Assembly: GCF_008274625.1 (NCBI RefSeq) | Contig: NZ_VTRU01000001.1 | Location: 1,860,001-1,924,000, forward strand | Source: Chryseobacterium panacisoli | GTDB lineage: Bacteria; Bacteroidota; Bacteroidia; Flavobacteriales; Weeksellaceae | Direction: 5' to 3' | Length of the DNA: 64,000 bases | Part shown: piece by piece, positions 1-64,000 of the stretch | Layout: each line of letters starts with the position of its first letter | Numbering within the stretch: position 1 is the stretch's first letter | Notes under the pieces: generated by a model | What the model was told of the DNA's origin: nothing | Databases searched by the model: none | The model's input: only the letters and a program-made list of their open reading frames with translations | Made by a program: the position numbers and the translations under genes

Positions 1-35
1 GAGCTACTAGAAACGGATTGATTAAAAAGAATTAA
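1..35 (+). CDS. rpmB: 50S ribosomal protein L28, C-terminal end (partial)
   Basis: Only the last ten codons are present, read in frame from base 3: ATRNGLIKKN followed by TAA. This tail is typical of Bacteroidota L28. It lies 6 bp before rpmG, and the rpmB-rpmG-DUF4295 order is the usual one in Flavobacteriia. The 5' part of the gene lies outside the window. Confidence 0.8.
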   Translation, partial: ATRNGLIKKN

Positions 36-41
36 TAAATC

Positions 42-224
42 ATGGCAAAAAAAGGAAATAGAGTTCAAGTAATCCTTGAATGTACAGAGCACAAAGAAAG
101 CGGTATGCCAGGAATGTCTAGATACATTTCTACAAAAAATAAAAAGAACACTACAGAGAGATTGGAATTGAAAAAATACAATCCTGTTCTTAAGAGATCT
201 ACCCTTCACAAAGAAATTAAGTAA
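42..224 (+). CDS. rpmG: 50S ribosomal protein L33
   Basis: A 60-residue basic protein of the usual L33 length. It starts [18 protein letters not shown] and has the conserved [14 protein letters not shown] centre and [16 protein letters not shown] tail. L33 is a large-subunit ribosomal protein near the E site. The zinc-binding Cys pairs of the C+ type of L33 are absent (only one Cys is present), so this is the Cys-free (C-) type. It is cotranscribed with rpmB upstream and the DUF4295 gene 20 bp downstream. Confidence 0.95.
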
Positions 225-244
225 TTTATAAATAATAACTTACC

Positions 245-397
245 ATGGCAAAGAAAGTAGTAGCAACCCTACAAAGCGGTCAGTCTAAGAAAATGACGAA
301 AGTGGTGAAAATGGTTAAGTCTTCTAAATCAGGAGCTTACGTTTTCGAAGAAAAAGTAATGAATGCTGACGAAGTAGACGGTTATTTGAAAAAATAA
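245..397 (+). CDS. DUF4295 family small basic protein
   Basis: A 50-residue lysine-rich protein, starting MAKKVVATLQSG and ending VDGYLKK. DUF4295 proteins are encoded next to rpmB-rpmG across Bacteroidota and are thought to be ribosome-associated because of this linkage; no activity is established. The ORF starts 20 bp after rpmG and is followed directly by a terminator-like hairpin, so it is the last gene of the ribosomal-protein operon. Size, charge and synteny support the call; the role is inferred. Confidence 0.85.
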   Translation: MAKKVVATLQSGQSKKMTKVVKMVKSSKSGAYVFEEKVMNADEVDGYLKK

Positions 398-420
398 TCA
401 GTACTTTGTTTACAATATAA

Positions 421-450
421 AAAACTACTCATATTTTGGGTAGTTTTTTT
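421..450 (+). terminator. Intrinsic terminator of the rpmB-rpmG operon
   Basis: AAAACTAC and GTAGTTTT form an 8-bp stem around an 11-nt loop, followed by a run of T. It lies 24 bp after the DUF4295 stop codon. Confidence 0.75.
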
Positions 451-452
451 GT

Positions 453-460
453 TATCTTTG
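453..460 (+). promoter_or_regulatory. -7 promoter box for the ridA-like/ftsY unit
   Basis: TATCTTTG matches the Bacteroidota -7 consensus TAnnTTTG exactly and follows the terminator. No clear TTTG -33 box is seen at the ideal spacing. The predicted 5' UTR is about 20 nt. Confidence 0.55.
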
Positions 461-486
461 TGCACCAGATTATTAATCAGTAAAGT

Positions 487-954
487 ATGAAAAAGATACT
501 TGTTCTGGCCAGCACAGCCACCTTTCTATTTTCATTCAGTCAGAAAACAATGAGCCCTGTAGAATATAAAAGTTCGCCAAAAGTTTTCAATATAAAAGGA
601 TTATCCCAATCAGTAAGTATTGACTGCGGGAGTTCCAAAATGATTTTATTATCTGGACAGGTTCCTCTGGATCCGGAAGGTAACCTTGTAGGAAATACTC
701 TAGAGGAGCAGACTCAGCAGGTTTTCAAAAATATCGAAAATATCCTGAAAGAATATGGGGGAACAGGGAAAGACATCGTTAAACTGGGAATCTTTACCAC
801 AGATATCAAAAAAACACCTGATTTCAGAAAAATCAGGGACTTGTATGTCAACCTTCAGAACCCTCCTGTAAGCAGCCTTGTGGAAGTGAGCAGGCTTTTC
901 AGAGATGATGTGCTTATAGAAGTAGAAGCTACAGCAGTGATTAAAAATAAATAA
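487..954 (+). CDS. Exported RidA/YjgF-family protein
   Basis: 155 residues. An N-terminal hydrophobic segment (about residues 3-18, MKKILVLASTATFLFSFS) looks like a signal peptide, followed by a full RidA-type fold: LLSGQVPLDPEGNLVG near 54-69, EEQTQQVFKNIENIL near 73-87, and the VEVSRL/IEVEATAVI end. Canonical RidA deaminates enamine/imine intermediates in the cytosol with an Arg in a P-x-R-S motif; here the aligned position is Ser129 (PPVSSLVEV), so deaminase activity is doubtful. The gene is 15 bp upstream of ftsY and probably cotranscribed. Family assignment is firm; export and loss of catalysis are inferred. Confidence 0.85.
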   Translation: MKKILVLASTATFLFSFSQKTMSPVEYKSSPKVFNIKGLSQSVSIDCGSSKMILLSGQVPLDPEGNLVGNTLEEQTQQVFKNIENILKEYGGTGKDIVKLGIFTTDIKKTPDFRKIRDLYVNLQNPPVSSLVEVSRLFRDDVLIEVEATAVIKNK

Positions 955-969
955 GAATAACCTAAAACT

Positions 970-1923
970 ATGAGTTGGTTTAAAAATATTTTCAAAAAAG
1001 AAGAAAAAGAAACCTTAGATAAAGGATTGGAAAAATCCAGCCAGGGATTCTTTGAAAAAATGACAAAAGCCGTAGTCGGTAAAAGCAAAGTAGATGATGA
1101 AGTTCTTGATGATCTGGAAGAAGTACTGATTGCATCCGATGTAGGCGCCTCTACCACCATCAAAATCATAGGAAGAATTGAAGAACGTGTTGCGAGAGAC
1201 AAATATGTAAGTGTAAACGAGCTTGATAAAATTCTTCGCGATGAGATTTCAGGACTTCTGCTTGAAAACCCTCACGCCGGTACAGGAAATATTGACACTT
1301 CTAAAAAACCTTATGTCATTATGGTGGTAGGAGTAAATGGAGTGGGAAAAACAACAACAATAGGAAAACTGGCCCACCAGTTCAAATCAGAGGGTAAAAA
1401 AGTAGTTCTCGGAGCTGCTGATACCTTCAGAGCCGCTGCAGTAGACCAATTGGTGATCTGGAGCGAAAGAGTGGGCGTTCCTATCGTAAAACAGGAAATG
1501 GGATCTGACCCCGCTTCCGTAGCATTTGACACGGTGCAAAGCGCTGTAGCCCAAAATGCAGACGTGGTAATCATTGATACGGCAGGAAGGCTTCACAACA
1601 AGATCAACCTGATGAACGAGCTTTCCAAGATCAAAAGAGTAATGCAGAAAGTAATTCCTGATGCTCCTCATGAGATCCTGCTGGTTCTGGATGGTTCTAC
1701 CGGACAGAATGCCTTTGAACAGGCCAAACAGTTTACTGCAGCAACGGAAGTAAATGCATTAGCGGTTACAAAACTAGACGGAACAGCAAAAGGAGGTGTT
1801 GTAATTGGTATCTCCGACCAGTTCCAGATTCCGGTTAAATATATTGGTGTAGGTGAAAAAATGCAGGATTTACAGCTTTTTAATGGTACGGAATTTGTAG
1901 ACTCATTCTTCAAGAAAAGATGA
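970..1923 (+). CDS. ftsY: Signal recognition particle receptor FtsY
   Basis: 317 residues. A short N domain (to about 100) precedes the SRP-type GTPase G domain: GVNGVGKTTT (121-130), DTFRAAAVDQL, DTAGR (203-207), TKLDGTAKGG (267-276), and the closing GVGEKMQDLQLF motif. FtsY is the membrane-associated receptor that docks SRP-ribosome complexes for cotranslational insertion by SecYEG. It lacks the long acidic N-terminal A domain of E. coli FtsY, as in most Bacteroidota. It follows the RidA-like gene closely. Confidence 0.97.
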   Translation: MSWFKNIFKKEEKETLDKGLEKSSQGFFEKMTKAVVGKSKVDDEVLDDLEEVLIASDVGASTTIKIIGRIEERVARDKYVSVNELDKILRDEISGLLLENPHAGTGNIDTSKKPYVIMVVGVNGVGKTTTIGKLAHQFKSEGKKVVLGAADTFRAAAVDQLVIWSERVGVPIVKQEMGSDPASVAFDTVQSAVAQNADVVIIDTAGRLHNKINLMNELSKIKRVMQKVIPDAPHEILLVLDGSTGQNAFEQAKQFTAATEVNALAVTKLDGTAKGGVVIGISDQFQIPVKYIGVGEKMQDLQLFNGTEFVDSFFKKR

Positions 1924-1995
1924 TTTATATCATGTTTTCCCTTATATTAGCAACAGATCAATTTTAAATATTAACAATTAAAAAAATTTGCAACT

Positions 1996-2256
1996 ATGGG
2001 AATACTAACATGGATTTTATTCGGTCTTATTGCTGGTGCAATCGCAAAAATGATCATGCCTGGAGCTCAGGGAGGAGGATGGCTAATCACTATTATCCTG
2101 GGAATTCTGGGAGCATTTATAGGAGGGGCTATAGGAGTTTACATTCTACACTGGGGAGATGTTACCTCATTCTGGAATCCGAGAAGCTGGATTCTCTCAA
2201 TAGGAGGAGCTTTAATCATCCTCTGGATTTATGGAATGGCTACCAAGAAGAGCTGA
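1996..2256 (+). CDS. GlsB/YeaQ/YmgE-family stress-response membrane protein
   Basis: 86 residues with three hydrophobic, glycine-rich membrane segments: MGILTWILFGLIAGAIAK, WLITIILGILGAFIGGAIG and WILSIGGALIILWIYG. This is the transglycosylase-associated protein family, small inner-membrane proteins often induced by stress; no catalytic role is established. It stands alone, 72 bp after ftsY, with a strong hairpin terminator just downstream. Confidence 0.85.
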   Translation: MGILTWILFGLIAGAIAKMIMPGAQGGGWLITIILGILGAFIGGAIGVYILHWGDVTSFWNPRSWILSIGGALIILWIYGMATKKS

Positions 2257-2276
2257 TAAGTGCTTATAAAAAAAAT

Positions 2277-2313
2277 AAAATCCCGGATCTGAAATTTCAG
2301 ATCCGGGATTTTT
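2277..2313. terminator. Bidirectional terminator between the GlsB-like gene and sppA
   Basis: A near-perfect palindrome: AAAATCCCGGATCTGAAA is followed directly by its reverse complement, and the ends are A-rich and T-rich. It separates convergent genes and can terminate both. Confidence 0.9.
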
Positions 2314-2334
2314 GTATACAATATAAAATTTAGT

Positions 2335-4092
2335 TTAGTTGTTGATTCTAATCTGATAAGGCATTTCCATTTTCACCTCAGACTGCAGTTTTTTATCTGT
2401 AATCTGCTGTAGAATCTCATAGTTGGATTTACCAATCTTGTTTTTAATAATTCTGGCAGAAACGTCTTCTTCATTCAGATCCTTGAAGATTTGTTCAAAT
2501 GGTGACATTCTCTTAGGAAAAGCATCTACCTGGTAAGACTTCAATCCTGCTTTCTGAGCGGCAAACTTCACTGCATCATTTAAAGTACCCAGCTCGTCTA
2601 CTAAGCCAATCTCCTTGGCACGAACTCCACTCCATACTCTACCTCCACCTACATTATCAATCTGCTCAAAAGTTTTCTTTCTGTTCTGAGTTACAAAATA
2701 TACAAATCTTTTATAAGTACCTTCCACACTTCTCGTCATCATATTTACCCCATAAGGAGTTACTCCGTTCAATCCTGAATAATACATAGAGTTGGCATTC
2801 GTAGAAACGATATCCGCACGAATTCCGTTTTTGTTCGCAATATCTTTATAATAAGGCATTACCCCAAATACCCCGATAGAACCGGTAAGCGTGTTAGGCT
2901 CTGAATAAATTTTATCAGCTGCCATGGCAACATAATATCCTCCTGAAGCCGCATAGTCTCCAAAAGAAACCACCAATGGCTTTTTCTTTTTCAGCTGCTG
3001 CAATTCAAATAAAATTTCATCTGAAGCATTGGCACTTCCCCCAGGAGAGTTGATTCTGAAAACAACGGCCTTCACTTTATCATCTTCCTGAAGTTTTTTA
3101 ATATACTTCACATATTTTTCAGAATGAATGTCATTATATTCATCTCCATTATTGATAGATCCTGAAGCATAAAGTACTGCTATCTTTTCACCTGATTTAT
3201 CTTCGTCAGCATAAGAACTGATATAGCTTGTTAAAGAAATCTTATTCAGTTTTTCTTTTTCTTTTACATTCAGTTTTGCCTTAAGAAGATCTTCATATTC
3301 CGATTTCTGAATAAGTTTATCCGCAAGTCTGTATTTTAATCCCTGTTCAGGAATCATTCCGTATAAGCTGTCTGTAATTGTTCTGAACTGAGCTGTATCA
3401 ATTTTTCTTGAAGCAGCCATTTTATTGGAGGTGTTTCTCCAAAGGTCATTCAAAAGAGTACTTAGCTGCTCTTTATTTTCCGGAGAAATATCATTTCTTA
3501 AAAAAGGTTCTACTGCAGATTTGAATTTACCGTGACGAATCACTTCAATTCCAATACCGTATTTATCCGCAAAGTCTTTAAAGAAAGTAACTTCAGTAGA
3601 AAGCCCTTTCAATTCAATACCTCCTGCCGGATGAAGATAATATTTATCTGCCACCGATCCCAGATAATAAGCCGATTGTGATACTCCGTTTCCATAAGCA
3701 TACACAAATTTTCCGCTTTTCTTAAAATCTTCAATAGCATTTCTAAGATCATCAATCTGAGTCAGCCCTGCATTCAGATAATCTGCCTCAATACTGATCC
3801 CTTTAATATTATCATCGGTCTTAGCTTTATTAATAGCTTCCAATGCATCATATAAAAGGACACTTTTATTTTGGGTACCTATACCAAACAATCCCATCTC
3901 CTCTTCAGTAGGACTATCAATTATATTTGTCTTTAAATTAATCGTAAGAACCGAGTTCTTTTTCACCGCTACCGACTTATCATTTCCCATAGAACTGAAC
4001 ACAAGCATCATAATGAAAAAGATGAAAAATAAAGCGCAAAGTATGACAATTGCTACTATATTTGCCAAAACATTTTTAAAGAAACTTCTCAT
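2335..4092 (-). CDS. sppA: Signal peptide peptidase SppA, 67-kDa type
   Basis: 585 residues from the ATG at 4092; a TTG two codons upstream is less likely. An N-terminal membrane anchor is followed by two ClpP/crotonase-like repeats. The catalytic dyad of the E. coli-type enzyme is recognisable: the Lys in GKFKSAVEPF and the Ser in GDYAASGGYYVA. NSPGGSANASDEI is also conserved. SppA degrades signal peptides remaining in the inner membrane. It is divergent from folK with only 19 bp between the starts, so the two promoters must overlap coding sequence. Confidence 0.95.
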   Translation of the reverse strand: MRSFFKNVLANIVAIVILCALFFIFFIMMLVFSSMGNDKSVAVKKNSVLTINLKTNIIDSPTEEEMGLFGIGTQNKSVLLYDALEAINKAKTDDNIKGISIEADYLNAGLTQIDDLRNAIEDFKKSGKFVYAYGNGVSQSAYYLGSVADKYYLHPAGGIELKGLSTEVTFFKDFADKYGIGIEVIRHGKFKSAVEPFLRNDISPENKEQLSTLLNDLWRNTSNKMAASRKIDTAQFRTITDSLYGMIPEQGLKYRLADKLIQKSEYEDLLKAKLNVKEKEKLNKISLTSYISSYADEDKSGEKIAVLYASGSINNGDEYNDIHSEKYVKYIKKLQEDDKVKAVVFRINSPGGSANASDEILFELQQLKKKKPLVVSFGDYAASGGYYVAMAADKIYSEPNTLTGSIGVFGVMPYYKDIANKNGIRADIVSTNANSMYYSGLNGVTPYGVNMMTRSVEGTYKRFVYFVTQNRKKTFEQIDNVGGGRVWSGVRAKEIGLVDELGTLNDAVKFAAQKAGLKSYQVDAFPKRMSPFEQIFKDLNEEDVSARIIKNKIGKSNYEILQQITDKKLQSEVKMEMPYQIRINN

Positions 4093-4111
4093 AAACAATC
4101 AATTTTCTAAT

Positions 4112-4528
4112 ATGTCGCAGCATAAGGTCGTTTTGTTACTAGGAAGTAACTTAGGAGAGCAAAAAAAAAATATAGAGCTTGCATTAAAGAAGCTAAAAGA
4201 TGCTGGAAATCACATATCACAAACCAGCGAATATTTAATGTCTGAACCTGTAGAATTTGTCAGTTCCAATATTTTTTGTAATATTGCAGCAATAATATTC
4301 ACACCTCTTTCTCCAATTCAACTGCTTGATTGTATTAAGAATATAGAAGTTGAGATGGGAAGAATTAATGATTCAAAAGTATCCGGAGGCTATACTGACA
4401 GGGTAATAGACATTGATATCATTAAGTATAATGAATTAAATTTTCAATCAGAAAGATTAGAAATCCCTCATAAAAAACATCTTTTTGAAAGGGATTTTTC
4501 CAGAGTATTATTAAAAGATTTTATTTAA
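4112..4528 (+). CDS. folK: 6-hydroxymethyl-7,8-dihydropterin pyrophosphokinase
   Basis: 138 residues from ATG 4112 (MSQHKVVLLLGSNLGEQ). An upstream in-frame extension would lie antisense to sppA and is rejected. HPPK hallmarks: LLGSNLG near residue 8, the DRVIDIDII metal and substrate site, and the IPHKKHLFERDF motif near the end. It transfers pyrophosphate from ATP to 6-hydroxymethyl-dihydropterin in folate synthesis; the preceding enzyme, FolB, is encoded at 50.5 kb. The final part is shorter than in E. coli FolK (159 residues). Confidence 0.93.
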   Translation: MSQHKVVLLLGSNLGEQKKNIELALKKLKDAGNHISQTSEYLMSEPVEFVSSNIFCNIAAIIFTPLSPIQLLDCIKNIEVEMGRINDSKVSGGYTDRVIDIDIIKYNELNFQSERLEIPHKKHLFERDFSRVLLKDFI

Positions 4529-4545
4529 AACATAAAACATATTGT

Positions 4546-5661
4546 ATGAAATTAGGTTTATTATTATTGGCTACTACATTGCCAATTGCAGCTTTCGCGC
4601 AGAACAGCAGCACTACAGTAAACTCTTCCACAGAGTATCCTAATACATTCTCCTCAGGCTCCGCTAATGTACAAACTTTCGACAATAAAGCCAGACGCTT
4701 TAGAGACTGGTCTATTTCTGTCGGAGGAGGTCCTGCATTTATGGTTCACTCCGATTTAAAATCTATCCGTAAGGATAAGACCAATTGGGGGTACAATGCC
4801 TATGTAAGCGTAGACAAGCAAATCACACATGCATTCGCTTTAAGCGTGATGTATATGAGAGGAGAAACGAAACAGACTGCACAGCTTCCCGGTGCTGCAG
4901 GTGTAAAATCAGGAATAGCTACTGCAACAACACAGTTTGATAACATCTCTTTATTAGGGGATATTAATTTCTCAAACTTATTCAGAAGAGTAGACAATCA
5001 CTCCCCATACAGATGGGCATTCCATGGATATATGGGAATTGGAGTTCAGGGATTCAGAACGTCATTACATGATAATGATGAATTCAGATGGAGCACTACT
5101 CCAAGAAGAGCCCCTTTATTCATTAAACAAGATATTGATATCAACTCTATCTTCTATCAGGGAGGTGTAGGGATAAAATATAATGTTTCAAAACTTATTG
5201 ACGTTGAAGCAAGAACCATGTATATCATCAGTGGTGATGATGAATTTGATGGTGGCGGATGGTCTGATCCTAATGACTATGATCCTTCCACACCAGGTTC
5301 AAAATATAACATGCTAAATCCTAGAAGATCAGATAATGCCTGGACAGTAAGTTTAGGAGTATCTTTCAAATTAGGAAAGCAGTTATCTCACCTTGCATGG
5401 CATGACCCACTTCAGGAAGCTTACTACAGAACCAGTGTTCTTGAGAATGCATCAACAGATCTTGTTGTTTGCGAAAAAGGAGATGCTGATAACGACGGAG
5501 TATGTGACGATTGGGACAGACAGCTTGACACTCCTGCAGGTGCAAGAGTGGATGGTGCGGGAGTTGCTTTAGATATGGATCTTGACGGAGTTATTGACCT
5601 TTACGATAAGTGTGTAACTGTACCAGGACCTGTTGAAAACAACGGATGTCCAAACAAATAA
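4546..5661 (+). CDS. Outer-membrane beta-barrel protein with TSP3 repeats, no OmpA tail
   Basis: 371 residues with a signal peptide (MKLGLLLLATTLPIAAFAQ). About 260 residues of OmpA-like beta-barrel repeat aromatic-rich strands, and the protein ends with thrombospondin type 3 calcium motifs (DADNDGVCDDWD, DLDGVIDLYDKC). It stops right after PVENNGCPNK, where the two following paralogues continue into an OmpA-like peptidoglycan-binding domain, so this copy is a barrel without a cell-wall anchor. It is first of a tandem array; the next gene begins 50 bp later. Function is unknown, probably structural. Confidence 0.85.
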   Translation: MKLGLLLLATTLPIAAFAQNSSTTVNSSTEYPNTFSSGSANVQTFDNKARRFRDWSISVGGGPAFMVHSDLKSIRKDKTNWGYNAYVSVDKQITHAFALSVMYMRGETKQTAQLPGAAGVKSGIATATTQFDNISLLGDINFSNLFRRVDNHSPYRWAFHGYMGIGVQGFRTSLHDNDEFRWSTTPRRAPLFIKQDIDINSIFYQGGVGIKYNVSKLIDVEARTMYIISGDDEFDGGGWSDPNDYDPSTPGSKYNMLNPRRSDNAWTVSLGVSFKLGKQLSHLAWHDPLQEAYYRTSVLENASTDLVVCEKGDADNDGVCDDWDRQLDTPAGARVDGAGVALDMDLDGVIDLYDKCVTVPGPVENNGCPNK

Positions 5662-5711
5662 TTAAAAAATTTAAAAATTCTTTTTCAAAAGAAATCAAAT
5701 AATAATACACG

Positions 5712-7241
5712 ATGAAATTAAGTTTAGCAATTGTTGCATTTGCTTTGGCAATTCCTTCTGCCATTTATGCACAAGACTCAACTGCTGATTCCGGTGGAAA
5801 ATATCCTAATACATTTTCTTCAGGATCTGCGAATGTTTCTCCATTTACCAACCAATCTAAGAGATTTAACGATTGGTCTGTTTCAGTAGGAGCTGGTGTT
5901 CCACTTATTCAGTCAGGAGATTTGACTTCAATCAAAAATGGTAACGGTAAAAACCTTTTTGGATATTCAGCTTATGTAAGTATTGACAAAGCAATTACAC
6001 ATGCTTTCGGAATCAATCTACAATACGACAAAGGTGAAACCAGACAAGGATGGTTCAATACTAAAAATGCAGCACCAGATGCAACAGCAGTAGGAGCAAG
6101 AACTCAGTATGATGCGATCTCAATCTTAGGAGATATTAACTTTTCCAATTTATTAAGAAGAGTTGATAACCACTCCCCTTACAGATGGGCGCTTCATGGA
6201 TATGCAGGTATTGGTACTATTGCATACAGAGCATACCAAAAAGACGGGAGTAACAGACAGACATTGATGACTGAAATTAAACCTTTCCAATTAGGTTCTA
6301 TGTTCTTTCAGGCTGGTACAGGTCTGAAGTTCAAAGTGAACAGAAGAATCGATATTGAGGGTAGATTAATGTATGTGGTAACCGGTGATGACGAATTTGA
6401 TGGTGGTGGCGATGCTTACAGTGCTATCAACAAACGTTCTGAGCAGGTTTCTGATAATTTCTTCAACGCGACTTTAGGTCTTTCATTCAAATTAGGAAAA
6501 CATGAGTCTCACGTAATGTGGCATGACCCGCTTCAGGAAATCTATTACAAACTGGATGTACTGGCTAATAAAAACCAGGATATCGAAGTATGTAAAAAAG
6601 GAGATGCTGATAACGACGGAGTATGTGACGATTGGGACAGACAGCTTGATACTCCTGCAGGTGCAAGAGTGGATGGTGCGGGAGTTGCGCTTGATGTTGA
6701 CCTGGATGGTGTAATCGATCTTTACGACAAGTGTGTAACGGTTCCTGGACCTGTTGAAAACAATGGATGTCCTATCGTTAAAAAAGACAATAAGGAAACT
6801 GCTGTAGAAGTAGAAAAAACCCTTAAAGATATTTACTTCAATTTTAATAAAGCGACTATCAGACCTGAATCTAACGAAAAATTAGATCTAGCTGCTTCAA
6901 TTATTAAAGAAAACGGAGGTAATTACTTGCTAACAGGACATACCGATATCAAAGGAAATGCAGCTTACAACTTAAGACTGTCTAAAGAAAGAGCTGCTGC
7001 TGTTGTAGGAGCTTTGGAAACCAGAGGTATCAATGAAAATGTACTGAAATCAAGAGGTGTAGGTTCTGCAGAAGCTACTATCCCTGCATCTGCTTCAGAT
7101 GCTGAAAGAATGGCAGACAGAAAAGTTACGGTAAGATTTGTAGAAACGTCAGAATGGGATTCTATCAAAAAGAAAGACTATGAAGATGCGCCTGTAAAAA
7201 AAGCTGTAAAAAAAGTACCTGCTAAGAAAAAGAAAAAATAA
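5712..7241 (+). CDS. OmpA-family outer-membrane protein with TSP3 repeats (paralogue 2)
   Basis: 509 residues: signal peptide (to about AIYAQ), OmpA-type barrel, TSP3 repeats (GDADNDGVCDDWD, DLDGVIDLYDKC), then an OmpA C-terminal domain (IYFNFNKATIRPES, LLTGHTDIKGNAAYNLRLS, KERAAAVV) that binds peptidoglycan. It ends in a lysine-rich tail (KKVPAKKKKK). Family members tether the outer membrane to the wall. The N-terminal two thirds are nearly identical to the gene at 7452, a sign of recent duplication, but the tail differs. It is followed by a strong terminator. Confidence 0.92.
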   Translation: MKLSLAIVAFALAIPSAIYAQDSTADSGGKYPNTFSSGSANVSPFTNQSKRFNDWSVSVGAGVPLIQSGDLTSIKNGNGKNLFGYSAYVSIDKAITHAFGINLQYDKGETRQGWFNTKNAAPDATAVGARTQYDAISILGDINFSNLLRRVDNHSPYRWALHGYAGIGTIAYRAYQKDGSNRQTLMTEIKPFQLGSMFFQAGTGLKFKVNRRIDIEGRLMYVVTGDDEFDGGGDAYSAINKRSEQVSDNFFNATLGLSFKLGKHESHVMWHDPLQEIYYKLDVLANKNQDIEVCKKGDADNDGVCDDWDRQLDTPAGARVDGAGVALDVDLDGVIDLYDKCVTVPGPVENNGCPIVKKDNKETAVEVEKTLKDIYFNFNKATIRPESNEKLDLAASIIKENGGNYLLTGHTDIKGNAAYNLRLSKERAAAVVGALETRGINENVLKSRGVGSAEATIPASASDAERMADRKVTVRFVETSEWDSIKKKDYEDAPVKKAVKKVPAKKKKK

Positions 7242-7256
7242 TTTTATAATACACCA

Positions 7257-7290
7257 AAACCGAAAAGAATTACTCTTTTCGGTTTATTTT
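7257..7290 (+). terminator. Intrinsic terminator after OmpA paralogue 2
   Basis: AAACCGAAAAG (7257-7267) pairs with CTTTTCGGTTT (7275-7285), followed by ATTTTTTTT. This separates the third paralogue into its own transcription unit. Confidence 0.9.
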
Positions 7291-7451
7291 TTTTCTACTA
7301 CGAATTATTTTACATACCTTTATCATTATTTTCAGGACAACGGTATGAAACACATTAGAAATCAACTAGTTTGATTTGAAAAAAAATAACATAAAACCGT
7401 TTTTTAACGAAAAAAATCATTTAAAATAACTTAACTTAAAAAAATAACACT

Positions 7452-8891
7452 ATGAAATTAAGTTTAGCAATTGTAGCATTTGCTTTGGCAATTCCTTCTG
7501 CCACATATGCACAAGACTCAACGGCAGTTTCAAAAGGAGAATATCCTAATACATTTTCTTCGGGATCTGCTAATGTTTCCCCTTTCACCAGCCAATCTAA
7601 AAGATTTAACGATTGGTCAATTTCTGCAGGGGTGGGTGTTCCACTTATTCAGTCAGGAGATTTGACTTCAATCAAAAATGGTAACGGTAAGAACCTTTTT
7701 GGATATTCAGCCTATCTAAGTATTGATAAAGCAATTACACATGCTTTCGGAATCAATTTACAGTATGACAAAGGTGAAACCAGACAGGGATGGTTCAATA
7801 CTAAAGATTCAGCACCTGATGCAACAGCAGTAGGAGCAAGAACTCAGTATGATGCGATCTCAATCTTAGGAGACATTAACTTTTCCAATTTATTAAGAAG
7901 AGTTGATAACCACTCCCCTTACAGATGGGCGCTTCATGGATATGCAGGTATCGGTACAATTGCGTACAGAGCATATCAGAAAGCAGGTAATGGAAAACAG
8001 GCCTTGATGACAGAAGTAAAACCTTTCCAATTAGGATCTATGTTCATGCAGGCTGGTACAGGTCTGAAATTCAAAGTGAACAGAAGAATCGATATTGAAG
8101 GTAGATTAATGTATGTGGTAACCGGTGATGACGAATTTGATGGTGGCGGTGATGCTTACAGCGCTATCAACAAGCGTTCTGAGCAGGTTTCTGACAACTT
8201 CTTCAATGCGACTTTAGGTATTTCTCTAAAATTAGGAAAACATGAATCTCACGTAATGTGGCATGACCCGCTTCAGGAAATCTATTACAAACTGGATGTA
8301 CTGGCTAATAAAAACCAGGATATCGAAGTATGTAAAAAAGGAGATGCTGATAACGACGGAGTATGTGACGATTGGGACAGACAGCTTGATACTCCTGCAG
8401 GTGCAAGAGTGGACGGTGCCGGAGTTGCGCTTGATACTGACCTGGATGGTGTAATCGATCTTTACGACAAGTGTGTAACGGTTCCTGGACCTGTTGAAAA
8501 CAACGGATGTCCTGTAGCAACAACAGGACCTGTAGTAGAAACAGAAACGAAATTGGAAGGAATTGAATTTGATTTAAATTCTGACAGAATTTTACCTTCA
8601 AACACTCCAATCTTAAATAATGCGGTAAACTATATTAATTCTTCAAATGGTTCATATAGTGTAATCGGAGCTACTGATACAAGAGGTACTGACGCTTACA
8701 ACCAAAAACTATCTGAAAGAAGAGCAAACAATGTTAAGAACTATCTGATCAAAAACGGTGTTCAAACAGGTAAACTACAGGCAATAGGAAAAGGTGAAAA
8801 AGACCTTAAATACCCTGAGTGCGAACCAGCAACAAAGTGCCCTGAATGGAAAAACAGAGCCAACAGAAGAGTATACTTCGAAGCTAAATAA
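7452..8891 (+). CDS. OmpA-family outer-membrane protein with TSP3 repeats (paralogue 3)
   Basis: 479 residues with the same signal peptide and barrel as paralogue 2 (near-identical DNA, including the first 50 bases and the TSP3 part). The OmpA C-terminal domain is quite different: IEFDLNSDRILPSN, IGATDTRGTDAYNQKLSERR and NRRVYFEAK. The Asp and Arg that contact diaminopimelate in OmpA domains appear conserved. An extra pair of Cys (PECEPATKCPEW) may form a disulfide. A 210-bp spacer containing a terminator lies upstream. Probably another envelope-anchoring porin-like protein. Confidence 0.92.
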   Translation: MKLSLAIVAFALAIPSATYAQDSTAVSKGEYPNTFSSGSANVSPFTSQSKRFNDWSISAGVGVPLIQSGDLTSIKNGNGKNLFGYSAYLSIDKAITHAFGINLQYDKGETRQGWFNTKDSAPDATAVGARTQYDAISILGDINFSNLLRRVDNHSPYRWALHGYAGIGTIAYRAYQKAGNGKQALMTEVKPFQLGSMFMQAGTGLKFKVNRRIDIEGRLMYVVTGDDEFDGGGDAYSAINKRSEQVSDNFFNATLGISLKLGKHESHVMWHDPLQEIYYKLDVLANKNQDIEVCKKGDADNDGVCDDWDRQLDTPAGARVDGAGVALDTDLDGVIDLYDKCVTVPGPVENNGCPVATTGPVVETETKLEGIEFDLNSDRILPSNTPILNNAVNYINSSNGSYSVIGATDTRGTDAYNQKLSERRANNVKNYLIKNGVQTGKLQAIGKGEKDLKYPECEPATKCPEWKNRANRRVYFEAK

Positions 8892-8912
8892 TAAACTTAT
8901 TTATATTATATG

Positions 8913-8939
8913 AAAGTCACGCCTGGCGTGACTTTTTTT
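8913..8939 (+). terminator. Intrinsic terminator after OmpA paralogue 3
   Basis: AAAGTCACGCC (8913-8923) and GGCGTGACTTT (8925-8935) form a GC-rich stem followed by TTTT. It lies 22 bp after the stop codon. Confidence 0.9.
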
Positions 8940-8967
8940 GTCCTAATACTTTCCTTATTTTTACAAC

Positions 8968-10872
8968 ATGATTTCGCCGCAGGATTTTCAAAAGCTCAAA
9001 TATGATACTCTTAAGTATTTCTGGGGTTATACCGATTTCAGAGATGCTCAGGAAGAAATTATTAATGCTGTCATTAATGAAAAAGACACTCTGGTTCTGT
9101 TACCCACAGGAGCAGGAAAATCTTTATGCTACCAATTGCCTGCTTTACTCAAAGAAGGAACCTGTCTGGTAGTTTCTCCGCTACTTGCATTGATGAAAGA
9201 CCAGGTAAATCAGCTTAAATCCCGTGGTATAGAAGCGGAATATCTTTCTTCCGAACTGGATGAATATGATGCTGAAACAATTTACAGCCGCTGTAAGGAA
9301 GGCCTTACAAAATTACTCTATGTTTCTCCTGAAAGACTTACCAATACTCAGTTTATTCAGAATATGCAGGAAATCCAGCTATCCTTTATTGCGGTTGATG
9401 AAGCGCACTGTATTTCAGAATGGGGTCAGGATTTTAGACCAAGCTATCAGAATATTAAAGGATTCAGAAGTAATAATCCTGAGATCCCCTGTCTTGCCCT
9501 GACTGCGACTGCGACGCCAAAAGTTTTGGAAGAAATCAAAAATAAACTGGAACTAAAGAAACCCTTTGTTTTCCAGAAAAGTTTCAAAAGAGAGAATATT
9601 AAAATATTTACAGATGAAGTATCTGACAAGTTCCAACGTGTTTTTGATATTTTAAAATACAGCAACGACTCCGGAATTGTATATGTAAGAACCAGAAAAG
9701 AAGCTGAATTGCTGGCAGAATTTCTGAAGAAAAATCAACTGAAAAATGTAGATTACTTTCATGCAGGTTTAACAACTAAAGAAAAAAATACCAGACAGAA
9801 TCTTTGGAACAACAGTGACAATCATGTTCTTATTTCTACCAATGCCTTTGGAATGGGTATTGACAAAGACAATGTACGATTTGTAATCCACTACTCTCCT
9901 GCCGCCTCCCTGGAAAACTATTATCAGGAAATCGGAAGGGCCGGAAGGGATGGAAAAGACAGTTTCGCATTTATGCTTTGGAACAAACAGGAACTTCTGA
10001 ATTTTGATCAGATCTTAAAAAATCAAACGCCCAACAAAGCAGAATTTTTAAAGATCATCAGCTACCTGTACTCTATTTTTCAGGTAGCAGAATTTGAACT
10101 TCCTGAAAAAACATTTCAGCTGAATACTCTGGGTATACAGAATTTCACCAAACTTTCGAAAGCTAAAATCAATAACATTCTCAATTTTCTGCATAATCAG
10201 GAAATTATTTACTACAATGAAAACAAAAGTCTGTCTTCGCTTGAGCTGTTTATTAAAGCTGATGAGATAGATCAATTGCCACAAAAAGATGCTCATTTCA
10301 TAGAGCTTCTTTTCCGTACTGTATCTGGAATTACTACTCACAAAGTAATGTTCAGTGAACAGCAGGTAAGTAATAAAATTAATGTCAGTGTTCCTTTAAT
10401 CAAAGAACGTCTTAAGGAACTGCAGCAAAAGAATTATCTTGAATATATCGACGGTGCACTGTCCAGTATTAAATTCCTGAAACCCCGTGATGAAAGAGTG
10501 GTAAATAGTGCTTATTGGAAGGTATTTGAACATATTCAGAGAAACAAAATCCAGAAATGGGAAGAGATGAAGTTTTACGCAGAAAATAATGAATACTGTA
10601 AAATGAAACTCATTCTAGCCTATTTTGGTGAAAAAAATTCAAAAAACTGTGGCCAGTGTTCTGTCTGTGAAAAAAATAAACAGTCAATGTTTGGGAAGAA
10701 TATTTCTCAGCAGATCATCAACTTATTAGCTAAAAAACCGGCAACAATTGAGGAGCTTTCTATACAGCTCAGTTATCATTCTAAAGAGAATATCTTAGAA
10801 AACCTTATTTTCCTTTTAGATTCCGGAAAAGTAAGAATGCAGAACTTCAGAACCTATGAACTGAATCATTAA
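8968..10872 (+). CDS. recQ: RecQ-family ATP-dependent DNA helicase
   Basis: 634 residues. SF2 helicase motifs in order: LPTGAGKSLCYQLPAL (Walker A), VDEAHCISEWGQDFRPSY (DEAH and aromatic-rich loop), ALTATATPK, TNAFGMGIDK, YYQEIGRAGRDGKDS. A RecQ zinc-binding region follows (CKMKL...NCGQCSVC), then a winged-helix-like end. No clear HRDC domain is seen. RecQ unwinds 3'-5' in recombination and fork repair. A TATTTTTA box ends 4 bases before the ATG, so the message may be leaderless. It stands alone between two outer-membrane and translation genes. Confidence 0.95.
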   Translation: MISPQDFQKLKYDTLKYFWGYTDFRDAQEEIINAVINEKDTLVLLPTGAGKSLCYQLPALLKEGTCLVVSPLLALMKDQVNQLKSRGIEAEYLSSELDEYDAETIYSRCKEGLTKLLYVSPERLTNTQFIQNMQEIQLSFIAVDEAHCISEWGQDFRPSYQNIKGFRSNNPEIPCLALTATATPKVLEEIKNKLELKKPFVFQKSFKRENIKIFTDEVSDKFQRVFDILKYSNDSGIVYVRTRKEAELLAEFLKKNQLKNVDYFHAGLTTKEKNTRQNLWNNSDNHVLISTNAFGMGIDKDNVRFVIHYSPAASLENYYQEIGRAGRDGKDSFAFMLWNKQELLNFDQILKNQTPNKAEFLKIISYLYSIFQVAEFELPEKTFQLNTLGIQNFTKLSKAKINNILNFLHNQEIIYYNENKSLSSLELFIKADEIDQLPQKDAHFIELLFRTVSGITTHKVMFSEQQVSNKINVSVPLIKERLKELQQKNYLEYIDGALSSIKFLKPRDERVVNSAYWKVFEHIQRNKIQKWEEMKFYAENNEYCKMKLILAYFGEKNSKNCGQCSVCEKNKQSMFGKNISQQIINLLAKKPATIEELSIQLSYHSKENILENLIFLLDSGKVRMQNFRTYELNH

Positions 10873-11000
10873 TAATGAGTAATAATAAGCATAGTCTGGC
10901 AAGAATAGGCTTTTAGATTAACAACTAAATACACTAATCCTATCTCTAAAGAGCTCCTACTCTCAACCTCCAATACCTTCCGACTCTCAGATCAAAAACT

Positions 11001-11008
11001 TATCTTTG
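11001..11008 (+). promoter_or_regulatory. -7 promoter box for fmt
   Basis: TATCTTTG matches TAnnTTTG perfectly. Its last base is 5 nt before the fmt ATG, so transcription should start at or next to the start codon (leaderless). Confidence 0.6.
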
Positions 11009-11012
11009 CACT

Positions 11013-11960
11013 ATGAAATCATTGAAAGTCGTTTTTTTAGGCACCCCAGAGTTTGCAAAAACTTCTTTGGAGGCAATCCATCAATCTCACCATCAGGTGG
11101 TAGGTGTTGTAACTGTAGCTGATAAGGCAAGTGGACGTGGGCAGAAAATACATCAATCTCCTGTAAAAGTCTATGCGGAGGAAAACAATATTCCTGTTTT
11201 TCAGCCCGAAAAGTTAAGAAATCCTGAGTTTTTGGAAGAACTTAGAAAACTGGATGCTGATGTTTTTGTGGTAGTAGCTTTCAGAATGATGCCTAAAGTT
11301 CTTTTTGAAATGCCTAAAATGGGCACCTTCAATCTACATGCATCTTTACTGCCGGATTACAGAGGAGCAGCTCCCATTAATTATGCAGTAATCAATGGTG
11401 AAGAAAAATCAGGAGCAACGACTTTCTTTATTAATGAAAAAATTGATGAAGGGAATATTCTTCTTCAGCAGGAAATAGAAATTTTACCTGACGAAAATGC
11501 AGGAAGCCTTCACGACAGGCTTATGGAAATGGGTTCCGGACTCGTGGTTAAAACATTAGATGGTCTGGCTGAAAATGCTATTGAAGAAAAACCTCAGCCA
11601 CAGGTAGAACATCCCAAAAATGCTTATAAAATTTTCAAGGAAGATACAAGAATCAAGTGGGATCAATCTTCAAAAACTGTTCATCAGTTTATTTTGGGAA
11701 TGTCGCCTTATCCCGCAGCTTTCACTACTTTAAATATTGAAAACGAAGAAAAAGGATTAAAAATATTCAATGGTAAATTTGAACTTTCTGACCATGGAAA
11801 ACCGGCAGGAACTTTAGATATTTCCAAAAATGAATTTAGAATCTATACCCAGGACGGAATTTATTATCCTTTGGAACTTCAGTTGGAAGGTAAAAAAAGA
11901 ATGAGTATGAAAGATTTCTTAAATGGTTTCAGAAATTTTGATGGAATCACATTAAACTAA
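11013..11960 (+). CDS. fmt: Methionyl-tRNA formyltransferase
   Basis: 315 residues. N-terminal formyltransferase domain with VVFLGTPEFA, the catalytic NLHASLLPDYRGAAP segment (Asn, His) and DEGNILLQ; C-terminal OB-like domain ending in KDFLNGFRNFDG. It formylates initiator Met-tRNA using 10-formyl-THF. It is preceded by a 140-bp gap with short repeat-like sequence and its own promoter, and followed by a bidirectional terminator facing ribBA. Confidence 0.97.
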   Translation: MKSLKVVFLGTPEFAKTSLEAIHQSHHQVVGVVTVADKASGRGQKIHQSPVKVYAEENNIPVFQPEKLRNPEFLEELRKLDADVFVVVAFRMMPKVLFEMPKMGTFNLHASLLPDYRGAAPINYAVINGEEKSGATTFFINEKIDEGNILLQQEIEILPDENAGSLHDRLMEMGSGLVVKTLDGLAENAIEEKPQPQVEHPKNAYKIFKEDTRIKWDQSSKTVHQFILGMSPYPAAFTTLNIENEEKGLKIFNGKFELSDHGKPAGTLDISKNEFRIYTQDGIYYPLELQLEGKKRMSMKDFLNGFRNFDGITLN

Positions 11961-12000
11961 GAATTACATTCAAATCATTATCTTACTATAAAAAGCCATA

Positions 12001-12034
12001 AAAAAGGTTTAGGAAATCTCCTAAACCTTTTTTT
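12001..12034. terminator. Bidirectional terminator between fmt and ribBA
   Basis: AAAAAGGTTTAGG (12001-12013) pairs with CCTAAACCTTTTT (12020-12032) across a 6-nt loop. It separates convergent genes, with A and T runs on both sides. Confidence 0.9.
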
Positions 12035-12076
12035 ATATTGTAAAACAACCAACAGCTATTGTTGGCTATTCATTTA

Positions 12077-13198
12077 TTATAGTTGCACCATCTCAGTAAC
12101 CTCTACATCATATCCTCCAACCTGAGGTTTGATATTAGGATTTTGAGTGATTACTTTGAACTTGTTGATTCCTAAATTCTTTAAGATCTGCGTTCCAATT
12201 CCATAATCTCTGTAATTGTACGCTAAAGTAGGATGCTGCTCCTGCCCGTCCTGATAGTTCAGGAACTGCTGAAGTTTTCTCAATGTATTTTCAGAGTTAG
12301 AAACATTATTGATGAAAATAATGGCTCCTTTTCCTGCTTCATTTACCATACCGGTTACTTTTTCCAATAATGGTTTTTCACCGTTGTTCAGTCTTGTCAA
12401 TACATCGAAATAAGAATCTGAAGACTGTACTCTCACCAAAACCGGTTCATCTACTGTCCATGCTCCTTTTGTCAATGCAAAGTGGATCTGATCATTTGAC
12501 GTTTCTCTGAAGGCATAAAAATCAAACTCACCATAGTGCGTTTTTACTTTTTTCTCTTCAAGTCTTTCAACCAGGTTTCCTTTTTTAAGTTGGTAATGGA
12601 TCAGGTCTTCAATAGAAACGATTTTCATATCATGTTTCTGAGCGAATGCATGAAGTTCAGGCAGACGGGACATTGTACCATCTTCGTTCATGATCTCACA
12701 GATCACTCCGCCTTCTTTCAAACCTGATAAGTTAGTAAGATCAATGGCAGCTTCAGTATGTCCGGCTCTTTTCAATACTCCACCTTTTCTTGCACGAAGC
12801 GGGAAAATGTGGCCAGGTCTCATAAAGTCTGTAGGTTTGGATTTTTCATCCATCAGTGCTAAAATTGTTTTGGCTCTGTCTCCTGCAGAAATTCCGGTAG
12901 ATGTTCCGTTTCCTAAAAGGTCAACGGATACGGTGAAAGCTGTTTCTTTAGGATCGCTGCTTCTGCTTACCATCACTTCAAGTCCAAGCTCATCACATCT
13001 TTTTTCAGGAAGCGGCATACAGATAAGCCCTCTTCCGTGAAGCGCCATAAAATTGATAATTTCCGGAGTTGTCAGCTCTGCTGCACAAAGAAAATCTCCT
13101 TCATTTTCTCTGTCTTCGTCATCTACTACTATGATTATTTTACCATTTTTAAGGTCTTCAATAGCCTCTGGAATAGTATTTAATTTAATATCGGACAT
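12077..13198 (-). CDS. ribB: 3,4-dihydroxy-2-butanone-4-phosphate synthase with degenerate GTP cyclohydrolase II domain
   Basis: 373 residues in the RibBA arrangement. The N-terminal DHBP synthase domain (about 1-205) is intact: DDEDRENEGDFLCAAE, TGISAGDRAKTI, RPGHIFPLRA, GHTEAAIDL. The C-terminal domain aligns with GTP cyclohydrolase II (HYGEFDFYAF at the start, YRDYGIGTQIL near the end) but contains no cysteine at all, so the three zinc-ligand Cys are missing; the segment after LVRVQSSDS is rewritten. It therefore probably makes only the four-carbon riboflavin precursor, and a separate RibA is expected elsewhere. It has its own promoter, just past the next gene's stop. Confidence 0.93.
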   Translation of the reverse strand: MSDIKLNTIPEAIEDLKNGKIIIVVDDEDRENEGDFLCAAELTTPEIINFMALHGRGLICMPLPEKRCDELGLEVMVSRSSDPKETAFTVSVDLLGNGTSTGISAGDRAKTILALMDEKSKPTDFMRPGHIFPLRARKGGVLKRAGHTEAAIDLTNLSGLKEGGVICEIMNEDGTMSRLPELHAFAQKHDMKIVSIEDLIHYQLKKGNLVERLEEKKVKTHYGEFDFYAFRETSNDQIHFALTKGAWTVDEPVLVRVQSSDSYFDVLTRLNNGEKPLLEKVTGMVNEAGKGAIIFINNVSNSENTLRKLQQFLNYQDGQEQHPTLAYNYRDYGIGTQILKNLGINKFKVITQNPNIKPQVGGYDVEVTEMVQL

Positions 13199-13216
13199 TT
13201 TTACTTTTTATTTTTG

Positions 13217-13224
13217 CAAAGATA
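13217..13224 (-). promoter_or_regulatory. Promoter -7 box for ribBA
   Basis: On the minus strand the bases read TATCTTTG (perfect TAnnTTTG), 18 bases upstream of the ATG. TTGG at 13245-13248, with a 20-bp spacer, could serve as the -33 box. Confidence 0.6.
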
Positions 13225-13252
13225 CTCATAAAAATAAGCATCTGCCAACTAA

Positions 13253-14269
13253 TTATGAATGGTTTGTTACGCTTTGGATAGAGTTCGCTGCCTCTCTGAA
13301 AATCTCATAAGATCTCAATCTTTTCTGATGGTCGTAGATATGAGAGTTGATTATCATTTCATCAACCTGGAATTTTTCCTGGAAATTTTTAAGTTTTTCC
13401 TGAACCTCCGCCTGATCTCCAATAAAAGTATATCTCAGTTTCTGTAGTACCATAGATTTTTCCATTGGCGACCAGATTTCGTCCATATCATCAACAGGTG
13501 GGGCAAAAGGTTTTCTATCATTTCTTACAATATTAATGAAGGCCTGGAATAAAGTCGTAGAAATTTTATGAGCTTCTTCTGTTGTTTCCGCAGCTACACC
13601 ATTTACACACGCAATGATATAAGGTTTATCAAGATATTTTGAAGGTTCAAAATGTTCTCTGTATATTTTAAAAGCCATTTCCATCTGCTCCGGAGCAAAA
13701 TGTCCTGCAAATGCATACGGTAAACCAAGTTCCGCAGCCAGCCATGCACTGTCTGTACTGGATCCCAGGATATAAATCGGAATCTCCAGCCCTTCTCCGG
13801 GAATAGCACGAACCATAGCATCTGAATTTTCTTTTGAGAAATATCTTTGAAGCTCGAGTATTTGTCTTGGAAACTGTTCATTAATAATAGCAGGATTTCT
13901 TCCTAAAGCCTGAGCCGTCAATCCGTCCGTTCCAGGTGCTCTCCCAACCCCAAGATCTATTCTTCCGGGAAAAAGAGACTCCAAAGTACCAAACTGTTCT
14001 GCAATAATCAAAGAACTGTGGTTGGGAAGCATAATTCCCCCTGAGCCTACTCTGATTTTTTTTGTTCCATTGGCAATAAACCCAATTAAAACAGAAGTTG
14101 CCGAACTGGCAATACTTTCCATATTGTGATGTTCTGCAAGCCAGAATCTTTTATAGTCTAAATTTTCAGCGTGATTGGCTAATGATAAGCTGTCCTGAAA
14201 AGTATCGTGGATGCTTTTACCTTGCTTTACAGGGGCAAGATCTAAAACAGAAATTTCAAAATTTTTCAT
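13253..14269 (-). CDS. LLM-class flavin-dependent oxidoreductase (luciferase-like)
   Basis: 338 residues with bacterial-luciferase-like TIM-barrel motifs: LDLAPVKQG at the start, WLAEHHNMESIASS near 43-56, RVGSGGIMLPNHS, AEQFGTLESLFPGRIDLGVGRAPG, and ILGSSTDSAWLAAELGLPYAFAGHF. This resembles the YhbW/MsnO8-like group of F420- or FMN-dependent monooxygenases; the natural substrate is unknown. It is a single gene upstream of ribBA on the same strand, so a flavin-related link is possible but only positional. Confidence 0.9.
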   Translation of the reverse strand: MKNFEISVLDLAPVKQGKSIHDTFQDSLSLANHAENLDYKRFWLAEHHNMESIASSATSVLIGFIANGTKKIRVGSGGIMLPNHSSLIIAEQFGTLESLFPGRIDLGVGRAPGTDGLTAQALGRNPAIINEQFPRQILELQRYFSKENSDAMVRAIPGEGLEIPIYILGSSTDSAWLAAELGLPYAFAGHFAPEQMEMAFKIYREHFEPSKYLDKPYIIACVNGVAAETTEEAHKISTTLFQAFINIVRNDRKPFAPPVDDMDEIWSPMEKSMVLQKLRYTFIGDQAEVQEKLKNFQEKFQVDEMIINSHIYDHQKRLRSYEIFREAANSIQSVTNHS

Positions 14270-14536
14270 ATTGAGATGTTAATTTTTCTTTGGTCTCGAA
14301 AAAAACCATACAAATTTAAAACATAAAAACTGCATTAGTTACTTTTTGTAATTAATAAAAACAATTGAGTAGTTCAGGGAAAAACTATTGGAAATTAATT
14401 CTTCCTTATTCGATTTTGCTTATGTCGTTTTCAAAATACAAATAACAATTCTAAAAAATATATTTTAACAAAAATAATTCAAATTAAAGAGAAATATTTT
14501 ATTATATTCGTATACCAAATCTTAAAAAACTTTAAT

Positions 14537-15385
14537 ATGAACAAAAAACCAAACAGTCCGTTGTATCGGCAGATTCTGACAGGAAGAACTATCTTTATGA
14601 GCATTGCTATTAGTGCAGTATTAATATCTTGCAGTAAAAATAATGAAGAAATTACCTCAGAAGCTCAAACCAATGCCTTCAATGTTGAAAACGTTAAAAA
14701 AGGACAATTGGGAGGCCAGGATATTACTTATGAAAGAAAAAACGGAATGAATTTTTTCCAGGGAGACATTGTTCTCTCCGACAAACAACTGGCAGAAGGA
14801 AGTGAACTCAATAAAGGCGGTGCAAGTTATTCAAGGTGGCCAAGCGGTAAAATTTATTATACTGTTGCCAGTAATATGGGATCTATCAATGCTAATAAAA
14901 TTACTACTGCCGTGAATGAGTACAATACCAAAACAAATACTCAATGGATCCTACGTACCAACCAAACCAATTATGTAGAATTTATTTTTGGAAGTTCTTC
15001 AGGATCAGACGGCTGGGCTCATATTGGATATCAAGGGGGAAAACAGACTGTTTCTTTGGATCAATATATTTCTGTAGGATCGGTAATTCATGAGATGGGC
15101 CATACAGTAGGACTTTATCATGAACACACCCGCAAAGACAGAGATCAATATGTAAAAATCCTTTGGAATAATATCCAAAGTGGGCAGTCTTATAATTTCA
15201 ATATCTATAATTCCGGAACAGACATAGGACCATTCAATATCAATTCTGTGATGATGTACTGGCCGACTTCTTATTCTAAAAACGGACTACCGACTATTAC
15301 AAGAGCAGATAATTCAAGTTTTACCTATAACAGAACAGGCTTTACAACCGGGGATATCAATACTATTAATGCAATGTACCCTTAA
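14537..15385 (+). CDS. Astacin-family (M12A) metalloprotease, flavastacin-like lipoprotein
   Basis: 282 residues. The N-terminus carries a basic n-region, a hydrophobic stretch and a lipobox (VLISC near residue 32), so it is probably a lipoprotein; an internal ATG at 14597 would give a shorter signal peptide. The extended zinc motif HEMGHTVGLYHEHTRKDRD (HExxHxxGxxH) and the Met-turn SVMMYWPTSYS with its Tyr mark an active astacin. Such enzymes are exported proteases; flavastacin of the related Elizabethkingia is the model. A possible -7 box TATATTCG is 17 bases upstream. It is monocistronic. Confidence 0.93.
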   Translation: MNKKPNSPLYRQILTGRTIFMSIAISAVLISCSKNNEEITSEAQTNAFNVENVKKGQLGGQDITYERKNGMNFFQGDIVLSDKQLAEGSELNKGGASYSRWPSGKIYYTVASNMGSINANKITTAVNEYNTKTNTQWILRTNQTNYVEFIFGSSSGSDGWAHIGYQGGKQTVSLDQYISVGSVIHEMGHTVGLYHEHTRKDRDQYVKILWNNIQSGQSYNFNIYNSGTDIGPFNINSVMMYWPTSYSKNGLPTITRADNSSFTYNRTGFTTGDINTINAMYP

Positions 15386-15409
15386 TTTTAAAGAACTTTT
15401 GTGACCATC

Positions 15410-15447
15410 AAAAAAGGGAAGAATTCTTATGAATTCTTCCCTTTTTT
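15410..15447. terminator. Bidirectional terminator between the astacin and PIF1-like genes
   Basis: AAAAAAGGGAAGAATTC pairs with GAATTCTTCCCTTTTTT around TTAT. It overlaps the last codons of the minus-strand helicase gene, which ends at 15427. Confidence 0.85.
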
Positions 15448-17562
15448 ATAATTATAATGATTAATCAAAATCCTGATTTCATTAAATTCAAAGTGGCTTG
15501 GCAATGCATTCTTCCACTCAGTCAATGTTTCGTGTGGATTTTTATAGAATTCGTCTTCAAAAGCCTTGATTTTATCTGAGGTGATTACTCTGGAGATATC
15601 CAGTAAACCCTGTTCTGCAAATTTAGCAAGATGGCCAATAACCGTTTCTTTTACCAAACCTCTTTCCAAAGCAATTTCTCCAATAGTTTTTCCTTGTTCA
15701 AATAACTGAAAGGTTAAAACCTGCGACGGAACTTTAGCAATTTTCAGATTGATTTCTTTATCATTCTTTTCATCTAAAAGTTTCGTTTCCAGAAGATAAA
15801 TCTCTCTTAAATTATTCAGATATTCTTCAATATCTTCCAGCCAGCTCTTGAATTCTTCGTTATATTGTTTTAAGCCTTTCGCTCCTTTTATTTCAGCATA
15901 AAATTCTTTCAAAGGATCAAAAATTTTATTTCTGGTTTCTGTAAAGAAAAAATTAACGGCTCCTTTTGATTTACTTTCGATCTCGGACCAGTCTTCCTTT
16001 TGTTCAATAAAATTATTGACTTTCTGAAAAATGATACGTTCCAGTTTTTCAAAGATTTTCCCAAGATTTACCGCTTCATGTTTCAACTGAAGATAAAGCT
16101 GTTTAGTCTTGGCATGATCTATATTCTTGGTCACAATGGACAGATTATTCCATTCTTCAACTTCTTTTAAAAACCATGTACAATCAAGGGTACGAAGTAC
16201 TTTTCTGATGCTGTAGTCATATTTCTCCTGATTCAGAATAGCTTCCACATTGTCGTTGGCAATAGTATTGGTATGGAAACTCAAAATCCTGTTATCCTTG
16301 AAAATAACTTCAGGGGTAATTTTTGATTTTAAAACAATTCCTTCCAACGTTCTGCAACGGGATAGAGCAACATATACCTGACCGGCCGTGAAACTTTTCC
16401 CGGCATCAATAATCACTTTATCAAACGTCAGTCCCTGACTTTTGTGGATCGTTACAGCCCATGCCAGTTTTATCGGAAATTGTTCAAAACTTCCTAATAC
16501 TTCTTCCTGAATATTTTTATCAGTATCAAGGAAATATTTTTTCTGTTCCCAGGTTTCTCTTTTAACTACAATTTCATTTTCGCTTTCATCCAGAACAACA
16601 CGAATTTCATTTTCATCCAATCCAATGATCTCTCCTAATTTTCCGTTGAAATATTTCTTTTCTCCGGAAATATCATTTCGGATAAACATGATCTGCGCTC
16701 CGATTTTCAATTCTAAAAACTGTTCGTTTGGAAATTGATTTTCCTTAAAATCACCTACAAGTTTAGCTTCATAAGTTTGAGGATCTACCTTGATCTCCGC
16801 CAGCTTTTCCAGATTGATTTCATCAGCCATTTTATTGTGGGAACACAGGTAGACGTAAGATTCTTTCCCCATATCAAAATCGGGATCGTATCTTTCATTG
16901 AGGTGGTTAAAATCTATATTGTCCACATCACCGTCTCGGATAGCATTCAGAATCGCCAGAAATTCCTGGTCAGACTGTCTGTAAACTTTTGTCAGTTCAA
17001 TCGTAACAATCGGAATTTCCTTAATGGCATGGCTGTCAAAAAAGAAAGGTGAATTGTAATACATTTTCAGAATATGCTCGTCCCTCACCACAGGCGGAAG
17101 CTGAAACAAATCTCCGATGAACAGCATCTGCACACCACCGAACCTTTGATTATTCCTTCTGATAAATCTTAAAGAAAAATCCATCATATCCAGAACATCA
17201 GCTCTCAACATGGAAACCTCATCGATGATAATGATCTCAACTTCTCTCAGAAGTTTAAGTTTATCTTTACGGTATTTGAAATGGGGCATCAGATCGGCAA
17301 TATTATTAGCCAAACTGGTATCTATTCTTTCTGTCGTAGGAAGAAAAGTTCTCAACGGCAGTCCAAACATGGAGTGAATTGTAACGCCTCCCGCATTGAT
17401 TGCAGCAATTCCCGTGGGGGCTATTACAATATGTTTTTTCTTGGTACGTCTTACAAAATCATTGAGAAACGTCGTTTTACCTGTTCCGGCTTTCCCGGTC
17501 AGAAAAACACTTCTGTTCGTATATTCTATTAAGTCAAAAAAATGATTGTTCATCGTTGTCAA
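15427..17562 (-). CDS. PIF1-like SF1 helicase with C-terminal HTH domain
   Basis: 711 residues. Walker A LTGKAGTGKTTFLN near residue 20; HIVIAPTGIAAINAGGVTIHS; IIIDEVSMLRADVLDMMD (Walker B); GGVQMLFIGDLFQLPPV; and the UvrD-C2-like AWAVTIHKSQGLTFDKV/QVYVALSRC. These are PIF1/RecD-type 5'-3' helicase motifs. The last ~100 residues contain a helicase-associated helix-turn-helix (TFQLFEQGKTIGEIALERGL). The role is probably in replication-fork or G-quadruplex processing, by family analogy. It is a single-gene unit; its start codon faces the lipoprotein gene at 17636. Confidence 0.92.
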   Translation of the reverse strand: MTTMNNHFFDLIEYTNRSVFLTGKAGTGKTTFLNDFVRRTKKKHIVIAPTGIAAINAGGVTIHSMFGLPLRTFLPTTERIDTSLANNIADLMPHFKYRKDKLKLLREVEIIIIDEVSMLRADVLDMMDFSLRFIRRNNQRFGGVQMLFIGDLFQLPPVVRDEHILKMYYNSPFFFDSHAIKEIPIVTIELTKVYRQSDQEFLAILNAIRDGDVDNIDFNHLNERYDPDFDMGKESYVYLCSHNKMADEINLEKLAEIKVDPQTYEAKLVGDFKENQFPNEQFLELKIGAQIMFIRNDISGEKKYFNGKLGEIIGLDENEIRVVLDESENEIVVKRETWEQKKYFLDTDKNIQEEVLGSFEQFPIKLAWAVTIHKSQGLTFDKVIIDAGKSFTAGQVYVALSRCRTLEGIVLKSKITPEVIFKDNRILSFHTNTIANDNVEAILNQEKYDYSIRKVLRTLDCTWFLKEVEEWNNLSIVTKNIDHAKTKQLYLQLKHEAVNLGKIFEKLERIIFQKVNNFIEQKEDWSEIESKSKGAVNFFFTETRNKIFDPLKEFYAEIKGAKGLKQYNEEFKSWLEDIEEYLNNLREIYLLETKLLDEKNDKEINLKIAKVPSQVLTFQLFEQGKTIGEIALERGLVKETVIGHLAKFAEQGLLDISRVITSDKIKAFEDEFYKNPHETLTEWKNALPSHFEFNEIRILINHYNYKKGKNS

Positions 17563-17635
17563 AAATACGGAAATGAATTTGAATTTCTTACCTTGGCATA
17601 AGTTTTGAAAATTCTTAAAAAGAAAAAAGTTTATT

Positions 17636-18088
17636 GTGAAAAAATTATTCTTTCATTTTCCAATGATAGTATTATGTACTGCATTAACTCTGGTTTCCTG
17701 TAATACATCAAAAAATGCCAATACCAATCTTCCTGTTGATATCGCAGACAGACCTGCTGATGAAGACAGTCAGAAATATGAGCAGGCACAGCTCGACAAA
17801 TTAAAAGCCTCTATTGAGTCTGAAGTTTCCGGAGAAAAATGTACAGATGCCAGTGAATGGGCATTCGCGCCTATGGGAGCAAAATCATGCGGCGGACCTC
17901 AGCAATATATTGCTTATCCAAAGAAGATAGAAACTGCTTTCTTACAGAGGGTAAATGATTACACAGATAAAGTAAAAACTTTTAATGAAAAATATAATAT
18001 CATGTCTGATTGTGTAATGATCTCCCCTCCTACATCTTTGAAATGCATTCATGGAAAGATCAGACTGATTACACCAGACAATAACTAA
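17636..18088 (+). CDS. Hypothetical lipoprotein
   Basis: 150 residues from a GTG start (no better ATG is available). Signal peptide with lipobox LVSC (Cys near residue 22). The mature part is hydrophilic with four more Cys: GEKC, AKSC, SDC and LKC, arranged as two pairs that could form disulfides. The GAKSCGGPQQYIAYP segment is distinctive, but I cannot tie it to a named family. It is monocistronic, divergent from the helicase gene, and followed by a terminator. Export is well supported; function is unknown. Confidence 0.8.
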   Translation: MKKLFFHFPMIVLCTALTLVSCNTSKNANTNLPVDIADRPADEDSQKYEQAQLDKLKASIESEVSGEKCTDASEWAFAPMGAKSCGGPQQYIAYPKKIETAFLQRVNDYTDKVKTFNEKYNIMSDCVMISPPTSLKCIHGKIRLITPDNN

Positions 18089-18118
18089 CAATAAAACAAA
18101 GGTTCTATATCAAATCGA

Positions 18119-18148
18119 AAAAAGCTCTGTCTCAGGACGGAGCTTTTG
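18119..18148 (+). terminator. Intrinsic terminator after the lipoprotein gene
   Basis: AAAAGCTCTGTC (18120-18131) pairs with GACGGAGCTTTT (18136-18147), with one G-T pair and loop TCAG. Confidence 0.8.
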
Positions 18149-18157
18149 TATTTATAG

Positions 18158-18240
18158 GTCAATTGTGAGTGTTGCTTCGCAAGTGAAATGTGAGCTTTCA
18201 AAATTGACAAGCGTAGCGAATTGACTATTCACTATTCACT
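18158..18240. repeat. Intergenic inverted-repeat element
   Basis: GTCAATT (18158-18164) is answered by AATTGAC at 18202-18208 and again near 18219-18224. GTGAGTG/AAGTGAA words recur as TTCACTATTCACTT at the right end. This is one of several hairpin-forming gap fillers in the window; no coding potential is seen. Confidence 0.4.
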
Positions 18241-18246
18241 TAACAG

Positions 18247-18783
18247 TTAGAATTGATGATCTTTCACGTTTTCTTTATACCACGATGAATATTTTACATA
18301 GTTATCAGCAATTCTGTTAACTTCTCCTTCTAACAGCTGAGCATTGATATCTTTGATCTTTTTCGCAGGAACTCCACCCCAGACCTCTCCTGATTTGATA
18401 TGAGTACCCTGGGTTACTACAGAACCTGCTCCTACAATAGAATTTTCTTCCACCAAACAGTCATCCATTACAATTGCTCCCATCCCGATCAGGACATTAT
18501 CTTTAATGGTACACCCGTGAACAATGGCATTATGTCCGATAGAAACATTATTTCCGATATTCAGCGGATGTTTCTTATAGGTACAATGCAGCATTGCATT
18601 ATCCTGAACATTTACCTTGTCACCCATTTTGATATAATGAACATCGCCTCTGATCACAGCATTATACCAAACGCTGCAGTCTCTTCCCATCGTAACATCA
18701 CCAATAATAGTGGCGGTTTCTGCTAAAAAAGTATTCTCCCCGATCTGTGGTGCTTTTCCTAAAAGTTCTTTTATAAGTGCCAT
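18247..18783 (-). CDS. Gamma-class carbonic anhydrase family protein
   Basis: 178 residues from ATG 18783 (MALIKELLGKAPQIGE); an earlier ATG adds 11 residues that match nothing in the family. It has left-handed beta-helix hexapeptide repeats throughout. The three zinc-ligand His are recognisable: MLHCTYKKHP, then SIGHNAIVHGC. The GAGSVVTQG and WGGVPAKKIKDI ends are typical of YrdA/Cam-like proteins. It may hydrate CO2; many homologues are of unproven activity. It is a single gene in a repeat-rich neighbourhood. Confidence 0.92.
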   Translation of the reverse strand: MALIKELLGKAPQIGENTFLAETATIIGDVTMGRDCSVWYNAVIRGDVHYIKMGDKVNVQDNAMLHCTYKKHPLNIGNNVSIGHNAIVHGCTIKDNVLIGMGAIVMDDCLVEENSIVGAGSVVTQGTHIKSGEVWGGVPAKKIKDINAQLLEGEVNRIADNYVKYSSWYKENVKDHQF

Positions 18784-18839
18784 AATATTAATTTGAAAAT
18801 TTGAAAATATGCCCAATTGAAAATGATGATCTTCTGCCT

Positions 18840-18918
18840 TATAATCTCTGGTATCTAACTTCTAAATTACAGCGATAGCAAAAATCTAACTCTCAATTCT
18901 CAGCTTCTAACTTCTAAT
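18840..18918. repeat. TCTAACTTCTAA-type intergenic repeat
   Basis: The words ATCTAACTTCTAA, ATCTAACTCTCAATTCTCAG and CTTCTAACTTCTAATG recur within 80 bp. The same vocabulary is found at 43125-43152. No ORF is seen. Confidence 0.4.
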
Positions 18919-18921
18919 GCG

Positions 18922-18929
18922 TATTTTTG
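18922..18929 (+). promoter_or_regulatory. -7 promoter box for the Nfu gene
   Basis: TATTTTTG (TAnnTTTG). It excludes translation from the in-frame codon at 18927, which lies inside the box, and supports ATG 18951. Confidence 0.55.
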
Positions 18930-18950
18930 TATCTCAAATTTAACGAAAAA

Positions 18951-19829
18951 ATGCGTACCGTACTTATAGAACCTACCGAAAACCCGAAAGTAATGAAATT
19001 TGTTGCAGATTACAATCTCATTCCAGGGTCTTTAGAGTTGGACAGAACTTCAGATATTTCAGAAATTCCTTTGGCACAGGAGCTCTTTAATTATCCGTTT
19101 GTGGAAAGAATTTTCATAACGGCTAATTTTGTAGCTGTAGCTAAACAAGATACCATAGAATGGGAACATGTAGCTGAAAGTCTGAAAAATGTGATTGAGG
19201 ACGAATTATTGGCCAACCCAAGAATTTATCTTCAGAAGAAAAAAGAAATGTATCAGATCTATGCTGAAATGACTCCGAATCCTAATGTAATGAAATTTGT
19301 TTCAAACAAATTACTGATGGATGGTTTTGTGGAAGTAAAATCGATGGAGGCTGCTGAAGAAGTTCCTTTGGCACAGGCTATCTTTAAAGAATTTGAATTT
19401 ACAAAAGAAGTTTTCATTTCTGATAATTTTGTAGCTGTTACCAGAGACAATTCTGTAGAATGGCACCAGGTGATGATGACTGTTCGTGCACTTATTGCCG
19501 AATATCTTCAAAACGGAGGTGAGATTTCTAAAATAGAACCTCAGAAACACGAAAATCCTGTTGAAAAGATCATCAACAGAGATTATACTGAAGATGAGCA
19601 GAAAATTTCTGATATTTTAAATGAATACGTAGCTCCTGCAGTAGAAAATGATGGTGGAAAAATTTCATTGATGGAATATGACCAGGAGAGCAAAACTGCA
19701 AAAATGCTTTTACAGGGAGCTTGTTCAGGCTGCCCAAGTTCTACGGCTACTCTGAAGAATGGAATTGAAAATATTTTAAAACAATTCGTTCCAGATCTGG
19801 TAGAAAAAGTAGAAGCTGTAAACGGATAA
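18951..19829 (+). CDS. NifU-family Fe-S scaffold protein with duplicated Nfu N-domain
   Basis: 292 residues from ATG 18951. Two tandem Nfu N-terminal domains are visible (IEPTENPKVMKFVADYN near 5 and AEMTPNPNVMKFVSNK near 105). The NifU C-terminal domain follows (AVENDGGKISLMEY, LLQGACSGCPSS) with the CxxC that holds a [4Fe-4S] cluster. It probably carries assembled clusters to target proteins. It is upstream of an FMN-reductase gene (12 bp) and hemH, and may form one unit with them. The doubled N-domain is the notable feature. Confidence 0.92.
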   Translation: MRTVLIEPTENPKVMKFVADYNLIPGSLELDRTSDISEIPLAQELFNYPFVERIFITANFVAVAKQDTIEWEHVAESLKNVIEDELLANPRIYLQKKKEMYQIYAEMTPNPNVMKFVSNKLLMDGFVEVKSMEAAEEVPLAQAIFKEFEFTKEVFISDNFVAVTRDNSVEWHQVMMTVRALIAEYLQNGGEISKIEPQKHENPVEKIINRDYTEDEQKISDILNEYVAPAVENDGGKISLMEYDQESKTAKMLLQGACSGCPSSTATLKNGIENILKQFVPDLVEKVEAVNG

Positions 19830-19841
19830 TTCAGTTTGAAA

Positions 19842-20369
19842 ATGCCTTCCCAAAAGAAAATTGTAGTTATTATTGGAAGTGCTTCGGAGAATTCCAGCAA
19901 TCAGAAACTAATGGAACAGATTCTGAAAAAGAGGGAAAGTACAGATTTTCAGATGTATAATAATCTTTCTTTTCTTCCCCATTTTGATACTGCGATCACG
20001 GACGAGAATATTCCTGATGAAGTTCTGAAGATCAGAGAAGATATTAAAAACTCAGCAGGTGTTATATTTTCCACTCCGGAATATATTTTCAGTATTCCCG
20101 GCAGATTAAAAAATCTGCTGGAATGGTGTGTCTCTACAACAGTCTTTTCTGAAAAGCCGGTGGCAGTGATTACCGCATCAGCCAGTGGAGAAAAAGGCCA
20201 CGAAGAGTTATTAATGATTTTAAAGACTCTTGGAGCGGTAACAGATGATAAACATCAGGCATTAATAAAAGGGATAAAAGGCAAATTTGACAGCAATGGC
20301 TTACTGGAAAGTAATACCTTTGCTAAAGTATCAAAATTAGTAGCAGATTTTACAACGTCTGTTTCATAA
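19842..20369 (+). CDS. NADPH-dependent FMN reductase family protein
   Basis: 175 residues from ATG 19842 (MPSQKKIVVIIGSASENSSN); a TTG two codons upstream is less likely. Flavodoxin-like fold: IIGSASENSSNQ binds FMN phosphate, STPEYIFSIPGRLKNLLEW matches the family's substrate/flavin loop, and AVITASASGEKGHEEL follows. It reduces FMN or quinones with NAD(P)H; the physiological partner is unknown. It lies 12 bp after the Nfu gene and 15 bp before hemH, so the three are probably cotranscribed. Confidence 0.9.
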   Translation: MPSQKKIVVIIGSASENSSNQKLMEQILKKRESTDFQMYNNLSFLPHFDTAITDENIPDEVLKIREDIKNSAGVIFSTPEYIFSIPGRLKNLLEWCVSTTVFSEKPVAVITASASGEKGHEELLMILKTLGAVTDDKHQALIKGIKGKFDSNGLLESNTFAKVSKLVADFTTSVS

Positions 20370-20384
20370 TTAAAAATTAGAATA

Positions 20385-21413
20385 TTGAATAATAAAGGAA
20401 TTTTACTGGTCAACCTCGGATCACCGAGATCAACCTCCGTAAACGATGTAAAGGAATATCTTGATGAATTTTTGATGGATGAAAGAGTGATTGATTACCG
20501 TTGGATCTTTCGTGCCCTTCTTGTACAGGGAATCATCCTGAAAACAAGACCTGCCAAATCTGCCGAAGCTTATAAAACAGTTTGGACAGATGAAGGTTCT
20601 CCGTTGATTGTCATCACTGAAAAAATTCAGAAAAAACTTCAGAAACTGGTAGATGTTCCTGTGGAAATTGGAATGAGATATGCGGAACCCAGTATTGAGA
20701 CCGGTATTCAGAAACTGGTAGATCAGGGAATCACAGAAATTGTTCTTTTTCCTTTATATCCTCAATATGCTATGAGTACTACGGAGACGGTAATTGAAAA
20801 GGCAGAAGAGGTAAGAAAAAAGAAATTTCCATCAGTAAAGATCAATTATATTCAACCTTTTTACAACCGAGAAATTTATATCAACTGTCTTGCAGAAAGT
20901 ATTAAGGAAAAACTTCCTGAGAATTTTGATGCTCTTCAGTTTTCTTATCATGGAGTTCCGGAAAGACATATTTATAAAACAGATCCTACCAAGACCTGTA
21001 ATCTTAATGATTGCTGTTCCAGGGAAGATAATCCAAGTCATCAGTTCTGTTATCGTCACCAATGCTATAACACAACACAGCGTGTTATTGAAAAACTGAA
21101 TTTACCTAAAGAAAAAACAATCGTTTCTTTCCAGTCAAGATTAGGAAAAGATAAATGGATTGAACCTTATACCGACGAAACGCTGGAAACAATTGGTAAA
21201 AAGGGGATAAAAAATCTGGCCATAGTCTGTCCGGCATTTGTCTCTGACTGTCTTGAAACTCTGGAAGAAATTTCTGTAGAAGGCAAAGAACAGTTTATGC
21301 ACGGAGGTGGAGAGAATTTCCATTATATTCCCTGCCTGAATGATGAGGACCGATGGATTGATGTTGTAAAAACGCTTTGTGAAGAAAAGCTGAATGATTT
21401 CTATCTGATATAA
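20385..21413 (+). CDS. hemH: Ferrochelatase
   Basis: 342 residues, read from a TTG at 20385 (no in-frame ATG fits the conserved N-terminus KGILLVNLGSPRS). Catalytic His lies in FSYHGVPERH (His189), and the conserved Glu is in FVSDCLETLEEI. It inserts Fe(II) into porphyrin in the last step of protoheme synthesis. A Cys-rich insertion (Cys205, 210, 211, 222, 227, ending CYRHQCY) resembles regions that in some bacterial ferrochelatases bind a [2Fe-2S] cluster. It is the last gene of a probable three-gene Nfu-FMN reductase-hemH unit ended by a strong terminator. Confidence 0.95.
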   Translation: MNNKGILLVNLGSPRSTSVNDVKEYLDEFLMDERVIDYRWIFRALLVQGIILKTRPAKSAEAYKTVWTDEGSPLIVITEKIQKKLQKLVDVPVEIGMRYAEPSIETGIQKLVDQGITEIVLFPLYPQYAMSTTETVIEKAEEVRKKKFPSVKINYIQPFYNREIYINCLAESIKEKLPENFDALQFSYHGVPERHIYKTDPTKTCNLNDCCSREDNPSHQFCYRHQCYNTTQRVIEKLNLPKEKTIVSFQSRLGKDKWIEPYTDETLETIGKKGIKNLAIVCPAFVSDCLETLEEISVEGKEQFMHGGGENFHYIPCLNDEDRWIDVVKTLCEEKLNDFYLI

Positions 21414-21432
21414 TCCCTTTACTCAAAATATA

Positions 21433-21466
21433 AAAAAGGCTGCAAGAATTAACTTGCAGCCTTTTT
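21433..21466. terminator. Terminator between hemH and the M4 protease gene
   Basis: AAAAAGGCTGCAAG (21433-21446) pairs perfectly with CTTGCAGCCTTTTT (21453-21466). It serves convergent genes. Confidence 0.9.
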
Positions 21467-21494
21467 GTTGAATATATTAAAATTTGATTTTGGT

Positions 21495-23462
21495 CTACTT
21501 TTTAATAAGGTTTCCTGCTTTCTGTCCGTTTACCGTTACAACATATACTCCAGGAAGCATATTGGAAGGAAGCTGAATGTTCAGTTTATTTGCACCTTCT
21601 GCAATTTCAACTTTTTCAGAGATTTCTTTCTTCCCTGTAAGATTTACCACTTCTACAATTCCTTTTCCGGCTTTCCCTTCAAAGTTTACAGTGAACCTGT
21701 CAGTGGCAGGATTCGGGCTGATTGTATAAGCTGAAACATTTGAAGCTGCCGCAACAAGTCCTGCAGAAGAAGTTCCCCCACCTACACCTACTGCGTTCCA
21801 TGCATTGGTAACCTGTGTCACTTCATTGCTGCCAGCTCCGTATAGGTCTGCTGCTGCCTGAAGAGAATAGGTTCTTGTATTGGCATAGTTGGATGATGAA
21901 GTCAGGTAGGTAGTTAATGTTCTGTAAGCAATAGCACCTGCCTTGTCCAGTCCGATTCCGGAAACATTATAAGCAAAACCGTTATCATTTGTACCTGAAC
22001 CTCCTGTTACCAATAAATAGTACCAGAAATTAAGGACTCCCGAATTGGTATGAACTCCACAATAATCGTTATATCCAGGTAGATTAGGATTTCCCTGAGG
22101 AGTACATGAATTGCTTGCGTCTTTCCAGTATGTACCCTTATAAGTATCCGGCTGGTTATAGGCATTAGGGTTTGCCATATCTCTGATGACATAATTGAAA
22201 TCTTCTCCCAATGTCCAGCTTGCTTTTGTAGGTCTTGCCCAACGTTCTATTGAATTTCCGAAAATATCAGAAAATCCTTCGTTCAATGCTCCCGGTTCTC
22301 TCTGATACACAAGGTTAGCTGTTTTGGAAGTAAGCCCATGGGTAATTTCGTGCCCGCAGACATCTATGGCTGTTAAAGGTTTACCACCGTTTGTTGTAGA
22401 GCTTCCATCGCCATAAAGCATTCTCGAGCCATCCCAATAGGCATTGAAAATATTATTTCCATAATGAACATATGATTTGATGGCAAAATTATTATTGTCA
22501 ATACTTTTTCTTCCGTATTTTGTATAGTAATAATCTAAAGTTTTTTCAGCACCCCAGTGAGCATCTGTAGCATATTGATCTTTATTGGTATTTACGTTAT
22601 TCCATGCATTATCTGCATCTGTAAAATCAACAGCAGATGCTAAATTGGTTGATTTCTTAGCATTATAGGTTTCTACAGAGGTTCCTGTATTTCTTCCTGT
22701 TTCTCTCAGCCTGTAACTTCCGTTATAAGAATCAGTCACAATATTTTGACTTCCACTGTAAACGGTTGTAGCCGTTCCCGGCGTATTTACTTCATGAATA
22801 ATTGCATCTACCCCTAATACTTTCCCATTTTTAGCATCTACAAAAACATATTGTCTGCTTAATGGTTTTTCTGCATAAATATCGAATTTATAAGCGAGTG
22901 TCAGATCATTCATTTTTTCATCTGTAGGATCTGAATAATATACCAACTCGCCTTTAGGAGCGAAGCTTGCATTGGCATCATTAGAGTCTCTTTTGATAAA
23001 ATCTTCCTCTTCTTTACTCTGCCATTTATAGGACTCTGCCCCTACGAATGATAAAGCACTCTGCAGAGCGATACTTTCAGAAATATTGGCTTTCTTTTCG
23101 GCTCCTTTTGGAATAGTAAGAACCCATTTTCCTGACTGTCCTACAATTTTTCCTCCTTTTGTCTGTACAGCCATCATTCCGTATTCTACCGGAATTCCAT
23201 TTACAGTTTGTTGAAATCTTTGAGTTTCAAAACCTAAAGCATCTCTTTCCAGCCCCAGTTTGAGCCCTTGCCCCTGAGAAAGTCTTTCTGTAGCTTCGTC
23301 AAATAAAACAGGACTTCCCTGAAAAGCAGGTGCATTTTTATCAAATCTCATAAAATCTGCATGTAGTCCACTTTTACCCGGATTTAATTTTGATGGCGTG
23401 TTTTGTCCAAAAACAAAAGAGCATGCAGCAACACTTGCTACTAAGATAAATTTCGTGTTCAT
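21495..23462 (-). CDS. M4-family (thermolysin-like) metalloprotease secreted by the type IX system
   Basis: 655 residues: signal peptide (to about FVFGQ), FTP/PepSY-type propeptide (about 30-220), and a catalytic domain with HEITH (CGHEITHGLTSK), the third zinc ligand in GALNEGFSDIFG and the active-site His in CGVHTNSGVLNFWYY. The C-terminal ~80 residues form a type A T9SS sorting domain (TISPNPATDRFTVNF, GVYVVTVNGQKAGNLIKK). The enzyme should be exported by Sec, moved across the outer membrane by T9SS and trimmed. Its neighbour across a 367-bp gap is the T9SS plug gene. Confidence 0.95.
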   Translation of the reverse strand: MNTKFILVASVAACSFVFGQNTPSKLNPGKSGLHADFMRFDKNAPAFQGSPVLFDEATERLSQGQGLKLGLERDALGFETQRFQQTVNGIPVEYGMMAVQTKGGKIVGQSGKWVLTIPKGAEKKANISESIALQSALSFVGAESYKWQSKEEEDFIKRDSNDANASFAPKGELVYYSDPTDEKMNDLTLAYKFDIYAEKPLSRQYVFVDAKNGKVLGVDAIIHEVNTPGTATTVYSGSQNIVTDSYNGSYRLRETGRNTGTSVETYNAKKSTNLASAVDFTDADNAWNNVNTNKDQYATDAHWGAEKTLDYYYTKYGRKSIDNNNFAIKSYVHYGNNIFNAYWDGSRMLYGDGSSTTNGGKPLTAIDVCGHEITHGLTSKTANLVYQREPGALNEGFSDIFGNSIERWARPTKASWTLGEDFNYVIRDMANPNAYNQPDTYKGTYWKDASNSCTPQGNPNLPGYNDYCGVHTNSGVLNFWYYLLVTGGSGTNDNGFAYNVSGIGLDKAGAIAYRTLTTYLTSSSNYANTRTYSLQAAADLYGAGSNEVTQVTNAWNAVGVGGGTSSAGLVAAASNVSAYTISPNPATDRFTVNFEGKAGKGIVEVVNLTGKKEISEKVEIAEGANKLNIQLPSNMLPGVYVVTVNGQKAGNLIKK

Positions 23463-23829
23463 AATAATATTTGGTTGATTGTGAAAACGAATTTATAAAT
23501 TTTTCGCAATAAAACAACACTTAAAGCATCAAAAGTTCAATAGATTTTATAGATCAATAAATAAAACACAATAATGATTTTAAAACAAAGAAAATTATTT
23601 AAAGATAATTTTACTGCAATGAAGATTTTACATTAATATATTTAACAAAAATCAAATTTTTGTGAATTATTTTTTTTCACTATGCTATGCATTATATTTA
23701 AAAAATTAGTCAACTCTTAAAGCCTGGTTAGCTAATCCCTTTAATATTGAAAAAAAACAGGGCTACCTCAAGAGGCAGCCCTGTTTTATAAATCTATTTT
23801 TTAATAATATTGATATCAAATCATATTAA
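23463..23829. other. Gene-free intergenic region
   Basis: 367 bp, strongly AT-rich. It holds the minus-strand upstream region of the M4 protease gene (a weak TAAATTCG -7-like box about 30 bp before its ATG) and, at the right end, the terminator of the plug gene. I see no ORF with coding character. Confidence 0.5.
23755..23789 (-). terminator. Terminator of the T9SS plug gene
   Basis: An imperfect GC-rich hairpin: AAACAGGGCTACCTC pairs with GAGGCAGCCCTGTTT, followed on the minus strand by a T run (the AAAAAAA at 23751-23757). Confidence 0.8.
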
Positions 23830-25050
23830 TCAACGTTTGCTAGCGATTGGGGTTCTGAATTCACCATAGCCCATCAGCCCGTCATAATTTCTTCCGAATG
23901 GTGCATAATATAGAAATGCCTGATAAAGATTTTCCGTCTGCCAGAAATTACCGTTTACCTCACCGAAATTCAATGCTCCATTTCCTTCTTTGGTCACTAA
24001 AATGTAATTATAAAAACCCTGCTTCAGGAATATTTTAGCCACATACTGCTTAGTCGCGGCATCATACTGCATCTGATTTTCTTTGCCAGGCTTAAAATTA
24101 TTAAATCCACCCAAAACATAAATCTCTTTATCTACCGGATCCGACTCCAGATAGAAATGTACCCATGAATAGTCAGCTTCTCTTTCTGCATCTCTTTCTC
24201 TGCCTAAATCATTTCTTCTGTAATACCACGCTCCGTTGACATCCGGTTGATATTGATAATTTAAAGGAAATGCCCATACCGGATGGAGATAGGTCTGGTT
24301 GACATCTTCTTTTATTTCGGTTGTACGCACCATATCCGCCGCCATATTCATATTTTTATTATCGAAATAATAAAACTCATTATCTCCCGGAAACGTAAGA
24401 TTCATCTGCTGAAAAAGCACCTGATTTCCTAAAACACTGCTTGGTTTCAGATTAGAAATCACCATATTCGGGTTGTTATTCTGCATCACATTCATAGTGA
24501 TTGAATTGACATTGGAAGAAATATCTCCTCCTTTCGGAGAAACATTCACTTCTACCCTCTGATTAAGGTTTGGATTTTTTGCATCTGCAAATCTTGAAAT
24601 ATTTAACCCCACAGATGTTGCATCTTCTACCAGGTAAAACCTTTTTTTGAATAAAGGCTGATCTGCGGAATCTTTGTAAACAATAAGCTCATAATTCCCT
24701 GAAATCTTCAGCTGGATTTTATCATTCGGAAAAACAAGTTTATAGTGAGTATAAGCCTGTAAGGTATTGAAAGAATACTGAAACTGATCCAGAAGTGCAT
24801 TCATACTTCCTGAAGCAAATTCTGTAAAAAACAGATTATCATCGTTCCAGTTTCTGTCGTAATGTTTGAATGTATATCTATAGATCTGACTGCCGTTGGT
24901 AAGATCATCAAATCCCAGAACCAACTGTTCACCAATTTTGATTACCGGGGTTTCATCATTGGTCTGAGGATTGAACAGCTGAACACTTTGGATATTTTGT
25001 CCAAAGACCAGTCCGCTCAAAGTAAGTAAGAGTATTCGCAAAGTTTTCAT
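23830..25050 (-). CDS. DUF5103 protein, type IX secretion system plug protein
   Basis: 406 residues with a signal peptide (MKTLRILLLTLSGLVFGQ). Characteristic DUF5103 segments: SVQLFNPQTNDETPVI at the start of the mature part, YRYTFKHYDRNW, the central WAFPLNYQYQPDVNGAWYYR, and the C-terminal YVLGGFNNF and YNYILVTKEGNG. In the T9SS of Flavobacterium the plug closes the SprA translocon from the periplasmic side; the role here is by family. A -7-like box TATCTTCG lies 6 nt before the ATG, so the message may be leaderless. It is divergent from the MBL gene. Confidence 0.88.
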   Translation of the reverse strand: MKTLRILLLTLSGLVFGQNIQSVQLFNPQTNDETPVIKIGEQLVLGFDDLTNGSQIYRYTFKHYDRNWNDDNLFFTEFASGSMNALLDQFQYSFNTLQAYTHYKLVFPNDKIQLKISGNYELIVYKDSADQPLFKKRFYLVEDATSVGLNISRFADAKNPNLNQRVEVNVSPKGGDISSNVNSITMNVMQNNNPNMVISNLKPSSVLGNQVLFQQMNLTFPGDNEFYYFDNKNMNMAADMVRTTEIKEDVNQTYLHPVWAFPLNYQYQPDVNGAWYYRRNDLGRERDAEREADYSWVHFYLESDPVDKEIYVLGGFNNFKPGKENQMQYDAATKQYVAKIFLKQGFYNYILVTKEGNGALNFGEVNGNFWQTENLYQAFLYYAPFGRNYDGLMGYGEFRTPIASKR

Positions 25051-25094
25051 TATGACGAAGATAACGAAAAATAGCCATTTTCTTAATAATATCG

Positions 25095-25102
25095 TATTTT
25101 TG
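25095..25102 (+). promoter_or_regulatory. -7 promoter box for the MBL hydrolase gene
   Basis: TATTTTTG (TAnnTTTG), 18 nt before the ATG at 25121. It argues against an upstream in-frame start at 25052. Confidence 0.55.
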
Positions 25103-25120
25103 AATAAAAAATATTCAGAT

Positions 25121-25759
25121 ATGCTTCAGATTCAAGGTTTCGTATTCAACTTTGCGAGCGAAAATACTTACATCATTTATAACGAGAATAAAAATGCTTG
25201 GTTAATTGATCCGGGAAATATGAAAGGGCAGGAAACTCAGGCTATTGACAGTTTTATTTCAGAAAACGGACTGAAAATTCAGAAGATTCTTCTTACCCAC
25301 GCCCATATTGATCATGTATTCGGGCTTCAATGGGCTTTTGATACATTCAAAGTACCTGTAACGATGCATAAGGAGGATCAGGAAGTTCTGGATATGCTTC
25401 AGGCTAGCGGAATGAGATTCGGGATGCAGGTAGATCCTGTAAAAGCAGATGTGGAATATATAAAAGAAGGGGATGAACTGGATCTGGATGGTGAAAAATT
25501 TAAAATTTACCATGTTCCGGGACACTCTCCGGGAAGTGTAGTTTATCATCATGAAAATCAGAAATTCATGATTTCAGGTGATGTTCTTTTTGAAGGCAGT
25601 ATCGGAAGAACAGATTTATATAAAGGTAATTATGAACAGCTGATTGATGGTATTAAATCTAAACTTTTTATTTTAGATCATGATACTCAGGTTTTCTCAG
25701 GACATGGAAATCCTACCTCAATTGGTTTTGAGAAGCAGTATAATCCGTTCCTGAAATAG
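25121..25759 (+). CDS. MBL-fold metal-dependent hydrolase (glyoxalase II-like)
   Basis: 212 residues from ATG 25121 (MLQIQGFVFNFASENTY). Metallo-beta-lactamase fold motifs: THAHIDHVFG (HxHxDH binuclear metal site), HVPGHSPGSVVYH, SGDVLFEGSIGRTDL and the final FSGHGNPTSIG with a metal-binding His. It most resembles the small hydroxyacylglutathione-hydrolase-like thioesterases (YcbL type); the exact substrate cannot be read. It is monocistronic and divergent from the plug gene. Confidence 0.92.
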   Translation: MLQIQGFVFNFASENTYIIYNENKNAWLIDPGNMKGQETQAIDSFISENGLKIQKILLTHAHIDHVFGLQWAFDTFKVPVTMHKEDQEVLDMLQASGMRFGMQVDPVKADVEYIKEGDELDLDGEKFKIYHVPGHSPGSVVYHHENQKFMISGDVLFEGSIGRTDLYKGNYEQLIDGIKSKLFILDHDTQVFSGHGNPTSIGFEKQYNPFLK

Positions 25760-25771
25760 GTAACAATAAAA

Positions 25772-25838
25772 CTCCCGCAGATTAAACAGAGATTTACATT
25801 TCGCATTCAATTGGTGAAATCTGCTTAATCTACGGGAG
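25772..25838. repeat. Long imperfect inverted repeat (CCCGCAGATTAA type)
   Basis: CTCCCGCAGATTAAACAG (from 25772) is mirrored by CTGCTTAATCTACGGGAG (ending 25838). It forms a stem of about 22 bp with a few mismatches and a ~20-nt loop, placed between convergent genes and followed by a separate terminator. Confidence 0.6.
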
Positions 25839-25856
25839 AACATAAAAATAAAAAAA

Positions 25857-25887
25857 ACAAAACCGTCAGTATGTTCGACGGTTTTGT
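25857..25887. terminator. Bidirectional terminator between the MBL and TonB receptor genes
   Basis: ACAAAACCGTC (25857-25867) pairs with GACGGTTTTGT (25877-25887). Confidence 0.85.
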
Positions 25888-25906
25888 TGTTATAAAGAAA
25901 TAGAGT

Positions 25907-28336
25907 TTAGAAATCCAAAGTAATTGAAGCTCTGGCAGCAGCTCCCATGATAGGTCTGGCCATAATGATTCCGTCTCCGTTTGGAGAACCCGCTCTTGGA
26001 TCACCTTCTGTGATACCGATTGTATTAAAGATATTCGTTCCATCCACAGCAAAACGTATTCTTCCTAATTGGTAAGACATTCCTGCTCCAAATTCTGTGA
26101 AAGAAGGTAAAGTCTGTACATTCTTCTCATCCTGGAAACGTTTTCCATAATAATTCATGCTTACATAGGTTCTCCATGCTTTTGTAATGTTAACTGCCGG
26201 AGAAATATTGAAGAAAAACTTAGGCATTCTTCTGACCACATTTCCTTCAAGCACACTTCCTGCCTCAAGATTTTTATATTTAGGGCTCTGAATTGTTCCG
26301 TTAAATGTTACTTCTAAAATATTATTGAATAAACGTGCGAAACCTTCTAATTCCACTCCATAGTTTTGTGTATTGGCGAAGGTATTTTCGGATGTACCAT
26401 CAGAGAAAACATCTGTAAATGAAAGGTTCTTCAAGGTAGAATAGAACGGAATTACGGCTATGTCAAAAGTGCGCGAGTAATATTTATATCCTACTTCCAG
26501 CTGATTGGTTGTTACTGATTTTAAAGGTTTATCAGGGTTCGGATTGGAGAAATAATTATAATATGCTTCTTCATTTGGTGATCTGAAACCATTGGAAAAA
26601 CGGGCATATACCGCATTTTCTCTATTGATCTTATAGTTGGCAGCTAATGTAAAAGATACTTTATCTACATTATAATTCCAGTAAGTATATTTATTTCCCA
26701 ACACACTCATATTATCATCTGCCGTAGTCGTGTTGAAACCGTGAGTTCCATCTGTTGTTAACCCTGAATTATTTAAATTGGAAGAGGTTGTATTGGCAAA
26801 ATTCCCTTTATAATAATCATGGCTGTAACGAAGACCTCCATTCACACTTAAAGCATCCGTAATATTATAATCAAGGTTTACATAAAGATCATTCAAGCTT
26901 CCCTGAGTCTGAGTATCTCTCTGTAAAAACGTCATATCGGTTACTCCATTATAGGTTTTGGAATATCCGGTATCTGATGGACTAAGAGAAGTATCTACCA
27001 GATTCAATAGATGTGGTCTGTCTGTAGCCGTAGTCAGGATATTACTCCAGTTCCAGTATTGATGGGATTTCCAGTTGGATTTATAAAAACCTGCGGTAAC
27101 ATTTCCCTGATCAAACTTATAATTGAACTGCAGATCATTCACGAAGTTATTCATCTGTTTGTCAATGGCCCAGAACCCTAGTTTCTGTACATATTCAGGA
27201 TTAACCACAGCTCCGTTGCTCACCAGTGAATATTGATAATTGTTACCGGCAATTCCGTTACTTTTTGCAAATTCTGCCATCGTCTGTGGACCTCCTGCAG
27301 GGAAAATCCCTGTATAATTCATATTGATATTGGTGTATCTGGTCTTATTTAAAACACTGAAATTATTCCCAAGATCATATTTAAACTCTGCTCCCAGCGC
27401 ATCTACTTTCGGATGAATTCCGTCTTCAAGATTTCTGTTGAAAAATCCACCTCCTGCCTGTGGAATATTCAGCTGGCTGATGGCTCTGTAGCTATATGTT
27501 CCGTAATTAGGATCAAAATTCTGAAATCCTTTCAGCTTATTGCCGTTTTGTACCAAAGGAACAGGAAGGAAGAAAGTATTTCTGTCGTCCAGTTTTTTGT
27601 AATATACTTTTACGTAACCTTTATCAAAGACATATTTCAGGTTCATTCTGATTTGTCCTCCATTATTAGCTTTGAAACCTGTTTTTCTGATTCCGTCATC
27701 TGTTCTGTAGAAACCTCCTACATTAAAAAACAGTTTATCCTGAACCAAAGCTCCACCTACATTTACATCGGTACGCATCAATCCATAGGTACTTGTTTCC
27801 AGCTTTGCTGTACCTCTGAAGTCATTGGTTCCTTCTCTGGTAATAAAGTTGATTAAACCACCGGGAGAGTTGGTTGCAAAAATAGATCCGGAACCTCCTC
27901 TCAAAGCTTCCATACGGTTTACGGTATTATCTACACGAAAAAAATTATCCGCATTGGCAAACTGAAGAGCACCGTCTTCAAAAACCGGAAGACCGTCTTC
28001 CTGTACCTGTACAAATTCATAAGCACCTGCAGAAGGAATACCTCTTGCAAAAAGGTTGTTTCCTACTTCACCTCCTGAAGTTTCCACCGCAAATCCGGGA
28101 ACTCTTTGTAATAAAGCAGCTGCACTAATGGGGTTTTGCTTCTGAATTTCTTTGGAACTGAATGTGGAAATCGCAGTACTGGATTCTATTTTTTTCTTTG
28201 GATTTGAATTTCCTGTGATGACAATCTGATCGATAGAGGAAATTTTTGCAGAATCCTGCGGGGTTTCCTGGGCATAAGCATTATTAAAATATAACGTAGC
28301 TGTTGCGGCGATTAAAAAGATTGATTTTTTTTTCAT
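25907..28336 (-). CDS. TonB-dependent outer-membrane receptor of the trehalose locus
   Basis: 809 residues from ATG 28336 (MKKKSIFLIAATATLYF, signal peptide ending near AYAQ). Plug domain from about residue 45: PISAAALLQRVPGFAVE, LFARGIPSAGAYEF and GGSGSIFATNSPGGLINFITREG. The 22-strand barrel ends RASITLDF, with the terminal Phe of outer-membrane barrels. There is no carboxypeptidase-like N-terminal domain and no susD partner, so it is not a SusC-type transporter. It lies 22 bp after the trehalase gene in a minus-strand MFS-trehalase-receptor operon, which suggests it admits trehalose or a trehalose-containing glycoside. Substrate is inferred. Confidence 0.92.
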   Translation of the reverse strand: MKKKSIFLIAATATLYFNNAYAQETPQDSAKISSIDQIVITGNSNPKKKIESSTAISTFSSKEIQKQNPISAAALLQRVPGFAVETSGGEVGNNLFARGIPSAGAYEFVQVQEDGLPVFEDGALQFANADNFFRVDNTVNRMEALRGGSGSIFATNSPGGLINFITREGTNDFRGTAKLETSTYGLMRTDVNVGGALVQDKLFFNVGGFYRTDDGIRKTGFKANNGGQIRMNLKYVFDKGYVKVYYKKLDDRNTFFLPVPLVQNGNKLKGFQNFDPNYGTYSYRAISQLNIPQAGGGFFNRNLEDGIHPKVDALGAEFKYDLGNNFSVLNKTRYTNINMNYTGIFPAGGPQTMAEFAKSNGIAGNNYQYSLVSNGAVVNPEYVQKLGFWAIDKQMNNFVNDLQFNYKFDQGNVTAGFYKSNWKSHQYWNWSNILTTATDRPHLLNLVDTSLSPSDTGYSKTYNGVTDMTFLQRDTQTQGSLNDLYVNLDYNITDALSVNGGLRYSHDYYKGNFANTTSSNLNNSGLTTDGTHGFNTTTADDNMSVLGNKYTYWNYNVDKVSFTLAANYKINRENAVYARFSNGFRSPNEEAYYNYFSNPNPDKPLKSVTTNQLEVGYKYYSRTFDIAVIPFYSTLKNLSFTDVFSDGTSENTFANTQNYGVELEGFARLFNNILEVTFNGTIQSPKYKNLEAGSVLEGNVVRRMPKFFFNISPAVNITKAWRTYVSMNYYGKRFQDEKNVQTLPSFTEFGAGMSYQLGRIRFAVDGTNIFNTIGITEGDPRAGSPNGDGIIMARPIMGAAARASITLDF

Positions 28337-28358
28337 AGCCTTATTTTTATTGTTAGTT

Positions 28359-29840
28359 TCAGTTTTGTTGTAATTGTAAATACACTCCATTGGTCCAACC
28401 GAATCCATCCTGATTTGGGTATTCCCCACCGCCCGCTATTGTTTCTGTGTCTAATGCATTGTATTTTTCCATTAGTTTTCCGGTATTCTTGTAGACTCTT
28501 TCTACATTGGAACACCAATTGTTTTTTATCTTCTCAGCCAGTTCATCAAAGCCATAATTTTTCATTGCTTTAAAGCCCAGCCACTGATAAGGTGCCCATG
28601 CATTGGGAAGATCCCACTGCTGGCCTGAGTTTTTAGTTGTGGTAACCAACCCGCCCTTATAAAGAAATTTTTCAGCTATAACCTTAGCAACAGCTTCCGC
28701 TTGTTCCTGATCTGCAATTCCAAGAAATAAAGGATAAAGAGCAGCAATATGTTCAGACGGTGTTTTTGTGTTTTTTTTAGTGTGATAATCTTTATAATTG
28801 TTAGTATTTCTATCCCAGAAATATATATTGATCATCTGTCTTCGGCTTGCTGCTCTTTCTGAAAAATAATTTTCTTTTTCACTCAGATTCTGAAGTGCTG
28901 AAGATTTTGCCAAAGTCATTTCCAGATGCCACAAAAGGCAGTTCAGGTCTACTTGCGCAAGATTCAGCGTTTCTATCGTCTGTATATTTTCTCCGTCTGC
29001 GAACCATCTGCTGGAAAAATCCCAGCCTGATTCACAGGCACTTCTTATATTTCTGTAAAATTCATCTCCTGAAGTTTTCTCATGATCTTCAATGTCGATC
29101 AGATAACTTTCGGGACGGGGTGCATTTTCTGCATCGTAGTAACGGTTCAGAATATCTCCGTCTTTTGTTTTAACCACTCTTTTTACACTGGAATTATTTT
29201 CCAGCCATTCTTCGCCATTCATCCAGAAAGCATATTCTTTTTCCAGAGTGTCGTGATATTGTGTATAAATTCTTTCGTCATTCGTCGTTTCAAAAAGCAG
29301 GTCCAGCATTAATGAAAAATAAGGGGGCTGCGATCTGCTCAGGAAATGAGTTCTGCTGGCATTCGGAACAAATCCTACATTTTGAATCAGGTAAGAACAG
29401 TTTTCAATAATGTTTTCCATCATTTCTATTCTGCCGGAAGCTTTTAATCCCAACATAATAAAATAGCTGTCCCAATAGAAAAACTCATTAAAACGACCTC
29501 CCGGAACAATATAAGGTTTCGGTAATTTTAAAAGGGTCCCTTTTTCCTCATCGGCTGTACGGGTCAATTCATCCCATAATTTTTCAATATGCTCTTTGAT
29601 AGGAAGATGATCTTCCCTCTGAACAGAAACTCTGGCCCCTAAAAAATCAAAATGGGTTGTCACAAAATCTTTAAGATCAAAACCGAGAATGTCTTTTGCT
29701 TTTTCATACTCCTCATTAATTTTTGCAATAGGAAATAATGGAACCGCATCCGTCATCATCTTCTGATCTTCAAAAATTTCAGATCTCTGCACATCATCAA
29801 ACAGACTTTGAATTTCGTTTATGTAAAGCTGGTTACTCAT
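28359..29840 (-). CDS. treF: GH37 trehalase, cytoplasmic type
   Basis: 493 residues without a signal peptide. Both trehalase signatures are present: PGGRFNEFFYWDSYF near residue 112 and QQWDLPNAWAPYQWLG near 420; the closing AGGGEYPNQDGFGWTNGV is also typical of GH37. It hydrolyses alpha,alpha-trehalose to two glucoses. Lack of an export signal places it in the cytoplasm, consistent with an adjacent MFS importer. It starts 2 bp after the MFS stop and is followed 22 bp later by the TonB receptor. Confidence 0.95.
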   Translation of the reverse strand: MSNQLYINEIQSLFDDVQRSEIFEDQKMMTDAVPLFPIAKINEEYEKAKDILGFDLKDFVTTHFDFLGARVSVQREDHLPIKEHIEKLWDELTRTADEEKGTLLKLPKPYIVPGGRFNEFFYWDSYFIMLGLKASGRIEMMENIIENCSYLIQNVGFVPNASRTHFLSRSQPPYFSLMLDLLFETTNDERIYTQYHDTLEKEYAFWMNGEEWLENNSSVKRVVKTKDGDILNRYYDAENAPRPESYLIDIEDHEKTSGDEFYRNIRSACESGWDFSSRWFADGENIQTIETLNLAQVDLNCLLWHLEMTLAKSSALQNLSEKENYFSERAASRRQMINIYFWDRNTNNYKDYHTKKNTKTPSEHIAALYPLFLGIADQEQAEAVAKVIAEKFLYKGGLVTTTKNSGQQWDLPNAWAPYQWLGFKAMKNYGFDELAEKIKNNWCSNVERVYKNTGKLMEKYNALDTETIAGGGEYPNQDGFGWTNGVYLQLQQN

Positions 29841-29842
29841 TT

Positions 29843-31072
29843 TTATTTTTTAGGATTAATTTTTAATTTATTCATGAAAACTGCCGAAATGATCAGTAAT
29901 GAAAGCGGAATCAGGGAAAGATAAAATGCCTGTTGACCGCTGAATTCCTGAAATACAAAACCGGTAATAATAGAACCTATTGTTCCTCCGATTGCTGAGA
30001 AAACAACAATAAGTCCTGACATGGCACTATGCAAATATTTCGGGATTGATGCCAGAATCACAGAATTAATACTTGGATAAATCGGTGCCAGCAAACCTCC
30101 CATTAAGGGAAATAAATAGACAACCAAAGGAGCATTCATCCAACTGGTATTCGTGTCTATATGAATATTGTGGGTAAGTGGTAAAACCAACAATAAACTG
30201 ATAGCAAAGCCTATCACACAAAAAGAAACTACATAGATCCAGTTGAACTTCTTAGAAAAGAATCCCGACAAAAATCTGCCCAACGCAAAAGCTCCCGCCA
30301 AAACGGCTCCCGCCTGAATACTCATTGATGTAGGTACTTTTAAAATTTCTTTATAAAAAGTAGGCGTCCATGTTTGAAAGCTCTGTTCTACCAATACAAA
30401 AAGGAAAGCACATAATAAAAAGAACAATACTTTTTTATAGCTGAATAAGCTGGCACTATTTCTTAGATCTCCCAATAAATCTGTTTTCTCACTTTTGGCT
30501 TCCTGCTCATTCAGTTTTGAAAAGAACAGGAATAAAAAAGATAAAGAGGAAAGCCCGCCCAGGACCCAATATACATCCAGCCATCTTGTAGATTCCGGAT
30601 TATGATCATCAATATATAGACTGAATAATACATTTCCTGCCAGAACTCCAATCATGAAAAACCCTTCCAGAAATCCCATAAAGCTGGAATGTTCTTTATC
30701 TGTTTCCGTTACCAATCCAATAGAAGTAAAAACCGAAATTTTAATTAAAGCAAAGGAAACTCCTACGGTTGCAAATAATAATTTGAAAACCCAAAAGGTA
30801 TTGGTAAACGGCATTACAAAACACATACAGCTTACCAGCAATAAAGCAATCAACATGGATTTTTTGATTCCTATTTTGGGAAGAAATGAAGCCAGAATGA
30901 ATGAACAAATGGCAATCGGAAGATCTTTGAAACCTTCCAAAACACTGGCCGAAGATTTTGAAATCCCAAAATTCTGCTGTACTTGTAGAATGACTGTTCC
31001 TACAGAATTCAGAAGAATGGCAAAGACAAAATAATTTAAAAATAAAACGGCCTTGATGTTAATATTTTTCAT
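29843..31072 (-). CDS. MFS transporter, probable trehalose/sugar importer
   Basis: 409 residues with about 12 predicted membrane segments. The MFS loop 2-3 appears as SFLPKIGIKKSML. First gene of the minus-strand trehalose operon, directly ahead of trehalase. The chain of TonB receptor, MFS importer and cytoplasmic trehalase makes a complete uptake-and-cleavage route; substrate assignment rests on this context. The promoter region is shared with the divergent AraC regulator and contains a perfect inverted repeat. Confidence 0.88.
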   Translation of the reverse strand: MKNINIKAVLFLNYFVFAILLNSVGTVILQVQQNFGISKSSASVLEGFKDLPIAICSFILASFLPKIGIKKSMLIALLLVSCMCFVMPFTNTFWVFKLLFATVGVSFALIKISVFTSIGLVTETDKEHSSFMGFLEGFFMIGVLAGNVLFSLYIDDHNPESTRWLDVYWVLGGLSSLSFLFLFFSKLNEQEAKSEKTDLLGDLRNSASLFSYKKVLFFLLCAFLFVLVEQSFQTWTPTFYKEILKVPTSMSIQAGAVLAGAFALGRFLSGFFSKKFNWIYVVSFCVIGFAISLLLVLPLTHNIHIDTNTSWMNAPLVVYLFPLMGGLLAPIYPSINSVILASIPKYLHSAMSGLIVVFSAIGGTIGSIITGFVFQEFSGQQAFYLSLIPLSLLIISAVFMNKLKINPKK

Positions 31073-31092
31073 TCAGGTTATTTCTTGTCGGC

Positions 31093-31130
31093 TAAGATAG
31101 AAGCATTTGTGTTAACGATAATTTAACACA
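31093..31130 (-). promoter_or_regulatory. Operator-like inverted repeat and -7 box upstream of the trehalose operon
   Basis: TGTGTTAA (31108-31115) and TTAACACA (31123-31130) form a perfect 8-bp dyad with a 7-bp spacer. On the minus strand it sits directly upstream of a TATCTTAG -7-like box (31093-31100), 20 nt before the MFS start. It is a good candidate site for the divergent AraC regulator. Confidence 0.5.
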
Positions 31131-31195
31131 GTAAATCAATATTTGAACTATATTAATATAATTACTATTTTTAGTAAATAAATATGATTAATTAA

Positions 31196-32101
31196 ATGAA
31201 AGTTACTTTTGAAAGGGTAATCCCTAATGAAAAGAGTTCATTCCGGACGATTCATAATAACTCTCCTATTTCAGAATTCAAATGGGAATATCATTATCAT
31301 CCCGAAATTGAGCTGGTATGTGTTATTTCCGGAAACGGAACCCGCCATGTAGGCTACCATAAAAGTAATTACACCCATGGAGATCTGGTATTAATCGGTT
31401 CCAATATTCCCCATTCCGGATTTGGGCTGAATTCTATTGATCCGCACGAAGAAATTGTACTTCAGTTCAAGGAAGAAATCCTGCAGTTTCCGCAGCAGGA
31501 AGTAGAAGCCAGATCGATCAAAAATCTGTTGGAACTTTCAAAATACGGGATTCATTTTCATCATAAAGTAAAAAAAATAATGCTGCCCAAACTGAAGCTT
31601 ATGCTGGAATCGGAAGGTTACAAAAGGTATTTGCTATTGCTTGAGATTCTTTTTGAGCTTTCAAAATGTGAAGATTATGATCTTCTAAACAAAGAAATCA
31701 TGCCCTACACCATTATTTCCAAAAATAAAACCCGTCTTGAAAATATCTTCACGTATGTAGAACATCATTATGACAAAGAAATTGAAATTGAAGAAGTCGC
31801 CAGACTGGCTAACCTGACATTGCCGGCTTTCTGTAATTTCTTTAAAAAAGCAACCCAGATCACTTTTACAGAATTTGTCAATAGATACAGAATCAATAAA
31901 GCATGCCTGCTGATGGCACAGGATAAGTCCATTTCAGAATGCAGCTATCAATGTGGTTTTAATAATGTGACCTATTTCAACAGGATGTTTAAAAAATATA
32001 CCGGGAAAACGCCTTCAGAATTCATTAAGAATTATTCTCACAACAACATCAATGTAGATTTGAAAGTTGAAAAAGAGACTAAAGCTAAGGTAAGTTTTTA
32101 A
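31196..32101 (+). CDS. AraC-family transcriptional regulator of the trehalose locus
   Basis: 301 residues. N-terminal cupin sensor domain (about 25-95: WEYHYHPEIELVCVISGNG, YTHGDLVLIGSNIPH); C-terminal pair of AraC helix-turn-helix motifs (IEEVARLANLTLPAFCNFFK and ISECSYQCGFNNVTYFNRMF) ending with the signature KYTGKTPSEF. It is divergent from the trehalose operon, 123 bp between starts, so it probably controls that operon in response to the sugar or a breakdown product. Confidence 0.92.
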   Translation: MKVTFERVIPNEKSSFRTIHNNSPISEFKWEYHYHPEIELVCVISGNGTRHVGYHKSNYTHGDLVLIGSNIPHSGFGLNSIDPHEEIVLQFKEEILQFPQQEVEARSIKNLLELSKYGIHFHHKVKKIMLPKLKLMLESEGYKRYLLLLEILFELSKCEDYDLLNKEIMPYTIISKNKTRLENIFTYVEHHYDKEIEIEEVARLANLTLPAFCNFFKKATQITFTEFVNRYRINKACLLMAQDKSISECSYQCGFNNVTYFNRMFKKYTGKTPSEFIKNYSHNNINVDLKVEKETKAKVSF

Positions 32102-32442
32102 TAATGACATGTTGAAATTCCTCTGTCAATAAACTTTTCTGAGACTTCTAAGGAGTGATAAAGTGTATAAATAGACCATTTTTCGTATTTATCATTCCGT
32201 AGGAATCTAGATTTCTTAGTTATAAAAACTTTTTGAGGTTTACAATAAAAAAGCTATGCTGAGACTCCTACGGAGTACAAAGTGGATGAAGAAATATGCT
32301 ATGAATTAAACATCTGCCAAATCCACGAAGGAAAGACCAGATCTATAAATAAACAAGAAACAAAAAAAGCCACTCAAAAAGAGCAGCTTTATATTAGTAT
32401 GAATAAGAACCAGTAACTGAATAACCAGCAACTAATCATTAC
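32102..32442. repeat. Gene-free gap with CCTACGGA-type repeats
   Basis: 341 bp without an ORF. Two direct copies of a CTGAGACTYCTAMGGAGT element (from 32139 and 32259, both running into AAAGTG) and one inverted copy (ATCATTCCGTAGGAATCTAG, 32191-32210). The same inverted form recurs at 40399. A weak hairpin near 32368-32392 may terminate the thioredoxin-like gene. Confidence 0.55.
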
Positions 32443-32997
32443 TTATTTCCATTTAATATTGCATCCCATACTTGGTCTTTGAATTTCTTCCTGCGCTTCT
32501 CCAGCCAAAAGATTTTCAAAAGCAATAATCAGATCCTCACCTGTAACATCTTTATTATTTCCCGGTCTTGAATCATCCATCTGACCTCTGTACACAAGAT
32601 CAAGCTTACCATCAAAGAAATAAAAATCCGGAGTACAAGCCGCATCATAAGCTTTCGCTACTGCCTGGCTTTCATCAAATAAATAAGGAAAATCAAAATT
32701 TCTTTCAATCTGAAATTCAATCATTTTCTCAGGAGAATCTGCCGGATATTTTTCAATATCATTAGCATTGATAGCGATGAATTCTATTCCTCGTTCGTTA
32801 TAGTCTTCATATAACTCGTTGATTTTATCAATCACATGAAGAACAAACGGACAGTGGTTGCACATAAAGATCACCAAAGTACCATTTTCTCCTTTCAGTT
32901 CTTCCAAAGACTGAAGTTCATTCGTTTTTGACGGGTTAGGAAGTTCAAAAAACGGAGCCTTTGTTCCTAATGCCAGCATATTTGATGGTGTATTCAT
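32443..32997 (-). CDS. Thioredoxin/peroxiredoxin-like protein
   Basis: 184 residues. AhpC/TSA-thioredoxin-like fold: LGTKAPFFELPNP at the start, then the redox motif MCNHCPFVLHVID near residue 45 (CxxC), and CTPDFYFFDG with the cis-Pro region. Members are annotated thioredoxin family; partners are unknown. No signal peptide is visible, so it is cytoplasmic. Single gene on the minus strand with repeat-rich DNA on both sides. Confidence 0.9.
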   Translation of the reverse strand: MNTPSNMLALGTKAPFFELPNPSKTNELQSLEELKGENGTLVIFMCNHCPFVLHVIDKINELYEDYNERGIEFIAINANDIEKYPADSPEKMIEFQIERNFDFPYLFDESQAVAKAYDAACTPDFYFFDGKLDLVYRGQMDDSRPGNNKDVTGEDLIIAFENLLAGEAQEEIQRPSMGCNIKWK

Positions 32998-33149
32998 ATC
33001 CTTTTTTCTTTACCGGCAAAGATAGATATTTCTTTTATTAATTATGAAGAAGACATTTCCATTTTTTATAAAGTAAGGAAGCGGGAAGATATTAAGGTCT
33101 CAAAAATAGTTATAGTCAAATTCTATTAATATTTTTTTTTATCGCAAAT

Positions 33150-33182
33150 CAACTTCCAGCCCTCATTCTTCCAGCTTCCAGC
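33150..33182. repeat. CTTCCAGC-type repeat copy
   Basis: CAACTTCCAGC, CTCATTCTTCCAGC and TTCCAGC occur in a row. It is the reverse complement of the GGCTGGAAGATGGAAG element found at 41415-41505 and 43073-43102. It lies in the 296-bp gap before tetR; nothing coding is seen there. Confidence 0.45.
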
Positions 33183-33235
33183 TATTGATTAATTTTCTAT
33201 AAATAGTTGGCAAATCTATAAAACACATAATATCC

Positions 33236-33281
33236 TTTGGAAGTTATATTAAAAAGTTTGTAGTTTTGCTAACGCTGTTAG
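33236..33281 (+). promoter_or_regulatory. tetR promoter with overlapping palindromic operator
   Basis: TTTG (33236-33239), a 21-bp spacer and TAGTTTTG (33261-33268) form a full Bacteroidota promoter. CTAACGCTGTTAG (33269-33281) is a perfect CTAAC-N3-GTTAG dyad covering the expected transcription start, 12 bp before the tetR ATG. This is what is expected for autorepression. Confidence 0.75.
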
Positions 33282-33293
33282 TAAATAAATATC

Positions 33294-33890
33294 ATGGGTC
33301 TACATGAACGCCGTCAACGAGAAAAAGAATCCATCCGCGCAAATATTTTGCAGGCTGCTTTTACTTTGGCTAAAACTGAAGGCTGGGGTTCACTGTCTAT
33401 GCGTAAGATAGCCGATGCTATTGAGTATAGTGCACCTGTAGTATATGATTATTTTGAAAATAAAGAAGCTATTCTATTTGAAATTTCTTTAGATGGCTTT
33501 CATAAGTTACACATAGAATTATTAAAAGCTCAGCAGAAGCATGACACTCCGGAAGAGCAAATGGTTGCGATTGTGGATGCATACTGGAACTTTGCTTTTA
33601 AAAACAAGGAATATTACCAGCTTATGTTTGGTCTTGGAATGCAATGCTGTGGAAAAGGGCAGATGAAAAAAGAATTCTCATCATTCCAGGAACTGATCTA
33701 TGAATGTACCTATGAGATTATCAAGAAAAACGGATCCAATCCTGACAATGCCTGCCATATGTCTCATGCTCTGTTTTCTGCCGTTCACGGAATGATCTCT
33801 ATTATGATGATGCGTACTGCTGATATCCCTTCTACAATGAACAAGACAACACTGGACGAAACTGTTTCGGCTTTTATTAAGTCTTTGTAA
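33294..33890 (+). CDS. TetR-family repressor of the RND efflux operon
   Basis: 198 residues. N-terminal TetR helix-turn-helix: ILQAAFTLAKTEGWGSLS, MRKIADAIEYSAPVVYDYF, ENKEAILFEI. The C-terminal ligand domain is of the TetR_C_33-like type (DAYWNFAFKNKEYYQLMFGL). It sits upstream of, and in line with, an adaptor-RND-outer membrane factor operon. Four near-identical palindromes occur at its own promoter and ahead of the efflux genes, so it most likely represses both and is released by a drug-like ligand. Confidence 0.93.
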   Translation: MGLHERRQREKESIRANILQAAFTLAKTEGWGSLSMRKIADAIEYSAPVVYDYFENKEAILFEISLDGFHKLHIELLKAQQKHDTPEEQMVAIVDAYWNFAFKNKEYYQLMFGLGMQCCGKGQMKKEFSSFQELIYECTYEIIKKNGSNPDNACHMSHALFSAVHGMISIMMMRTADIPSTMNKTTLDETVSAFIKSL

Positions 33891-33909
33891 ATTTTTTTTG
33901 AATTTAAAA

Positions 33910-33936
33910 TTAACACCGTTAGGAAACTTAACACCG
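33910..33936 (+). promoter_or_regulatory. TetR operator copy 2 plus half-site
   Basis: TTAACACCGTTAG (33910-33922) matches the tetR operator with one changed end base. A half-site TTAACACCG follows at 33928. Confidence 0.6.
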
Positions 33937-34038
33937 AATTAATAGATGATTCCGTGATTCCTGATTAAAAATGAAAACCATTTATGAAGCAATTCATAGT
34001 ATTCAGCTGTTAAAAGTAATCATTTTTTTGCTTACAAA

Positions 34039-34065
34039 TTAACACTGTTAGTAAAATTAACACAC
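34039..34065 (+). promoter_or_regulatory. TetR operator copy 3 plus half-site
   Basis: TTAACACTGTTAG (34039-34051) with a half-site TTAACACAC from 34057, the same layout as copy 2. Confidence 0.6.
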
Positions 34066-34113
34066 CTTACACCATCATTATACACTTAAATACATTAAAA
34101 ACAATTTTCAATT

Positions 34114-34143
34114 ATGGAAACAATCGACTTCATCGGACATTAA
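34114..34143 (+). CDS. Putative 9-residue leader micro-ORF
   Basis: ATG to TAA encoding METIDFIGH, in the long leader between operator copies 3 and 4, followed directly by an AT-only hairpin (AAAAATT-CTGT-AATTTTT). It could be a leader peptide of the efflux operon or chance. No homologue is known to me. Confidence 0.2.
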   Translation: METIDFIGH

Positions 34144-34172
34144 AAATTCTGTAATTTTTTTTGAACTAATCA

Positions 34173-34185
34173 TTAACACTGTTAG
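34173..34185 (+). promoter_or_regulatory. TetR operator copy 4
   Basis: TTAACACTGTTAG, 70 bp before the adaptor ATG. The 40 bp around copies 2 and 4 (TTTTTTTTGAA, then the operator, then GGAAA) are a direct repeat. The whole 365-bp gap 33891-34255 holds these sites and no larger ORF. Confidence 0.6.
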
Positions 34186-34255
34186 GAAAAAAAACAGCAT
34201 TTATTAAAAAGAACTTTACTTAAATCTAACACTTCATTAAAAAAATTAAACCACA

Positions 34256-35416
34256 ATGAAAATACCTGGGAAAACAAGGTTTATTGTACTTATTGCAAGT
34301 ATAATTCTTTTACAGAGCTGTACCAAGGCTGCAGAAGGATCCAATGCCGCGCCGCCAGCTCCAGAACTTCCGGTTTATACCGTTCTCACATCACCCGCTA
34401 CTACATATCAGGAATTCCCTACTGCCTTAGAAGGGAAAAATAATGTTGAAATAAGATCTCAGGTAGATGGCTATCTCGATAGAATCTATGTAGAGGAAGG
34501 TGCTTACGTAAGAGCCGGACAGCCATTATTTAAAATAGACTCCAGAAGCTATGGTGAGCAGATGAATATGGCACAAGCTAATCTACAGGCTGCGAATGCC
34601 AATATACAGAAGGCAAGAGTAGAAGTAGACAGGCTTCAGCCATTGGTTGCTGCAAAAGTAGTTTCTGATGTACAGCTAAAAACAGCAAAAGCCAACTATG
34701 AAGCCGCTGTAGCTGCTGCCTCACAAGCAAAAGCTTCCGTAGGAAGCGCAAGAATCAATGTAGGATTTACAACCATTACAGCTCCTGTAAGCGGTTATAT
34801 CGGAAGAATCCCTTTCAAAAAAGGAAGTCTGATCTCCAGAACAGATGTAAATCCATTGACATTATTATCTGATATCAGTGAAATTTATGCCTATTTCTCT
34901 TTGAGTGAACTGGACTTTATCGCTTTTCAGAATAAATACCCTGGCGCTACTCTCGAAGAAAAACTGAAAAATATGCCAATGGTAGAATTGGTGATCGCCG
35001 ACAACAGTACTTATCCTGAAAAAGGGAGATTAAGTATTGTAGACGGACAGTTTGATAAAACTACCGGAGCCATCAGTGTACGTGCCGTTTTCCCTAATGC
35101 CAACGGAACTTTAAGAACCGGAAACACAGGAAGAGTACGTATGCCGCAGCTGATCTCGAATGCCGTAGTAATTCCGCAGGAATCTACCTTCGAAATTCAG
35201 GATAAAACTTACGTATATGTAATGGGCAAAGACCAGAAGGTAACCGGAAGACCTATCAAAATATCTGGAAAAACAGATAGCTATTATTTTATTTCTGAAG
35301 GGCTTGCACCTGGAGAAAAAATTGTATTCACAGGAATTGGAAGCTTGAAAGACGGGGCATCTATCAGACCGAAAAATATTTCTTCTGACAGCTTACTAAA
35401 AGCAAAACCATTATAA
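34256..35416 (+). CDS. RND efflux periplasmic adaptor (membrane fusion protein)
   Basis: 386 residues with a lipoprotein signal (lipobox LQSC near residue 22). Adaptor landmarks: EIRSQVDGYLDRIYVEEGAYVRAGQPLF (first half of the lipoyl-like domain), an alpha-hairpin with heptads (NMAQANLQAANANIQKAR), TTITAPVSGYIGRIP (second half) and a C-terminal membrane-proximal domain. AcrA-like: it links the RND pump to the outer-membrane channel. First gene of the operon, 40 bp before the pump; controlled by the upstream TetR operators. Confidence 0.95.
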   Translation: MKIPGKTRFIVLIASIILLQSCTKAAEGSNAAPPAPELPVYTVLTSPATTYQEFPTALEGKNNVEIRSQVDGYLDRIYVEEGAYVRAGQPLFKIDSRSYGEQMNMAQANLQAANANIQKARVEVDRLQPLVAAKVVSDVQLKTAKANYEAAVAAASQAKASVGSARINVGFTTITAPVSGYIGRIPFKKGSLISRTDVNPLTLLSDISEIYAYFSLSELDFIAFQNKYPGATLEEKLKNMPMVELVIADNSTYPEKGRLSIVDGQFDKTTGAISVRAVFPNANGTLRTGNTGRVRMPQLISNAVVIPQESTFEIQDKTYVYVMGKDQKVTGRPIKISGKTDSYYFISEGLAPGEKIVFTGIGSLKDGASIRPKNISSDSLLKAKPL

Positions 35417-35456
35417 TCCATTCCGAATACAGAAGACTTAAAAAAATAAACTTCTT

Positions 35457-38400
35457 ATGTTAAAACAATTTATAGAAAGACCGGTCCTTTCAACGGTCAT
35501 CTCCATAATACTCTTATTATTGGGAGCCCTGTCTCTCTTTAATTTACCGATTGCCCTCTTTCCGGACATCGCCCCACCGAGTGTACAGGTAACAGCATTC
35601 TATCCGGGAGCCAACGCGGAGGTTGTAGCACGTTCGGTTGCCACCCCGATTGAGGAAGCCGTGAACGGAGTTGAGAATATGACGTATATGACCTCAAATT
35701 CCAGTAATGACGGTACAATGACACTGAGTGTCTTCTTCAAACAGGGCGCTGACGCTGATAATGCAGCTGTAAACGTACAAAACCGTGTATCGAAAGCAAT
35801 GAGCCAATTACCTCAAGAGGTTGTACAGGCCGGGATTTCAACACAGAAAGTACAGAACAGTATGATCATGTTCATGGGTCTGACCAGTGAAAATGAAAAA
35901 CAATATGACGAATTATTCCTTCAAAACTACCTGAAAATTAATGTTATTCCACAGATACAGCGTATCCCGGGAGTTGCACAGGCTCAGGTATTTGGTACAA
36001 GGGATTACTCTATGAGAATCTGGCTGAAACCGGATCGCCTGGCCGCCAACAACCTTTCTCCTCAGGAAGTGCTTGGAGCCATTAAAGACCATAACCTTGA
36101 AGCAGCCCCTGGTCGTCTGGGACAGGGAAGTAAGGAAACTTACGAGTATATCCTTAAATACAAAGGAAAACTGAATAAGAATGAAGACTATGAAAACATC
36201 GCTATCAAAGCAAACAGTGATGGTTCTTTCTTAAGATTAAAAGATGTAGCGAGAGTAGAATTCGGTTCTTATACTTATACTGCAACAAACCGAGTAGATG
36301 GGAAACCGGTTGCCGGATTTGCCATTTTACAGACCGCAGGTTCCAATGCGAATGAAATCCTTACCGAAATTGAAAGTCAGGTGAAAGTAATGGAAACTAC
36401 CCTTCCAAAAGGTGTAAAACCCATTATCATGTATAACTCCAAAGACTTCCTGGATGCATCTATCCATCAGGTTGTGGAAACGTTAGTCATTGCCTTCATT
36501 CTGGTATTTATTGTAGTATATATTTTCCTTCAGGATTTCAGATCTACATTAATTCCAGCTATTGCAGTGCCGGTGGCGATCATCGGAACATTCTTCTTCC
36601 TTCAGCTCTTTGGTTTCAGTATCAACATGCTTACGCTGTTTGCATTGGTTCTGGCCATTGGTATTGTAGTGGATGATGCCATTGTGGTGGTAGAAGCTGT
36701 CCATTCTAAAATGGAACAGACAGGAATGCCTGTAGAACATGCTACAATGAACTCAATGAGTGAAATCTCAGGAGCTATTATTTCCATTACTTTGGTAATG
36801 TGTGCCGTATTTATTCCGGTTGGATTCATGCAGGGACCTGCTGGGGTCTTCTACAGACAGTTCGCATTTACCTTAGCAATTGCAATTTTAATTTCAGCAG
36901 TAAACGCATTGACGTTAAGTCCGGCGTTATGTGCAATGTTCTTAAATGATCCTCAGGGAGAACATGGTGAGCACGGTCATAAAAAAGGTTTTGGAGCAAG
37001 ATTCTTTAATGCATTTAATGCCAGCTTCAACAGCATGACCAGAAAATATATCTACAGCCTTAAGTTTTTAATTAAAAATAAATGGGTTGCAGTAGGAGGA
37101 CTTGTAGTCATTACAGCAGCAAGTGTCTTCCTGATCAAAAAAGCACCGTCAGGATTTATCCCTACGGAAGACCAGGGATTCGTATTGTATGCAGTAAATA
37201 CTCCTCCGGGAAGTTCACTGGAAAGAACGCACAGAGCAACAGCACAAATTGATAAAATTATCAACAGTGAAAAAGCCACTAATCACCTTTGGGTAGCAGA
37301 TGGTATGAACTTTATCAGTAATGCCAATGCGTCTCCATATTCTGCAGGTTTCATTAAGCTTAAAGATTATGACAAACGCGGTGAAATGAAGGATCCTGAT
37401 CAGATTGCAGGAACTTTAACAGGAAAGGTAAGCCAGGTGAAAGATGCCAATGCATTTTTCTTCAACTTCCCAACTGTACAAGGTTTCGGTAACGTTTCCG
37501 GATTTGAATTCATGCTTCAGGATAAAACAAATGGTTCTTTTGAACAATTGGGAACAACTACCCAACAATTCATTGGAGAGCTGATGAAAAGACCTGAAAT
37601 TGCATTTGCCTTTACGACTTATGCTGCTGGAAACCCTCAGTACACCATTGATGTGGATACTGATAAAGCCAATCAGCTGGGAGTTTCTGTAACAGAACTG
37701 ATGCAGACCATGCAGATTTATTTCGGAAGTAGCTTTGTATCAGATTTCAACAGATTCGGGAAGTATTACAGAGTAATGGCACAGGCAGATATTCCTTACC
37801 GTACCGACATCAACTCTCTGGAAGGAATTTATGTAAAAAATAAATCAGGAGAAATGGTTCCAGCGAAAACACTGGTTACCTTAAAAAGATCTTTCGGACC
37901 TGAAACGGTAACAAGAAATAACCTTTTCAATGCAGTAACCATTAACGGAACTCCAAAACCTGGATACAGTACCGGAGATGCCATCAAAGCGGTAGAAGAA
38001 GTTGCTCAGCAATCCCTTCCAAGAGGATATGGATATGAATGGACAGGGATTACCCGTGAAGAAATCAAAACAAGCGGACAGACTGCATTTATTTTCTTCT
38101 TAAGTATTCTGTTTGTATACTTCTTGCTCGCGGCTCAGTATGAAAGTTATATCCTTCCTTTTGCCATTATTCTTACGATTCCAACAGGGATTTTTGGAGT
38201 ATTTGCCTTCACAGGACTGGCAGGAATTGATAACAATATCTACGTTCAGGTAGGATTGATCATGCTTGTCGGGCTATTGGCTAAGAATGCCATCCTGATT
38301 GTAGAATTTGCCGTACAAAGAAGAAAAGCAGGAAAAACTTTGATTGAATCTGCACTTCAGGCATCAAGACTGCGTTTAAGACCAATCTTAATGACCTCTT

Positions 38401-38639
38401 TTGCCTTCATCGTAGGGATGCTTCCGCTGGTATGGACACAAGGTGCCTCTTCAAAAGGAAATCACTCTATCGGATACAGTACCGTAGGAGGAATGCTTAC
38501 AGGAGTAATATTCGGGATTTTTATTATTCCGGTGATGTATGTGATCTTCCAGTACCTGCATGAAAAAATGCCAAGCAGAAAACAGAAAAGACTTCTGAAA
38601 AAACAAATGGAAGAAGAACTTTTAGCTGCTAGTCACTAA
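35457..38639 (+). CDS. RND-family multidrug efflux pump (HAE1 type)
   Basis: 1060 residues, full AcrB length. N-terminal MLKQFIERPVLSTVISIILLL (TM1), FPDIAPPSVQVTAFYPGA, the proton-relay Asp pair in IGIVVDDAIVVVEAVH, two large periplasmic loops and 12 membrane segments, ending in a basic KRLLKKQMEEE tail. It exports hydrophobic or amphiphilic compounds by proton antiport as a trimer. It lies between the adaptor and the outer-membrane factor. A short His-rich stretch (EHGEHGHKK) in the central cytoplasmic loop is a local oddity. Confidence 0.96.
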   Translation: MLKQFIERPVLSTVISIILLLLGALSLFNLPIALFPDIAPPSVQVTAFYPGANAEVVARSVATPIEEAVNGVENMTYMTSNSSNDGTMTLSVFFKQGADADNAAVNVQNRVSKAMSQLPQEVVQAGISTQKVQNSMIMFMGLTSENEKQYDELFLQNYLKINVIPQIQRIPGVAQAQVFGTRDYSMRIWLKPDRLAANNLSPQEVLGAIKDHNLEAAPGRLGQGSKETYEYILKYKGKLNKNEDYENIAIKANSDGSFLRLKDVARVEFGSYTYTATNRVDGKPVAGFAILQTAGSNANEILTEIESQVKVMETTLPKGVKPIIMYNSKDFLDASIHQVVETLVIAFILVFIVVYIFLQDFRSTLIPAIAVPVAIIGTFFFLQLFGFSINMLTLFALVLAIGIVVDDAIVVVEAVHSKMEQTGMPVEHATMNSMSEISGAIISITLVMCAVFIPVGFMQGPAGVFYRQFAFTLAIAILISAVNALTLSPALCAMFLNDPQGEHGEHGHKKGFGARFFNAFNASFNSMTRKYIYSLKFLIKNKWVAVGGLVVITAASVFLIKKAPSGFIPTEDQGFVLYAVNTPPGSSLERTHRATAQIDKIINSEKATNHLWVADGMNFISNANASPYSAGFIKLKDYDKRGEMKDPDQIAGTLTGKVSQVKDANAFFFNFPTVQGFGNVSGFEFMLQDKTNGSFEQLGTTTQQFIGELMKRPEIAFAFTTYAAGNPQYTIDVDTDKANQLGVSVTELMQTMQIYFGSSFVSDFNRFGKYYRVMAQADIPYRTDINSLEGIYVKNKSGEMVPAKTLVTLKRSFGPETVTRNNLFNAVTINGTPKPGYSTGDAIKAVEEVAQQSLPRGYGYEWTGITREEIKTSGQTAFIFFLSILFVYFLLAAQYESYILPFAIILTIPTGIFGVFAFTGLAGIDNNIYVQVGLIMLVGLLAKNAILIVEFAVQRRKAGKTLIESALQASRLRLRPILMTSFAFIVGMLPLVWTQGASSKGNHSIGYSTVGGMLTGVIFGIFIIPVMYVIFQYLHEKMPSRKQKRLLKKQMEEELLAASH

Positions 38640-38808
38640 TAAAAAATGAATTACAAAAACTTAGAGAAATTTTAAGATCACAAAGGGTTAACTATTCTCC
38701 TATATGTTCTTAATGGTTTAAAAAGCTAACTATTTTCTCCTACTAAAGACAATTTTTGCATAAACGAAACCTCTCTAAGTTTTGTATTCAATTAAAAGTT
38801 AAAAAACT
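38640..38808. repeat. Spacer in the efflux operon with internal repeat
   Basis: 169 bp between pump and channel genes. GTTAACTATTCTCCTA and GCTAACTATTTTCTCCTA occur about 45 bp apart, around a TTCTTAATGGTTTAAAAAG stretch. No clear promoter or terminator is seen, so readthrough is likely. Confidence 0.4.
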
Positions 38809-40221
38809 ATGAAAAGAGTAAAAAATATTATTCTAACATTTGCGGTGGCCATAGGCTCTGTTTCGTGTGTGTCAAAACTGGCATATACGGAGCCAGAGCT
38901 TCCTCTTCCGGAAAAATTCCAGTACACCGCAACTGCAGATACGGCCAGCATAGCCAATCTGGAGTGGAAACAGTTCTTCAGCGATCCTATTTTACAGGGA
39001 TTAATTGAAAAAGGAATTAAAAATAATTATGACCTGCAGATTGCATTAAAGCAGGTTGCCGCTTCACAGGAAAAACTGAAACAGGCAAAATATATGCAAT
39101 ATCCGGATGTAGGTTTCGCTGTTTCTGCACAAATTTCAAAACCTTCGGAAAACAGTATGAATGGAAAAAGCTTAAATTCATTTTTAGGACAAAACCATGT
39201 TGAAGATTACAATGCAGCCTTCAACCTTTCATGGGAAGCGGACATCTGGGGAAAAATTAAAAACCAGCAGGAAGTTTCAAGAATGCAGTATCTTCAGACT
39301 TATGAAGGCTCAAAAGCAGTTCAGACTCAGGTAGTAGCAGCTATTGCACAGGGATATTATAACCTCTTGATGCTTGACAGACAATTAGCTATTGCAAAAT
39401 CGAATCTGGAGCTAAGCAGCAATACCCTAATGATCACACAAAAAATGTGGGAAAGCGGTGACAATACCTCTTTAGGAGTACAGCAGGCCGCAGCACAGAA
39501 ACAGGCAACAGAGCTTTTGATTACTCAGCTGGAGCAGAATATTGCTATTCAGGAAAATGCATTGAGTATTCTGGTGGGAGAACTGCCTAATAAAGTAAAC
39601 AGAACTATTGAAATGTCTGATACTTCCTTACCTCAGAATATCTCCGCAGGACTTCCTGCAGCTATGGTAAGCAGAAGGCCGGACGTTCGTCAGCAGGAGC
39701 TTGTTTTACTGGAATCGAATGCTAGTGTAGGAATTGCTCAGGCCAATATGTATCCTGCATTGAAGATTACAGCCAACGGAGGCGTGAATTCATTCAAATT
39801 TGATAACTGGTTTCAGATTCCGGCTTCGTTATTCGGATCTGTTTTAGGAGGACTTACCCAGCCTATTTTCCAGAAAAGACAGCTGAAAACAGATCTGGAA
39901 GTAGCAAAAATTCAAAGAGAGAAAAATGTTCTGGCATTCCGTCAGTCAGTATTAAATGCTGTAGGTGAGGTTTCAGATGCTTTGGTATCCAATGAAAACT
40001 TAAAAGCTCAGGAACAAAAAGCTGCCGAACAGGCAACCACTTTGAAGGACGGAATTAAAAGTGCACAACTTCTTTACAAAGGAGGTTCAGCCAATTACCT
40101 GGAAGTGATTACAGCACAGGGAAACTCCCTACAGGCAGAGTTGAATCTGGCTTCCATTAAAAGACAGAGATTAAGCAGCATTGTAGATTTATACAGAGCT
40201 TTAGGCGGCGGTTGGAAGTAG
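38809..40221 (+). CDS. Efflux outer-membrane factor (NodT/OprM-type TolC family) lipoprotein
   Basis: 470 residues; lipobox SVSC near residue 21. Two outer-membrane-efflux repeats are visible: WKQFFSDPILQGLIEKGIKNNYDLQ and the second PAAMVSRRPDVRQQE...ASVGIAQANMYPALKITANGG. It ends with LASIKRQRLSSIVDLYRALGGGWK, typical of the NodT group. It forms the trimeric channel of the tripartite pump encoded just upstream. Confidence 0.95.
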   Translation: MKRVKNIILTFAVAIGSVSCVSKLAYTEPELPLPEKFQYTATADTASIANLEWKQFFSDPILQGLIEKGIKNNYDLQIALKQVAASQEKLKQAKYMQYPDVGFAVSAQISKPSENSMNGKSLNSFLGQNHVEDYNAAFNLSWEADIWGKIKNQQEVSRMQYLQTYEGSKAVQTQVVAAIAQGYYNLLMLDRQLAIAKSNLELSSNTLMITQKMWESGDNTSLGVQQAAAQKQATELLITQLEQNIAIQENALSILVGELPNKVNRTIEMSDTSLPQNISAGLPAAMVSRRPDVRQQELVLLESNASVGIAQANMYPALKITANGGVNSFKFDNWFQIPASLFGSVLGGLTQPIFQKRQLKTDLEVAKIQREKNVLAFRQSVLNAVGEVSDALVSNENLKAQEQKAAEQATTLKDGIKSAQLLYKGGSANYLEVITAQGNSLQAELNLASIKRQRLSSIVDLYRALGGGWK

Positions 40222-40246
40222 TAAATTAAATTATATTTGTTTTAAG

Positions 40247-40275
40247 ATGCGGTTCTTTTTGGACCGCATTTTTTG
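40247..40275 (+). terminator. Terminator of the efflux operon
   Basis: ATGCGGTTC (40247-40255) pairs with GGACCGCAT (40261-40269), with G-T wobble, followed by TTTTTT. Confidence 0.8.
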
Positions 40276-40291
40276 TTCTATAAGACTGTAC

Positions 40292-40424
40292 TGTCATTCT
40301 GAAAGGAACACAGTGGAATGAAGAATCTTTAAAAATAATTGATGAGATTCTTCCTCTTCAGAATGACAAACTGTACGCTTAGCTTATCCATACACTATGT
40401 CATTCCGTAGGAATCTATATTTTC
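40292..40424. repeat. TGTCATTCTGAA inverted repeat plus a CCGTAGGA copy
   Basis: TGTCATTCTGAAAGGAA with inner GAAGAATCT (40292-40328) is mirrored by AGATTCTTC then TTCAGAATGACA (40345-40368), a hairpin of about 20 bp with an asymmetric insert. GTCATTCCGTAGGAATCT (from 40399) is a copy of the element seen at 32191. No coding content. Confidence 0.55.
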
Positions 40425-40459
40425 AAAGCTTCTAAAGTCGTTTAATAATGTAAAAGTAT

Positions 40460-41380
40460 TTACTTTTCAAACTCCTCCGCAATCCATTTCAGCAAATCAT
40501 CAAAATCATTTTGAGAATATCCCAACTGCAAATAATGAATATCATCAGCCTTTCTGTACCATGTCAGTTGACGTTTGGCATACCTACGGCTATTCTTTTT
40601 AATTTCTGAAACCGCAAAATCAAGATCCCATTCCCCATCAAAATATTTGAATAATTCTGCATAGCCTACCGTATTTAAAGCAGTCAGATCTTTGAATGGT
40701 TCAAGACCTTTCACCTCATCCAGCAAACCATTCTCCATCATAATATCCACTCTGTGATTGATTCTTTCATATAATTCTTCTCTTGGAGCTTCTATTCCGA
40801 TTCTGATGACATTAAAATCTCTTGAATCCTGAGATACGGCAATCAATTCGGAATATTTTGTATCCGTTTGCCAGATCACATCTATGGCACGCAAAAGCCT
40901 GCGATGATTATGAATATCCACCACACTGAAGTATTCGGGATCGAGTTCCTGTAAAATTTCCTGAAGTTTTTCTATTCCCCCTTGCTCCATGATGGTATGA
41001 AGTTTTTCCTGGTTTTCAGTATTGGCTTCAGGCAGATCATGCAGACCTTCTATTACAGCTTTTTCATACATCATGCTGCCACCAACAAGAATTACGGTGT
41101 CATGCGTAGTAAAAAGTTCATTGAGTTTTTGAAGCGCATCTTCTTCGTACTGACCGATAGAATAATAGTCTTCAACTGAAAGATTTCCAATAAAATGATG
41201 AGGTGCGGCAGCCAGTTCTTCTTCAGATGGTGCAGCGGTTCCTATTTTCATTTCTTTAAAAAACTGACGGGAATCACAGGAAATAATCTCTGTATTGAAA
41301 TATTGAGCCAGATCAATTGCCAATCTCGTTTTACCAATTCCGGTGGGTCCTACTACAGAAATCAAGTTTTTCTTTTTCAC
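40460..41380 (-). CDS. miaA: tRNA dimethylallyltransferase
   Basis: 306 residues from a GTG start. P-loop VVGPTGIGKTRLAIDLA near residue 9, then ISCDSRQFFKEMKIGTAAP, LVGGSMMYEKAVIEGL, and the tRNA-binding end RYAKRQLTWYRKADDIHYL. It adds an isopentenyl group to A37 of tRNAs reading UNN codons. It is a single gene between two repeat-filled gaps. Confidence 0.96.
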   Translation of the reverse strand: MKKKNLISVVGPTGIGKTRLAIDLAQYFNTEIISCDSRQFFKEMKIGTAAPSEEELAAAPHHFIGNLSVEDYYSIGQYEEDALQKLNELFTTHDTVILVGGSMMYEKAVIEGLHDLPEANTENQEKLHTIMEQGGIEKLQEILQELDPEYFSVVDIHNHRRLLRAIDVIWQTDTKYSELIAVSQDSRDFNVIRIGIEAPREELYERINHRVDIMMENGLLDEVKGLEPFKDLTALNTVGYAELFKYFDGEWDLDFAVSEIKKNSRRYAKRQLTWYRKADDIHYLQLGYSQNDFDDLLKWIAEEFEK

Positions 41381-41414
41381 AGCGCTAATTTACGAAAATG
41401 AGTTTATTTAATTT

Positions 41415-41505
41415 GCCAGAAGATGGAAGCCTGAGGCTGGAAGTTAAAATTATATATAATCTATATTAAAACAATCTTCCCCACCTCCTGCTCCATCTTC
41501 CAGCC
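41415..41505. repeat. GGCTGGAAGATGG inverted repeat
   Basis: GCCAGAAGATGGAAGCC...GGCTGGAAG (41415-41443) is mirrored by CTTCCCCACCTCC...CCATCTTCCAGCC (41476-41505). The imperfect stem of about 29 bp encloses a 32-nt AT-rich loop. It lies between the divergent miaA and yicC genes. Confidence 0.6.
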
Positions 41506-41539
41506 ATTCAACATTAGCCAAACTATAGACTTAAATGTT

Positions 41540-41547
41540 TATCTTTG
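41540..41547 (+). promoter_or_regulatory. -7 promoter box for yicC
   Basis: TATCTTTG (perfect TAnnTTTG), 17 nt before the ATG at 41565, just right of the inverted repeat. Confidence 0.6.
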
Positions 41548-41564
41548 TAGAACAATAAAAAACT

Positions 41565-42422
41565 ATGATTTTATCAATGACCGGATTCGGTAGAGCCGAA
41601 GATGTTTTTGAAGGAAAAAAAATTACAATAGATATTAAATCACTGAACAGCAAGAGCTTTGATTTGAATATCAAAATTCCTTTACGTTATAAAGAAAAAG
41701 AATTTGAAATCAGAAAAATTCTTAATGATAGAATTATCCGTGGAAAAGTAGACTGCTATGTTAATATTGAGAACCTTGAAGAGTCTAATGATGTAAAAAT
41801 CAATAAGAATTTAATTGACTCATATATCAAAGAGCTTAAAACCATAGCTTCTGACGGTCCCGATTTCGAATACCTTAAAATGGCGGTAAGACTTCCTGAT
41901 GCCATCTCCTCAAGACCTGATGAACTTACAGAAGGAGAATGGGAAGCATTGGCAAAAATTGTTAATAATGCCGTAGACAGATTTGAAGAATTCAGAAGAA
42001 CTGAAGGCAGCATTCTGCATGAAGAATTAAACAGGAATATTCAGAATATTGACAAATATCTTGGAGAAGTGATTCCTTTTGAGGAAGAAAGAATTGTCAG
42101 CGTGAAAGAACGTTATCAGAAATCTTTGAAAGAATTTGAAAATGTAGATGAAACGCGTTTTTACCAGGAAATGGCCTATTTCACTGAAAAGCTTGACATC
42201 TCTGAAGAAAAGGTAAGACTTACCCAGCACTTGAAATATTACAAAGAAGTAATGGATAATGAATCTTTCAACGGGAAAAAACTGGGCTTTATTTCTCAGG
42301 AAATCGGAAGAGAGATCAATACATTAGGTTCTAAAGCCAATCATGCAGAAATCCAGAAACTGGTAGTGATGATGAAGGATGACCTGGAAAAAATTAAAGA
42401 ACAAACGTTAAATGTATTGTAA
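41565..42422 (+). CDS. YicC family endoribonuclease-like protein
   Basis: 285 residues. Starts with the hallmark MILSMTGFGRAE, then IDIKSLNSKSFDLNIKIP and ends RLTQHLKYYKEVMDN...GRKLGFISQEIGREINTLGSKANHAEIQ-type sequence, the conserved YicC C-terminal helix. E. coli YicC has been linked to RNA degradation; function here is by family. It precedes gmk, as in many bacteria, though an 85-bp repeat-containing gap separates them. Confidence 0.93.
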   Translation: MILSMTGFGRAEDVFEGKKITIDIKSLNSKSFDLNIKIPLRYKEKEFEIRKILNDRIIRGKVDCYVNIENLEESNDVKINKNLIDSYIKELKTIASDGPDFEYLKMAVRLPDAISSRPDELTEGEWEALAKIVNNAVDRFEEFRRTEGSILHEELNRNIQNIDKYLGEVIPFEEERIVSVKERYQKSLKEFENVDETRFYQEMAYFTEKLDISEEKVRLTQHLKYYKEVMDNESFNGKKLGFISQEIGREINTLGSKANHAEIQKLVVMMKDDLEKIKEQTLNVL

Positions 42423-42430
42423 TGATAGGT

Positions 42431-42494
42431 ACGAGTTACGAGATGCGTGGTTGTAATTCCTAACAATGGACTCCGTAATTCGAAACCCGTAACT
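42431..42494. repeat. GAGTTACGAG inverted repeat
   Basis: ACGAGTTACGAGATGCG (from 42431) faces CGTAATTCGAAACCCGTAACT (ending 42494). The arms are imperfectly complementary (AGTTACGRG core). It lies within the yicC-gmk spacer and is another hairpin-forming gap element. Confidence 0.45.
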
Positions 42495-42507
42495 GAAATT
42501 GTAAAAA

Positions 42508-43071
42508 ATGGATAAAGTAATTATATTTTCAGCACCATCAGGGAGCGGAAAAACTACATTGGTAAAACATTCACTGGAAACATTTCCTGAACTGAATTTT
42601 TCAATCTCATGTACCACGAGACAGCCGAGAGGAAGTGAAGTTCACGCAGTAGATTATCATTTTCTGACACCTGATGAATTCAGACAGAAAATTTCCGAAG
42701 GTGCCTTTGTAGAATATGAAGAAGTGTATACTGACAAATATTACGGTACTTTAAAATCTGAAGTAGAAAAAATCTGGAATCAGGGAAAAGTTGTTATTTT
42801 TGATGTAGATGTAAAAGGAGGTATTTCGTTAAAAAAATATTTCGGTGAAAAAGCCCTGTCTATTTTTATAGAACCGCCTTCCATTGAAGAATTGGAACGA
42901 AGATTGATCTTCAGAAATACAGATGATGCAGAAACCATAAAAACCCGTGTAGCAAAGGCAGAAGAAGAAATGTCCTACGCCAGCGAGTTTGATAAGATCG
43001 TGATTAATACCGATCTTGATGTAGCTAAAAAAGAAATAGAAAGTTTAATAAAAAGTTTTATCAGTAATTAA
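42508..43071 (+). CDS. gmk: Guanylate kinase
   Basis: 187 residues. P-loop IFSAPSGSGKTTLVKH near residue 6, ISCTTRQPRGSEVHAVDYHFL (GMP binding), FVEYEEVYTDKYYGTL, and VIFDVDVKGGISLKK. It converts GMP to GDP with ATP. It follows yicC and precedes nadA on the same strand, each separated by short repeat-containing gaps. Confidence 0.97.
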   Translation: MDKVIIFSAPSGSGKTTLVKHSLETFPELNFSISCTTRQPRGSEVHAVDYHFLTPDEFRQKISEGAFVEYEEVYTDKYYGTLKSEVEKIWNQGKVVIFDVDVKGGISLKKYFGEKALSIFIEPPSIEELERRLIFRNTDDAETIKTRVAKAEEEMSYASEFDKIVINTDLDVAKKEIESLIKSFISN

Positions 43072-43072
43072 T

Positions 43073-43152
43073 GGCTGGAAGATGGAAGCCCGAAGATGGA
43101 AGTAATCAAATACTCTCAAAATCTAACTTCTAATTTCTAACCTCCAACTTCT
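43073..43152. repeat. GGCTGGAAGATGGAAG repeat and TCTAACTTCTAA repeat
   Basis: GGCTGGAAGATGGAAGCCCG with a second GAAGATGGAAG (43073-43102) matches the element at 41415. AACTTCTAATTTCTAACC and TCCAACTTCT (43125-43152) match the element at 18840. Both fill the gmk-nadA gap. Confidence 0.5.
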
Positions 43153-43175
43153 GATAATAAAAAATTGAGGTTGAT

Positions 43176-44195
43176 ATGAGTACCGAAACATTAGAAAAAG
43201 CTAAATCTGCAATTCCTGTCAGAGGATTTCTGGATATAAAAGATATAGCTATTCCTCAGGGAGAAGAACTGGTAAAAGCCATTCTTAAACTTAAAGAGGA
43301 GAAAAATGCTGTTATTCTTGCCCATTACTACCAGCCGGGAGAGATTCAGGATATCGCAGATTTCCTGGGAGATTCCTTACAGCTGGCAAGACAGGCAAAA
43401 GATACGAATGCTGACATGATTGTATTCTGCGGCGTTCATTTCATGGCGGAAGCGGCTAAAATTCTGAACCCAACTAAAAAAGTAGTTCTTCCTGATACCA
43501 TGGCCGGATGCTCTCTGGCAGACGGTTGTTCCGGAGAGGGGTTAAGAAAAATGCGTGAACAACACCCGAATGCTTTAATTGCAACTTACATTAACTGTAA
43601 TGCTGAAACTAAAGCAGAAAGTGATATCATCGTAACCAGTTCAAATGCTGAAACCGTAATAGAAGCACTTCCGAAAGACAGACCAATCATTTTCGCACCA
43701 GACAAAAACCTGGGAAGATATTTATCTAAGAAGACAGGCCGTGACATGATCCTTTGGGATGGAAGCTGTATAGTACACGAAGCATTTTCAATGGAAAGAA
43801 TTGCCCAGCAGCTTGCTGACAATCCGGATGCCAAACTGATTGCACATCCTGAAAGTGAAGAAGCCGTTTTGAAACTGGCTCACTTTATCGGCTCTACTTC
43901 TGCGCTATTGAATTATGTAGAAAAAGACGACTGTCAGAAATTCATCATTGCAACAGAAGAAGGTATTCTTCACGAAATGAGAAAACGTGCTCCTCACAAG
44001 GAACTGATTCCTGCATTGGTTTTTGACGAAAGCTGTAACTGCTCAGAATGTTTCTATATGAAACGCAATACAATGGAAAAATTATACTTATGTATGAAGT
44101 ATGAACTTCCGGAAATTCTTATCGATGAAGAATTAAGATTAAAAGCATTAAAACCTATTGAGGCGATGCTTGATCTTTCAAAAAGCATAAAATAA
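43176..44195 (+). CDS. nadA: Quinolinate synthase
   Basis: 339 residues. VILAHYYQPGEIQDIADFLGDSLQLA near residue 45. The three [4Fe-4S] ligands are recognisable: FCGVHFMAEAA, TMAGCSLADGC and ESCNCSECFYMK. It condenses iminoaspartate with dihydroxyacetone phosphate to quinolinate for NAD synthesis. nadB and nadC are not in the window. It converges on the small-peptide cluster with a shared terminator. Confidence 0.97.
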   Translation: MSTETLEKAKSAIPVRGFLDIKDIAIPQGEELVKAILKLKEEKNAVILAHYYQPGEIQDIADFLGDSLQLARQAKDTNADMIVFCGVHFMAEAAKILNPTKKVVLPDTMAGCSLADGCSGEGLRKMREQHPNALIATYINCNAETKAESDIIVTSSNAETVIEALPKDRPIIFAPDKNLGRYLSKKTGRDMILWDGSCIVHEAFSMERIAQQLADNPDAKLIAHPESEEAVLKLAHFIGSTSALLNYVEKDDCQKFIIATEEGILHEMRKRAPHKELIPALVFDESCNCSECFYMKRNTMEKLYLCMKYELPEILIDEELRLKALKPIEAMLDLSKSIK

Positions 44196-44202
44196 ATAAA
44201 GA

Positions 44203-44243
44203 GGCTGTCTCTGAAAGAATTTACTTTTGAGACAGCCCTTTTT
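44203..44243. terminator. Bidirectional terminator between nadA and the small-peptide cluster
   Basis: GGCTGTCTC (44203-44211) pairs with GAGACAGCC (44229-44237) across a 17-nt loop. There is a T run on the plus side, and on the minus side a T-rich stretch follows the stem. Confidence 0.8.
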
Positions 44244-44247
44244 ATTG

Positions 44248-44457
44248 TTAGTCTGCAGTGATTGTGACAAAACAATCTGCACTTACAACAACGCACATCC
44301 TGCAAGTCTCGGACAATGTCCAGTATGCCTCACATGATGGGTCGTTTGAAGAGCCTGGTCCAAACACCAGATGGGTAGGGCAACCTTCACATCTTGATAC
44401 ACCAGCTCCCTTCATCTGTTTCAAATCACTTCTGTGCAGTTTCTTTAAATTTTTCAT
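44248..44457 (-). CDS. GG-leader Cys-rich peptide 1 (bacteriocin-like precursor)
   Basis: 69 residues from ATG 44457. Leader MKNLKKLHRSDLKQMKGAG resembles the double-glycine leaders of bacteriocin and natural-product precursors, here with GA. The core has six Cys: RCEGCP, SCEAY, TCRMC, ADC, with VVVS before the last. It shares this pattern with peptides 2 and 5. It is the most distal gene of the cluster, 17 bp after peptide 2. No modifying or export gene is adjacent. Precursor status is inferred from the leader. Confidence 0.75.
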   Translation of the reverse strand: MKNLKKLHRSDLKQMKGAGVSRCEGCPTHLVFGPGSSNDPSCEAYWTLSETCRMCVVVSADCFVTITAD

Positions 44458-44474
44458 AAAAGTCTGATTATCTT

Positions 44475-44684
44475 TTAAGAAACTCCCCCATCCACACATT
44501 CCATACTTACTAATACGCACATCTTGCAGTAGTCAGGAAGTCCCTGATAAGCAGAACATGGATACTGATATTCCGGACCATCTCCAAATGTAGCATGTTG
44601 CGGGCATCCTGCACATCTTGAAGGACCTGCTGCACCATTTAATTGTTCAAGCTCTTTTCTGTTTAATTTTTTTAAATTTTTCAT
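44475..44684 (-). CDS. GG-leader Cys-rich peptide 2 (bacteriocin-like precursor)
   Basis: 69 residues. Leader MKNLKKLNRKELEQLNGAA; core starts PSRCAGCPQHATFGDGP and continues PCSAYQGLPDYCKMCVLVSMEC, giving six Cys placed as in peptide 1. The high similarity to peptide 1 in both leader and core indicates tandem duplication. A GG/GA-directed peptidase-transporter would be expected to process it, but none is in the window. Confidence 0.78.
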   Translation of the reverse strand: MKNLKKLNRKELEQLNGAAGPSRCAGCPQHATFGDGPEYQYPCSAYQGLPDYCKMCVLVSMECVDGGVS

Positions 44685-44752
44685 AGTAGTTTTAAATTAA
44701 ATTTTGATTGTATATTTTACAATAAATTGATGTTTTTTAAATACGATATTTT

Positions 44753-44950
44753 CTAACCTTCCAGAACCATGCAGCTTCCAGGAATAGACGGATCATAAGG
44801 AAAAAAATAAAGACAGACCTTACGCCCTTTCAAATCTGTACATACTGCACAACCTTTTGGTCCGCAATCAAGATCAACAGCACAGCTGTCTCCTACACCA
44901 CCAATAATAGATCTTAAATTTTCTCTGTTTAATTTTTTAGAGTTATTCAT
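44753..44950 (-). CDS. GG-leader Cys-rich peptide 3 (divergent core)
   Basis: 65 residues. Leader MNNSKKLNRENLRSIIGG is a clear double-glycine type; the core also has six Cys (DSC, LDC, KGC, AVC, KVC, GSC) but a different spacing and sequence from peptides 1, 2 and 5, with a hydrophobic LYFFPYDPSIPG loop. The conserved leader with a changed core is typical of precursor families that share one export machine. Confidence 0.75.
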   Translation of the reverse strand: MNNSKKLNRENLRSIIGGVGDSCAVDLDCGPKGCAVCTDLKGRKVCLYFFPYDPSIPGSCMVLEG

Positions 44951-45004
44951 GTAGTTTTAATTTTTAAATTAAATTTTTGATTTTTTTCATTTAATCAACA
45001 ATAC

Positions 45005-45175
45005 TTACAGCATTGGTGCATAACAGGTTCCTCCCGGTTTCAGCCAGCATCCCCATTTTCCCCCTCCACGGAAACATACAAATTGTTCACCACCACAGGC
45101 TTCAATCTGAATATCGGTAAATCCTCCAGTGATACTTTTCTTCTCTTCACGTGATAATTTCTTAATGGTTTTCAT
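45005..45175 (-). CDS. GG-leader small peptide 4 (four Cys)
   Basis: 56 residues, too short for most gene finders. Leader MKTIKKLSREEKKSITGG; the core starts FTDIQIEACGGE and contains four Cys with Gly-Trp-rich sequence (FRGGGKWGCWLKPGGTC). The leader matches the LKKLnRe..Ksi.GG pattern of its neighbours, and the reading frame is uninterrupted between the flanking peptide genes. It is the fourth member of the cluster by position. Confidence 0.72.
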   Translation of the reverse strand: MKTIKKLSREEKKSITGGFTDIQIEACGGEQFVCFRGGGKWGCWLKPGGTCYAPML

Positions 45176-45233
45176 AGCGCTTAATTTTAATATTAGAAAT
45201 AAAGAATATTCTTTGTCTTTACGTTATTTGAAA

Positions 45234-45428
45234 TCAAGGACGATCAAAGCATTCAATACTTACCAGTACTCTTCCTTTACAACATTCTGGTAAGGCATGA
45301 TAATCAGCACATGATCTTGGTTCACCCGGCCCGTATGGTCCGGCAGGACAGTTCTCAAAACAATTGTTTACATTTCCTCCACCGATTGATTTTAGGTTTT
45401 GGCGGTTCAATTTCTTTAGATTTTTCAT
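45234..45428 (-). CDS. GG-leader Cys-rich peptide 5 (bacteriocin-like precursor)
   Basis: 64 residues from ATG 45428; an upstream ATG gives an extension that lies in the 5' leader and is rejected. Leader MKNLKKLNRQNLKSIGGG; core NCFENCPAGPYGPGEP, then SCADYHALPECC and VLVSIEC, six Cys matching peptides 1 and 2 (C-x3-C-P, C-x-x-Y, VLVS-x-E-C). It is promoter-proximal in the cluster, with a perfect -7 box upstream. Confidence 0.77.
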   Translation of the reverse strand: MKNLKKLNRQNLKSIGGGNVNNCFENCPAGPYGPGEPRSCADYHALPECCKGRVLVSIECFDRP

Positions 45429-45482
45429 GATTATTTCGTTATTAGTTAATGTTATAAATGTAACATTTTTAATCAATTACAA

Positions 45483-45490
45483 CAAATATA
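45483..45490 (-). promoter_or_regulatory. -7 promoter box for the small-peptide cluster
   Basis: The minus strand reads TATATTTG (perfect TAnnTTTG), 54 nt before the peptide 5 ATG. It is back-to-back with the thr promoter. Confidence 0.6.
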
Positions 45491-45528
45491 TCTCTAAAAA
45501 AGGAAATATATTTTATTATGTTAAAAAA

Positions 45529-45559
45529 CTTGGCTGTTTCAAAATAAGTTGTACATTTG
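45529..45559 (+). promoter_or_regulatory. Promoter of the thr leader/operon
   Basis: CTTG (45529-45532) as -33, a 19-bp spacer and TACATTTG (45552-45559, perfect TAnnTTTG). Transcription would start near 45565, about 5 nt before the leader-peptide ATG. Confidence 0.65.
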
Positions 45560-45569
45560 TTCTGTTACA

Positions 45570-45671
45570 ATGAATCTATTAAGAAACATATCTGATATTT
45601 CTGCCCTGAAATCACCTATTTCAGGCATGTCTTCTGTTTCTGTATTCACAACTACAACAACTACCCCATAA
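45570..45671 (+). CDS. thr operon leader peptide
   Basis: 33 codons, ATG 45570 to TAA 45669-45671. It starts MNLLRNIS and ends SVSVFTTTTTTP: six consecutive Thr codons (ACA ACT ACA ACA ACT ACC) and Pro just before the stop. It lies 88 bp ahead of thrA, right after a clear promoter, with overlapping hairpins next to its stop. The design matches the ribosome-stalling leader peptides of amino-acid attenuators such as E. coli thrL, but the sequence is unrelated. Charged tRNA-Thr shortage would stall the ribosome over the first hairpin arm. Confidence 0.75.
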   Translation: MNLLRNISDISALKSPISGMSSVSVFTTTTTTP

Positions 45672-45726
45672 CGGGGTAAATTTTCACATATTATTTCCGG
45701 TACCCGTACTCTTTTTCTAAAGAGTA
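45662..45726 (+). promoter_or_regulatory. Putative threonine attenuator hairpins
   Basis: Arm 1 TACCCC (45662-45667, within the Thr-Pro codons) pairs with arm 2 GGGGTA (45673-45678). Arm 2 (ACGGGGTA) can instead pair with arm 3 TACCCGT (45701-45707). Arm 3 overlaps TACTCTTT (45707-45714), which pairs with AAAGAGTA (45719-45726). Mutually exclusive pairings are thus possible. The last hairpin lacks a T run, so a Rho-independent terminator is not certain. Confidence 0.5.
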
Positions 45727-45758
45727 GTCACTTCGTTATATCCAACTTCAAAAAATAA

Positions 45759-48209
45759 ATGATGAAAGTTTTAAAATTCGGCGGAACATCAGTCGCTCAT
45801 TCTCAGAATATCCTCCTGGTGGAAAAAATCATAAAAGATGAATCTTTAAAAAGCAGAATAGTTGTTATTGTATCAGCACTTCATGGTGTTACCGACCAAC
45901 TGATCAGAGCAGCAGAATATGCTTCTGTAAAAGATGAAAACTATATTCAGATGATTCAGAATCTTGAAGAAAAACATATCAGTCTGATCAAAGATCTTGT
46001 TCCCATCACAGAGCAAAGTTCTTTGCTAAGTTTTGTAAAAAAGCATTTCAATGATATTGAAGATCTTTGCAACGGAATTGCTGTTCTTGGTGAACTGACC
46101 TACAGAATAAAAGACAGAATAGCTTCTTATGGAGAGTTTCTCTCTTCAAAAATTATAGCGGCAAGACTCCGGCATGAAGGGCTAGACTGTATATGGATGA
46201 ATTCAGCAGACCTCATCAGAACAGACAGTAATTTCACCAATGCAAAAGTAGATTTTCAATGCACAGAAAGCAATATTATCAATTTTCTGAATGAAAATAA
46301 GAACCGTATTATTGTAGCTCCGGGTTTTGTAGCCCGTGACGAAAAAAATAATGCAACAACATTAGGAAGAGGCGGCTCTGATTACACAGCTTCCATTATA
46401 GCCGCCTCTATTAATGCAGAAGAACTTCAGATCTGGACCGATGTAAGCGGCATGATGACAGCTGATCCACGTTTGGCTTCCAATGCGAAACCTATTTCAG
46501 AAATTTCTTATCATGAAGCAATGGAATTATCCCATTTCGGAGCAAAAGTGCTTTATCCACCTTCCATTCAGCCTGTTATGGTAAAAAATATAGACCTGAT
46601 GATCAAGAATACTTTTGATCCTGAAGCACAGGGAACTTTAATTTCTCATCAACTGAAATCTTCAGGAAATGAAAAGCAGATTGCGGTAGGAATTTCAAAT
46701 ATGAACAGTATTGCGTTACTCACACTGGAAGGAAGCGGTATGATAGGAATTCCTGGTATTTCAGCAAAATTATTCCAGTGCTTAAGTCAGGAAAAAATCA
46801 ACATAATCCTGATCACACAAGGATCTTCCGAACATTCTATAACAATTGCAATTGAAGAAAAAGAAGCTTTACGTGCTGAATATGCAATCAATTCTTCTTT
46901 TGCGGATGATATCAATCTGAAAAGAGTATACCCGGTAAAAATTGAAACAGAACTTTCCATTGTGGCCTTGGTTGGAGAAAACATGAAAAGCAGAAGTGAT
47001 GTGAATGCGAAAATGTTCGGATGTCTTGGAAATAACGGGATTAATGTAAGAGCCATTGCTCAGGGATCTTCAGAAAGAAATATCAGTATTGTTATTTCAG
47101 AAAAGGACAGTAAAAAAGCTGTGAATGTACTTCATGAAGAATTTTTTGAGTCTGAAATAAAACAGGTTCATCTTTACATCTGCGGAACAGGAAATGTAGG
47201 GTCAAAACTGATCCACCAGATCTATGACCAGAATGCATATCTAAGAGAAAACTTTTTAGTCAATCTTAGAATTGCAGGAATTTCCAATAGCCGTCATATG
47301 ATATTTTCAGATAAAGGAATATCACAGGAAGATTACCTTATCTGGGATGAGCAAGGCGAAAAAGCTTCCGCTCTGGGGTTTGCTGAAGAGATTATCCACC
47401 GAAACTTGAGAAACTCTGTTTTTGTAGACGTAACTGCAAGTTCTGATGTACCTGAAATTTATGAAAGTTTATTAAAAAGAAGCGTGAATATCGTGGCCTG
47501 TAATAAAATTGCAGCCTCTTCAGATTTTAAAAAATATAAAACTTTAAAAAATACAGCAAGAAACCACAACTGCAATTTTTATTTTGAAACGAATGTAGGA
47601 GCGGGGCTTCCGGTGATAGGAACCATCAACGACTTAATCAATAGTGGTGACCAAATTCAGTCTATTCAGGCAGTATTGAGCGGAACATTAAATTTTGTCT
47701 TTAATCATTATGACGGAAGCAGAACTTTTTCTGAAGTCGTAGCCCAGGCCCAGCAGGAAGGTTATACAGAACCGGATCCAAGACTTGATTTGTCGGGAAC
47801 AGATGTCGCAAGAAAAATTTTGATACTGGCAAGAGAATCCGGATATCCTCTTCAGTTTGAAGAAATTGAAAACAGAGGTTTTCTTCCTGGAGAATGCATG
47901 CACGGAAGCGTTGGTGATTTTTATGAAAAACTTACAGCCAATGAAGACTATTTTAAAAACTTATTGAATGATGCTGAAAATGAGGGCAAAATTTTAAAAT
48001 ATGTAGCAGAATTTGAAGATGGAAAAGCAAAAGTAGGTTTACAGCATATTGCTCCCGATAGTGATCTGTTTCATCTTTATGGCAAAGACAATATTGTCAT
48101 TTTTAAAACCCTAAGATATTCCGAGCAGCCTTTGGTCGTAAAAGGAGCCGGGGCCGGAGCTGATGTAACGGCAAGCGGAGTTTTTGCAGATATTATACGT
48201 TCTATTTAA
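45759..48209 (+). CDS. thrA: Bifunctional aspartokinase/homoserine dehydrogenase
   Basis: 816 residues, E. coli ThrA length. Aspartokinase (about 1-290): VLKFGGTSVAH, GRGGSDYTASIIAAS, WTDVSGMMTADPR. Two ACT-like regulatory segments follow (TLEGSGMIGIPGISAKLF and ALVGENMKSRSDVNAKMFG). Homoserine dehydrogenase (about 470-816): LYICGTGNVGSKLIHQ for NAD(P), GAGLPVIGTINDLINSGD, and SGTLNFVFN. It phosphorylates aspartate and reduces aspartate semialdehyde to homoserine; the ACT region suggests threonine feedback. First gene of thrABC-folB, behind a Thr-rich leader peptide. ATGATG start; either Met is possible. Confidence 0.97.
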   Translation: MMKVLKFGGTSVAHSQNILLVEKIIKDESLKSRIVVIVSALHGVTDQLIRAAEYASVKDENYIQMIQNLEEKHISLIKDLVPITEQSSLLSFVKKHFNDIEDLCNGIAVLGELTYRIKDRIASYGEFLSSKIIAARLRHEGLDCIWMNSADLIRTDSNFTNAKVDFQCTESNIINFLNENKNRIIVAPGFVARDEKNNATTLGRGGSDYTASIIAASINAEELQIWTDVSGMMTADPRLASNAKPISEISYHEAMELSHFGAKVLYPPSIQPVMVKNIDLMIKNTFDPEAQGTLISHQLKSSGNEKQIAVGISNMNSIALLTLEGSGMIGIPGISAKLFQCLSQEKINIILITQGSSEHSITIAIEEKEALRAEYAINSSFADDINLKRVYPVKIETELSIVALVGENMKSRSDVNAKMFGCLGNNGINVRAIAQGSSERNISIVISEKDSKKAVNVLHEEFFESEIKQVHLYICGTGNVGSKLIHQIYDQNAYLRENFLVNLRIAGISNSRHMIFSDKGISQEDYLIWDEQGEKASALGFAEEIIHRNLRNSVFVDVTASSDVPEIYESLLKRSVNIVACNKIAASSDFKKYKTLKNTARNHNCNFYFETNVGAGLPVIGTINDLINSGDQIQSIQAVLSGTLNFVFNHYDGSRTFSEVVAQAQQEGYTEPDPRLDLSGTDVARKILILARESGYPLQFEEIENRGFLPGECMHGSVGDFYEKLTANEDYFKNLLNDAENEGKILKYVAEFEDGKAKVGLQHIAPDSDLFHLYGKDNIVIFKTLRYSEQPLVVKGAGAGADVTASGVFADIIRSI

Positions 48210-48218
48210 AATACAACT

Positions 48219-49145
48219 ATGAAAAAAGTAAAATTAAAAGTCCCGGCTACTGTTGCCAATCTGGTCTGCGGATTTGATATTCTGGGAATGGCTGTCCATG
48301 ATCCCTATGATGAGATGGAATTCAGATTATTGGAAACTCCCGAAATCATTATAAAACATACCGATTCCTTCGGACTTCCTGAAGAACCCACCGGTAATGT
48401 TGCAGGTATTGTTCTTTTAAAAATTCAGGAATATTTTAATCTGAAGAATGGTTTTGAAGTGATTATCCGTAAACATATAAAGCCCGGAAGCGGGCTCGGC
48501 TCCAGTGCGGCAAGTGCCGCCGGAGCCGCCTTTGGAGCCAATATATTATTAGGAAACAAGTTATCAAAAGAAGAAATGGTTCATTTTGCCATGTTCGGAG
48601 AAGAACTGGCTTCGGGCGTACGACATGCAGATAATATTGCTCCATGTATCTATGGCGGGATTACCCTGGTAAAATCCACCAATCCAATTGATATCATTCC
48701 GCTGAACAGTCCTGATTTATTTGTTACAGCAGTACATCCGCAGGTAGAAGTCAAGACTTCAGATGCAAGGCAGATATTAAAGAAAAATATCACTTTAAAA
48801 AGTGCAGTAGAACAATGGGGAAATATAGCAGGCCTTGTAGCAGGAATTCAGAAAAATGATTTACCGTTGATTGGCAGAAGTCTTACCGATGTTATTATAG
48901 AACCTATCCGCAGTATTCTGATTCCAAAATTTGATAAAATAAAAGAGAAAAGTTTACAATTAGGTGCTTTGGGAGGAGGAATATCAGGATCAGGGCCTTC
49001 TATTTTTATGCTGTCTGAACAAAAGGAAACAGCAGAAAAAATGGCTCAGATGATGAAATCAGTCTATGATGAGATTGAAATAGAAAGTCTTGTGTACGTT
49101 TCAAAAATAAACCCAAAAGGCATTCAACTTGTTGAAGAAGCTTAA
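48219..49145 (+). CDS. thrB: Homoserine kinase
   Basis: 308 residues, GHMP kinase fold: VKLKVPATVANLVCGFDILG at the start, ATP motif KPGSGLGSSAASAAGAAFGAN near 90-110, and LGALGGGISGSGPSIFML near 250. It phosphorylates homoserine for threonine synthase. It starts 9 bp after thrA and ends 14 bp before thrC. Confidence 0.97.
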   Translation: MKKVKLKVPATVANLVCGFDILGMAVHDPYDEMEFRLLETPEIIIKHTDSFGLPEEPTGNVAGIVLLKIQEYFNLKNGFEVIIRKHIKPGSGLGSSAASAAGAAFGANILLGNKLSKEEMVHFAMFGEELASGVRHADNIAPCIYGGITLVKSTNPIDIIPLNSPDLFVTAVHPQVEVKTSDARQILKKNITLKSAVEQWGNIAGLVAGIQKNDLPLIGRSLTDVIIEPIRSILIPKFDKIKEKSLQLGALGGGISGSGPSIFMLSEQKETAEKMAQMMKSVYDEIEIESLVYVSKINPKGIQLVEEA

Positions 49146-49159
49146 CATAAAAAACAGAA

Positions 49160-50464
49160 ATGAAATATTATAACTTAAAAGATTCTCTGGAAAAAATTGA
49201 CTTCAGAGAAGCGACAATAAAAGGTCAGGGAAAAGAAAAAGGATTGTTTTTCCCTGAAAACATTCCACAGCTTGACAAAGAATTTGTTCAAAATCTTCAT
49301 CAGTATTCTAATGAAGAGATTGCTTATCAATGTATGAAAGACTTTGTCGGAGATGAAATTCCCTTGGAAATTCTAAAAGAAATTGTTGCTGAAACTGTCA
49401 GTTTTGAAATTCCCCTGATCAAAATCAATGAACAGATCTCTATACTCGAGCTGTTCCATGGTCCTACTCTGGCTTTTAAAGATATCGGTGCGAGATTCAT
49501 GAGCCGCTGTCTGTCTTATTTTCTGAAAGATCAACAAAAAAAAGTTACTGTTCTTGTGGCAACTTCCGGAGATACCGGAGGCGCTGTTGCCCATGGGTTT
49601 TATAAAATCCCACAAATTAATGTGGTTATTCTGTATCCTAAAAACAGAGTAAGCCCGGTTCAGGAGAAACAGTTGACTACATTGGGCGAAAATATTTCAG
49701 CATTGGAAATCAATGGCAGTTTCGATGATTGTCAGAATCTTGTCAAGCAGGCTTTTTCGGATGAAGAAATCAACAGCCAGTTATTTTTGACGTCTGCTAA
49801 TTCTATCAACGTTGCAAGATGGCTTCCCCAGCAGATTTATTATTTAATCGCATTAAAGCAATGGATCCAAAACCATAAGGAACATCCAGTAATCTGTGTA
49901 CCAAGCGGAAATTTCGGAAATATTTGTGCCGGGCTGCTGGCTCATTTCAGAGGGCTGCCTGCCAGTCATTTTATTGCGGCCTGTAATGCCAATCATGTAA
50001 TTCCTGATTATTTTAAAACTCAGAATTATCAGCCTCAAAAAGCCGTTGCTACTTTATCCAATGCTATGGATGTAGGAAATCCGAGCAATTTTGTGAGAAT
50101 CCTGGAACTTTTCGGACATGAGTTTGATGCTTTAAAAAATAAAATATCTGCATATTCCATTGATGATGACGAAACAATGAGCACCATCTCGGAAGTCTAT
50201 GAGAAATACGGATATATTCTGGAACCTCACAGTGCTGTCGCATTTGCTGCAATGGAACAATATCTGCAGAAAAATCCAGGACAAAAAGGATTTATCCTCG
50301 GAACTGCGCACCCTGTAAAATTCGCCGATGCTGTGGAAAAAGCAATCCATACTCAGATTGAAATTCCGGATTCATTGAATGAGCTTATGAAAAAGGAGAA
50401 AAAAACTGTAGAAATAAATTCAGATTTTGAAGAATTAAGACGATTTTTGCTTCATAAAATATGA
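49160..50464 (+). CDS. thrC: Threonine synthase
   Basis: 434 residues, PLP-dependent fold type II. The PLP lysine is in GPTLAFKDIGARFM; VATSGDTGGAVAHGF and the phosphate-binding CVPSGNFGNICAG are present; it starts MKYYNLKDSLEKIDFREA, like class I (E. coli-type) threonine synthases. It converts O-phosphohomoserine to threonine, completing the pathway encoded by the operon. folB follows after 4 bp. Confidence 0.97.
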   Translation: MKYYNLKDSLEKIDFREATIKGQGKEKGLFFPENIPQLDKEFVQNLHQYSNEEIAYQCMKDFVGDEIPLEILKEIVAETVSFEIPLIKINEQISILELFHGPTLAFKDIGARFMSRCLSYFLKDQQKKVTVLVATSGDTGGAVAHGFYKIPQINVVILYPKNRVSPVQEKQLTTLGENISALEINGSFDDCQNLVKQAFSDEEINSQLFLTSANSINVARWLPQQIYYLIALKQWIQNHKEHPVICVPSGNFGNICAGLLAHFRGLPASHFIAACNANHVIPDYFKTQNYQPQKAVATLSNAMDVGNPSNFVRILELFGHEFDALKNKISAYSIDDDETMSTISEVYEKYGYILEPHSAVAFAAMEQYLQKNPGQKGFILGTAHPVKFADAVEKAIHTQIEIPDSLNELMKKEKKTVEINSDFEELRRFLLHKI

Positions 50465-50468
50465 GGCA

Positions 50469-50837
50469 ATGAGCAAAATATATCTTGAAGATGTACGAAT
50501 ATATGCGTACCATGGCGTACTTCCTGAAGAAAACATTATCGGGACGTATTATATTCTGAATGTAGAACTTCATACTGATCTGTGGAAAGCTGCAGCATCC
50601 GATGATTTGCATGATACCATAAGCTATGCAGATATCAACGATATTCTTCACAAGGAAATGAAAATAAAATCCAAATTACTGGAACATGTAGCAGGAAGAA
50701 TAATCTCAACAATCCACAACAGCTTTCCACAGATTGATTATATTAAATTAAAAATTACCAAAACAGCCCCACCTATGCAGGGAGAAATGACAGGTGCCAG
50801 TATTGAGCTGGAAAAGAGCTTTAAACCGGAAAATTAA
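50469..50837 (+). CDS. folB: Dihydroneopterin aldolase
   Basis: 122 residues, normal length. IYLEDVRIYAYHGVLPEEN (with the active-site Glu), then DTISYADINDIL and LKITKTAPPMQGEM with the catalytic Lys. It forms 6-hydroxymethyl-dihydropterin from dihydroneopterin, the step before FolK (encoded at 4.1 kb). It lies 4 bp after thrC, so it is probably translated from the thr mRNA and would follow threonine control; a biochemical link is not obvious. Confidence 0.94.
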   Translation: MSKIYLEDVRIYAYHGVLPEENIIGTYYILNVELHTDLWKAAASDDLHDTISYADINDILHKEMKIKSKLLEHVAGRIISTIHNSFPQIDYIKLKITKTAPPMQGEMTGASIELEKSFKPEN

Positions 50838-50871
50838 AATTCTTATTTTCGTTTATTAAAAAACATACAAA

Positions 50872-52236
50872 TTGAAATTCGTTAAAATATTATTTTTAGT
50901 AGCAGGTATCAGCGTTTTTGGCCAGACCAACGTTGATAATCAGCTGGCAGCTTATAACTTTCCAAAGATAAAGTCCAGTATTACGATGCCTGTGACCATT
51001 CCTCTTTCGGAACTGAGCAATATGATTAATGCTTCTGTGAAAGAACTTGTTTACCAGGATGACTCCTATACAGACAATAATAATGATCAGTTTAAAGTAA
51101 AAGTATGGAAAACCAGGCCTATTCGTCTTGTAGGCGGAACCAGTCAGAATCTGTTGATTGAAGTTCCGTTAAAAATATGGGCAGAAAAAGGAATCGGAAC
51201 TCTGGGAGTATATACTTATCAGAATACTACCTTTGAAACTGTAATGTCATTCAATACAACCGTTACTTTTAAAAATAACTGGACCATTACTACCAATACA
51301 CAGCCCAATGGCTTCAGGTGGGTAACAAAACCCGTTCTTGATTACGGAAGAATACAGATTCCCATTACCTCTATTGTTGAAAAAAGCTTAAAAGAACAGC
51401 AGGAAAAATTCTGTAAGACAATAGATCAACAAATGGCTACACAGCTGAATTTCCAGCAATATGCCTTAATGGCCTGGAATACATTTTTGCAGCCTTTCAA
51501 TATCTCTGAAGAGTATAATACATGGCTGAAGGTAAGCCCCGTGGGAGTCAACATTACTCCTTTGAAATTTTATGGAAACCAGATCAATGCTACGCTTGGT
51601 GTTGATATTTATTCCGAAACCTTTACAGGAAATAAACCAGCAGCTTCTTCACCGGTAACCAGTGTTGCTAATTTCAACTCCACTCCTACTGTTGCAGATA
51701 AGTTTATTTTACAAACTACGGCCAATATCCCTTTTACAGAGGCAAGCAATATGGCAAGAAAAACTTTCCTGAATAAGGAGTTTGATATTCGTGACTCTAA
51801 AGTGAAAGTAACTGACATAAGAGTATATGGCGTTGATAACAGAGTGGTTATTGAAGCTCAGACCGACGGTTATATAAAAGGTACAGCCATTATTTCCGGA
51901 ATTCCGGTGTATGATGATGCAAAAAGAAAAATTGTTTTATCAGAGACCAAATTTAAACTGAAAACGAATAACTTTCTTCAAAAAACAGCTTCTCTCCTGT
52001 TTCAAGGGAAAATTGTAAAAATGATTGAAGAGGAATATGGTATTCCAACTCAGGAACTGGAAGAAACATCAAGAAAAAGTATTGAAGAAGCTTTTAATAA
52101 AGAATACTATAAAGGGTTAAAGATGAACGGGAAAGTATTCAACCTGAAACCTAGTAAAATTCTACTCAGCAATACCGGAATTACAGCCGTTATTGACACA
52201 AATGCCTCATTAAAATTACTGGTCAACGGATTTTAA
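50872..52236 (+). CDS. DUF4403 family exported protein
   Basis: 454 residues from a TTG start giving a good signal peptide (MKFVKILFLVAGISVFGQ). SSITMPVTIPLSELSNMIN at the mature start, repeated with ANIPFTEASNMARKTFLNK near 290, suggests two copies of a lipid-binding-like fold, as in DUF4403 proteins. The secreted or periplasmic role is unknown. It is 34 bp after folB and may be read from the thr operon; no terminator is visible between them. Confidence 0.85.
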   Translation: MKFVKILFLVAGISVFGQTNVDNQLAAYNFPKIKSSITMPVTIPLSELSNMINASVKELVYQDDSYTDNNNDQFKVKVWKTRPIRLVGGTSQNLLIEVPLKIWAEKGIGTLGVYTYQNTTFETVMSFNTTVTFKNNWTITTNTQPNGFRWVTKPVLDYGRIQIPITSIVEKSLKEQQEKFCKTIDQQMATQLNFQQYALMAWNTFLQPFNISEEYNTWLKVSPVGVNITPLKFYGNQINATLGVDIYSETFTGNKPAASSPVTSVANFNSTPTVADKFILQTTANIPFTEASNMARKTFLNKEFDIRDSKVKVTDIRVYGVDNRVVIEAQTDGYIKGTAIISGIPVYDDAKRKIVLSETKFKLKTNNFLQKTASLLFQGKIVKMIEEEYGIPTQELEETSRKSIEEAFNKEYYKGLKMNGKVFNLKPSKILLSNTGITAVIDTNASLKLLVNGF

Positions 52237-52280
52237 ACACATTAAATAAAACTAACCATTAAAAAAACTAATAATCAACC

Positions 52281-52778
52281 ATGAAAAGAATTCTAAATAT
52301 TGTTGAATATAATAAGGCCTCATCATGGATGAGGCTTGCCAATAATTTCCTGGATTTTATAATACTATATGTTATTAATTATATCCTCTCTATTATTTCT
52401 AATTTTCTTTATGAAGTAACTTCAATTGAGTTTTTCTACCTGTATAGTAATGGAAATATATTATGGCAATTCTTTATTGGAAATTTCAATTATTGTCTTT
52501 ATTACTTTTTAATGGAAAACTATTTAGATGGGAGAACCGTTGCAAAGTATATTACAGGAACCAAAGTTATCAGTACAGATGGTACAAAACCAACTACCCG
52601 ACAAATTATTCTCAGAAGCCTTTCCAGAATTGTTCCTTTTGACGGACTATCATTCCTTGGAGTAAACGGATGGCACGATAGCTGGAGCTATACAAGAGTA
52701 ATTAACATCAAAAATTATCAGGCTGAAATTCAAGCAAAAAGCGAAATCGAGGCTCTTGGAAAGAAAGAAATTGCTTAA
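52281..52778 (+). CDS. RDD family membrane protein
   Basis: 165 residues. The RDD pattern is adapted to ASSWMRLANNFLDFIILYVINY in the first membrane segment, with further hydrophobic segments near 40-80. GRTVAKYITGTKVISTDGTKPTTRQIILRSLSRIVPFD is the diagnostic RDD loop and second Arg region. Function is uncertain; some family members act in transport or envelope homeostasis. It is 45 bp after the DUF4403 gene. Confidence 0.9.
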   Translation: MKRILNIVEYNKASSWMRLANNFLDFIILYVINYILSIISNFLYEVTSIEFFYLYSNGNILWQFFIGNFNYCLYYFLMENYLDGRTVAKYITGTKVISTDGTKPTTRQIILRSLSRIVPFDGLSFLGVNGWHDSWSYTRVINIKNYQAEIQAKSEIEALGKKEIA

Positions 52779-52783
52779 AAACT

Positions 52784-52813
52784 TTTGTTCATAAAGAAAT
52801 TTTACTATATTTG
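52784..52813 (+). promoter_or_regulatory. tRNA-Cys promoter
   Basis: TTTG (52784-52787), 18-bp spacer, TATATTTG (52806-52813), matching the Bacteroidota TTTG/TAnnTTTG promoter. Confidence 0.65.
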
Positions 52814-52836
52814 CACACCTCAAAAATGGTAAAAAT

Positions 52837-52907
52837 GGTACTTTGGCCGAGCGGCTAGGCAGTGGTCTGCAACACCATCTACAGCGGTTCGAATCCGCTA
52901 GGTACCT
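52837..52907 (+). tRNA. tRNA-Cys (anticodon GCA)
   Basis: 71 nt without encoded CCA. Acceptor stem GGTACTT/AGGTACC with discriminator T (typical of tRNA-Cys). Anticodon stem GTGGT/ACCAT around loop CTGCAAC, GCA at 52869-52871. T-arm AGCGGTTCGAATCCGCT. It has its own promoter and terminator. Confidence 0.95.
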
Positions 52908-52910
52908 CAG

Positions 52911-52943
52911 AAAAAACCTCTAAATAACTTAGAGGTTTTTTTG
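52911..52943 (+). terminator. Terminator after tRNA-Cys
   Basis: AAAAAACCTCTA (52911-52922) pairs with TAGAGGTTTTTT (52930-52941), then T. Confidence 0.9.
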
Positions 52944-53001
52944 TTTTCATATCTTTAATTTTTTCAAATATTCCATTCTTTTTTTATCATCAAAATTACT
53001 T

Positions 53002-53445
53002 ATGAAAAAAACAGTAATCTTCTTCATCATTTCATTTGCCCTTGCCCTTTTGAATGGATATTTTTTTAATTACATTAATGATGTCTATTTTCATTTCGAC
53101 GTAAATCAGAATAAACATACTAATATTTCAAAAGATGAATTAAATTTCATTGCCATATTCATTGCCCCCTTTCTGGAGACTTTTCTATTTCAGTATCTCC
53201 CCTACTTGATCTTAAGTAAATGGATAAAGCTCAACAATAAAGCATTTTGCATAATCATTATGAGTATCATTTTCGCGTCAATGCATTATTATAATTGGCT
53301 ATATATTGTTATGACATTTTTTGGAGGTATTATTTTAAATAACCTTTATATATACTACAACAAATACGTCCATACCTACAGTTTTATCTTAACAGTACTC
53401 TTCCACGCGTTATTCAATCTTTATGGCTTTTTATTTATAATGTGA
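53002..53445 (+). CDS. CPBP-like intramembrane protease family protein (divergent)
   Basis: 147 residues, four or more membrane segments. The CPBP (Abi/CAAX protease) motifs are present in altered form: IAPFLETFLFQYL in place of APxxEExxFR, FASMHYYN for motif 2, and LFHALFNLYGF for motif 3. The second Glu and the Arg of motif 1 are replaced by Thr and Gln, so activity is uncertain. It is the first gene of the AT-rich block after tRNA-Cys; some relatives lie in bacteriocin loci. Confidence 0.75.
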   Translation: MKKTVIFFIISFALALLNGYFFNYINDVYFHFDVNQNKHTNISKDELNFIAIFIAPFLETFLFQYLPYLILSKWIKLNNKAFCIIIMSIIFASMHYYNWLYIVMTFFGGIILNNLYIYYNKYVHTYSFILTVLFHALFNLYGFLFIM

Positions 53446-53596
53446 ATTTTCCTTTTTTAATAATACAAAACAAGCACTTCCAGATCAGAGAAGAGCTTGA
53501 TAGTAAATGCAAAAAAATATGGATAGAAAATTATCTTACTCAAAAATAAAGGGTTGATCAATTTACTTTTATAAGCAGCGTCATAGTAAAACAAAA

Positions 53597-53617
53597 ATCC
53601 TCGGAAATTCCGAGGAT
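53597..53617 (+). other. Hairpin upstream of micro-ORF A
   Basis: ATCCTCGG, loop AAATT, CCGAGGAT: a perfect 8-bp stem, 14 nt before an ATG. No T run follows, so it is not a standard terminator. Confidence 0.55.
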
Positions 53618-53631
53618 AAAAACTAATAACC

Positions 53632-53700
53632 ATGAAAACTCAAATTAAACATGAGTTACATTTCTATATTGAAAAATCGTGCCAAGAATGCCAATTCTGA
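53632..53700 (+). CDS. Micro-ORF A (22 residues)
   Basis: Starts MKTQIKHELHF and ends EKSCQECQF with a CxxC. It follows a perfect hairpin by 14 nt and an A-rich spacer (AAAAACTAATAACC). The Y-[IL]-E-K-S-x-Q stretch recurs in micro-ORF C at 55.6 kb. There is no homology that I recognise. It may be a small peptide or part of a small RNA. Confidence 0.35.
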   Translation: MKTQIKHELHFYIEKSCQECQF

Positions 53701-53984
53701 GAAAAAAAAGAATTTTACTCTGATGGTTTCCATTTTACAATTTCAGCATTTTAAACCGATTTTATTGATGCTTTAAAAAGCACTTCATAATTAATTATAA
53801 TTAATTAAAAAAAATCCAACATGCCGGTAAAAATATTAAAAATAAAATAATTTACAATTTGATAATATACCAGTCATATTCAGAAAATAAAAATTTTCAA
53901 ATATTTAGTCAGTGAAAAAGAAATCAATACCAAATTGGCATAATTTATTCTTCATATAAATCAATCCAATAAATTTAAATCATC

Positions 53985-54212
53985 ATGGCACAAATAATTT
54001 TTAGTAAAGAAGATTTTACGAAAAGCAATGAAAAAGAATATCAGTTGGAGTATACCGTAAATGAAATAGGTAAAGGCTCTGATCTTATTGTAGAAAGATT
54101 AACCGAAAAAGGAGACTATGAGGTCATTCAGGCTCCCCTGCGAAGATCAAATAATAAAGTATTCATCATTTGGGATACCCCTTTTGATGGCAGAATACTC
54201 TTTGATCTTTAA
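53985..54212 (+). CDS. Hypothetical small protein
   Basis: 75 residues: MAQIIFSKEDFTKSN at the start and IIWDTPFDGRILFDL at the end, hydrophilic, no signal peptide or membrane segment. The sequence could fold as a short beta-rich domain (VIQAPLRRSNNKVFIIW). I recognise no family. Flanked by hairpin/micro-ORF elements on both sides. Confidence 0.6.
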   Translation: MAQIIFSKEDFTKSNEKEYQLEYTVNEIGKGSDLIVERLTEKGDYEVIQAPLRRSNNKVFIIWDTPFDGRILFDL

Positions 54213-54240
54213 AACATTTTGACATTATTTATATGAAAAA

Positions 54241-54260
54241 GCCCCCAAAAAAATGGAGGC
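54241..54260 (+). other. Hairpin upstream of micro-ORF B
   Basis: GCCCCCA (54241-54247), A-rich loop, TGGAGGC (54254-54260); one C-A mismatch. The sequence then runs CTCAAAAAACACAA into ATGATG, 14 nt spacer. Confidence 0.5.
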
Positions 54261-54274
54261 CTCAAAAAACACAA

Positions 54275-54331
54275 ATGATGAAAAAAAATTTTATATCAGA
54301 GATAAAAATTATTTTATCTATTAATTCTTAA
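54275..54331 (+). CDS. Micro-ORF B (18 residues)
   Basis: ATGATG start; encodes MMKKNFISEIKIILSINS. The 22 bases from AAAAAACACAA to the end of ATGATGAAAAA are identical with micro-ORF C, whereas the bodies differ. Conserved leader and start but unconserved body suggest a regulated short message or RNA. Confidence 0.3.
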   Translation: MMKKNFISEIKIILSINS

Positions 54332-54641
54332 CCAAAGATATACCACTCTTTTTTTTTATTTTATGAGTACAGTCATAAAATTTTTATTACTTTTAAATAG
54401 TAAGCTATCCCGCCAGCAGACAATATTTCTCAAAAAAAGACAATAAACAATGCCGTTTTAATTCCTATTCTTCGGCTCTTCTCAAATATCCCCAAACTGA
54501 TTCCCTGAAAAACAGTATTATAAGGTATAATTCACACTCATAGATTTCAAAATATAATAAAAAATATCAGATATCCTATGATCATAGTAATATTTTCCAC
54601 ATATCTTATTTTATAATTTCGCAGCATTAATTCAAAACAAC

Positions 54642-55475
54642 GTGATAATTTTTTCTGTACTTATAGCCAACTATAATAATGGAAAGTATTTCAAGGAATG
54701 CTATGATTCATTAATCAGTCAAACCCATGGAAACTGGGAGGTGATTATTGTTGATGATGCCTCTACAGATGATTCCGTAGAAATTATACAATCTCTTATC
54801 AAGGATGATTCCCGCTTCAGACTCTATCATAATGCAACGAATAAAGGTTGTGGCTTTACAAAAGCTGCCTGTATGAAATATGCCCAGGGAGATTTGTGTG
54901 CCTACCTGGACCCTGATGATGCACTTTATCCGGAAGCATTGGAAAAAACAGCTCAAGAATTTGTTGACAGAGATGATCTTACAGCCGTTTATTCCCAAAT
55001 GATGCTATGTGATGAAAACCTCACCCCTGAAAGAGTGTATGCCGGTACCAAGCAGATTTACAATAACCGCCATTTTTTCAACTGCCCCATTCAGTTTGCT
55101 CATTTCTTTGCATTTAAAAAAGAGACTTACTTAAGAACAACTGGAATTAATCCTAATCTGAAAAATGCGGTAGATCAGGATCTCTATTTAAAAATACTTG
55201 AACAGGGAGAAGCTAAATTCATCAAAGAACCTCTATACTTGTACAGGCTGCATTCTGATGGAATATCCCAGGATAATGCAAAACAAAGCGCAAAAGAATC
55301 GTTTGCCAGAGTAATACATGATACAATGAAAAGACGGGGAATAAAAACCATCAATAACCAGACTGTTCCTGAGGTTTTCACCAGTTCACAGGAAATCTAC
55401 AGCCTTATCAGGTATCAGACTAAAAAAATGCACCGGTTAATCAGTAAAATAAAAGTCAAATTAGATAATATATAA
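54642..55475 (+). CDS. GT2 family glycosyltransferase
   Basis: 277 residues from a GTG start (MIIFSVLIANYNNGKYFKECYDSLISQT). GT-A nucleotide-sugar fold: EVIIVDDASTDDS near 36-48, YLDPDDALYPEALE with the DxD-like metal motif, and FFAFKKETYLRTTGINPNLKNAVDQDLYLK with the ED/QD acceptor motif. It transfers a sugar to a glycan or lipid; acceptor unknown. It stands alone without other polysaccharide genes nearby, apart from the large membrane protein at 57.3 kb. Confidence 0.92.
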   Translation: MIIFSVLIANYNNGKYFKECYDSLISQTHGNWEVIIVDDASTDDSVEIIQSLIKDDSRFRLYHNATNKGCGFTKAACMKYAQGDLCAYLDPDDALYPEALEKTAQEFVDRDDLTAVYSQMMLCDENLTPERVYAGTKQIYNNRHFFNCPIQFAHFFAFKKETYLRTTGINPNLKNAVDQDLYLKILEQGEAKFIKEPLYLYRLHSDGISQDNAKQSAKESFARVIHDTMKRRGIKTINNQTVPEVFTSSQEIYSLIRYQTKKMHRLISKIKVKLDNI

Positions 55476-55480
55476 AAACA

Positions 55481-55510
55481 AAAGACTCTTCGAAACGAAG
55501 AGTCTTTTTG
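55481..55510 (+). terminator. Terminator after the glycosyltransferase gene
   Basis: AAAGACTCTTCG (55481-55492), loop AAA, CGAAGAGTCTTT (55496-55507), then TT. Confidence 0.9.
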
Positions 55511-55605
55511 ATAAAATATGGAATGAAAATGTTCTTATACTCAAAGTTACCATCTCTCTACCAATTATTATATGAGCAGAATCATAAAACTTAATGAACA
55601 CAAAC

Positions 55606-55623
55606 GGCCTCCATTAGGAGGCC
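55606..55623 (+). other. Hairpin upstream of micro-ORF C
   Basis: GGCCTCC, loop ATTA, GGAGGCC: a perfect 7-bp GC-rich stem, followed by TAAAAAACACAA (12 nt) and ATGATG. Confidence 0.6.
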
Positions 55624-55635
55624 TAAAAAACACAA

Positions 55636-55734
55636 ATGATGAAAAAAATCTATTTAGAAAAATCCAAACAGAATATCGTAGAATCATTCAATACAACTAT
55701 AATTATTACATTTTTTCAGAATATAATACAATAG
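55636..55734 (+). CDS. Micro-ORF C (32 residues)
   Basis: ATGATG start; begins MMKKIYLEKSKQNIVESFN. Shares YLEKSKQ with the YIEKSCQ of micro-ORF A and the start region with B. A longer overlapping frame from 55572 runs through the hairpin. Coding status is uncertain. Confidence 0.35.
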   Translation: MMKKIYLEKSKQNIVESFNTTIIITFFQNIIQ

Positions 55735-55945
55735 AGAAACAGAGAATGAATACTTATTAAGAATCAAACGGCATCCCGAAGGCTGAATTAATAATAATTT
55801 ATATGATTATAGCAATTATTTAAATTTTATTCAATATAAAATCTTTAAAAACAAAATAAAAATTGCAAATAATCATTTAATAATTAAAAAAATACTCATT
55901 TTCGGAAAGGGTAAATTTAGTTAAATATTTTTTCGCTCACAAGAC

Positions 55946-56386
55946 CTATTCCTCCCAAATGATCGGAATATACACTGTAATATATCCATCAGAATCTACC
56001 TGTGCGTCCGAAACCGTAGCCATTACAGTTCCATACCCTACCCAGCCCCCTTGTCCCTGCATAGCAGAAAAGGTATAAGTTCCCGCAGGAAGACCTTCAT
56101 AATATTGTGGCACCGACTGAAATCCACCACTGTAATAGGTATCATACACCTCTCCGGTAACCATGTTTTCAGCAAGAAAACTTCCTACATCATAATTTCC
56201 GGAAAGAATTTTCGTCCCGCTTTTTGAAAGAAGACCATAACGAATCTTATAAGTCTGAGCCTTTGGTGCAGTATCGGCTATCTCCGAACAGTTTTTACTA
56301 TTCTCTACTATTTCCGTGGAGGAAAATGATGTTACAACAGCTAGCAATCCGATACATGCTGATACTGTAAAAATTGATTTTTTCAT
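55946..56386 (-). CDS. Hypothetical exported protein
   Basis: 146 residues from ATG 56386 (MKKSIFTVSACIGLLAVV, signal peptide ending near TSFSS). The mature part has short beta-strands (KIRYGLLSKSGTKILSGNYDVG, LPAGTYTFSAMQGQGGWVGYG) like small Ig-like or jelly-roll domains. One Cys. Ends ITVYIPIIWEE. No family recognised; secreted or periplasmic by signal peptide. Separate unit in a gene-poor block. Confidence 0.75.
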   Translation of the reverse strand: MKKSIFTVSACIGLLAVVTSFSSTEIVENSKNCSEIADTAPKAQTYKIRYGLLSKSGTKILSGNYDVGSFLAENMVTGEVYDTYYSGGFQSVPQYYEGLPAGTYTFSAMQGQGGWVGYGTVMATVSDAQVDSDGYITVYIPIIWEE

Positions 56387-56728
56387 ATTAAAAAGTAATT
56401 TGGTACTCAAAAATAGTTAACTTATATGAATTGAGTAAAAACTATCAATGAACTAAAATTTACAAATCCAGATTCCGGAACGGTCTAAAATAGAATGATA
56501 CATTTACTTAAGTAGTAATTTTTCTTTTCTGAAGATTTTTTTAACATAAAATCAAATTTCAATACCAAACGCATAAAATCCCCATCAATAATAGAAAAGT
56601 GAACAGTATTTAAAATTAATTCACTTTTCTCTGATCAATTTTAACACTCATTAACTAAATTTTGGCTTCATAATTGAAAATACAATTAAATCAAAGTCGT
56701 TTGGCTTTATCTTATTAAAATTTGAATT
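56387..56728. other. Gene-free divergent intergenic region with inverted repeat
   Basis: 342 bp between divergent genes. AGAAAAGTGAA (56593-56603) is mirrored perfectly by TTCACTTTTCT (56620-56630), an 11-bp inverted repeat with a 16-nt loop. No ORF is seen. Confidence 0.55.
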
Positions 56729-57283
56729 ATGAGAAAGATAGTATTAGCAGGTTTTTTATCCGTTCTTTTGATGACGGCCTGCAAGAAAGATGACAGAACT
56801 GCAGAGAAGTCACTGGAAGTACAGAAACTTGAATTTCAGGCCAGACAACTTGAAATAGAAAAACAAAAACTGGCTATTGAAAAAGAAAAGATGGTCTATG
56901 AAGCTCAGAAAAAAGCAGACAGCATATCTGAAACCAAAAAGGCAAGAGCTGCTGCTGAAAATAATTCAAGACCACAAGTGATCAGAGAAACAAGAACAGT
57001 ATATAGAGACCGAAACTCAAATTCCGGTTCATCAGGAAGCAGCAACGGAAGTTATGCTAATAACGGAAGTGGAACCTCACAGGGAACTACTCAGAAAAAA
57101 GGGTGGAGCAAAGCTGCTAAGGGAACCGTCATTGGTACTGTAGGTGGGGCTGCTGCCGGAGCCCTTATCGCTAAGAAAAACAGAGGACTTGGAGCTGTAA
57201 TTGGTGGTGTTGTAGGAGGTGCAACAGGATATACTATTGGTAGATCACAAGATAGAAAAGACGGAAGGGTACAACCCCGTTAA
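56729..57283 (+). CDS. Lipoprotein with coiled coil and glycine-zipper domain
   Basis: 184 residues. Lipobox LMTAC (Cys18). A charged coiled-coil region follows (about 25-75, repeated LEIEKQKLAIEKEKM), then a Ser/Asn/Gly-rich linker, and a YmgG/YMGG-type glycine zipper (GTVIGTVGGAAAGALIAKKNRGLGAVIGG, quoted as two blocks: GTVIGTVGGAAAGALIA and GLGAVIGGVVGGATGY). Envelope-associated, possibly inserted in the outer membrane. It is followed by a terminator. Confidence 0.82.
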   Translation: MRKIVLAGFLSVLLMTACKKDDRTAEKSLEVQKLEFQARQLEIEKQKLAIEKEKMVYEAQKKADSISETKKARAAAENNSRPQVIRETRTVYRDRNSNSGSSGSSNGSYANNGSGTSQGTTQKKGWSKAAKGTVIGTVGGAAAGALIAKKNRGLGAVIGGVVGGATGYTIGRSQDRKDGRVQPR

Positions 57284-57305
57284 TAAATATTTTCACAATA
57301 AATAT

Positions 57306-57337
57306 AAAGATTGCTTATTTTTAAGCAATCTTTTTTT
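57306..57337 (+). terminator. Terminator after the glycine-zipper lipoprotein gene
   Basis: AAAGATTGCTTA (57306-57317) pairs with TAAGCAATCTTT (57322-57333), then TTTT. The next gene begins immediately at 57338, so its message must arise inside or beyond this hairpin or by readthrough. Confidence 0.85.
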
Positions 57338-58972
57338 ATGCTATTGATTCTGTTTTCTTCAATTCTCATCATTCCTGTCTTAATGGGTTGGGGGAAAATC
57401 ATGGAAAATATATCAGGGATTTTATTTGAGGGAATCTCAGGAAAAATCCTATCCGGAATTCTGGGAACAAGTCTGATATGGACACTTATTTCTTTTTTTT
57501 ATCCTTTAAATATCTATGTAGAAACAGTCTCGATACTTTTGGGATTATTCTTTTTTTCTAAAAACAAACTCTACCAGGAGTTCTACCAGTTTTCAAAGAA
57601 AGATTTCACACTCTTCAGTGCCGCAACTCTTATTATCATACTCTCGGGTTCTTATTATCCTTATATATTAGATCATTTTGGGTATTACATCCCCACCATC
57701 CAATGGCTTACAGAATATGGACTGGTAAAAGGAATTTCAAATGTAGATCTCACGCTGGGACAAATGTCTGTCTGGCATATTTTTCAGGCTGGATTTTCCA
57801 ATTTTTCTGACCCTTTTTTAAGAATCAATGCTGTATTACTTATTGTTTACACCATTTATATCATCGAAAGAAAAAACTGGATACACCTTTGTTTCCTACC
57901 GGTTTTATTATTGTTTTCACAATCTCCAAGCCCGGACCTTCCTGTCATTATTTTTTCACTGATTATCTTAACTGAACTCATAGCCGGAAACAGAAATACT
58001 ACGCTTCTTTTTGCTTTTTCAGTTTTTGTTTTTGCTATAAAACCTACCATGATATGGCTGCCCCTATTAGTATTCTTGAGCTCCGTTTTTATTTTCAAAA
58101 ACAATTTCAGACCATTACTTTTAGGAATTCTGATTCTTTTGCTATTCTTTATTAAAAATATATGGACATTTGGTTTTCCTGTTTTTCCTGTAGCAATGGG
58201 CGATTTGGGTGTATCCTGGAAACCGAATCCGGAGGTTTTAAAAATTTCGTCACAGTTTGCCATCATGAAAACCTATGATATGCAGTATACGTATGAAGAA
58301 ATTCAAAAATTTTCAACAGCAGATTATATTAAAAACTGGTTTTCTCTGGAAGGAATCAAATCAAAGATTAATATTCTTTTTGTTTTAAGCTTAGTTGTTT
58401 TTTCTGTATTTGCCTGGATCAAAAAAAGAAAACTCATCACGATGATCTGTATTTCATTATTGATAAAAAGTATATTGATCCTTGCGTTTTCCGCTCAATA
58501 CAGATTTTTTATAGATGTTTTCTTCGTGGTAGTCTTTGTTATGTTTAATGAATATTTTAATAAGAAGAAATCCATTATTATTTTTTCAGTTTTAAGCTTA
58601 TTTTTCATTTCAATGTTATCCTTTCCTGCATTGATACAAAAATATATTCCGAGTTTCAGAGTGGGAAGCTTTATGACAGGATTTGAAAAAGAACAGCTCT
58701 ACAAGCCCTCAACTTACGAATATCATCAGTTTAATACATTTAAAGTCGGGAATTTTAAATTTAACGTGTCTCACAATTACCCTTACAGTTTTGATACTCC
58801 TCTTCCTGCAGTTACCCCGTTCTATATTTTTGATGATGTAAAAGCAGGAATTTTTCCCCAGCTTTTGGAAGGAAATGATCTCAAAAAAGGATTTATCTGG
58901 AAAAAAATGACTCCAGAAGAAAAAAAAGAGGCCCAAAAGGTTATCAATAATATCAAAAACAGTGATAAATAG
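57338..58972 (+). CDS. Large multi-spanning membrane protein (LIC_10190-like)
   Basis: 544 residues from ATG 57338 (MLLILFSSILIIPVLMGWGK); a TTG nine codons upstream lies in the terminator. About 11-12 hydrophobic segments, with SGSYYPYILDHFGYYIPTIQ and KGISNVDLTLGQMSVWHIFQ in a periplasmic loop, then a hydrophilic C-terminal domain. The pattern resembles the LIC_10190 family and more broadly GT-C glycosyltransferase-like membrane proteins. Activity unknown. It precedes aroC. Confidence 0.75.
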   Translation: MLLILFSSILIIPVLMGWGKIMENISGILFEGISGKILSGILGTSLIWTLISFFYPLNIYVETVSILLGLFFFSKNKLYQEFYQFSKKDFTLFSAATLIIILSGSYYPYILDHFGYYIPTIQWLTEYGLVKGISNVDLTLGQMSVWHIFQAGFSNFSDPFLRINAVLLIVYTIYIIERKNWIHLCFLPVLLLFSQSPSPDLPVIIFSLIILTELIAGNRNTTLLFAFSVFVFAIKPTMIWLPLLVFLSSVFIFKNNFRPLLLGILILLLFFIKNIWTFGFPVFPVAMGDLGVSWKPNPEVLKISSQFAIMKTYDMQYTYEEIQKFSTADYIKNWFSLEGIKSKINILFVLSLVVFSVFAWIKKRKLITMICISLLIKSILILAFSAQYRFFIDVFFVVVFVMFNEYFNKKKSIIIFSVLSLFFISMLSFPALIQKYIPSFRVGSFMTGFEKEQLYKPSTYEYHQFNTFKVGNFKFNVSHNYPYSFDTPLPAVTPFYIFDDVKAGIFPQLLEGNDLKKGFIWKKMTPEEKKEAQKVINNIKNSDK

Positions 58973-59010
58973 AACAAATCCAGAAACTTTATTATCTGAA
59001 GAAAAAAAGG

Positions 59011-59018
59011 TAATTTTG
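59011..59018 (+). promoter_or_regulatory. -7 promoter box for aroC
   Basis: TAATTTTG matches TAnnTTTG; its last base is 5 nt before the aroC ATG. TTTA (58988-58991) lies 19 bp upstream as a possible -33 box. A leaderless message is predicted. Confidence 0.55.
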
Positions 59019-59022
59019 TACT

Positions 59023-60093
59023 ATGTTCAACACATTAGGTAATCTTCTTAGTCTTACAACATTTGGAGAAAGTCACGGAGTGGCTTATGGCGGTATCATC
59101 ACTAATTTTCCGGCAGGTTTAACGGTAGATCTCGATAAAGTTCAATACGAATTGAACCGGAGAAAACCTGGCCAGTCAGCAATTGTTACTCAAAGAAAAG
59201 AAAGTGACACAGTAAAGTTTCTTTCAGGAATCTTTGATGGAAAAACAACAGGTACCCCAATTGGTTTTGTCATTGAAAACGAAAATCAGAAATCAAAAGA
59301 TTATGATCATATCGCAGGGGCATATCGCCCAAGCCATGCAGATTTCACTTATGACCAGAAATTTGGTTTCAGAGACCATCGTGGTGGTGGAAAATCTTCT
59401 GCCAGAGAAACCATGAACTGGGTGGTTGCCGGAGCACTTGCCAAGCAGCTTTTACCAAACATTGAGATCAATGCTTACGTTTCTTCCGTTGGTGATATTT
59501 TCTGTGAAAAACCTTATCAGGCTTTAGATTTTTCCCAAACGGAAAGCAATGATGTTCGTTGTCCTGATGCTGAAACAGCTGAAAAGATGATTTCAAGAAT
59601 CAAAGAAATCAAAAAAGAAGGTAACACTATTGGAGGGACAATCACTTGTGTAATTAAAAATGTTCCTGTGGGAATTGGTGAACCTATATTTTCAAAACTA
59701 CAGGCTGAACTTGCAAAAGCAATGCTGAATATCAATGCCTGCAAAGGCTTTGAATATGGAAGCGGTTTTTGCGGTGCTAAAATGACCGGAAAAGAGCACA
59801 ATGATGCTTTCAATACAGATTTCACTACAAAATCGAATCTTTCCGGAGGTATCCAGGGTGGAATTTCCAACGGAATGGATATTTATTTCCGTGTAGCCTT
59901 CAAACCTGTGGCCACTATTCTAAGACCTCAGGACAGCATTGATAAAGACGGAAATCCTGTAATCGTAGAAGGAAAAGGACGTCATGATCCTTGTGTGGTT
60001 CCAAGAGCGGTTCCGGTAGTGGAAAGCCTTGCGGCATTTGTATTGGCAGATCTGTTTCTGATCAACAAAACAAGAAATATCAATAATTTTTAA
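59023..60093 (+). CDS. aroC: Chorismate synthase
   Basis: 356 residues. Signatures: [21 protein letters not shown] (N-terminal, with FGESHG), SDFRPGHA-like [10 protein letters not shown], and [13 protein letters not shown] near residue 120; [15 protein letters not shown] near the end. It removes phosphate from EPSP to form chorismate using reduced FMN. It is followed 17 bp later by a thioredoxin-like gene. Confidence 0.97.
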
Positions 60094-60110
60094 CATAAAT
60101 ATTTTTGGTA

Positions 60111-60674
60111 ATGAAAAATTACTGGGATAAAGGAATTTCTTTTGAGGAGTATCTTCAGATTGCAAAAGAAAGATTAGAGAATCCTGCCAACCAACAGGAA
60201 GCTGACTATAAACAATATTATGAGCTGGGTCTTCAGAGAATGGACCGAACGGTAAAAAAATACATTCCGGATGAAGAGCAGCTGAAAGAACTTGCTGCCA
60301 AAAATTTTGACGGAAAGATTTTGATTATTTCTGAGGCCTGGTGTGGAGATGCAAGTGCAACAGTTCCTGCTGTCTTCAGATTTTTTGAAGGACATAATGA
60401 AGTAAAAGTATTTCTGAGAGACAGTGATAAGAGCTTAATTAATCAGTTTCTGACCAATGGCACAGAATCTATTCCTAAGGTGCTTATTCTTGATAAAGAC
60501 CTGAATGTAAAAAATTCATGGGGTCCTCGTCCGAAATATGGCTATGAGCTGTTGATGAAATATAAGGCTGATCCTGAAGCGTACCCGAAAGATATGTTCT
60601 ACAATGATCTGCAGATATATTATGCTAAGAACAGAGGAAAAGATGCTGTTCAGGAAATTTTAGATCTTCTATAA
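60111..60674 (+). CDS. Thioredoxin-family protein with WCGDA site
   Basis: 187 residues from ATG 60111 (MKNYWDKGISFEEYLQIAK). Thioredoxin-fold centre IISEAWCGDASATVPAVFRFF, with a single Cys instead of CxxC, and the cis-Pro region TESIPKVLILD. Such WCGDA proteins are common in Bacteroidota; without the second Cys a dithiol oxidoreductase cycle is unlikely. No signal peptide. It is upstream of a TlpA-like gene, 9 bp apart, so probably cotranscribed. Confidence 0.9.
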   Translation: MKNYWDKGISFEEYLQIAKERLENPANQQEADYKQYYELGLQRMDRTVKKYIPDEEQLKELAAKNFDGKILIISEAWCGDASATVPAVFRFFEGHNEVKVFLRDSDKSLINQFLTNGTESIPKVLILDKDLNVKNSWGPRPKYGYELLMKYKADPEAYPKDMFYNDLQIYYAKNRGKDAVQEILDLL

Positions 60675-60683
60675 AAAAGAGAA

Positions 60684-61223
60684 ATGAAAAAGAGTATTAT
60701 TTATATTGTAATAATAGCGATCATTGGTATTGTTGCATTTGTTCCGGGAATAAGAAATTTTCTAAAGGATACATTTTTCCCTGTGGCAACCATTGAAAAT
60801 GCCGTACATATCAGTGAAGAAGATTATGATATAGAACTTAAAGGAATCAATGCACCCAGTACGAATCTTAAAAACTTTAAGGATAAAGGGATTTTCCTGA
60901 ATTTCTGGGGAACCTGGTGTCCGCCGTGCAGAAAAGAATGGCCTTCTATTCAGAAACTGTATGATACCAGAAAAGACCATGTAGATTTTGTTTTGATCGC
61001 CATGAATGATAAGGAAGAGGATGTAAGGAAGTTTTTGAAAGAAAATAACTATACCGTTCCTGTATATATTGCGCAAAGCCCAATTTCTGAGAAAATTCTT
61101 CCCAAAGTATTCCCTACCACTTTCCTACTGGATAAGCACGGAAGAATTCTCATTAAAGAAGATGCTACAAAAGACTGGAACACAGAAACTGTGCATCAGT
61201 TCATTGACAATATTATCAAATAA
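60684..61223 (+). CDS. TlpA-family thiol-disulfide oxidoreductase
   Basis: 179 residues. An N-terminal membrane anchor (MKKSIIYIVIIAIIGIVAFV) is followed by a thioredoxin domain with FLNFWGTWCPPCRKEW (WCPPC active site) and the cis-Pro KVFPTTFLLD. Periplasm-facing disulfide reductase, likely keeping cysteines reduced for cytochrome or envelope-protein maturation. It follows the WCGDA protein gene by 9 bp. Confidence 0.93.
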   Translation: MKKSIIYIVIIAIIGIVAFVPGIRNFLKDTFFPVATIENAVHISEEDYDIELKGINAPSTNLKNFKDKGIFLNFWGTWCPPCRKEWPSIQKLYDTRKDHVDFVLIAMNDKEEDVRKFLKENNYTVPVYIAQSPISEKILPKVFPTTFLLDKHGRILIKEDATKDWNTETVHQFIDNIIK

Positions 61224-61306
61224 TATTTTAACTAAATTTTATAATTTATTGGTACAGGATTTGTGAAATTTATAGCATTGAAAAATTTATTAAATCCAAA
61301 CACAAA

Positions 61307-61648
61307 ATGAAATATTCAAAATTAAATCTTGCAAAAGAAGCCATCAATCATAAGGGCTTTATAAAAAAGATCCCTGATATTTTCAGAATGGTCAAAATGT
61401 GGAGAAAAGGAGCTTATCCAATGAAATCCATAGACATTATTCTTCCTTTACTGGGAATTTTATATGTACTCTCTCCTATTGACCTGCTTCCTGAATTTGT
61501 GATACCGGTACTTGGAGTTATGGATGATTTGGCAGTATTGTCACTCACCATTCCTAAGCTCATCAAAGAGGTTGACAAGTTTTTATTATGGGAAGCCGAA
61601 CAAAAATACAGAGGCGCTCAAATTATTGATGCTGAAATCGTAAAATAA
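61307..61648 (+). CDS. YkvA family (DUF1232) membrane protein
   Basis: 113 residues. The DUF1232 core is clear: IDIILPLLGILYVLSPIDLLPEFV followed by PVLGVMDDLAVLSLTIPKL (quoted as two adjacent blocks: LLGILYVLSPIDLLPEF and VLGVMDDLAVL). Function is unknown in the family. It is 83 bp after the TlpA-like gene and is followed by a terminator. Confidence 0.92.
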   Translation: MKYSKLNLAKEAINHKGFIKKIPDIFRMVKMWRKGAYPMKSIDIILPLLGILYVLSPIDLLPEFVIPVLGVMDDLAVLSLTIPKLIKEVDKFLLWEAEQKYRGAQIIDAEIVK

Positions 61649-61668
61649 TAGTTTATTATATTTTTCAC

Positions 61669-61699
61669 ACCATCCTGGTCAATCCGGGGTGGTTTTTTA
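61669..61699 (+). terminator. Terminator after the YkvA gene
   Basis: ACCATCC (61669-61675) pairs with GGGTGGT (61687-61693), one T-G pair, followed by TTTTT. Confidence 0.8.
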
Positions 61700-61742
61700 T
61701 TGACAAATGAACGATAAATTTTTAAGCCTTATTTCAATTCCT

Positions 61743-61750
61743 TAAATTTG
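61743..61750 (+). promoter_or_regulatory. -7 promoter box for the UMP synthase gene
   Basis: TAAATTTG matches TAnnTTTG, 19 nt before the ATG at 61770. No clear -33 box. Confidence 0.55.
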
Positions 61751-61769
61751 CAATATCTAATAAAAAATA

Positions 61770-63149
61770 ATGGAAAGTAAAAAAGAATTCTTCTTAGAGT
61801 GCTACAAACTAGGCATCATCAAATTTGGTAGGTTTACCCTAAAAAGTGGTATTGAAAGTCCTTTTTATGTAGACTTAAGACCTTTGGCTTCAGATCCTAA
61901 AATTTTAAAAAATCTTGCTAATTATTTATTGGAAATGCTTCCATTGGATAATTTTGATTTAATCTGTGGAGTTCCTTATGCTGCTCTTCCTATGGCGACG
62001 GCAATGTCACTGGAAAGCTACATTCCATTAATTATTAAAAGAAAAGAAGCTAAAAGCTACGGTACAAAAAAACTGATTGAAGGAATTTATCAGAAAGGAC
62101 AAAACTGTCTTTTGGTAGAAGATGTGATCACATCAGGAAAATCTTTGCTGGAAACCATTCCTGAAATAGAACAGGAAGACCTTAAAGTTTCTGATATTGT
62201 AGTAGTATTGGACAGAGAGCAGGGAGGAAAACAATTATTGGAAAGCAAAGGATACAGAGTACACACGCTTTTCAACATTTCGGAAGTATGTGATATTCTT
62301 CAGGAAACCGGTGAATTGTCCGATGAAGAGGTAAAAAGAATCCAGGATTTCCTTCAGGGGAACCATATTCAGTTTGAGGAAGAAACAAGATCTTCTTACG
62401 AGCAGAAACTTCAGACTACACAACATTCTGTTTCAAAAAAATTACTGGAAACAGCTTTAGCAAAAAAATCAAACCTTATTGCTTCCGCAGATGTTACTAC
62501 CACTCAGGAGTTATTGGAGCTTGCTGAAAAAGTAGGTCCACATATTATTGCTTTAAAAACACATATAGATATTATTTCTGATTTTGATTACGAAAAAACA
62601 ATCACACCTTTAAAAGCTATCGCTGCAAAACACCAGTTCTTACTGATGGAGGACAGAAAATTTGCTGATATCGGCAATACACAGGAACTTCAGTTCACAA
62701 GCGGTGTTTTCAAAATTACAGATTGGGCAGATTTCGTAACATCTCAGGTTATCGGAGGTTTTGAATCTTTAGACTGCTTCCACAATGTAGGAGTAGTAGC
62801 TATTGTAGGAATGTCTTCTAAAGGAGCTCTGACTACTGCGAGCTATCGTGAAGAAGCTTTAAAAGTAGCTTTGTCTCACCCTAATGTCATTGGTGGAGTA
62901 TCTCAGAACAAAATACCTGAGGACCTTTTATTATTCACTCCGGGAGTTAATCTTGCAGATTCAGGAGATGGTAAAGGCCAGCAGTACAATACCCCGGAAC
63001 ATGTTTTCAAAACGCTGCATACAGATTTTATCATTGTAGGAAGAGGAATCTACAAATCTGATAATCCTGAAGCATCTGCGATTACTTATAAGACAGAGGG
63101 TTGGAATGCGTATATTAATTCTTTGGAAAAAAAAGCAATTCAGGGTTAA
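61770..63149 (+). CDS. pyrE/pyrF: Fused UMP synthase: orotate phosphoribosyltransferase - OMP decarboxylase
   Basis: 459 residues. N-terminal OPRT (about 1-195): GRFTLKSGIESPFYVDLRP, ICGVPYAALPMATAMSL, KEAKSYGTKKLIEG and the PRPP loop LLVEDVITSGKSLL. C-terminal OMP decarboxylase (about 215-459): ALKTHIDIISDF with the first Lys, LLMEDRKFADIGNT carrying the D-x-K-x-x-D catalytic set, LLLFTPGVNL and IIVGRGIYKSDNP. The domain order and the EDRKFADIGNT type are those of eukaryotic UMPS. It makes UMP from orotate in pyrimidine synthesis. Monocistronic. Confidence 0.95.
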   Translation: MESKKEFFLECYKLGIIKFGRFTLKSGIESPFYVDLRPLASDPKILKNLANYLLEMLPLDNFDLICGVPYAALPMATAMSLESYIPLIIKRKEAKSYGTKKLIEGIYQKGQNCLLVEDVITSGKSLLETIPEIEQEDLKVSDIVVVLDREQGGKQLLESKGYRVHTLFNISEVCDILQETGELSDEEVKRIQDFLQGNHIQFEEETRSSYEQKLQTTQHSVSKKLLETALAKKSNLIASADVTTTQELLELAEKVGPHIIALKTHIDIISDFDYEKTITPLKAIAAKHQFLLMEDRKFADIGNTQELQFTSGVFKITDWADFVTSQVIGGFESLDCFHNVGVVAIVGMSSKGALTTASYREEALKVALSHPNVIGGVSQNKIPEDLLLFTPGVNLADSGDGKGQQYNTPEHVFKTLHTDFIIVGRGIYKSDNPEASAITYKTEGWNAYINSLEKKAIQG

Positions 63150-63177
63150 AATCCTATAAAGTATATACAAAATAAGT

Positions 63178-63185
63178 TATATTTG
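63178..63185 (+). promoter_or_regulatory. -7 promoter box for the last (partial) gene
   Basis: TATATTTG (perfect TAnnTTTG), 17 nt before the TTG at 63203. Confidence 0.5.
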
Positions 63186-63202
63186 GGCTTTATCACGAAT
63201 AT

Positions 63203-64000
63203 TTGAAAAAGATCAGCATTTGCCTTATTTTGTTCTGGGGAGTCGCACAGGTTTCTGCACAGAAAGACAGTATCTATATTGATGCTAAACTGTCTCCTGA
63301 CAAAAAGAACCTTGAGATCAGTCAGGAAATTGTTTATTACAATCATTCTGAAAAAGACCTGCAGACCATAAAACTCCTGAATTGGGTTTCCGCCTACAAC
63401 AGACGCGGAACTTCTTTAGTCTACAGAAAACTGGAAGACAGAAATACTGATTTGCATTTTGCAAAAAGCGAGCAATTAGGAAAACTTCTTGAACTGAATA
63501 TTAAAAATTCTGAAAATGAAGTTATTCCTGTCAATACACTCTCAGATGAAAATCTTTTTATTCCTCTGAAAAATGTATTAAAACCTGGCGAAAGCGTCAC
63601 TTTACAGTTGCAATATCGGATGCAGCTTCCCGATAAAACCTTTACGGGATACGGAACATCCGCTCAGAATACTGTATTAAAATATTTCTTTATTGTTCCG
63701 GATCATTTTGATCCGGACAATATTTCCAAAAGAAACTACCACGACATTGAAGAACCGGTAAGTTTCAATACTTTCTGGACCGTCAACTTTGATATTCCTG
63801 TAAATAATTTCGTGGAAGGTAATCTTCCACAGGTTCAGATGAACTCATTCAAGGGATATCTGGATTCGGATCCTGAGTTCCTGATTTCTCCGACCGGTTA
63901 TCCTTCAATAAAAACCAATGTAGATGGCGTGGAAACCGAAATTAAATTCGGTTATAACCTTAATCCGGAAGAAAAACAAAATCTTGAATTTTACCTTCCC
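63203..64000 (+). CDS. Exported protein, N-terminal part (possible M1-type aminopeptidase-like), cut by window end
   Basis: 266 codons open to the window end. From a TTG start it has a signal peptide (MKKISICLILFWGVAQVSAQ) and then a beta-rich domain: IDAKLSPDKKNLEISQEIVYYNHS, LQLQYRMQLPDKTFTGYGTS and FNTFWTVNFDIPVNN. This resembles the N-terminal beta domain of M1-family exported metallopeptidases of Flavobacteriia, with the zinc site expected beyond the window. The assignment is tentative; export is well supported. Confidence 0.6.
   Translation, partial: MKKISICLILFWGVAQVSAQKDSIYIDAKLSPDKKNLEISQEIVYYNHSEKDLQTIKLLNWVSAYNRRGTSLVYRKLEDRNTDLHFAKSEQLGKLLELNIKNSENEVIPVNTLSDENLFIPLKNVLKPGESVTLQLQYRMQLPDKTFTGYGTSAQNTVLKYFFIVPDHFDPDNISKRNYHDIEEPVSFNTFWTVNFDIPVNNFVEGNLPQVQMNSFKGYLDSDPEFLISPTGYPSIKTNVDGVETEIKFGYNLNPEEKQNLEFYLP

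Follow-up and report, generated by a model that had tools for sequence, protein, structure and literature searches.

A candidate threonine attenuator ahead of thrABC in Chryseobacterium, with Rho favoured in place of an intrinsic terminator

Attenuation by leader peptides is one of the models on which the study of gene control was founded, but little has been described of its anatomy in the Bacteroidota. The hallmark of the ribosome-mediated form is a run of codons specifying the amino acid that the pathway makes, overlapping conserved RNA structure ahead of the biosynthetic genes. In the thrL leader of enterobacteria, runs of Thr and Ile codons are followed by downstream hairpins, and in the E. 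coli tnaC leader the position of the ribosome at the stop codon gates a Rho site, free tryptophan being sensed through the nascent peptide. A tested precedent is the Salmonella orf34-speF leader, in which ribosomes paused on the control codons allow a hairpin near the stop codon to form, ribosomes at the stop codon prevent it, and translation of the ORF counters Rho (PMC6386406). Leader-peptide attenuation of amino-acid operons has also been reported for Flavobacterium psychrophilum, in an account whose accessible parts do not give the anatomy of a thr leader (PMC9723704).

We have analysed the DNA upstream of thrA in a window of 64 kb from Chryseobacterium panacisoli, the window being the whole stretch under study. 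We conclude that this region is likely to encode a translation-coupled threonine attenuator of thrABC(-folB) that acts without an intrinsic terminator, with Rho as the favoured agent.

A threonine-codon leader that accompanies thrA

The window carries the closely spaced gene order thrA-thrB-thrC-folB on the plus strand. ThrA (45759-48209, with ATG 45762 as the start common to relatives) is a bifunctional aspartokinase-homoserine dehydrogenase with the Pfam domains AA_kinase, ACT, NAD_binding_3 and Homoserine_dh. ThrB (48219-49145) is assigned as a homoserine kinase of the GHMP family from its GHMP_kinases_N and GHMP_kinases_C domains and its operon position, and ThrC (49160-50464; Thr_synth_N, PALP, THR4_C) is a threonine synthase. 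The dihydroneopterin aldolase gene folB (50469-50837; Pfam FolB) begins 4 nt 3' of thrC and, given this close spacing, is probably co-transcribed with it. A separate protein of ~518 residues (G000:C10:562791-564287) matches ThrA residues 314-814, the ACT and homoserine-dehydrogenase part, and has equivalents in relatives that include Chryseobacterium genomes without thrA. On the minus strand between 44248 and 45476, pointing away from thrA, lies a series of short ORFs that begin alike (MKNLKKLNRKELEQLNGA, MNNSKKLNRENLRSIIGG, MKTIKKLSREEKKSITGG and MKNLKKLNRQNLKSIGGG); they resemble double-glycine leader peptides, and none of the three tested matched Pfam.

A flavobacterial promoter can be read directly on the plus strand at 45529-45559, composed of CTTG (45529-45532, the -33 element), a 19-nt spacer and TACATTTG (45552-45559, the -7 element). 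The latter is kept in the genus alignment, 8-12 nt 5' of the leader ATG. In F. psychrophilum the TAnnTTTG box of promoters lies at -12 to -5 (PMC9723704), which by analogy would place the transcription start at about 45564, 6 nt 5' of the ATG at 45570. The thr message would then be almost leaderless.

This ATG opens a 33-codon ORF (45570-45671, plus strand) that ends 87 nt 5' of thrA and encodes the peptide MNLLRNISDISALKSPISGMSSVSVFTTTTTTP. The ORF finishes with a Phe codon, six consecutive Thr codons (45648-45665), a Pro codon and the stop. An earlier note on this DNA had described both the promoter and a 33-codon ORF that starts just 3' of the predicted transcription start and ends FTTTTTTP, and both descriptions hold. 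No other short ORF in the window has such a six-Thr run, and none arose in 60 mononucleotide shuffles. Among 113 fetched sequences from relatives in two flavobacterial families, defined by possession of a CCCC-stop-GGGG hairpin, the leader frame is open from the start codon to a Thr-Pro (or similar) end in every case; this conservation of the frame leads us to infer that the ORF is translated. In 58 of the 113 sequences the longest Thr run has six residues; over the whole set it varies from 1 to 16, and leaders with short Thr runs have Thr mixed with Ile. The attenuator probably senses threonine plus isoleucine.

The earlier note had proposed looking for a conserved Thr-rich short ORF upstream of thrA. 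Such an ORF, accompanied by the promoter and the RNA elements, precedes thrA in all Chryseobacterium examined that have this gene, and again in a second flavobacterial family. A DNA search of the genus matched 84 of 118 genomes, a few by short pieces alone. From the matched genomes and from named loci 86 thrA upstream regions (some of them duplicates) were parsed, and each of the 86 has a short ORF that is built in the same way and contains Thr. The leader thus has the control codons of the broad ribosome-mediated attenuator class, with six Thr codons in the window and the ORF upstream of the biosynthetic operon in all same-architecture relatives examined.

The distribution of the leader follows that of thrA. 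For the 42 Chryseobacterium genomes common to an order-level search with the RNA model R1 and a ThrA search, the RNA module was found in 30/30 with full-length ThrA and in 0/12 without, the sole ThrA match in these 12 being a partial one to homoserine dehydrogenase. One genome, G082, has lost thrA, thrB and most of thrC, and there a decayed leader is joined to the end of thrC with folB still next; this remnant is missing its run of Thr codons, the hairpin at the stop codon and one of the two arms of hp1 (described below). The co-occurrence with thrA and the decay in G082 tie the leader to thrABC. In essence each genome has a single fit to the RNA module, and this lies before thrA; a search for its reuse in other operons of the genome under study found the exact pattern once only.

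R1 also matched g35 (in another family of the order; perhaps Flavobacterium, at a guess), g54 and g116. Where inspected these matches lie upstream of thrA, with L213 and L222 as exceptions, of which the L222 match looks spurious. A phylum-wide search with a second model, R2, returned the same genera plus L245. The leader is conserved in two flavobacterial families, and a degenerate form stands before thrA in more distant Bacteroidota. Three individual loci may be recorded separately. At L213 a Thr leader is followed, a couple of hundred bases on, by a different gene (by eye of GxxExxY type) instead of thrA. The G038 genome has a second, partial copy of the thr promoter and leader start 3 kb upstream of its intact leader (L153); the copy breaks off within the ORF, and the adjoining sequence, judged by eye, may be acetolactate-synthase coding sequence. 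At L117 (G177) the promoter and leader ORF have been replaced while thrA keeps motif 2 and hp3 (see below), so that the sensing half is lost and the 3' half retained.

Conserved hairpins and a repeated ACATATC motif

Three hairpins are conserved in and after the leader ORF. The first, hp1 (CCTGAAAT/ATTTCAGG, 45605-45625), lies inside the ORF and was not listed in the earlier note. It shows 27 compensatory cells, in which both sides have changed, compared with 9.7 in shuffles (0/500 shuffles reach 27), and it is 80.9% paired, as against at most 61.9% for slid versions of the same stem. At its position the second family has a different sequence, CAACTC/GAGTTG.

The second hairpin, hp2, pairs TACCCC (45662-45667), drawn from the Thr-Pro codons, with GGGGTA (45673-45678) after the stop codon, and holds the leader stop codon TAA in its loop. 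Its CCCC/GGGG arms are invariant in the 40-sequence alignment A2, and because hp2 barely varies in the flavobacterial families covariation cannot test it there. Compensated forms with the stop in or beside the loop do occur in other families of the class, their arms paired by eye: ACGGG/CCCGT with Thr-Gly-stop (L259, L266), CCCGG/CCGGG with Thr-Arg-stop (L248) and CAACCC/GGGTTG, also with Thr-Arg-stop (L250, L285). Some genomes have the stop codon at or just 3' of the hp2 3' arm, with peptide endings such as TPFLG, TPFGV and TPIGV. That the transcript opens with a Thr-codon leader, whose last codons and stop codon lie inside hp2, is well supported.

The third hairpin, hp3, pairs TACTCTTT (45707-45714) with AAAGAGTA (45719-45726). 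Two-sided changes are seen in 6/8 of its base pairs in an unbiased MAFFT alignment and in 8/8 in a model-fitted alignment that is biased towards the structure. On this covariation the interpretation of hp1 and hp3 as selected RNA structures is well supported. With hp1 and hp3 covarying and hp2 compensated in distant families, conserved RNA structure lies over and after the control codons, as in the attenuator class. Both hp2 and hp3 had been proposed in the earlier note; each is present as described, hp2 being invariant nearby and compensated at a distance.

Two further elements share the sequence ACATATC. Motif 1 (ACATATCT, 45586-45593) begins 16 nt after the leader start codon, and ACATA is at this offset in 88/94 sequences from the family to which the window belongs. 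The ACATAT of the second family is found at offset 18, and at offset 17 in one genus, which places it in other reading frames; the exact ACATA is missing in 12/19 second-family sequences, many of which have AAATA. The codons AAC-ATA are used for motif 1 in 82/84 cases, as compared with 15/56 for AAC and 17/84 for ATA in thrA. The differing frames and the choice of codons favour conservation of motif 1 as RNA. Motif 2 (ATTTTCACATATTAT, 45680-45694), likewise not listed in the earlier note, is a near-invariant single-stranded segment just 3' of hp2. Between hp2 and hp3 the family of the window has a near-invariant ATTTTCACATAT(C/T)A, and much of the second family has ATTTT(C/T)ACATATAATCC; motif 2 is also recognisable in L256 and L285, from other families, and in L245, related at the level of the phylum only. 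Of the matches to the motif elsewhere in the genome, those inspected did not lie in leader contexts. We considered ATTTTCACATAT as a boxA and rejected this assignment, the rrn leaders of the genome carrying GATCATTGACAT, which shares little with it beyond ACAT. In an rrn operon of this genome (L172) GATCATTGACAT precedes both the 16S and the 23S rRNA and is a candidate boxA of the genus.

Proposed mode of action and alternatives to it

Conservation, covariation and co-occurrence with thrA together give strong support to a Thr-codon leader controlling thrABC, and from these sequence comparisons we regard threonine-responsive leader-peptide control as very probable. With plentiful charged Thr-tRNA the ribosome would reach the stop codon, sit on and melt hp2, and then release. 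The C-rich, G-poor leader would now be free of ribosomes, and RNA polymerase would be halted ahead of thrA or in its early part. Under threonine shortage the ribosome would stall on the Thr codons and cover the C-rich tract, hp2 would fold in front of it, and polymerase would proceed into thrABC. Ribosome and polymerase would probably be kept synchronous by hp1, or by hp2 with ATTTTCACATAT ending ~11 nt behind, acting as a pause; the distance of ~11 nt from hp2 to ACATAT would suit a hairpin-stabilised pause.

Rho would be the likeliest stopping agent given that no intrinsic terminator is present, and a Rho protein is encoded in the Chryseobacterium genome. Between 45645 and 45720 the leader has 21 C and 7 G in a window that is balanced as a whole; this excess is weak evidence for Rho, since the Thr-codon run is C-rich by coding alone and rut sites of Bacteroidota are not defined. 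By analogy with the characterized systems, we name Rho rather than another terminator only tentatively, as an assignment that falls a little short of an even call.

The best-surviving alternative, which we nevertheless consider unlikely, is classic attenuation by an intrinsic terminator, with hp3 (or hp2 followed by AATTTT) as a weak terminator and pairing of GGGGTA with downstream sequence (2:3 pairing) as the antiterminator. The order of the parts is right for such a device. However, the T run that should follow hp3 is absent: none occurs in the window, where a terminator scan finds no terminator-like site 3' of hp3, and the inspected sequences from two flavobacterial families likewise have no U-tract after this hairpin. 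The same scan does detect terminators at the sister-genus locus L136. A hairpin with a U-tract, which defines the classic intrinsic terminator, is thus seen neither in the window leader nor in the inspected relatives. The earlier note had itself named the missing T run as its weak point, and the recurrence of this feature in same-architecture relatives of two families argues that the leader is not a plain intrinsic-terminator attenuator. A distant relative, L248, does have the full three-segment logic, its hp2 3' arm being able to pair with the 5' arm of a hairpin that is followed by TTTTT. The scan did not flag this hairpin, presumably because its stem is interrupted, and L248 shows that an intrinsic terminator can be attached to the same leader type.

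Several pairings were considered for the antiterminator of this alternative. GGGGTA can pair with TACCCGT (45701-45707) in the window, but across species the pairing named in the earlier note, ACGGGGTA/TACCCGT, is formed in 72.4% of cells compared with 72.4% in shuffles and shows no covariation. Since 45707 is the only base that it has in common with hp3, formation of one need not prevent the other. If GGGGTA paired instead with TACTCTT, the 5' arm of hp3, in a GU-rich duplex, hp3 would be excluded; the energy of this duplex is better than shuffled on average in the window's family (mean z -1.22), weak support that does not extend to the second family (0.07). Two other candidates were discarded, namely a duplex of GGGGTA with the region 5' of hp3 (mean z -0.81 in the window's family and -0.20 in the second) and a helix between GGGGT and the end of motif 2, which appears in single-sequence folds and is not consistent. 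Unbiased column-pair covariation on alignment A4 returned mostly hp3 among its top pairs and no alternative helix. No candidate for a conserved antiterminator pairing is kept in both families, in a setting where the invariance of the hp2 3' arm leaves covariation little power. Of the three stems in which the earlier note proposed to test for covariation, hp3 has it and hp2 is compensated in distant families; of its competing hairpins, hp2 and hp3 (and the unlisted hp1) are conserved and the named competing pairing is at the shuffled level. Its central idea, that stalling at Thr codons switches hairpins and so controls thrABC, survives strongly as regards threonine control by the leader and not as regards the named three-way switch, the second pairing of which lacks covariation.

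Action after transcription, in which the position of the ribosome would set RNA folding and so alter thrA translation or mRNA decay, seems to us improbable. In its favour, the distance from hp3 to thrA varies little among Chryseobacterium, being 32-40 nt in most, and the Salmonella speF leader combines steps of this kind with Rho (PMC6386406). Yet no conserved pairing covers the thrA start, and several second-family genomes have ~70-80 nt more sequence between hp3 and thrA. The extra sequence there at L204, L212, L217 and L219 makes occlusion of that start unlikely and favours transcriptional control. Judged from these spacings, action on transcription and not on thrA translation is a likely property of the leader. 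Finally, the well-conserved peptide start MNxLRNISDIS within the genus and the presence of ACATATC in both motifs might suggest that the peptide, or a protein bound to ACATATC, is the regulator and the Thr run incidental, but other genera have an entirely different N-terminus and yet keep Thr (and Ile) codons ahead of the stop, and motif 1 falls in different frames, making this very improbable.

Returning to the translation-coupled attenuator without an intrinsic terminator, a broader extrapolation would be that it represents a widespread Bacteroidota class in which the stop-codon hairpin folds only on control-codon stalling, and the hairpin together with the twice-present ACATATC pauses or modifies RNA polymerase, which thereby escapes Rho. 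We regard this generalization as possible but doubtful.

Relationship to described attenuators

Control of this kind has already been reported for flavobacteria in general terms (PMC9723704), and terminator-type thr attenuators occur in sister genera of Chryseobacterium, contrary to the suggestion in the earlier note that the well-studied cases lie outside the Bacteroidota. The F. psychrophilum attenuators and the Bacteroid-trp RNA (RF01692, PMC2864571) resemble the present leader in belonging to the same phylum and to amino-acid operons. The leader is a variant by virtue of its stop-codon hairpin, hp1, repeated motif and missing terminator, and this variant was not found described in the searchable literature. 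No description of the anatomy of a Bacteroidota thr attenuator was found in the open-access literature, and PMC2965389 does not mention Bacteroidetes. An Rfam scan of the whole window gave no Thr_leader match at the gathering score, and a scan of 45400-45900 that allowed E values up to 10 gave none either; the sole match in the window was a tRNA elsewhere, and the leader matched no family, RF01692 included.

Classic leaders rich in Thr and Ile, in which a T run follows a strong hairpin, are found within the window's own family in g9, g21 and g23 and, outside it, in f17. We observed such thr attenuators, many with an intrinsic terminator, at eight loci of sister genera (L132, L136, L137 and L139-L143) and five of f17 (L258, L260, L263, L280 and L286). 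Their occurrence alongside the present type indicates that two thr attenuator designs coexist in the phylum. Judged by identities only, the ThrA proteins that accompany terminator-type leaders are ~42-48% identical to the query, and those that accompany the present type are mostly closer to it. The sister-genus leader at L136 (peptide MMNFTTTTTISTTTTISSCRKVCL) and the f17 leader at L258 are like that of Chryseobacterium in preceding the same gene with a Thr/Ile-rich peptide, but differ in having a strong hairpin followed by a T run, and in the classic thr attenuators of sister genera we saw no hp2 with its stop codon, no ATTTTCACATAT and no hp3 of the Chryseobacterium type. These classic leaders provide a natural comparison. 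With a leader that is conserved, absent from Rfam and free of a U-tract, the coupling of ribosome stalling to Rho instead of an intrinsic terminator becomes testable in the Bacteroidota.

Enterobacterial thrL (Rfam Thr_leader) likewise stands before thrA and combines a short ORF bearing runs of Thr (and Ile) codons with downstream hairpins, whereas the Chryseobacterium leader is without a U-tract terminator, embeds its stop codon in hp2 and carries the conserved ATTTTCACATAT. The proposed model has in common with orf34-speF a series of adjacent control codons, a hairpin close to the stop codon of the ORF and Rho-dependent termination; orf34-speF differs in serving an arginine and putrescine pathway, in its further steps by RNase G and translation, and in its unrelated sequence. 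The E. coli tnaC peptide also ends in Pro-stop, but tnaC senses free tryptophan, whereas the end-product codon run of the Chryseobacterium leader points to tRNA charging as the signal.
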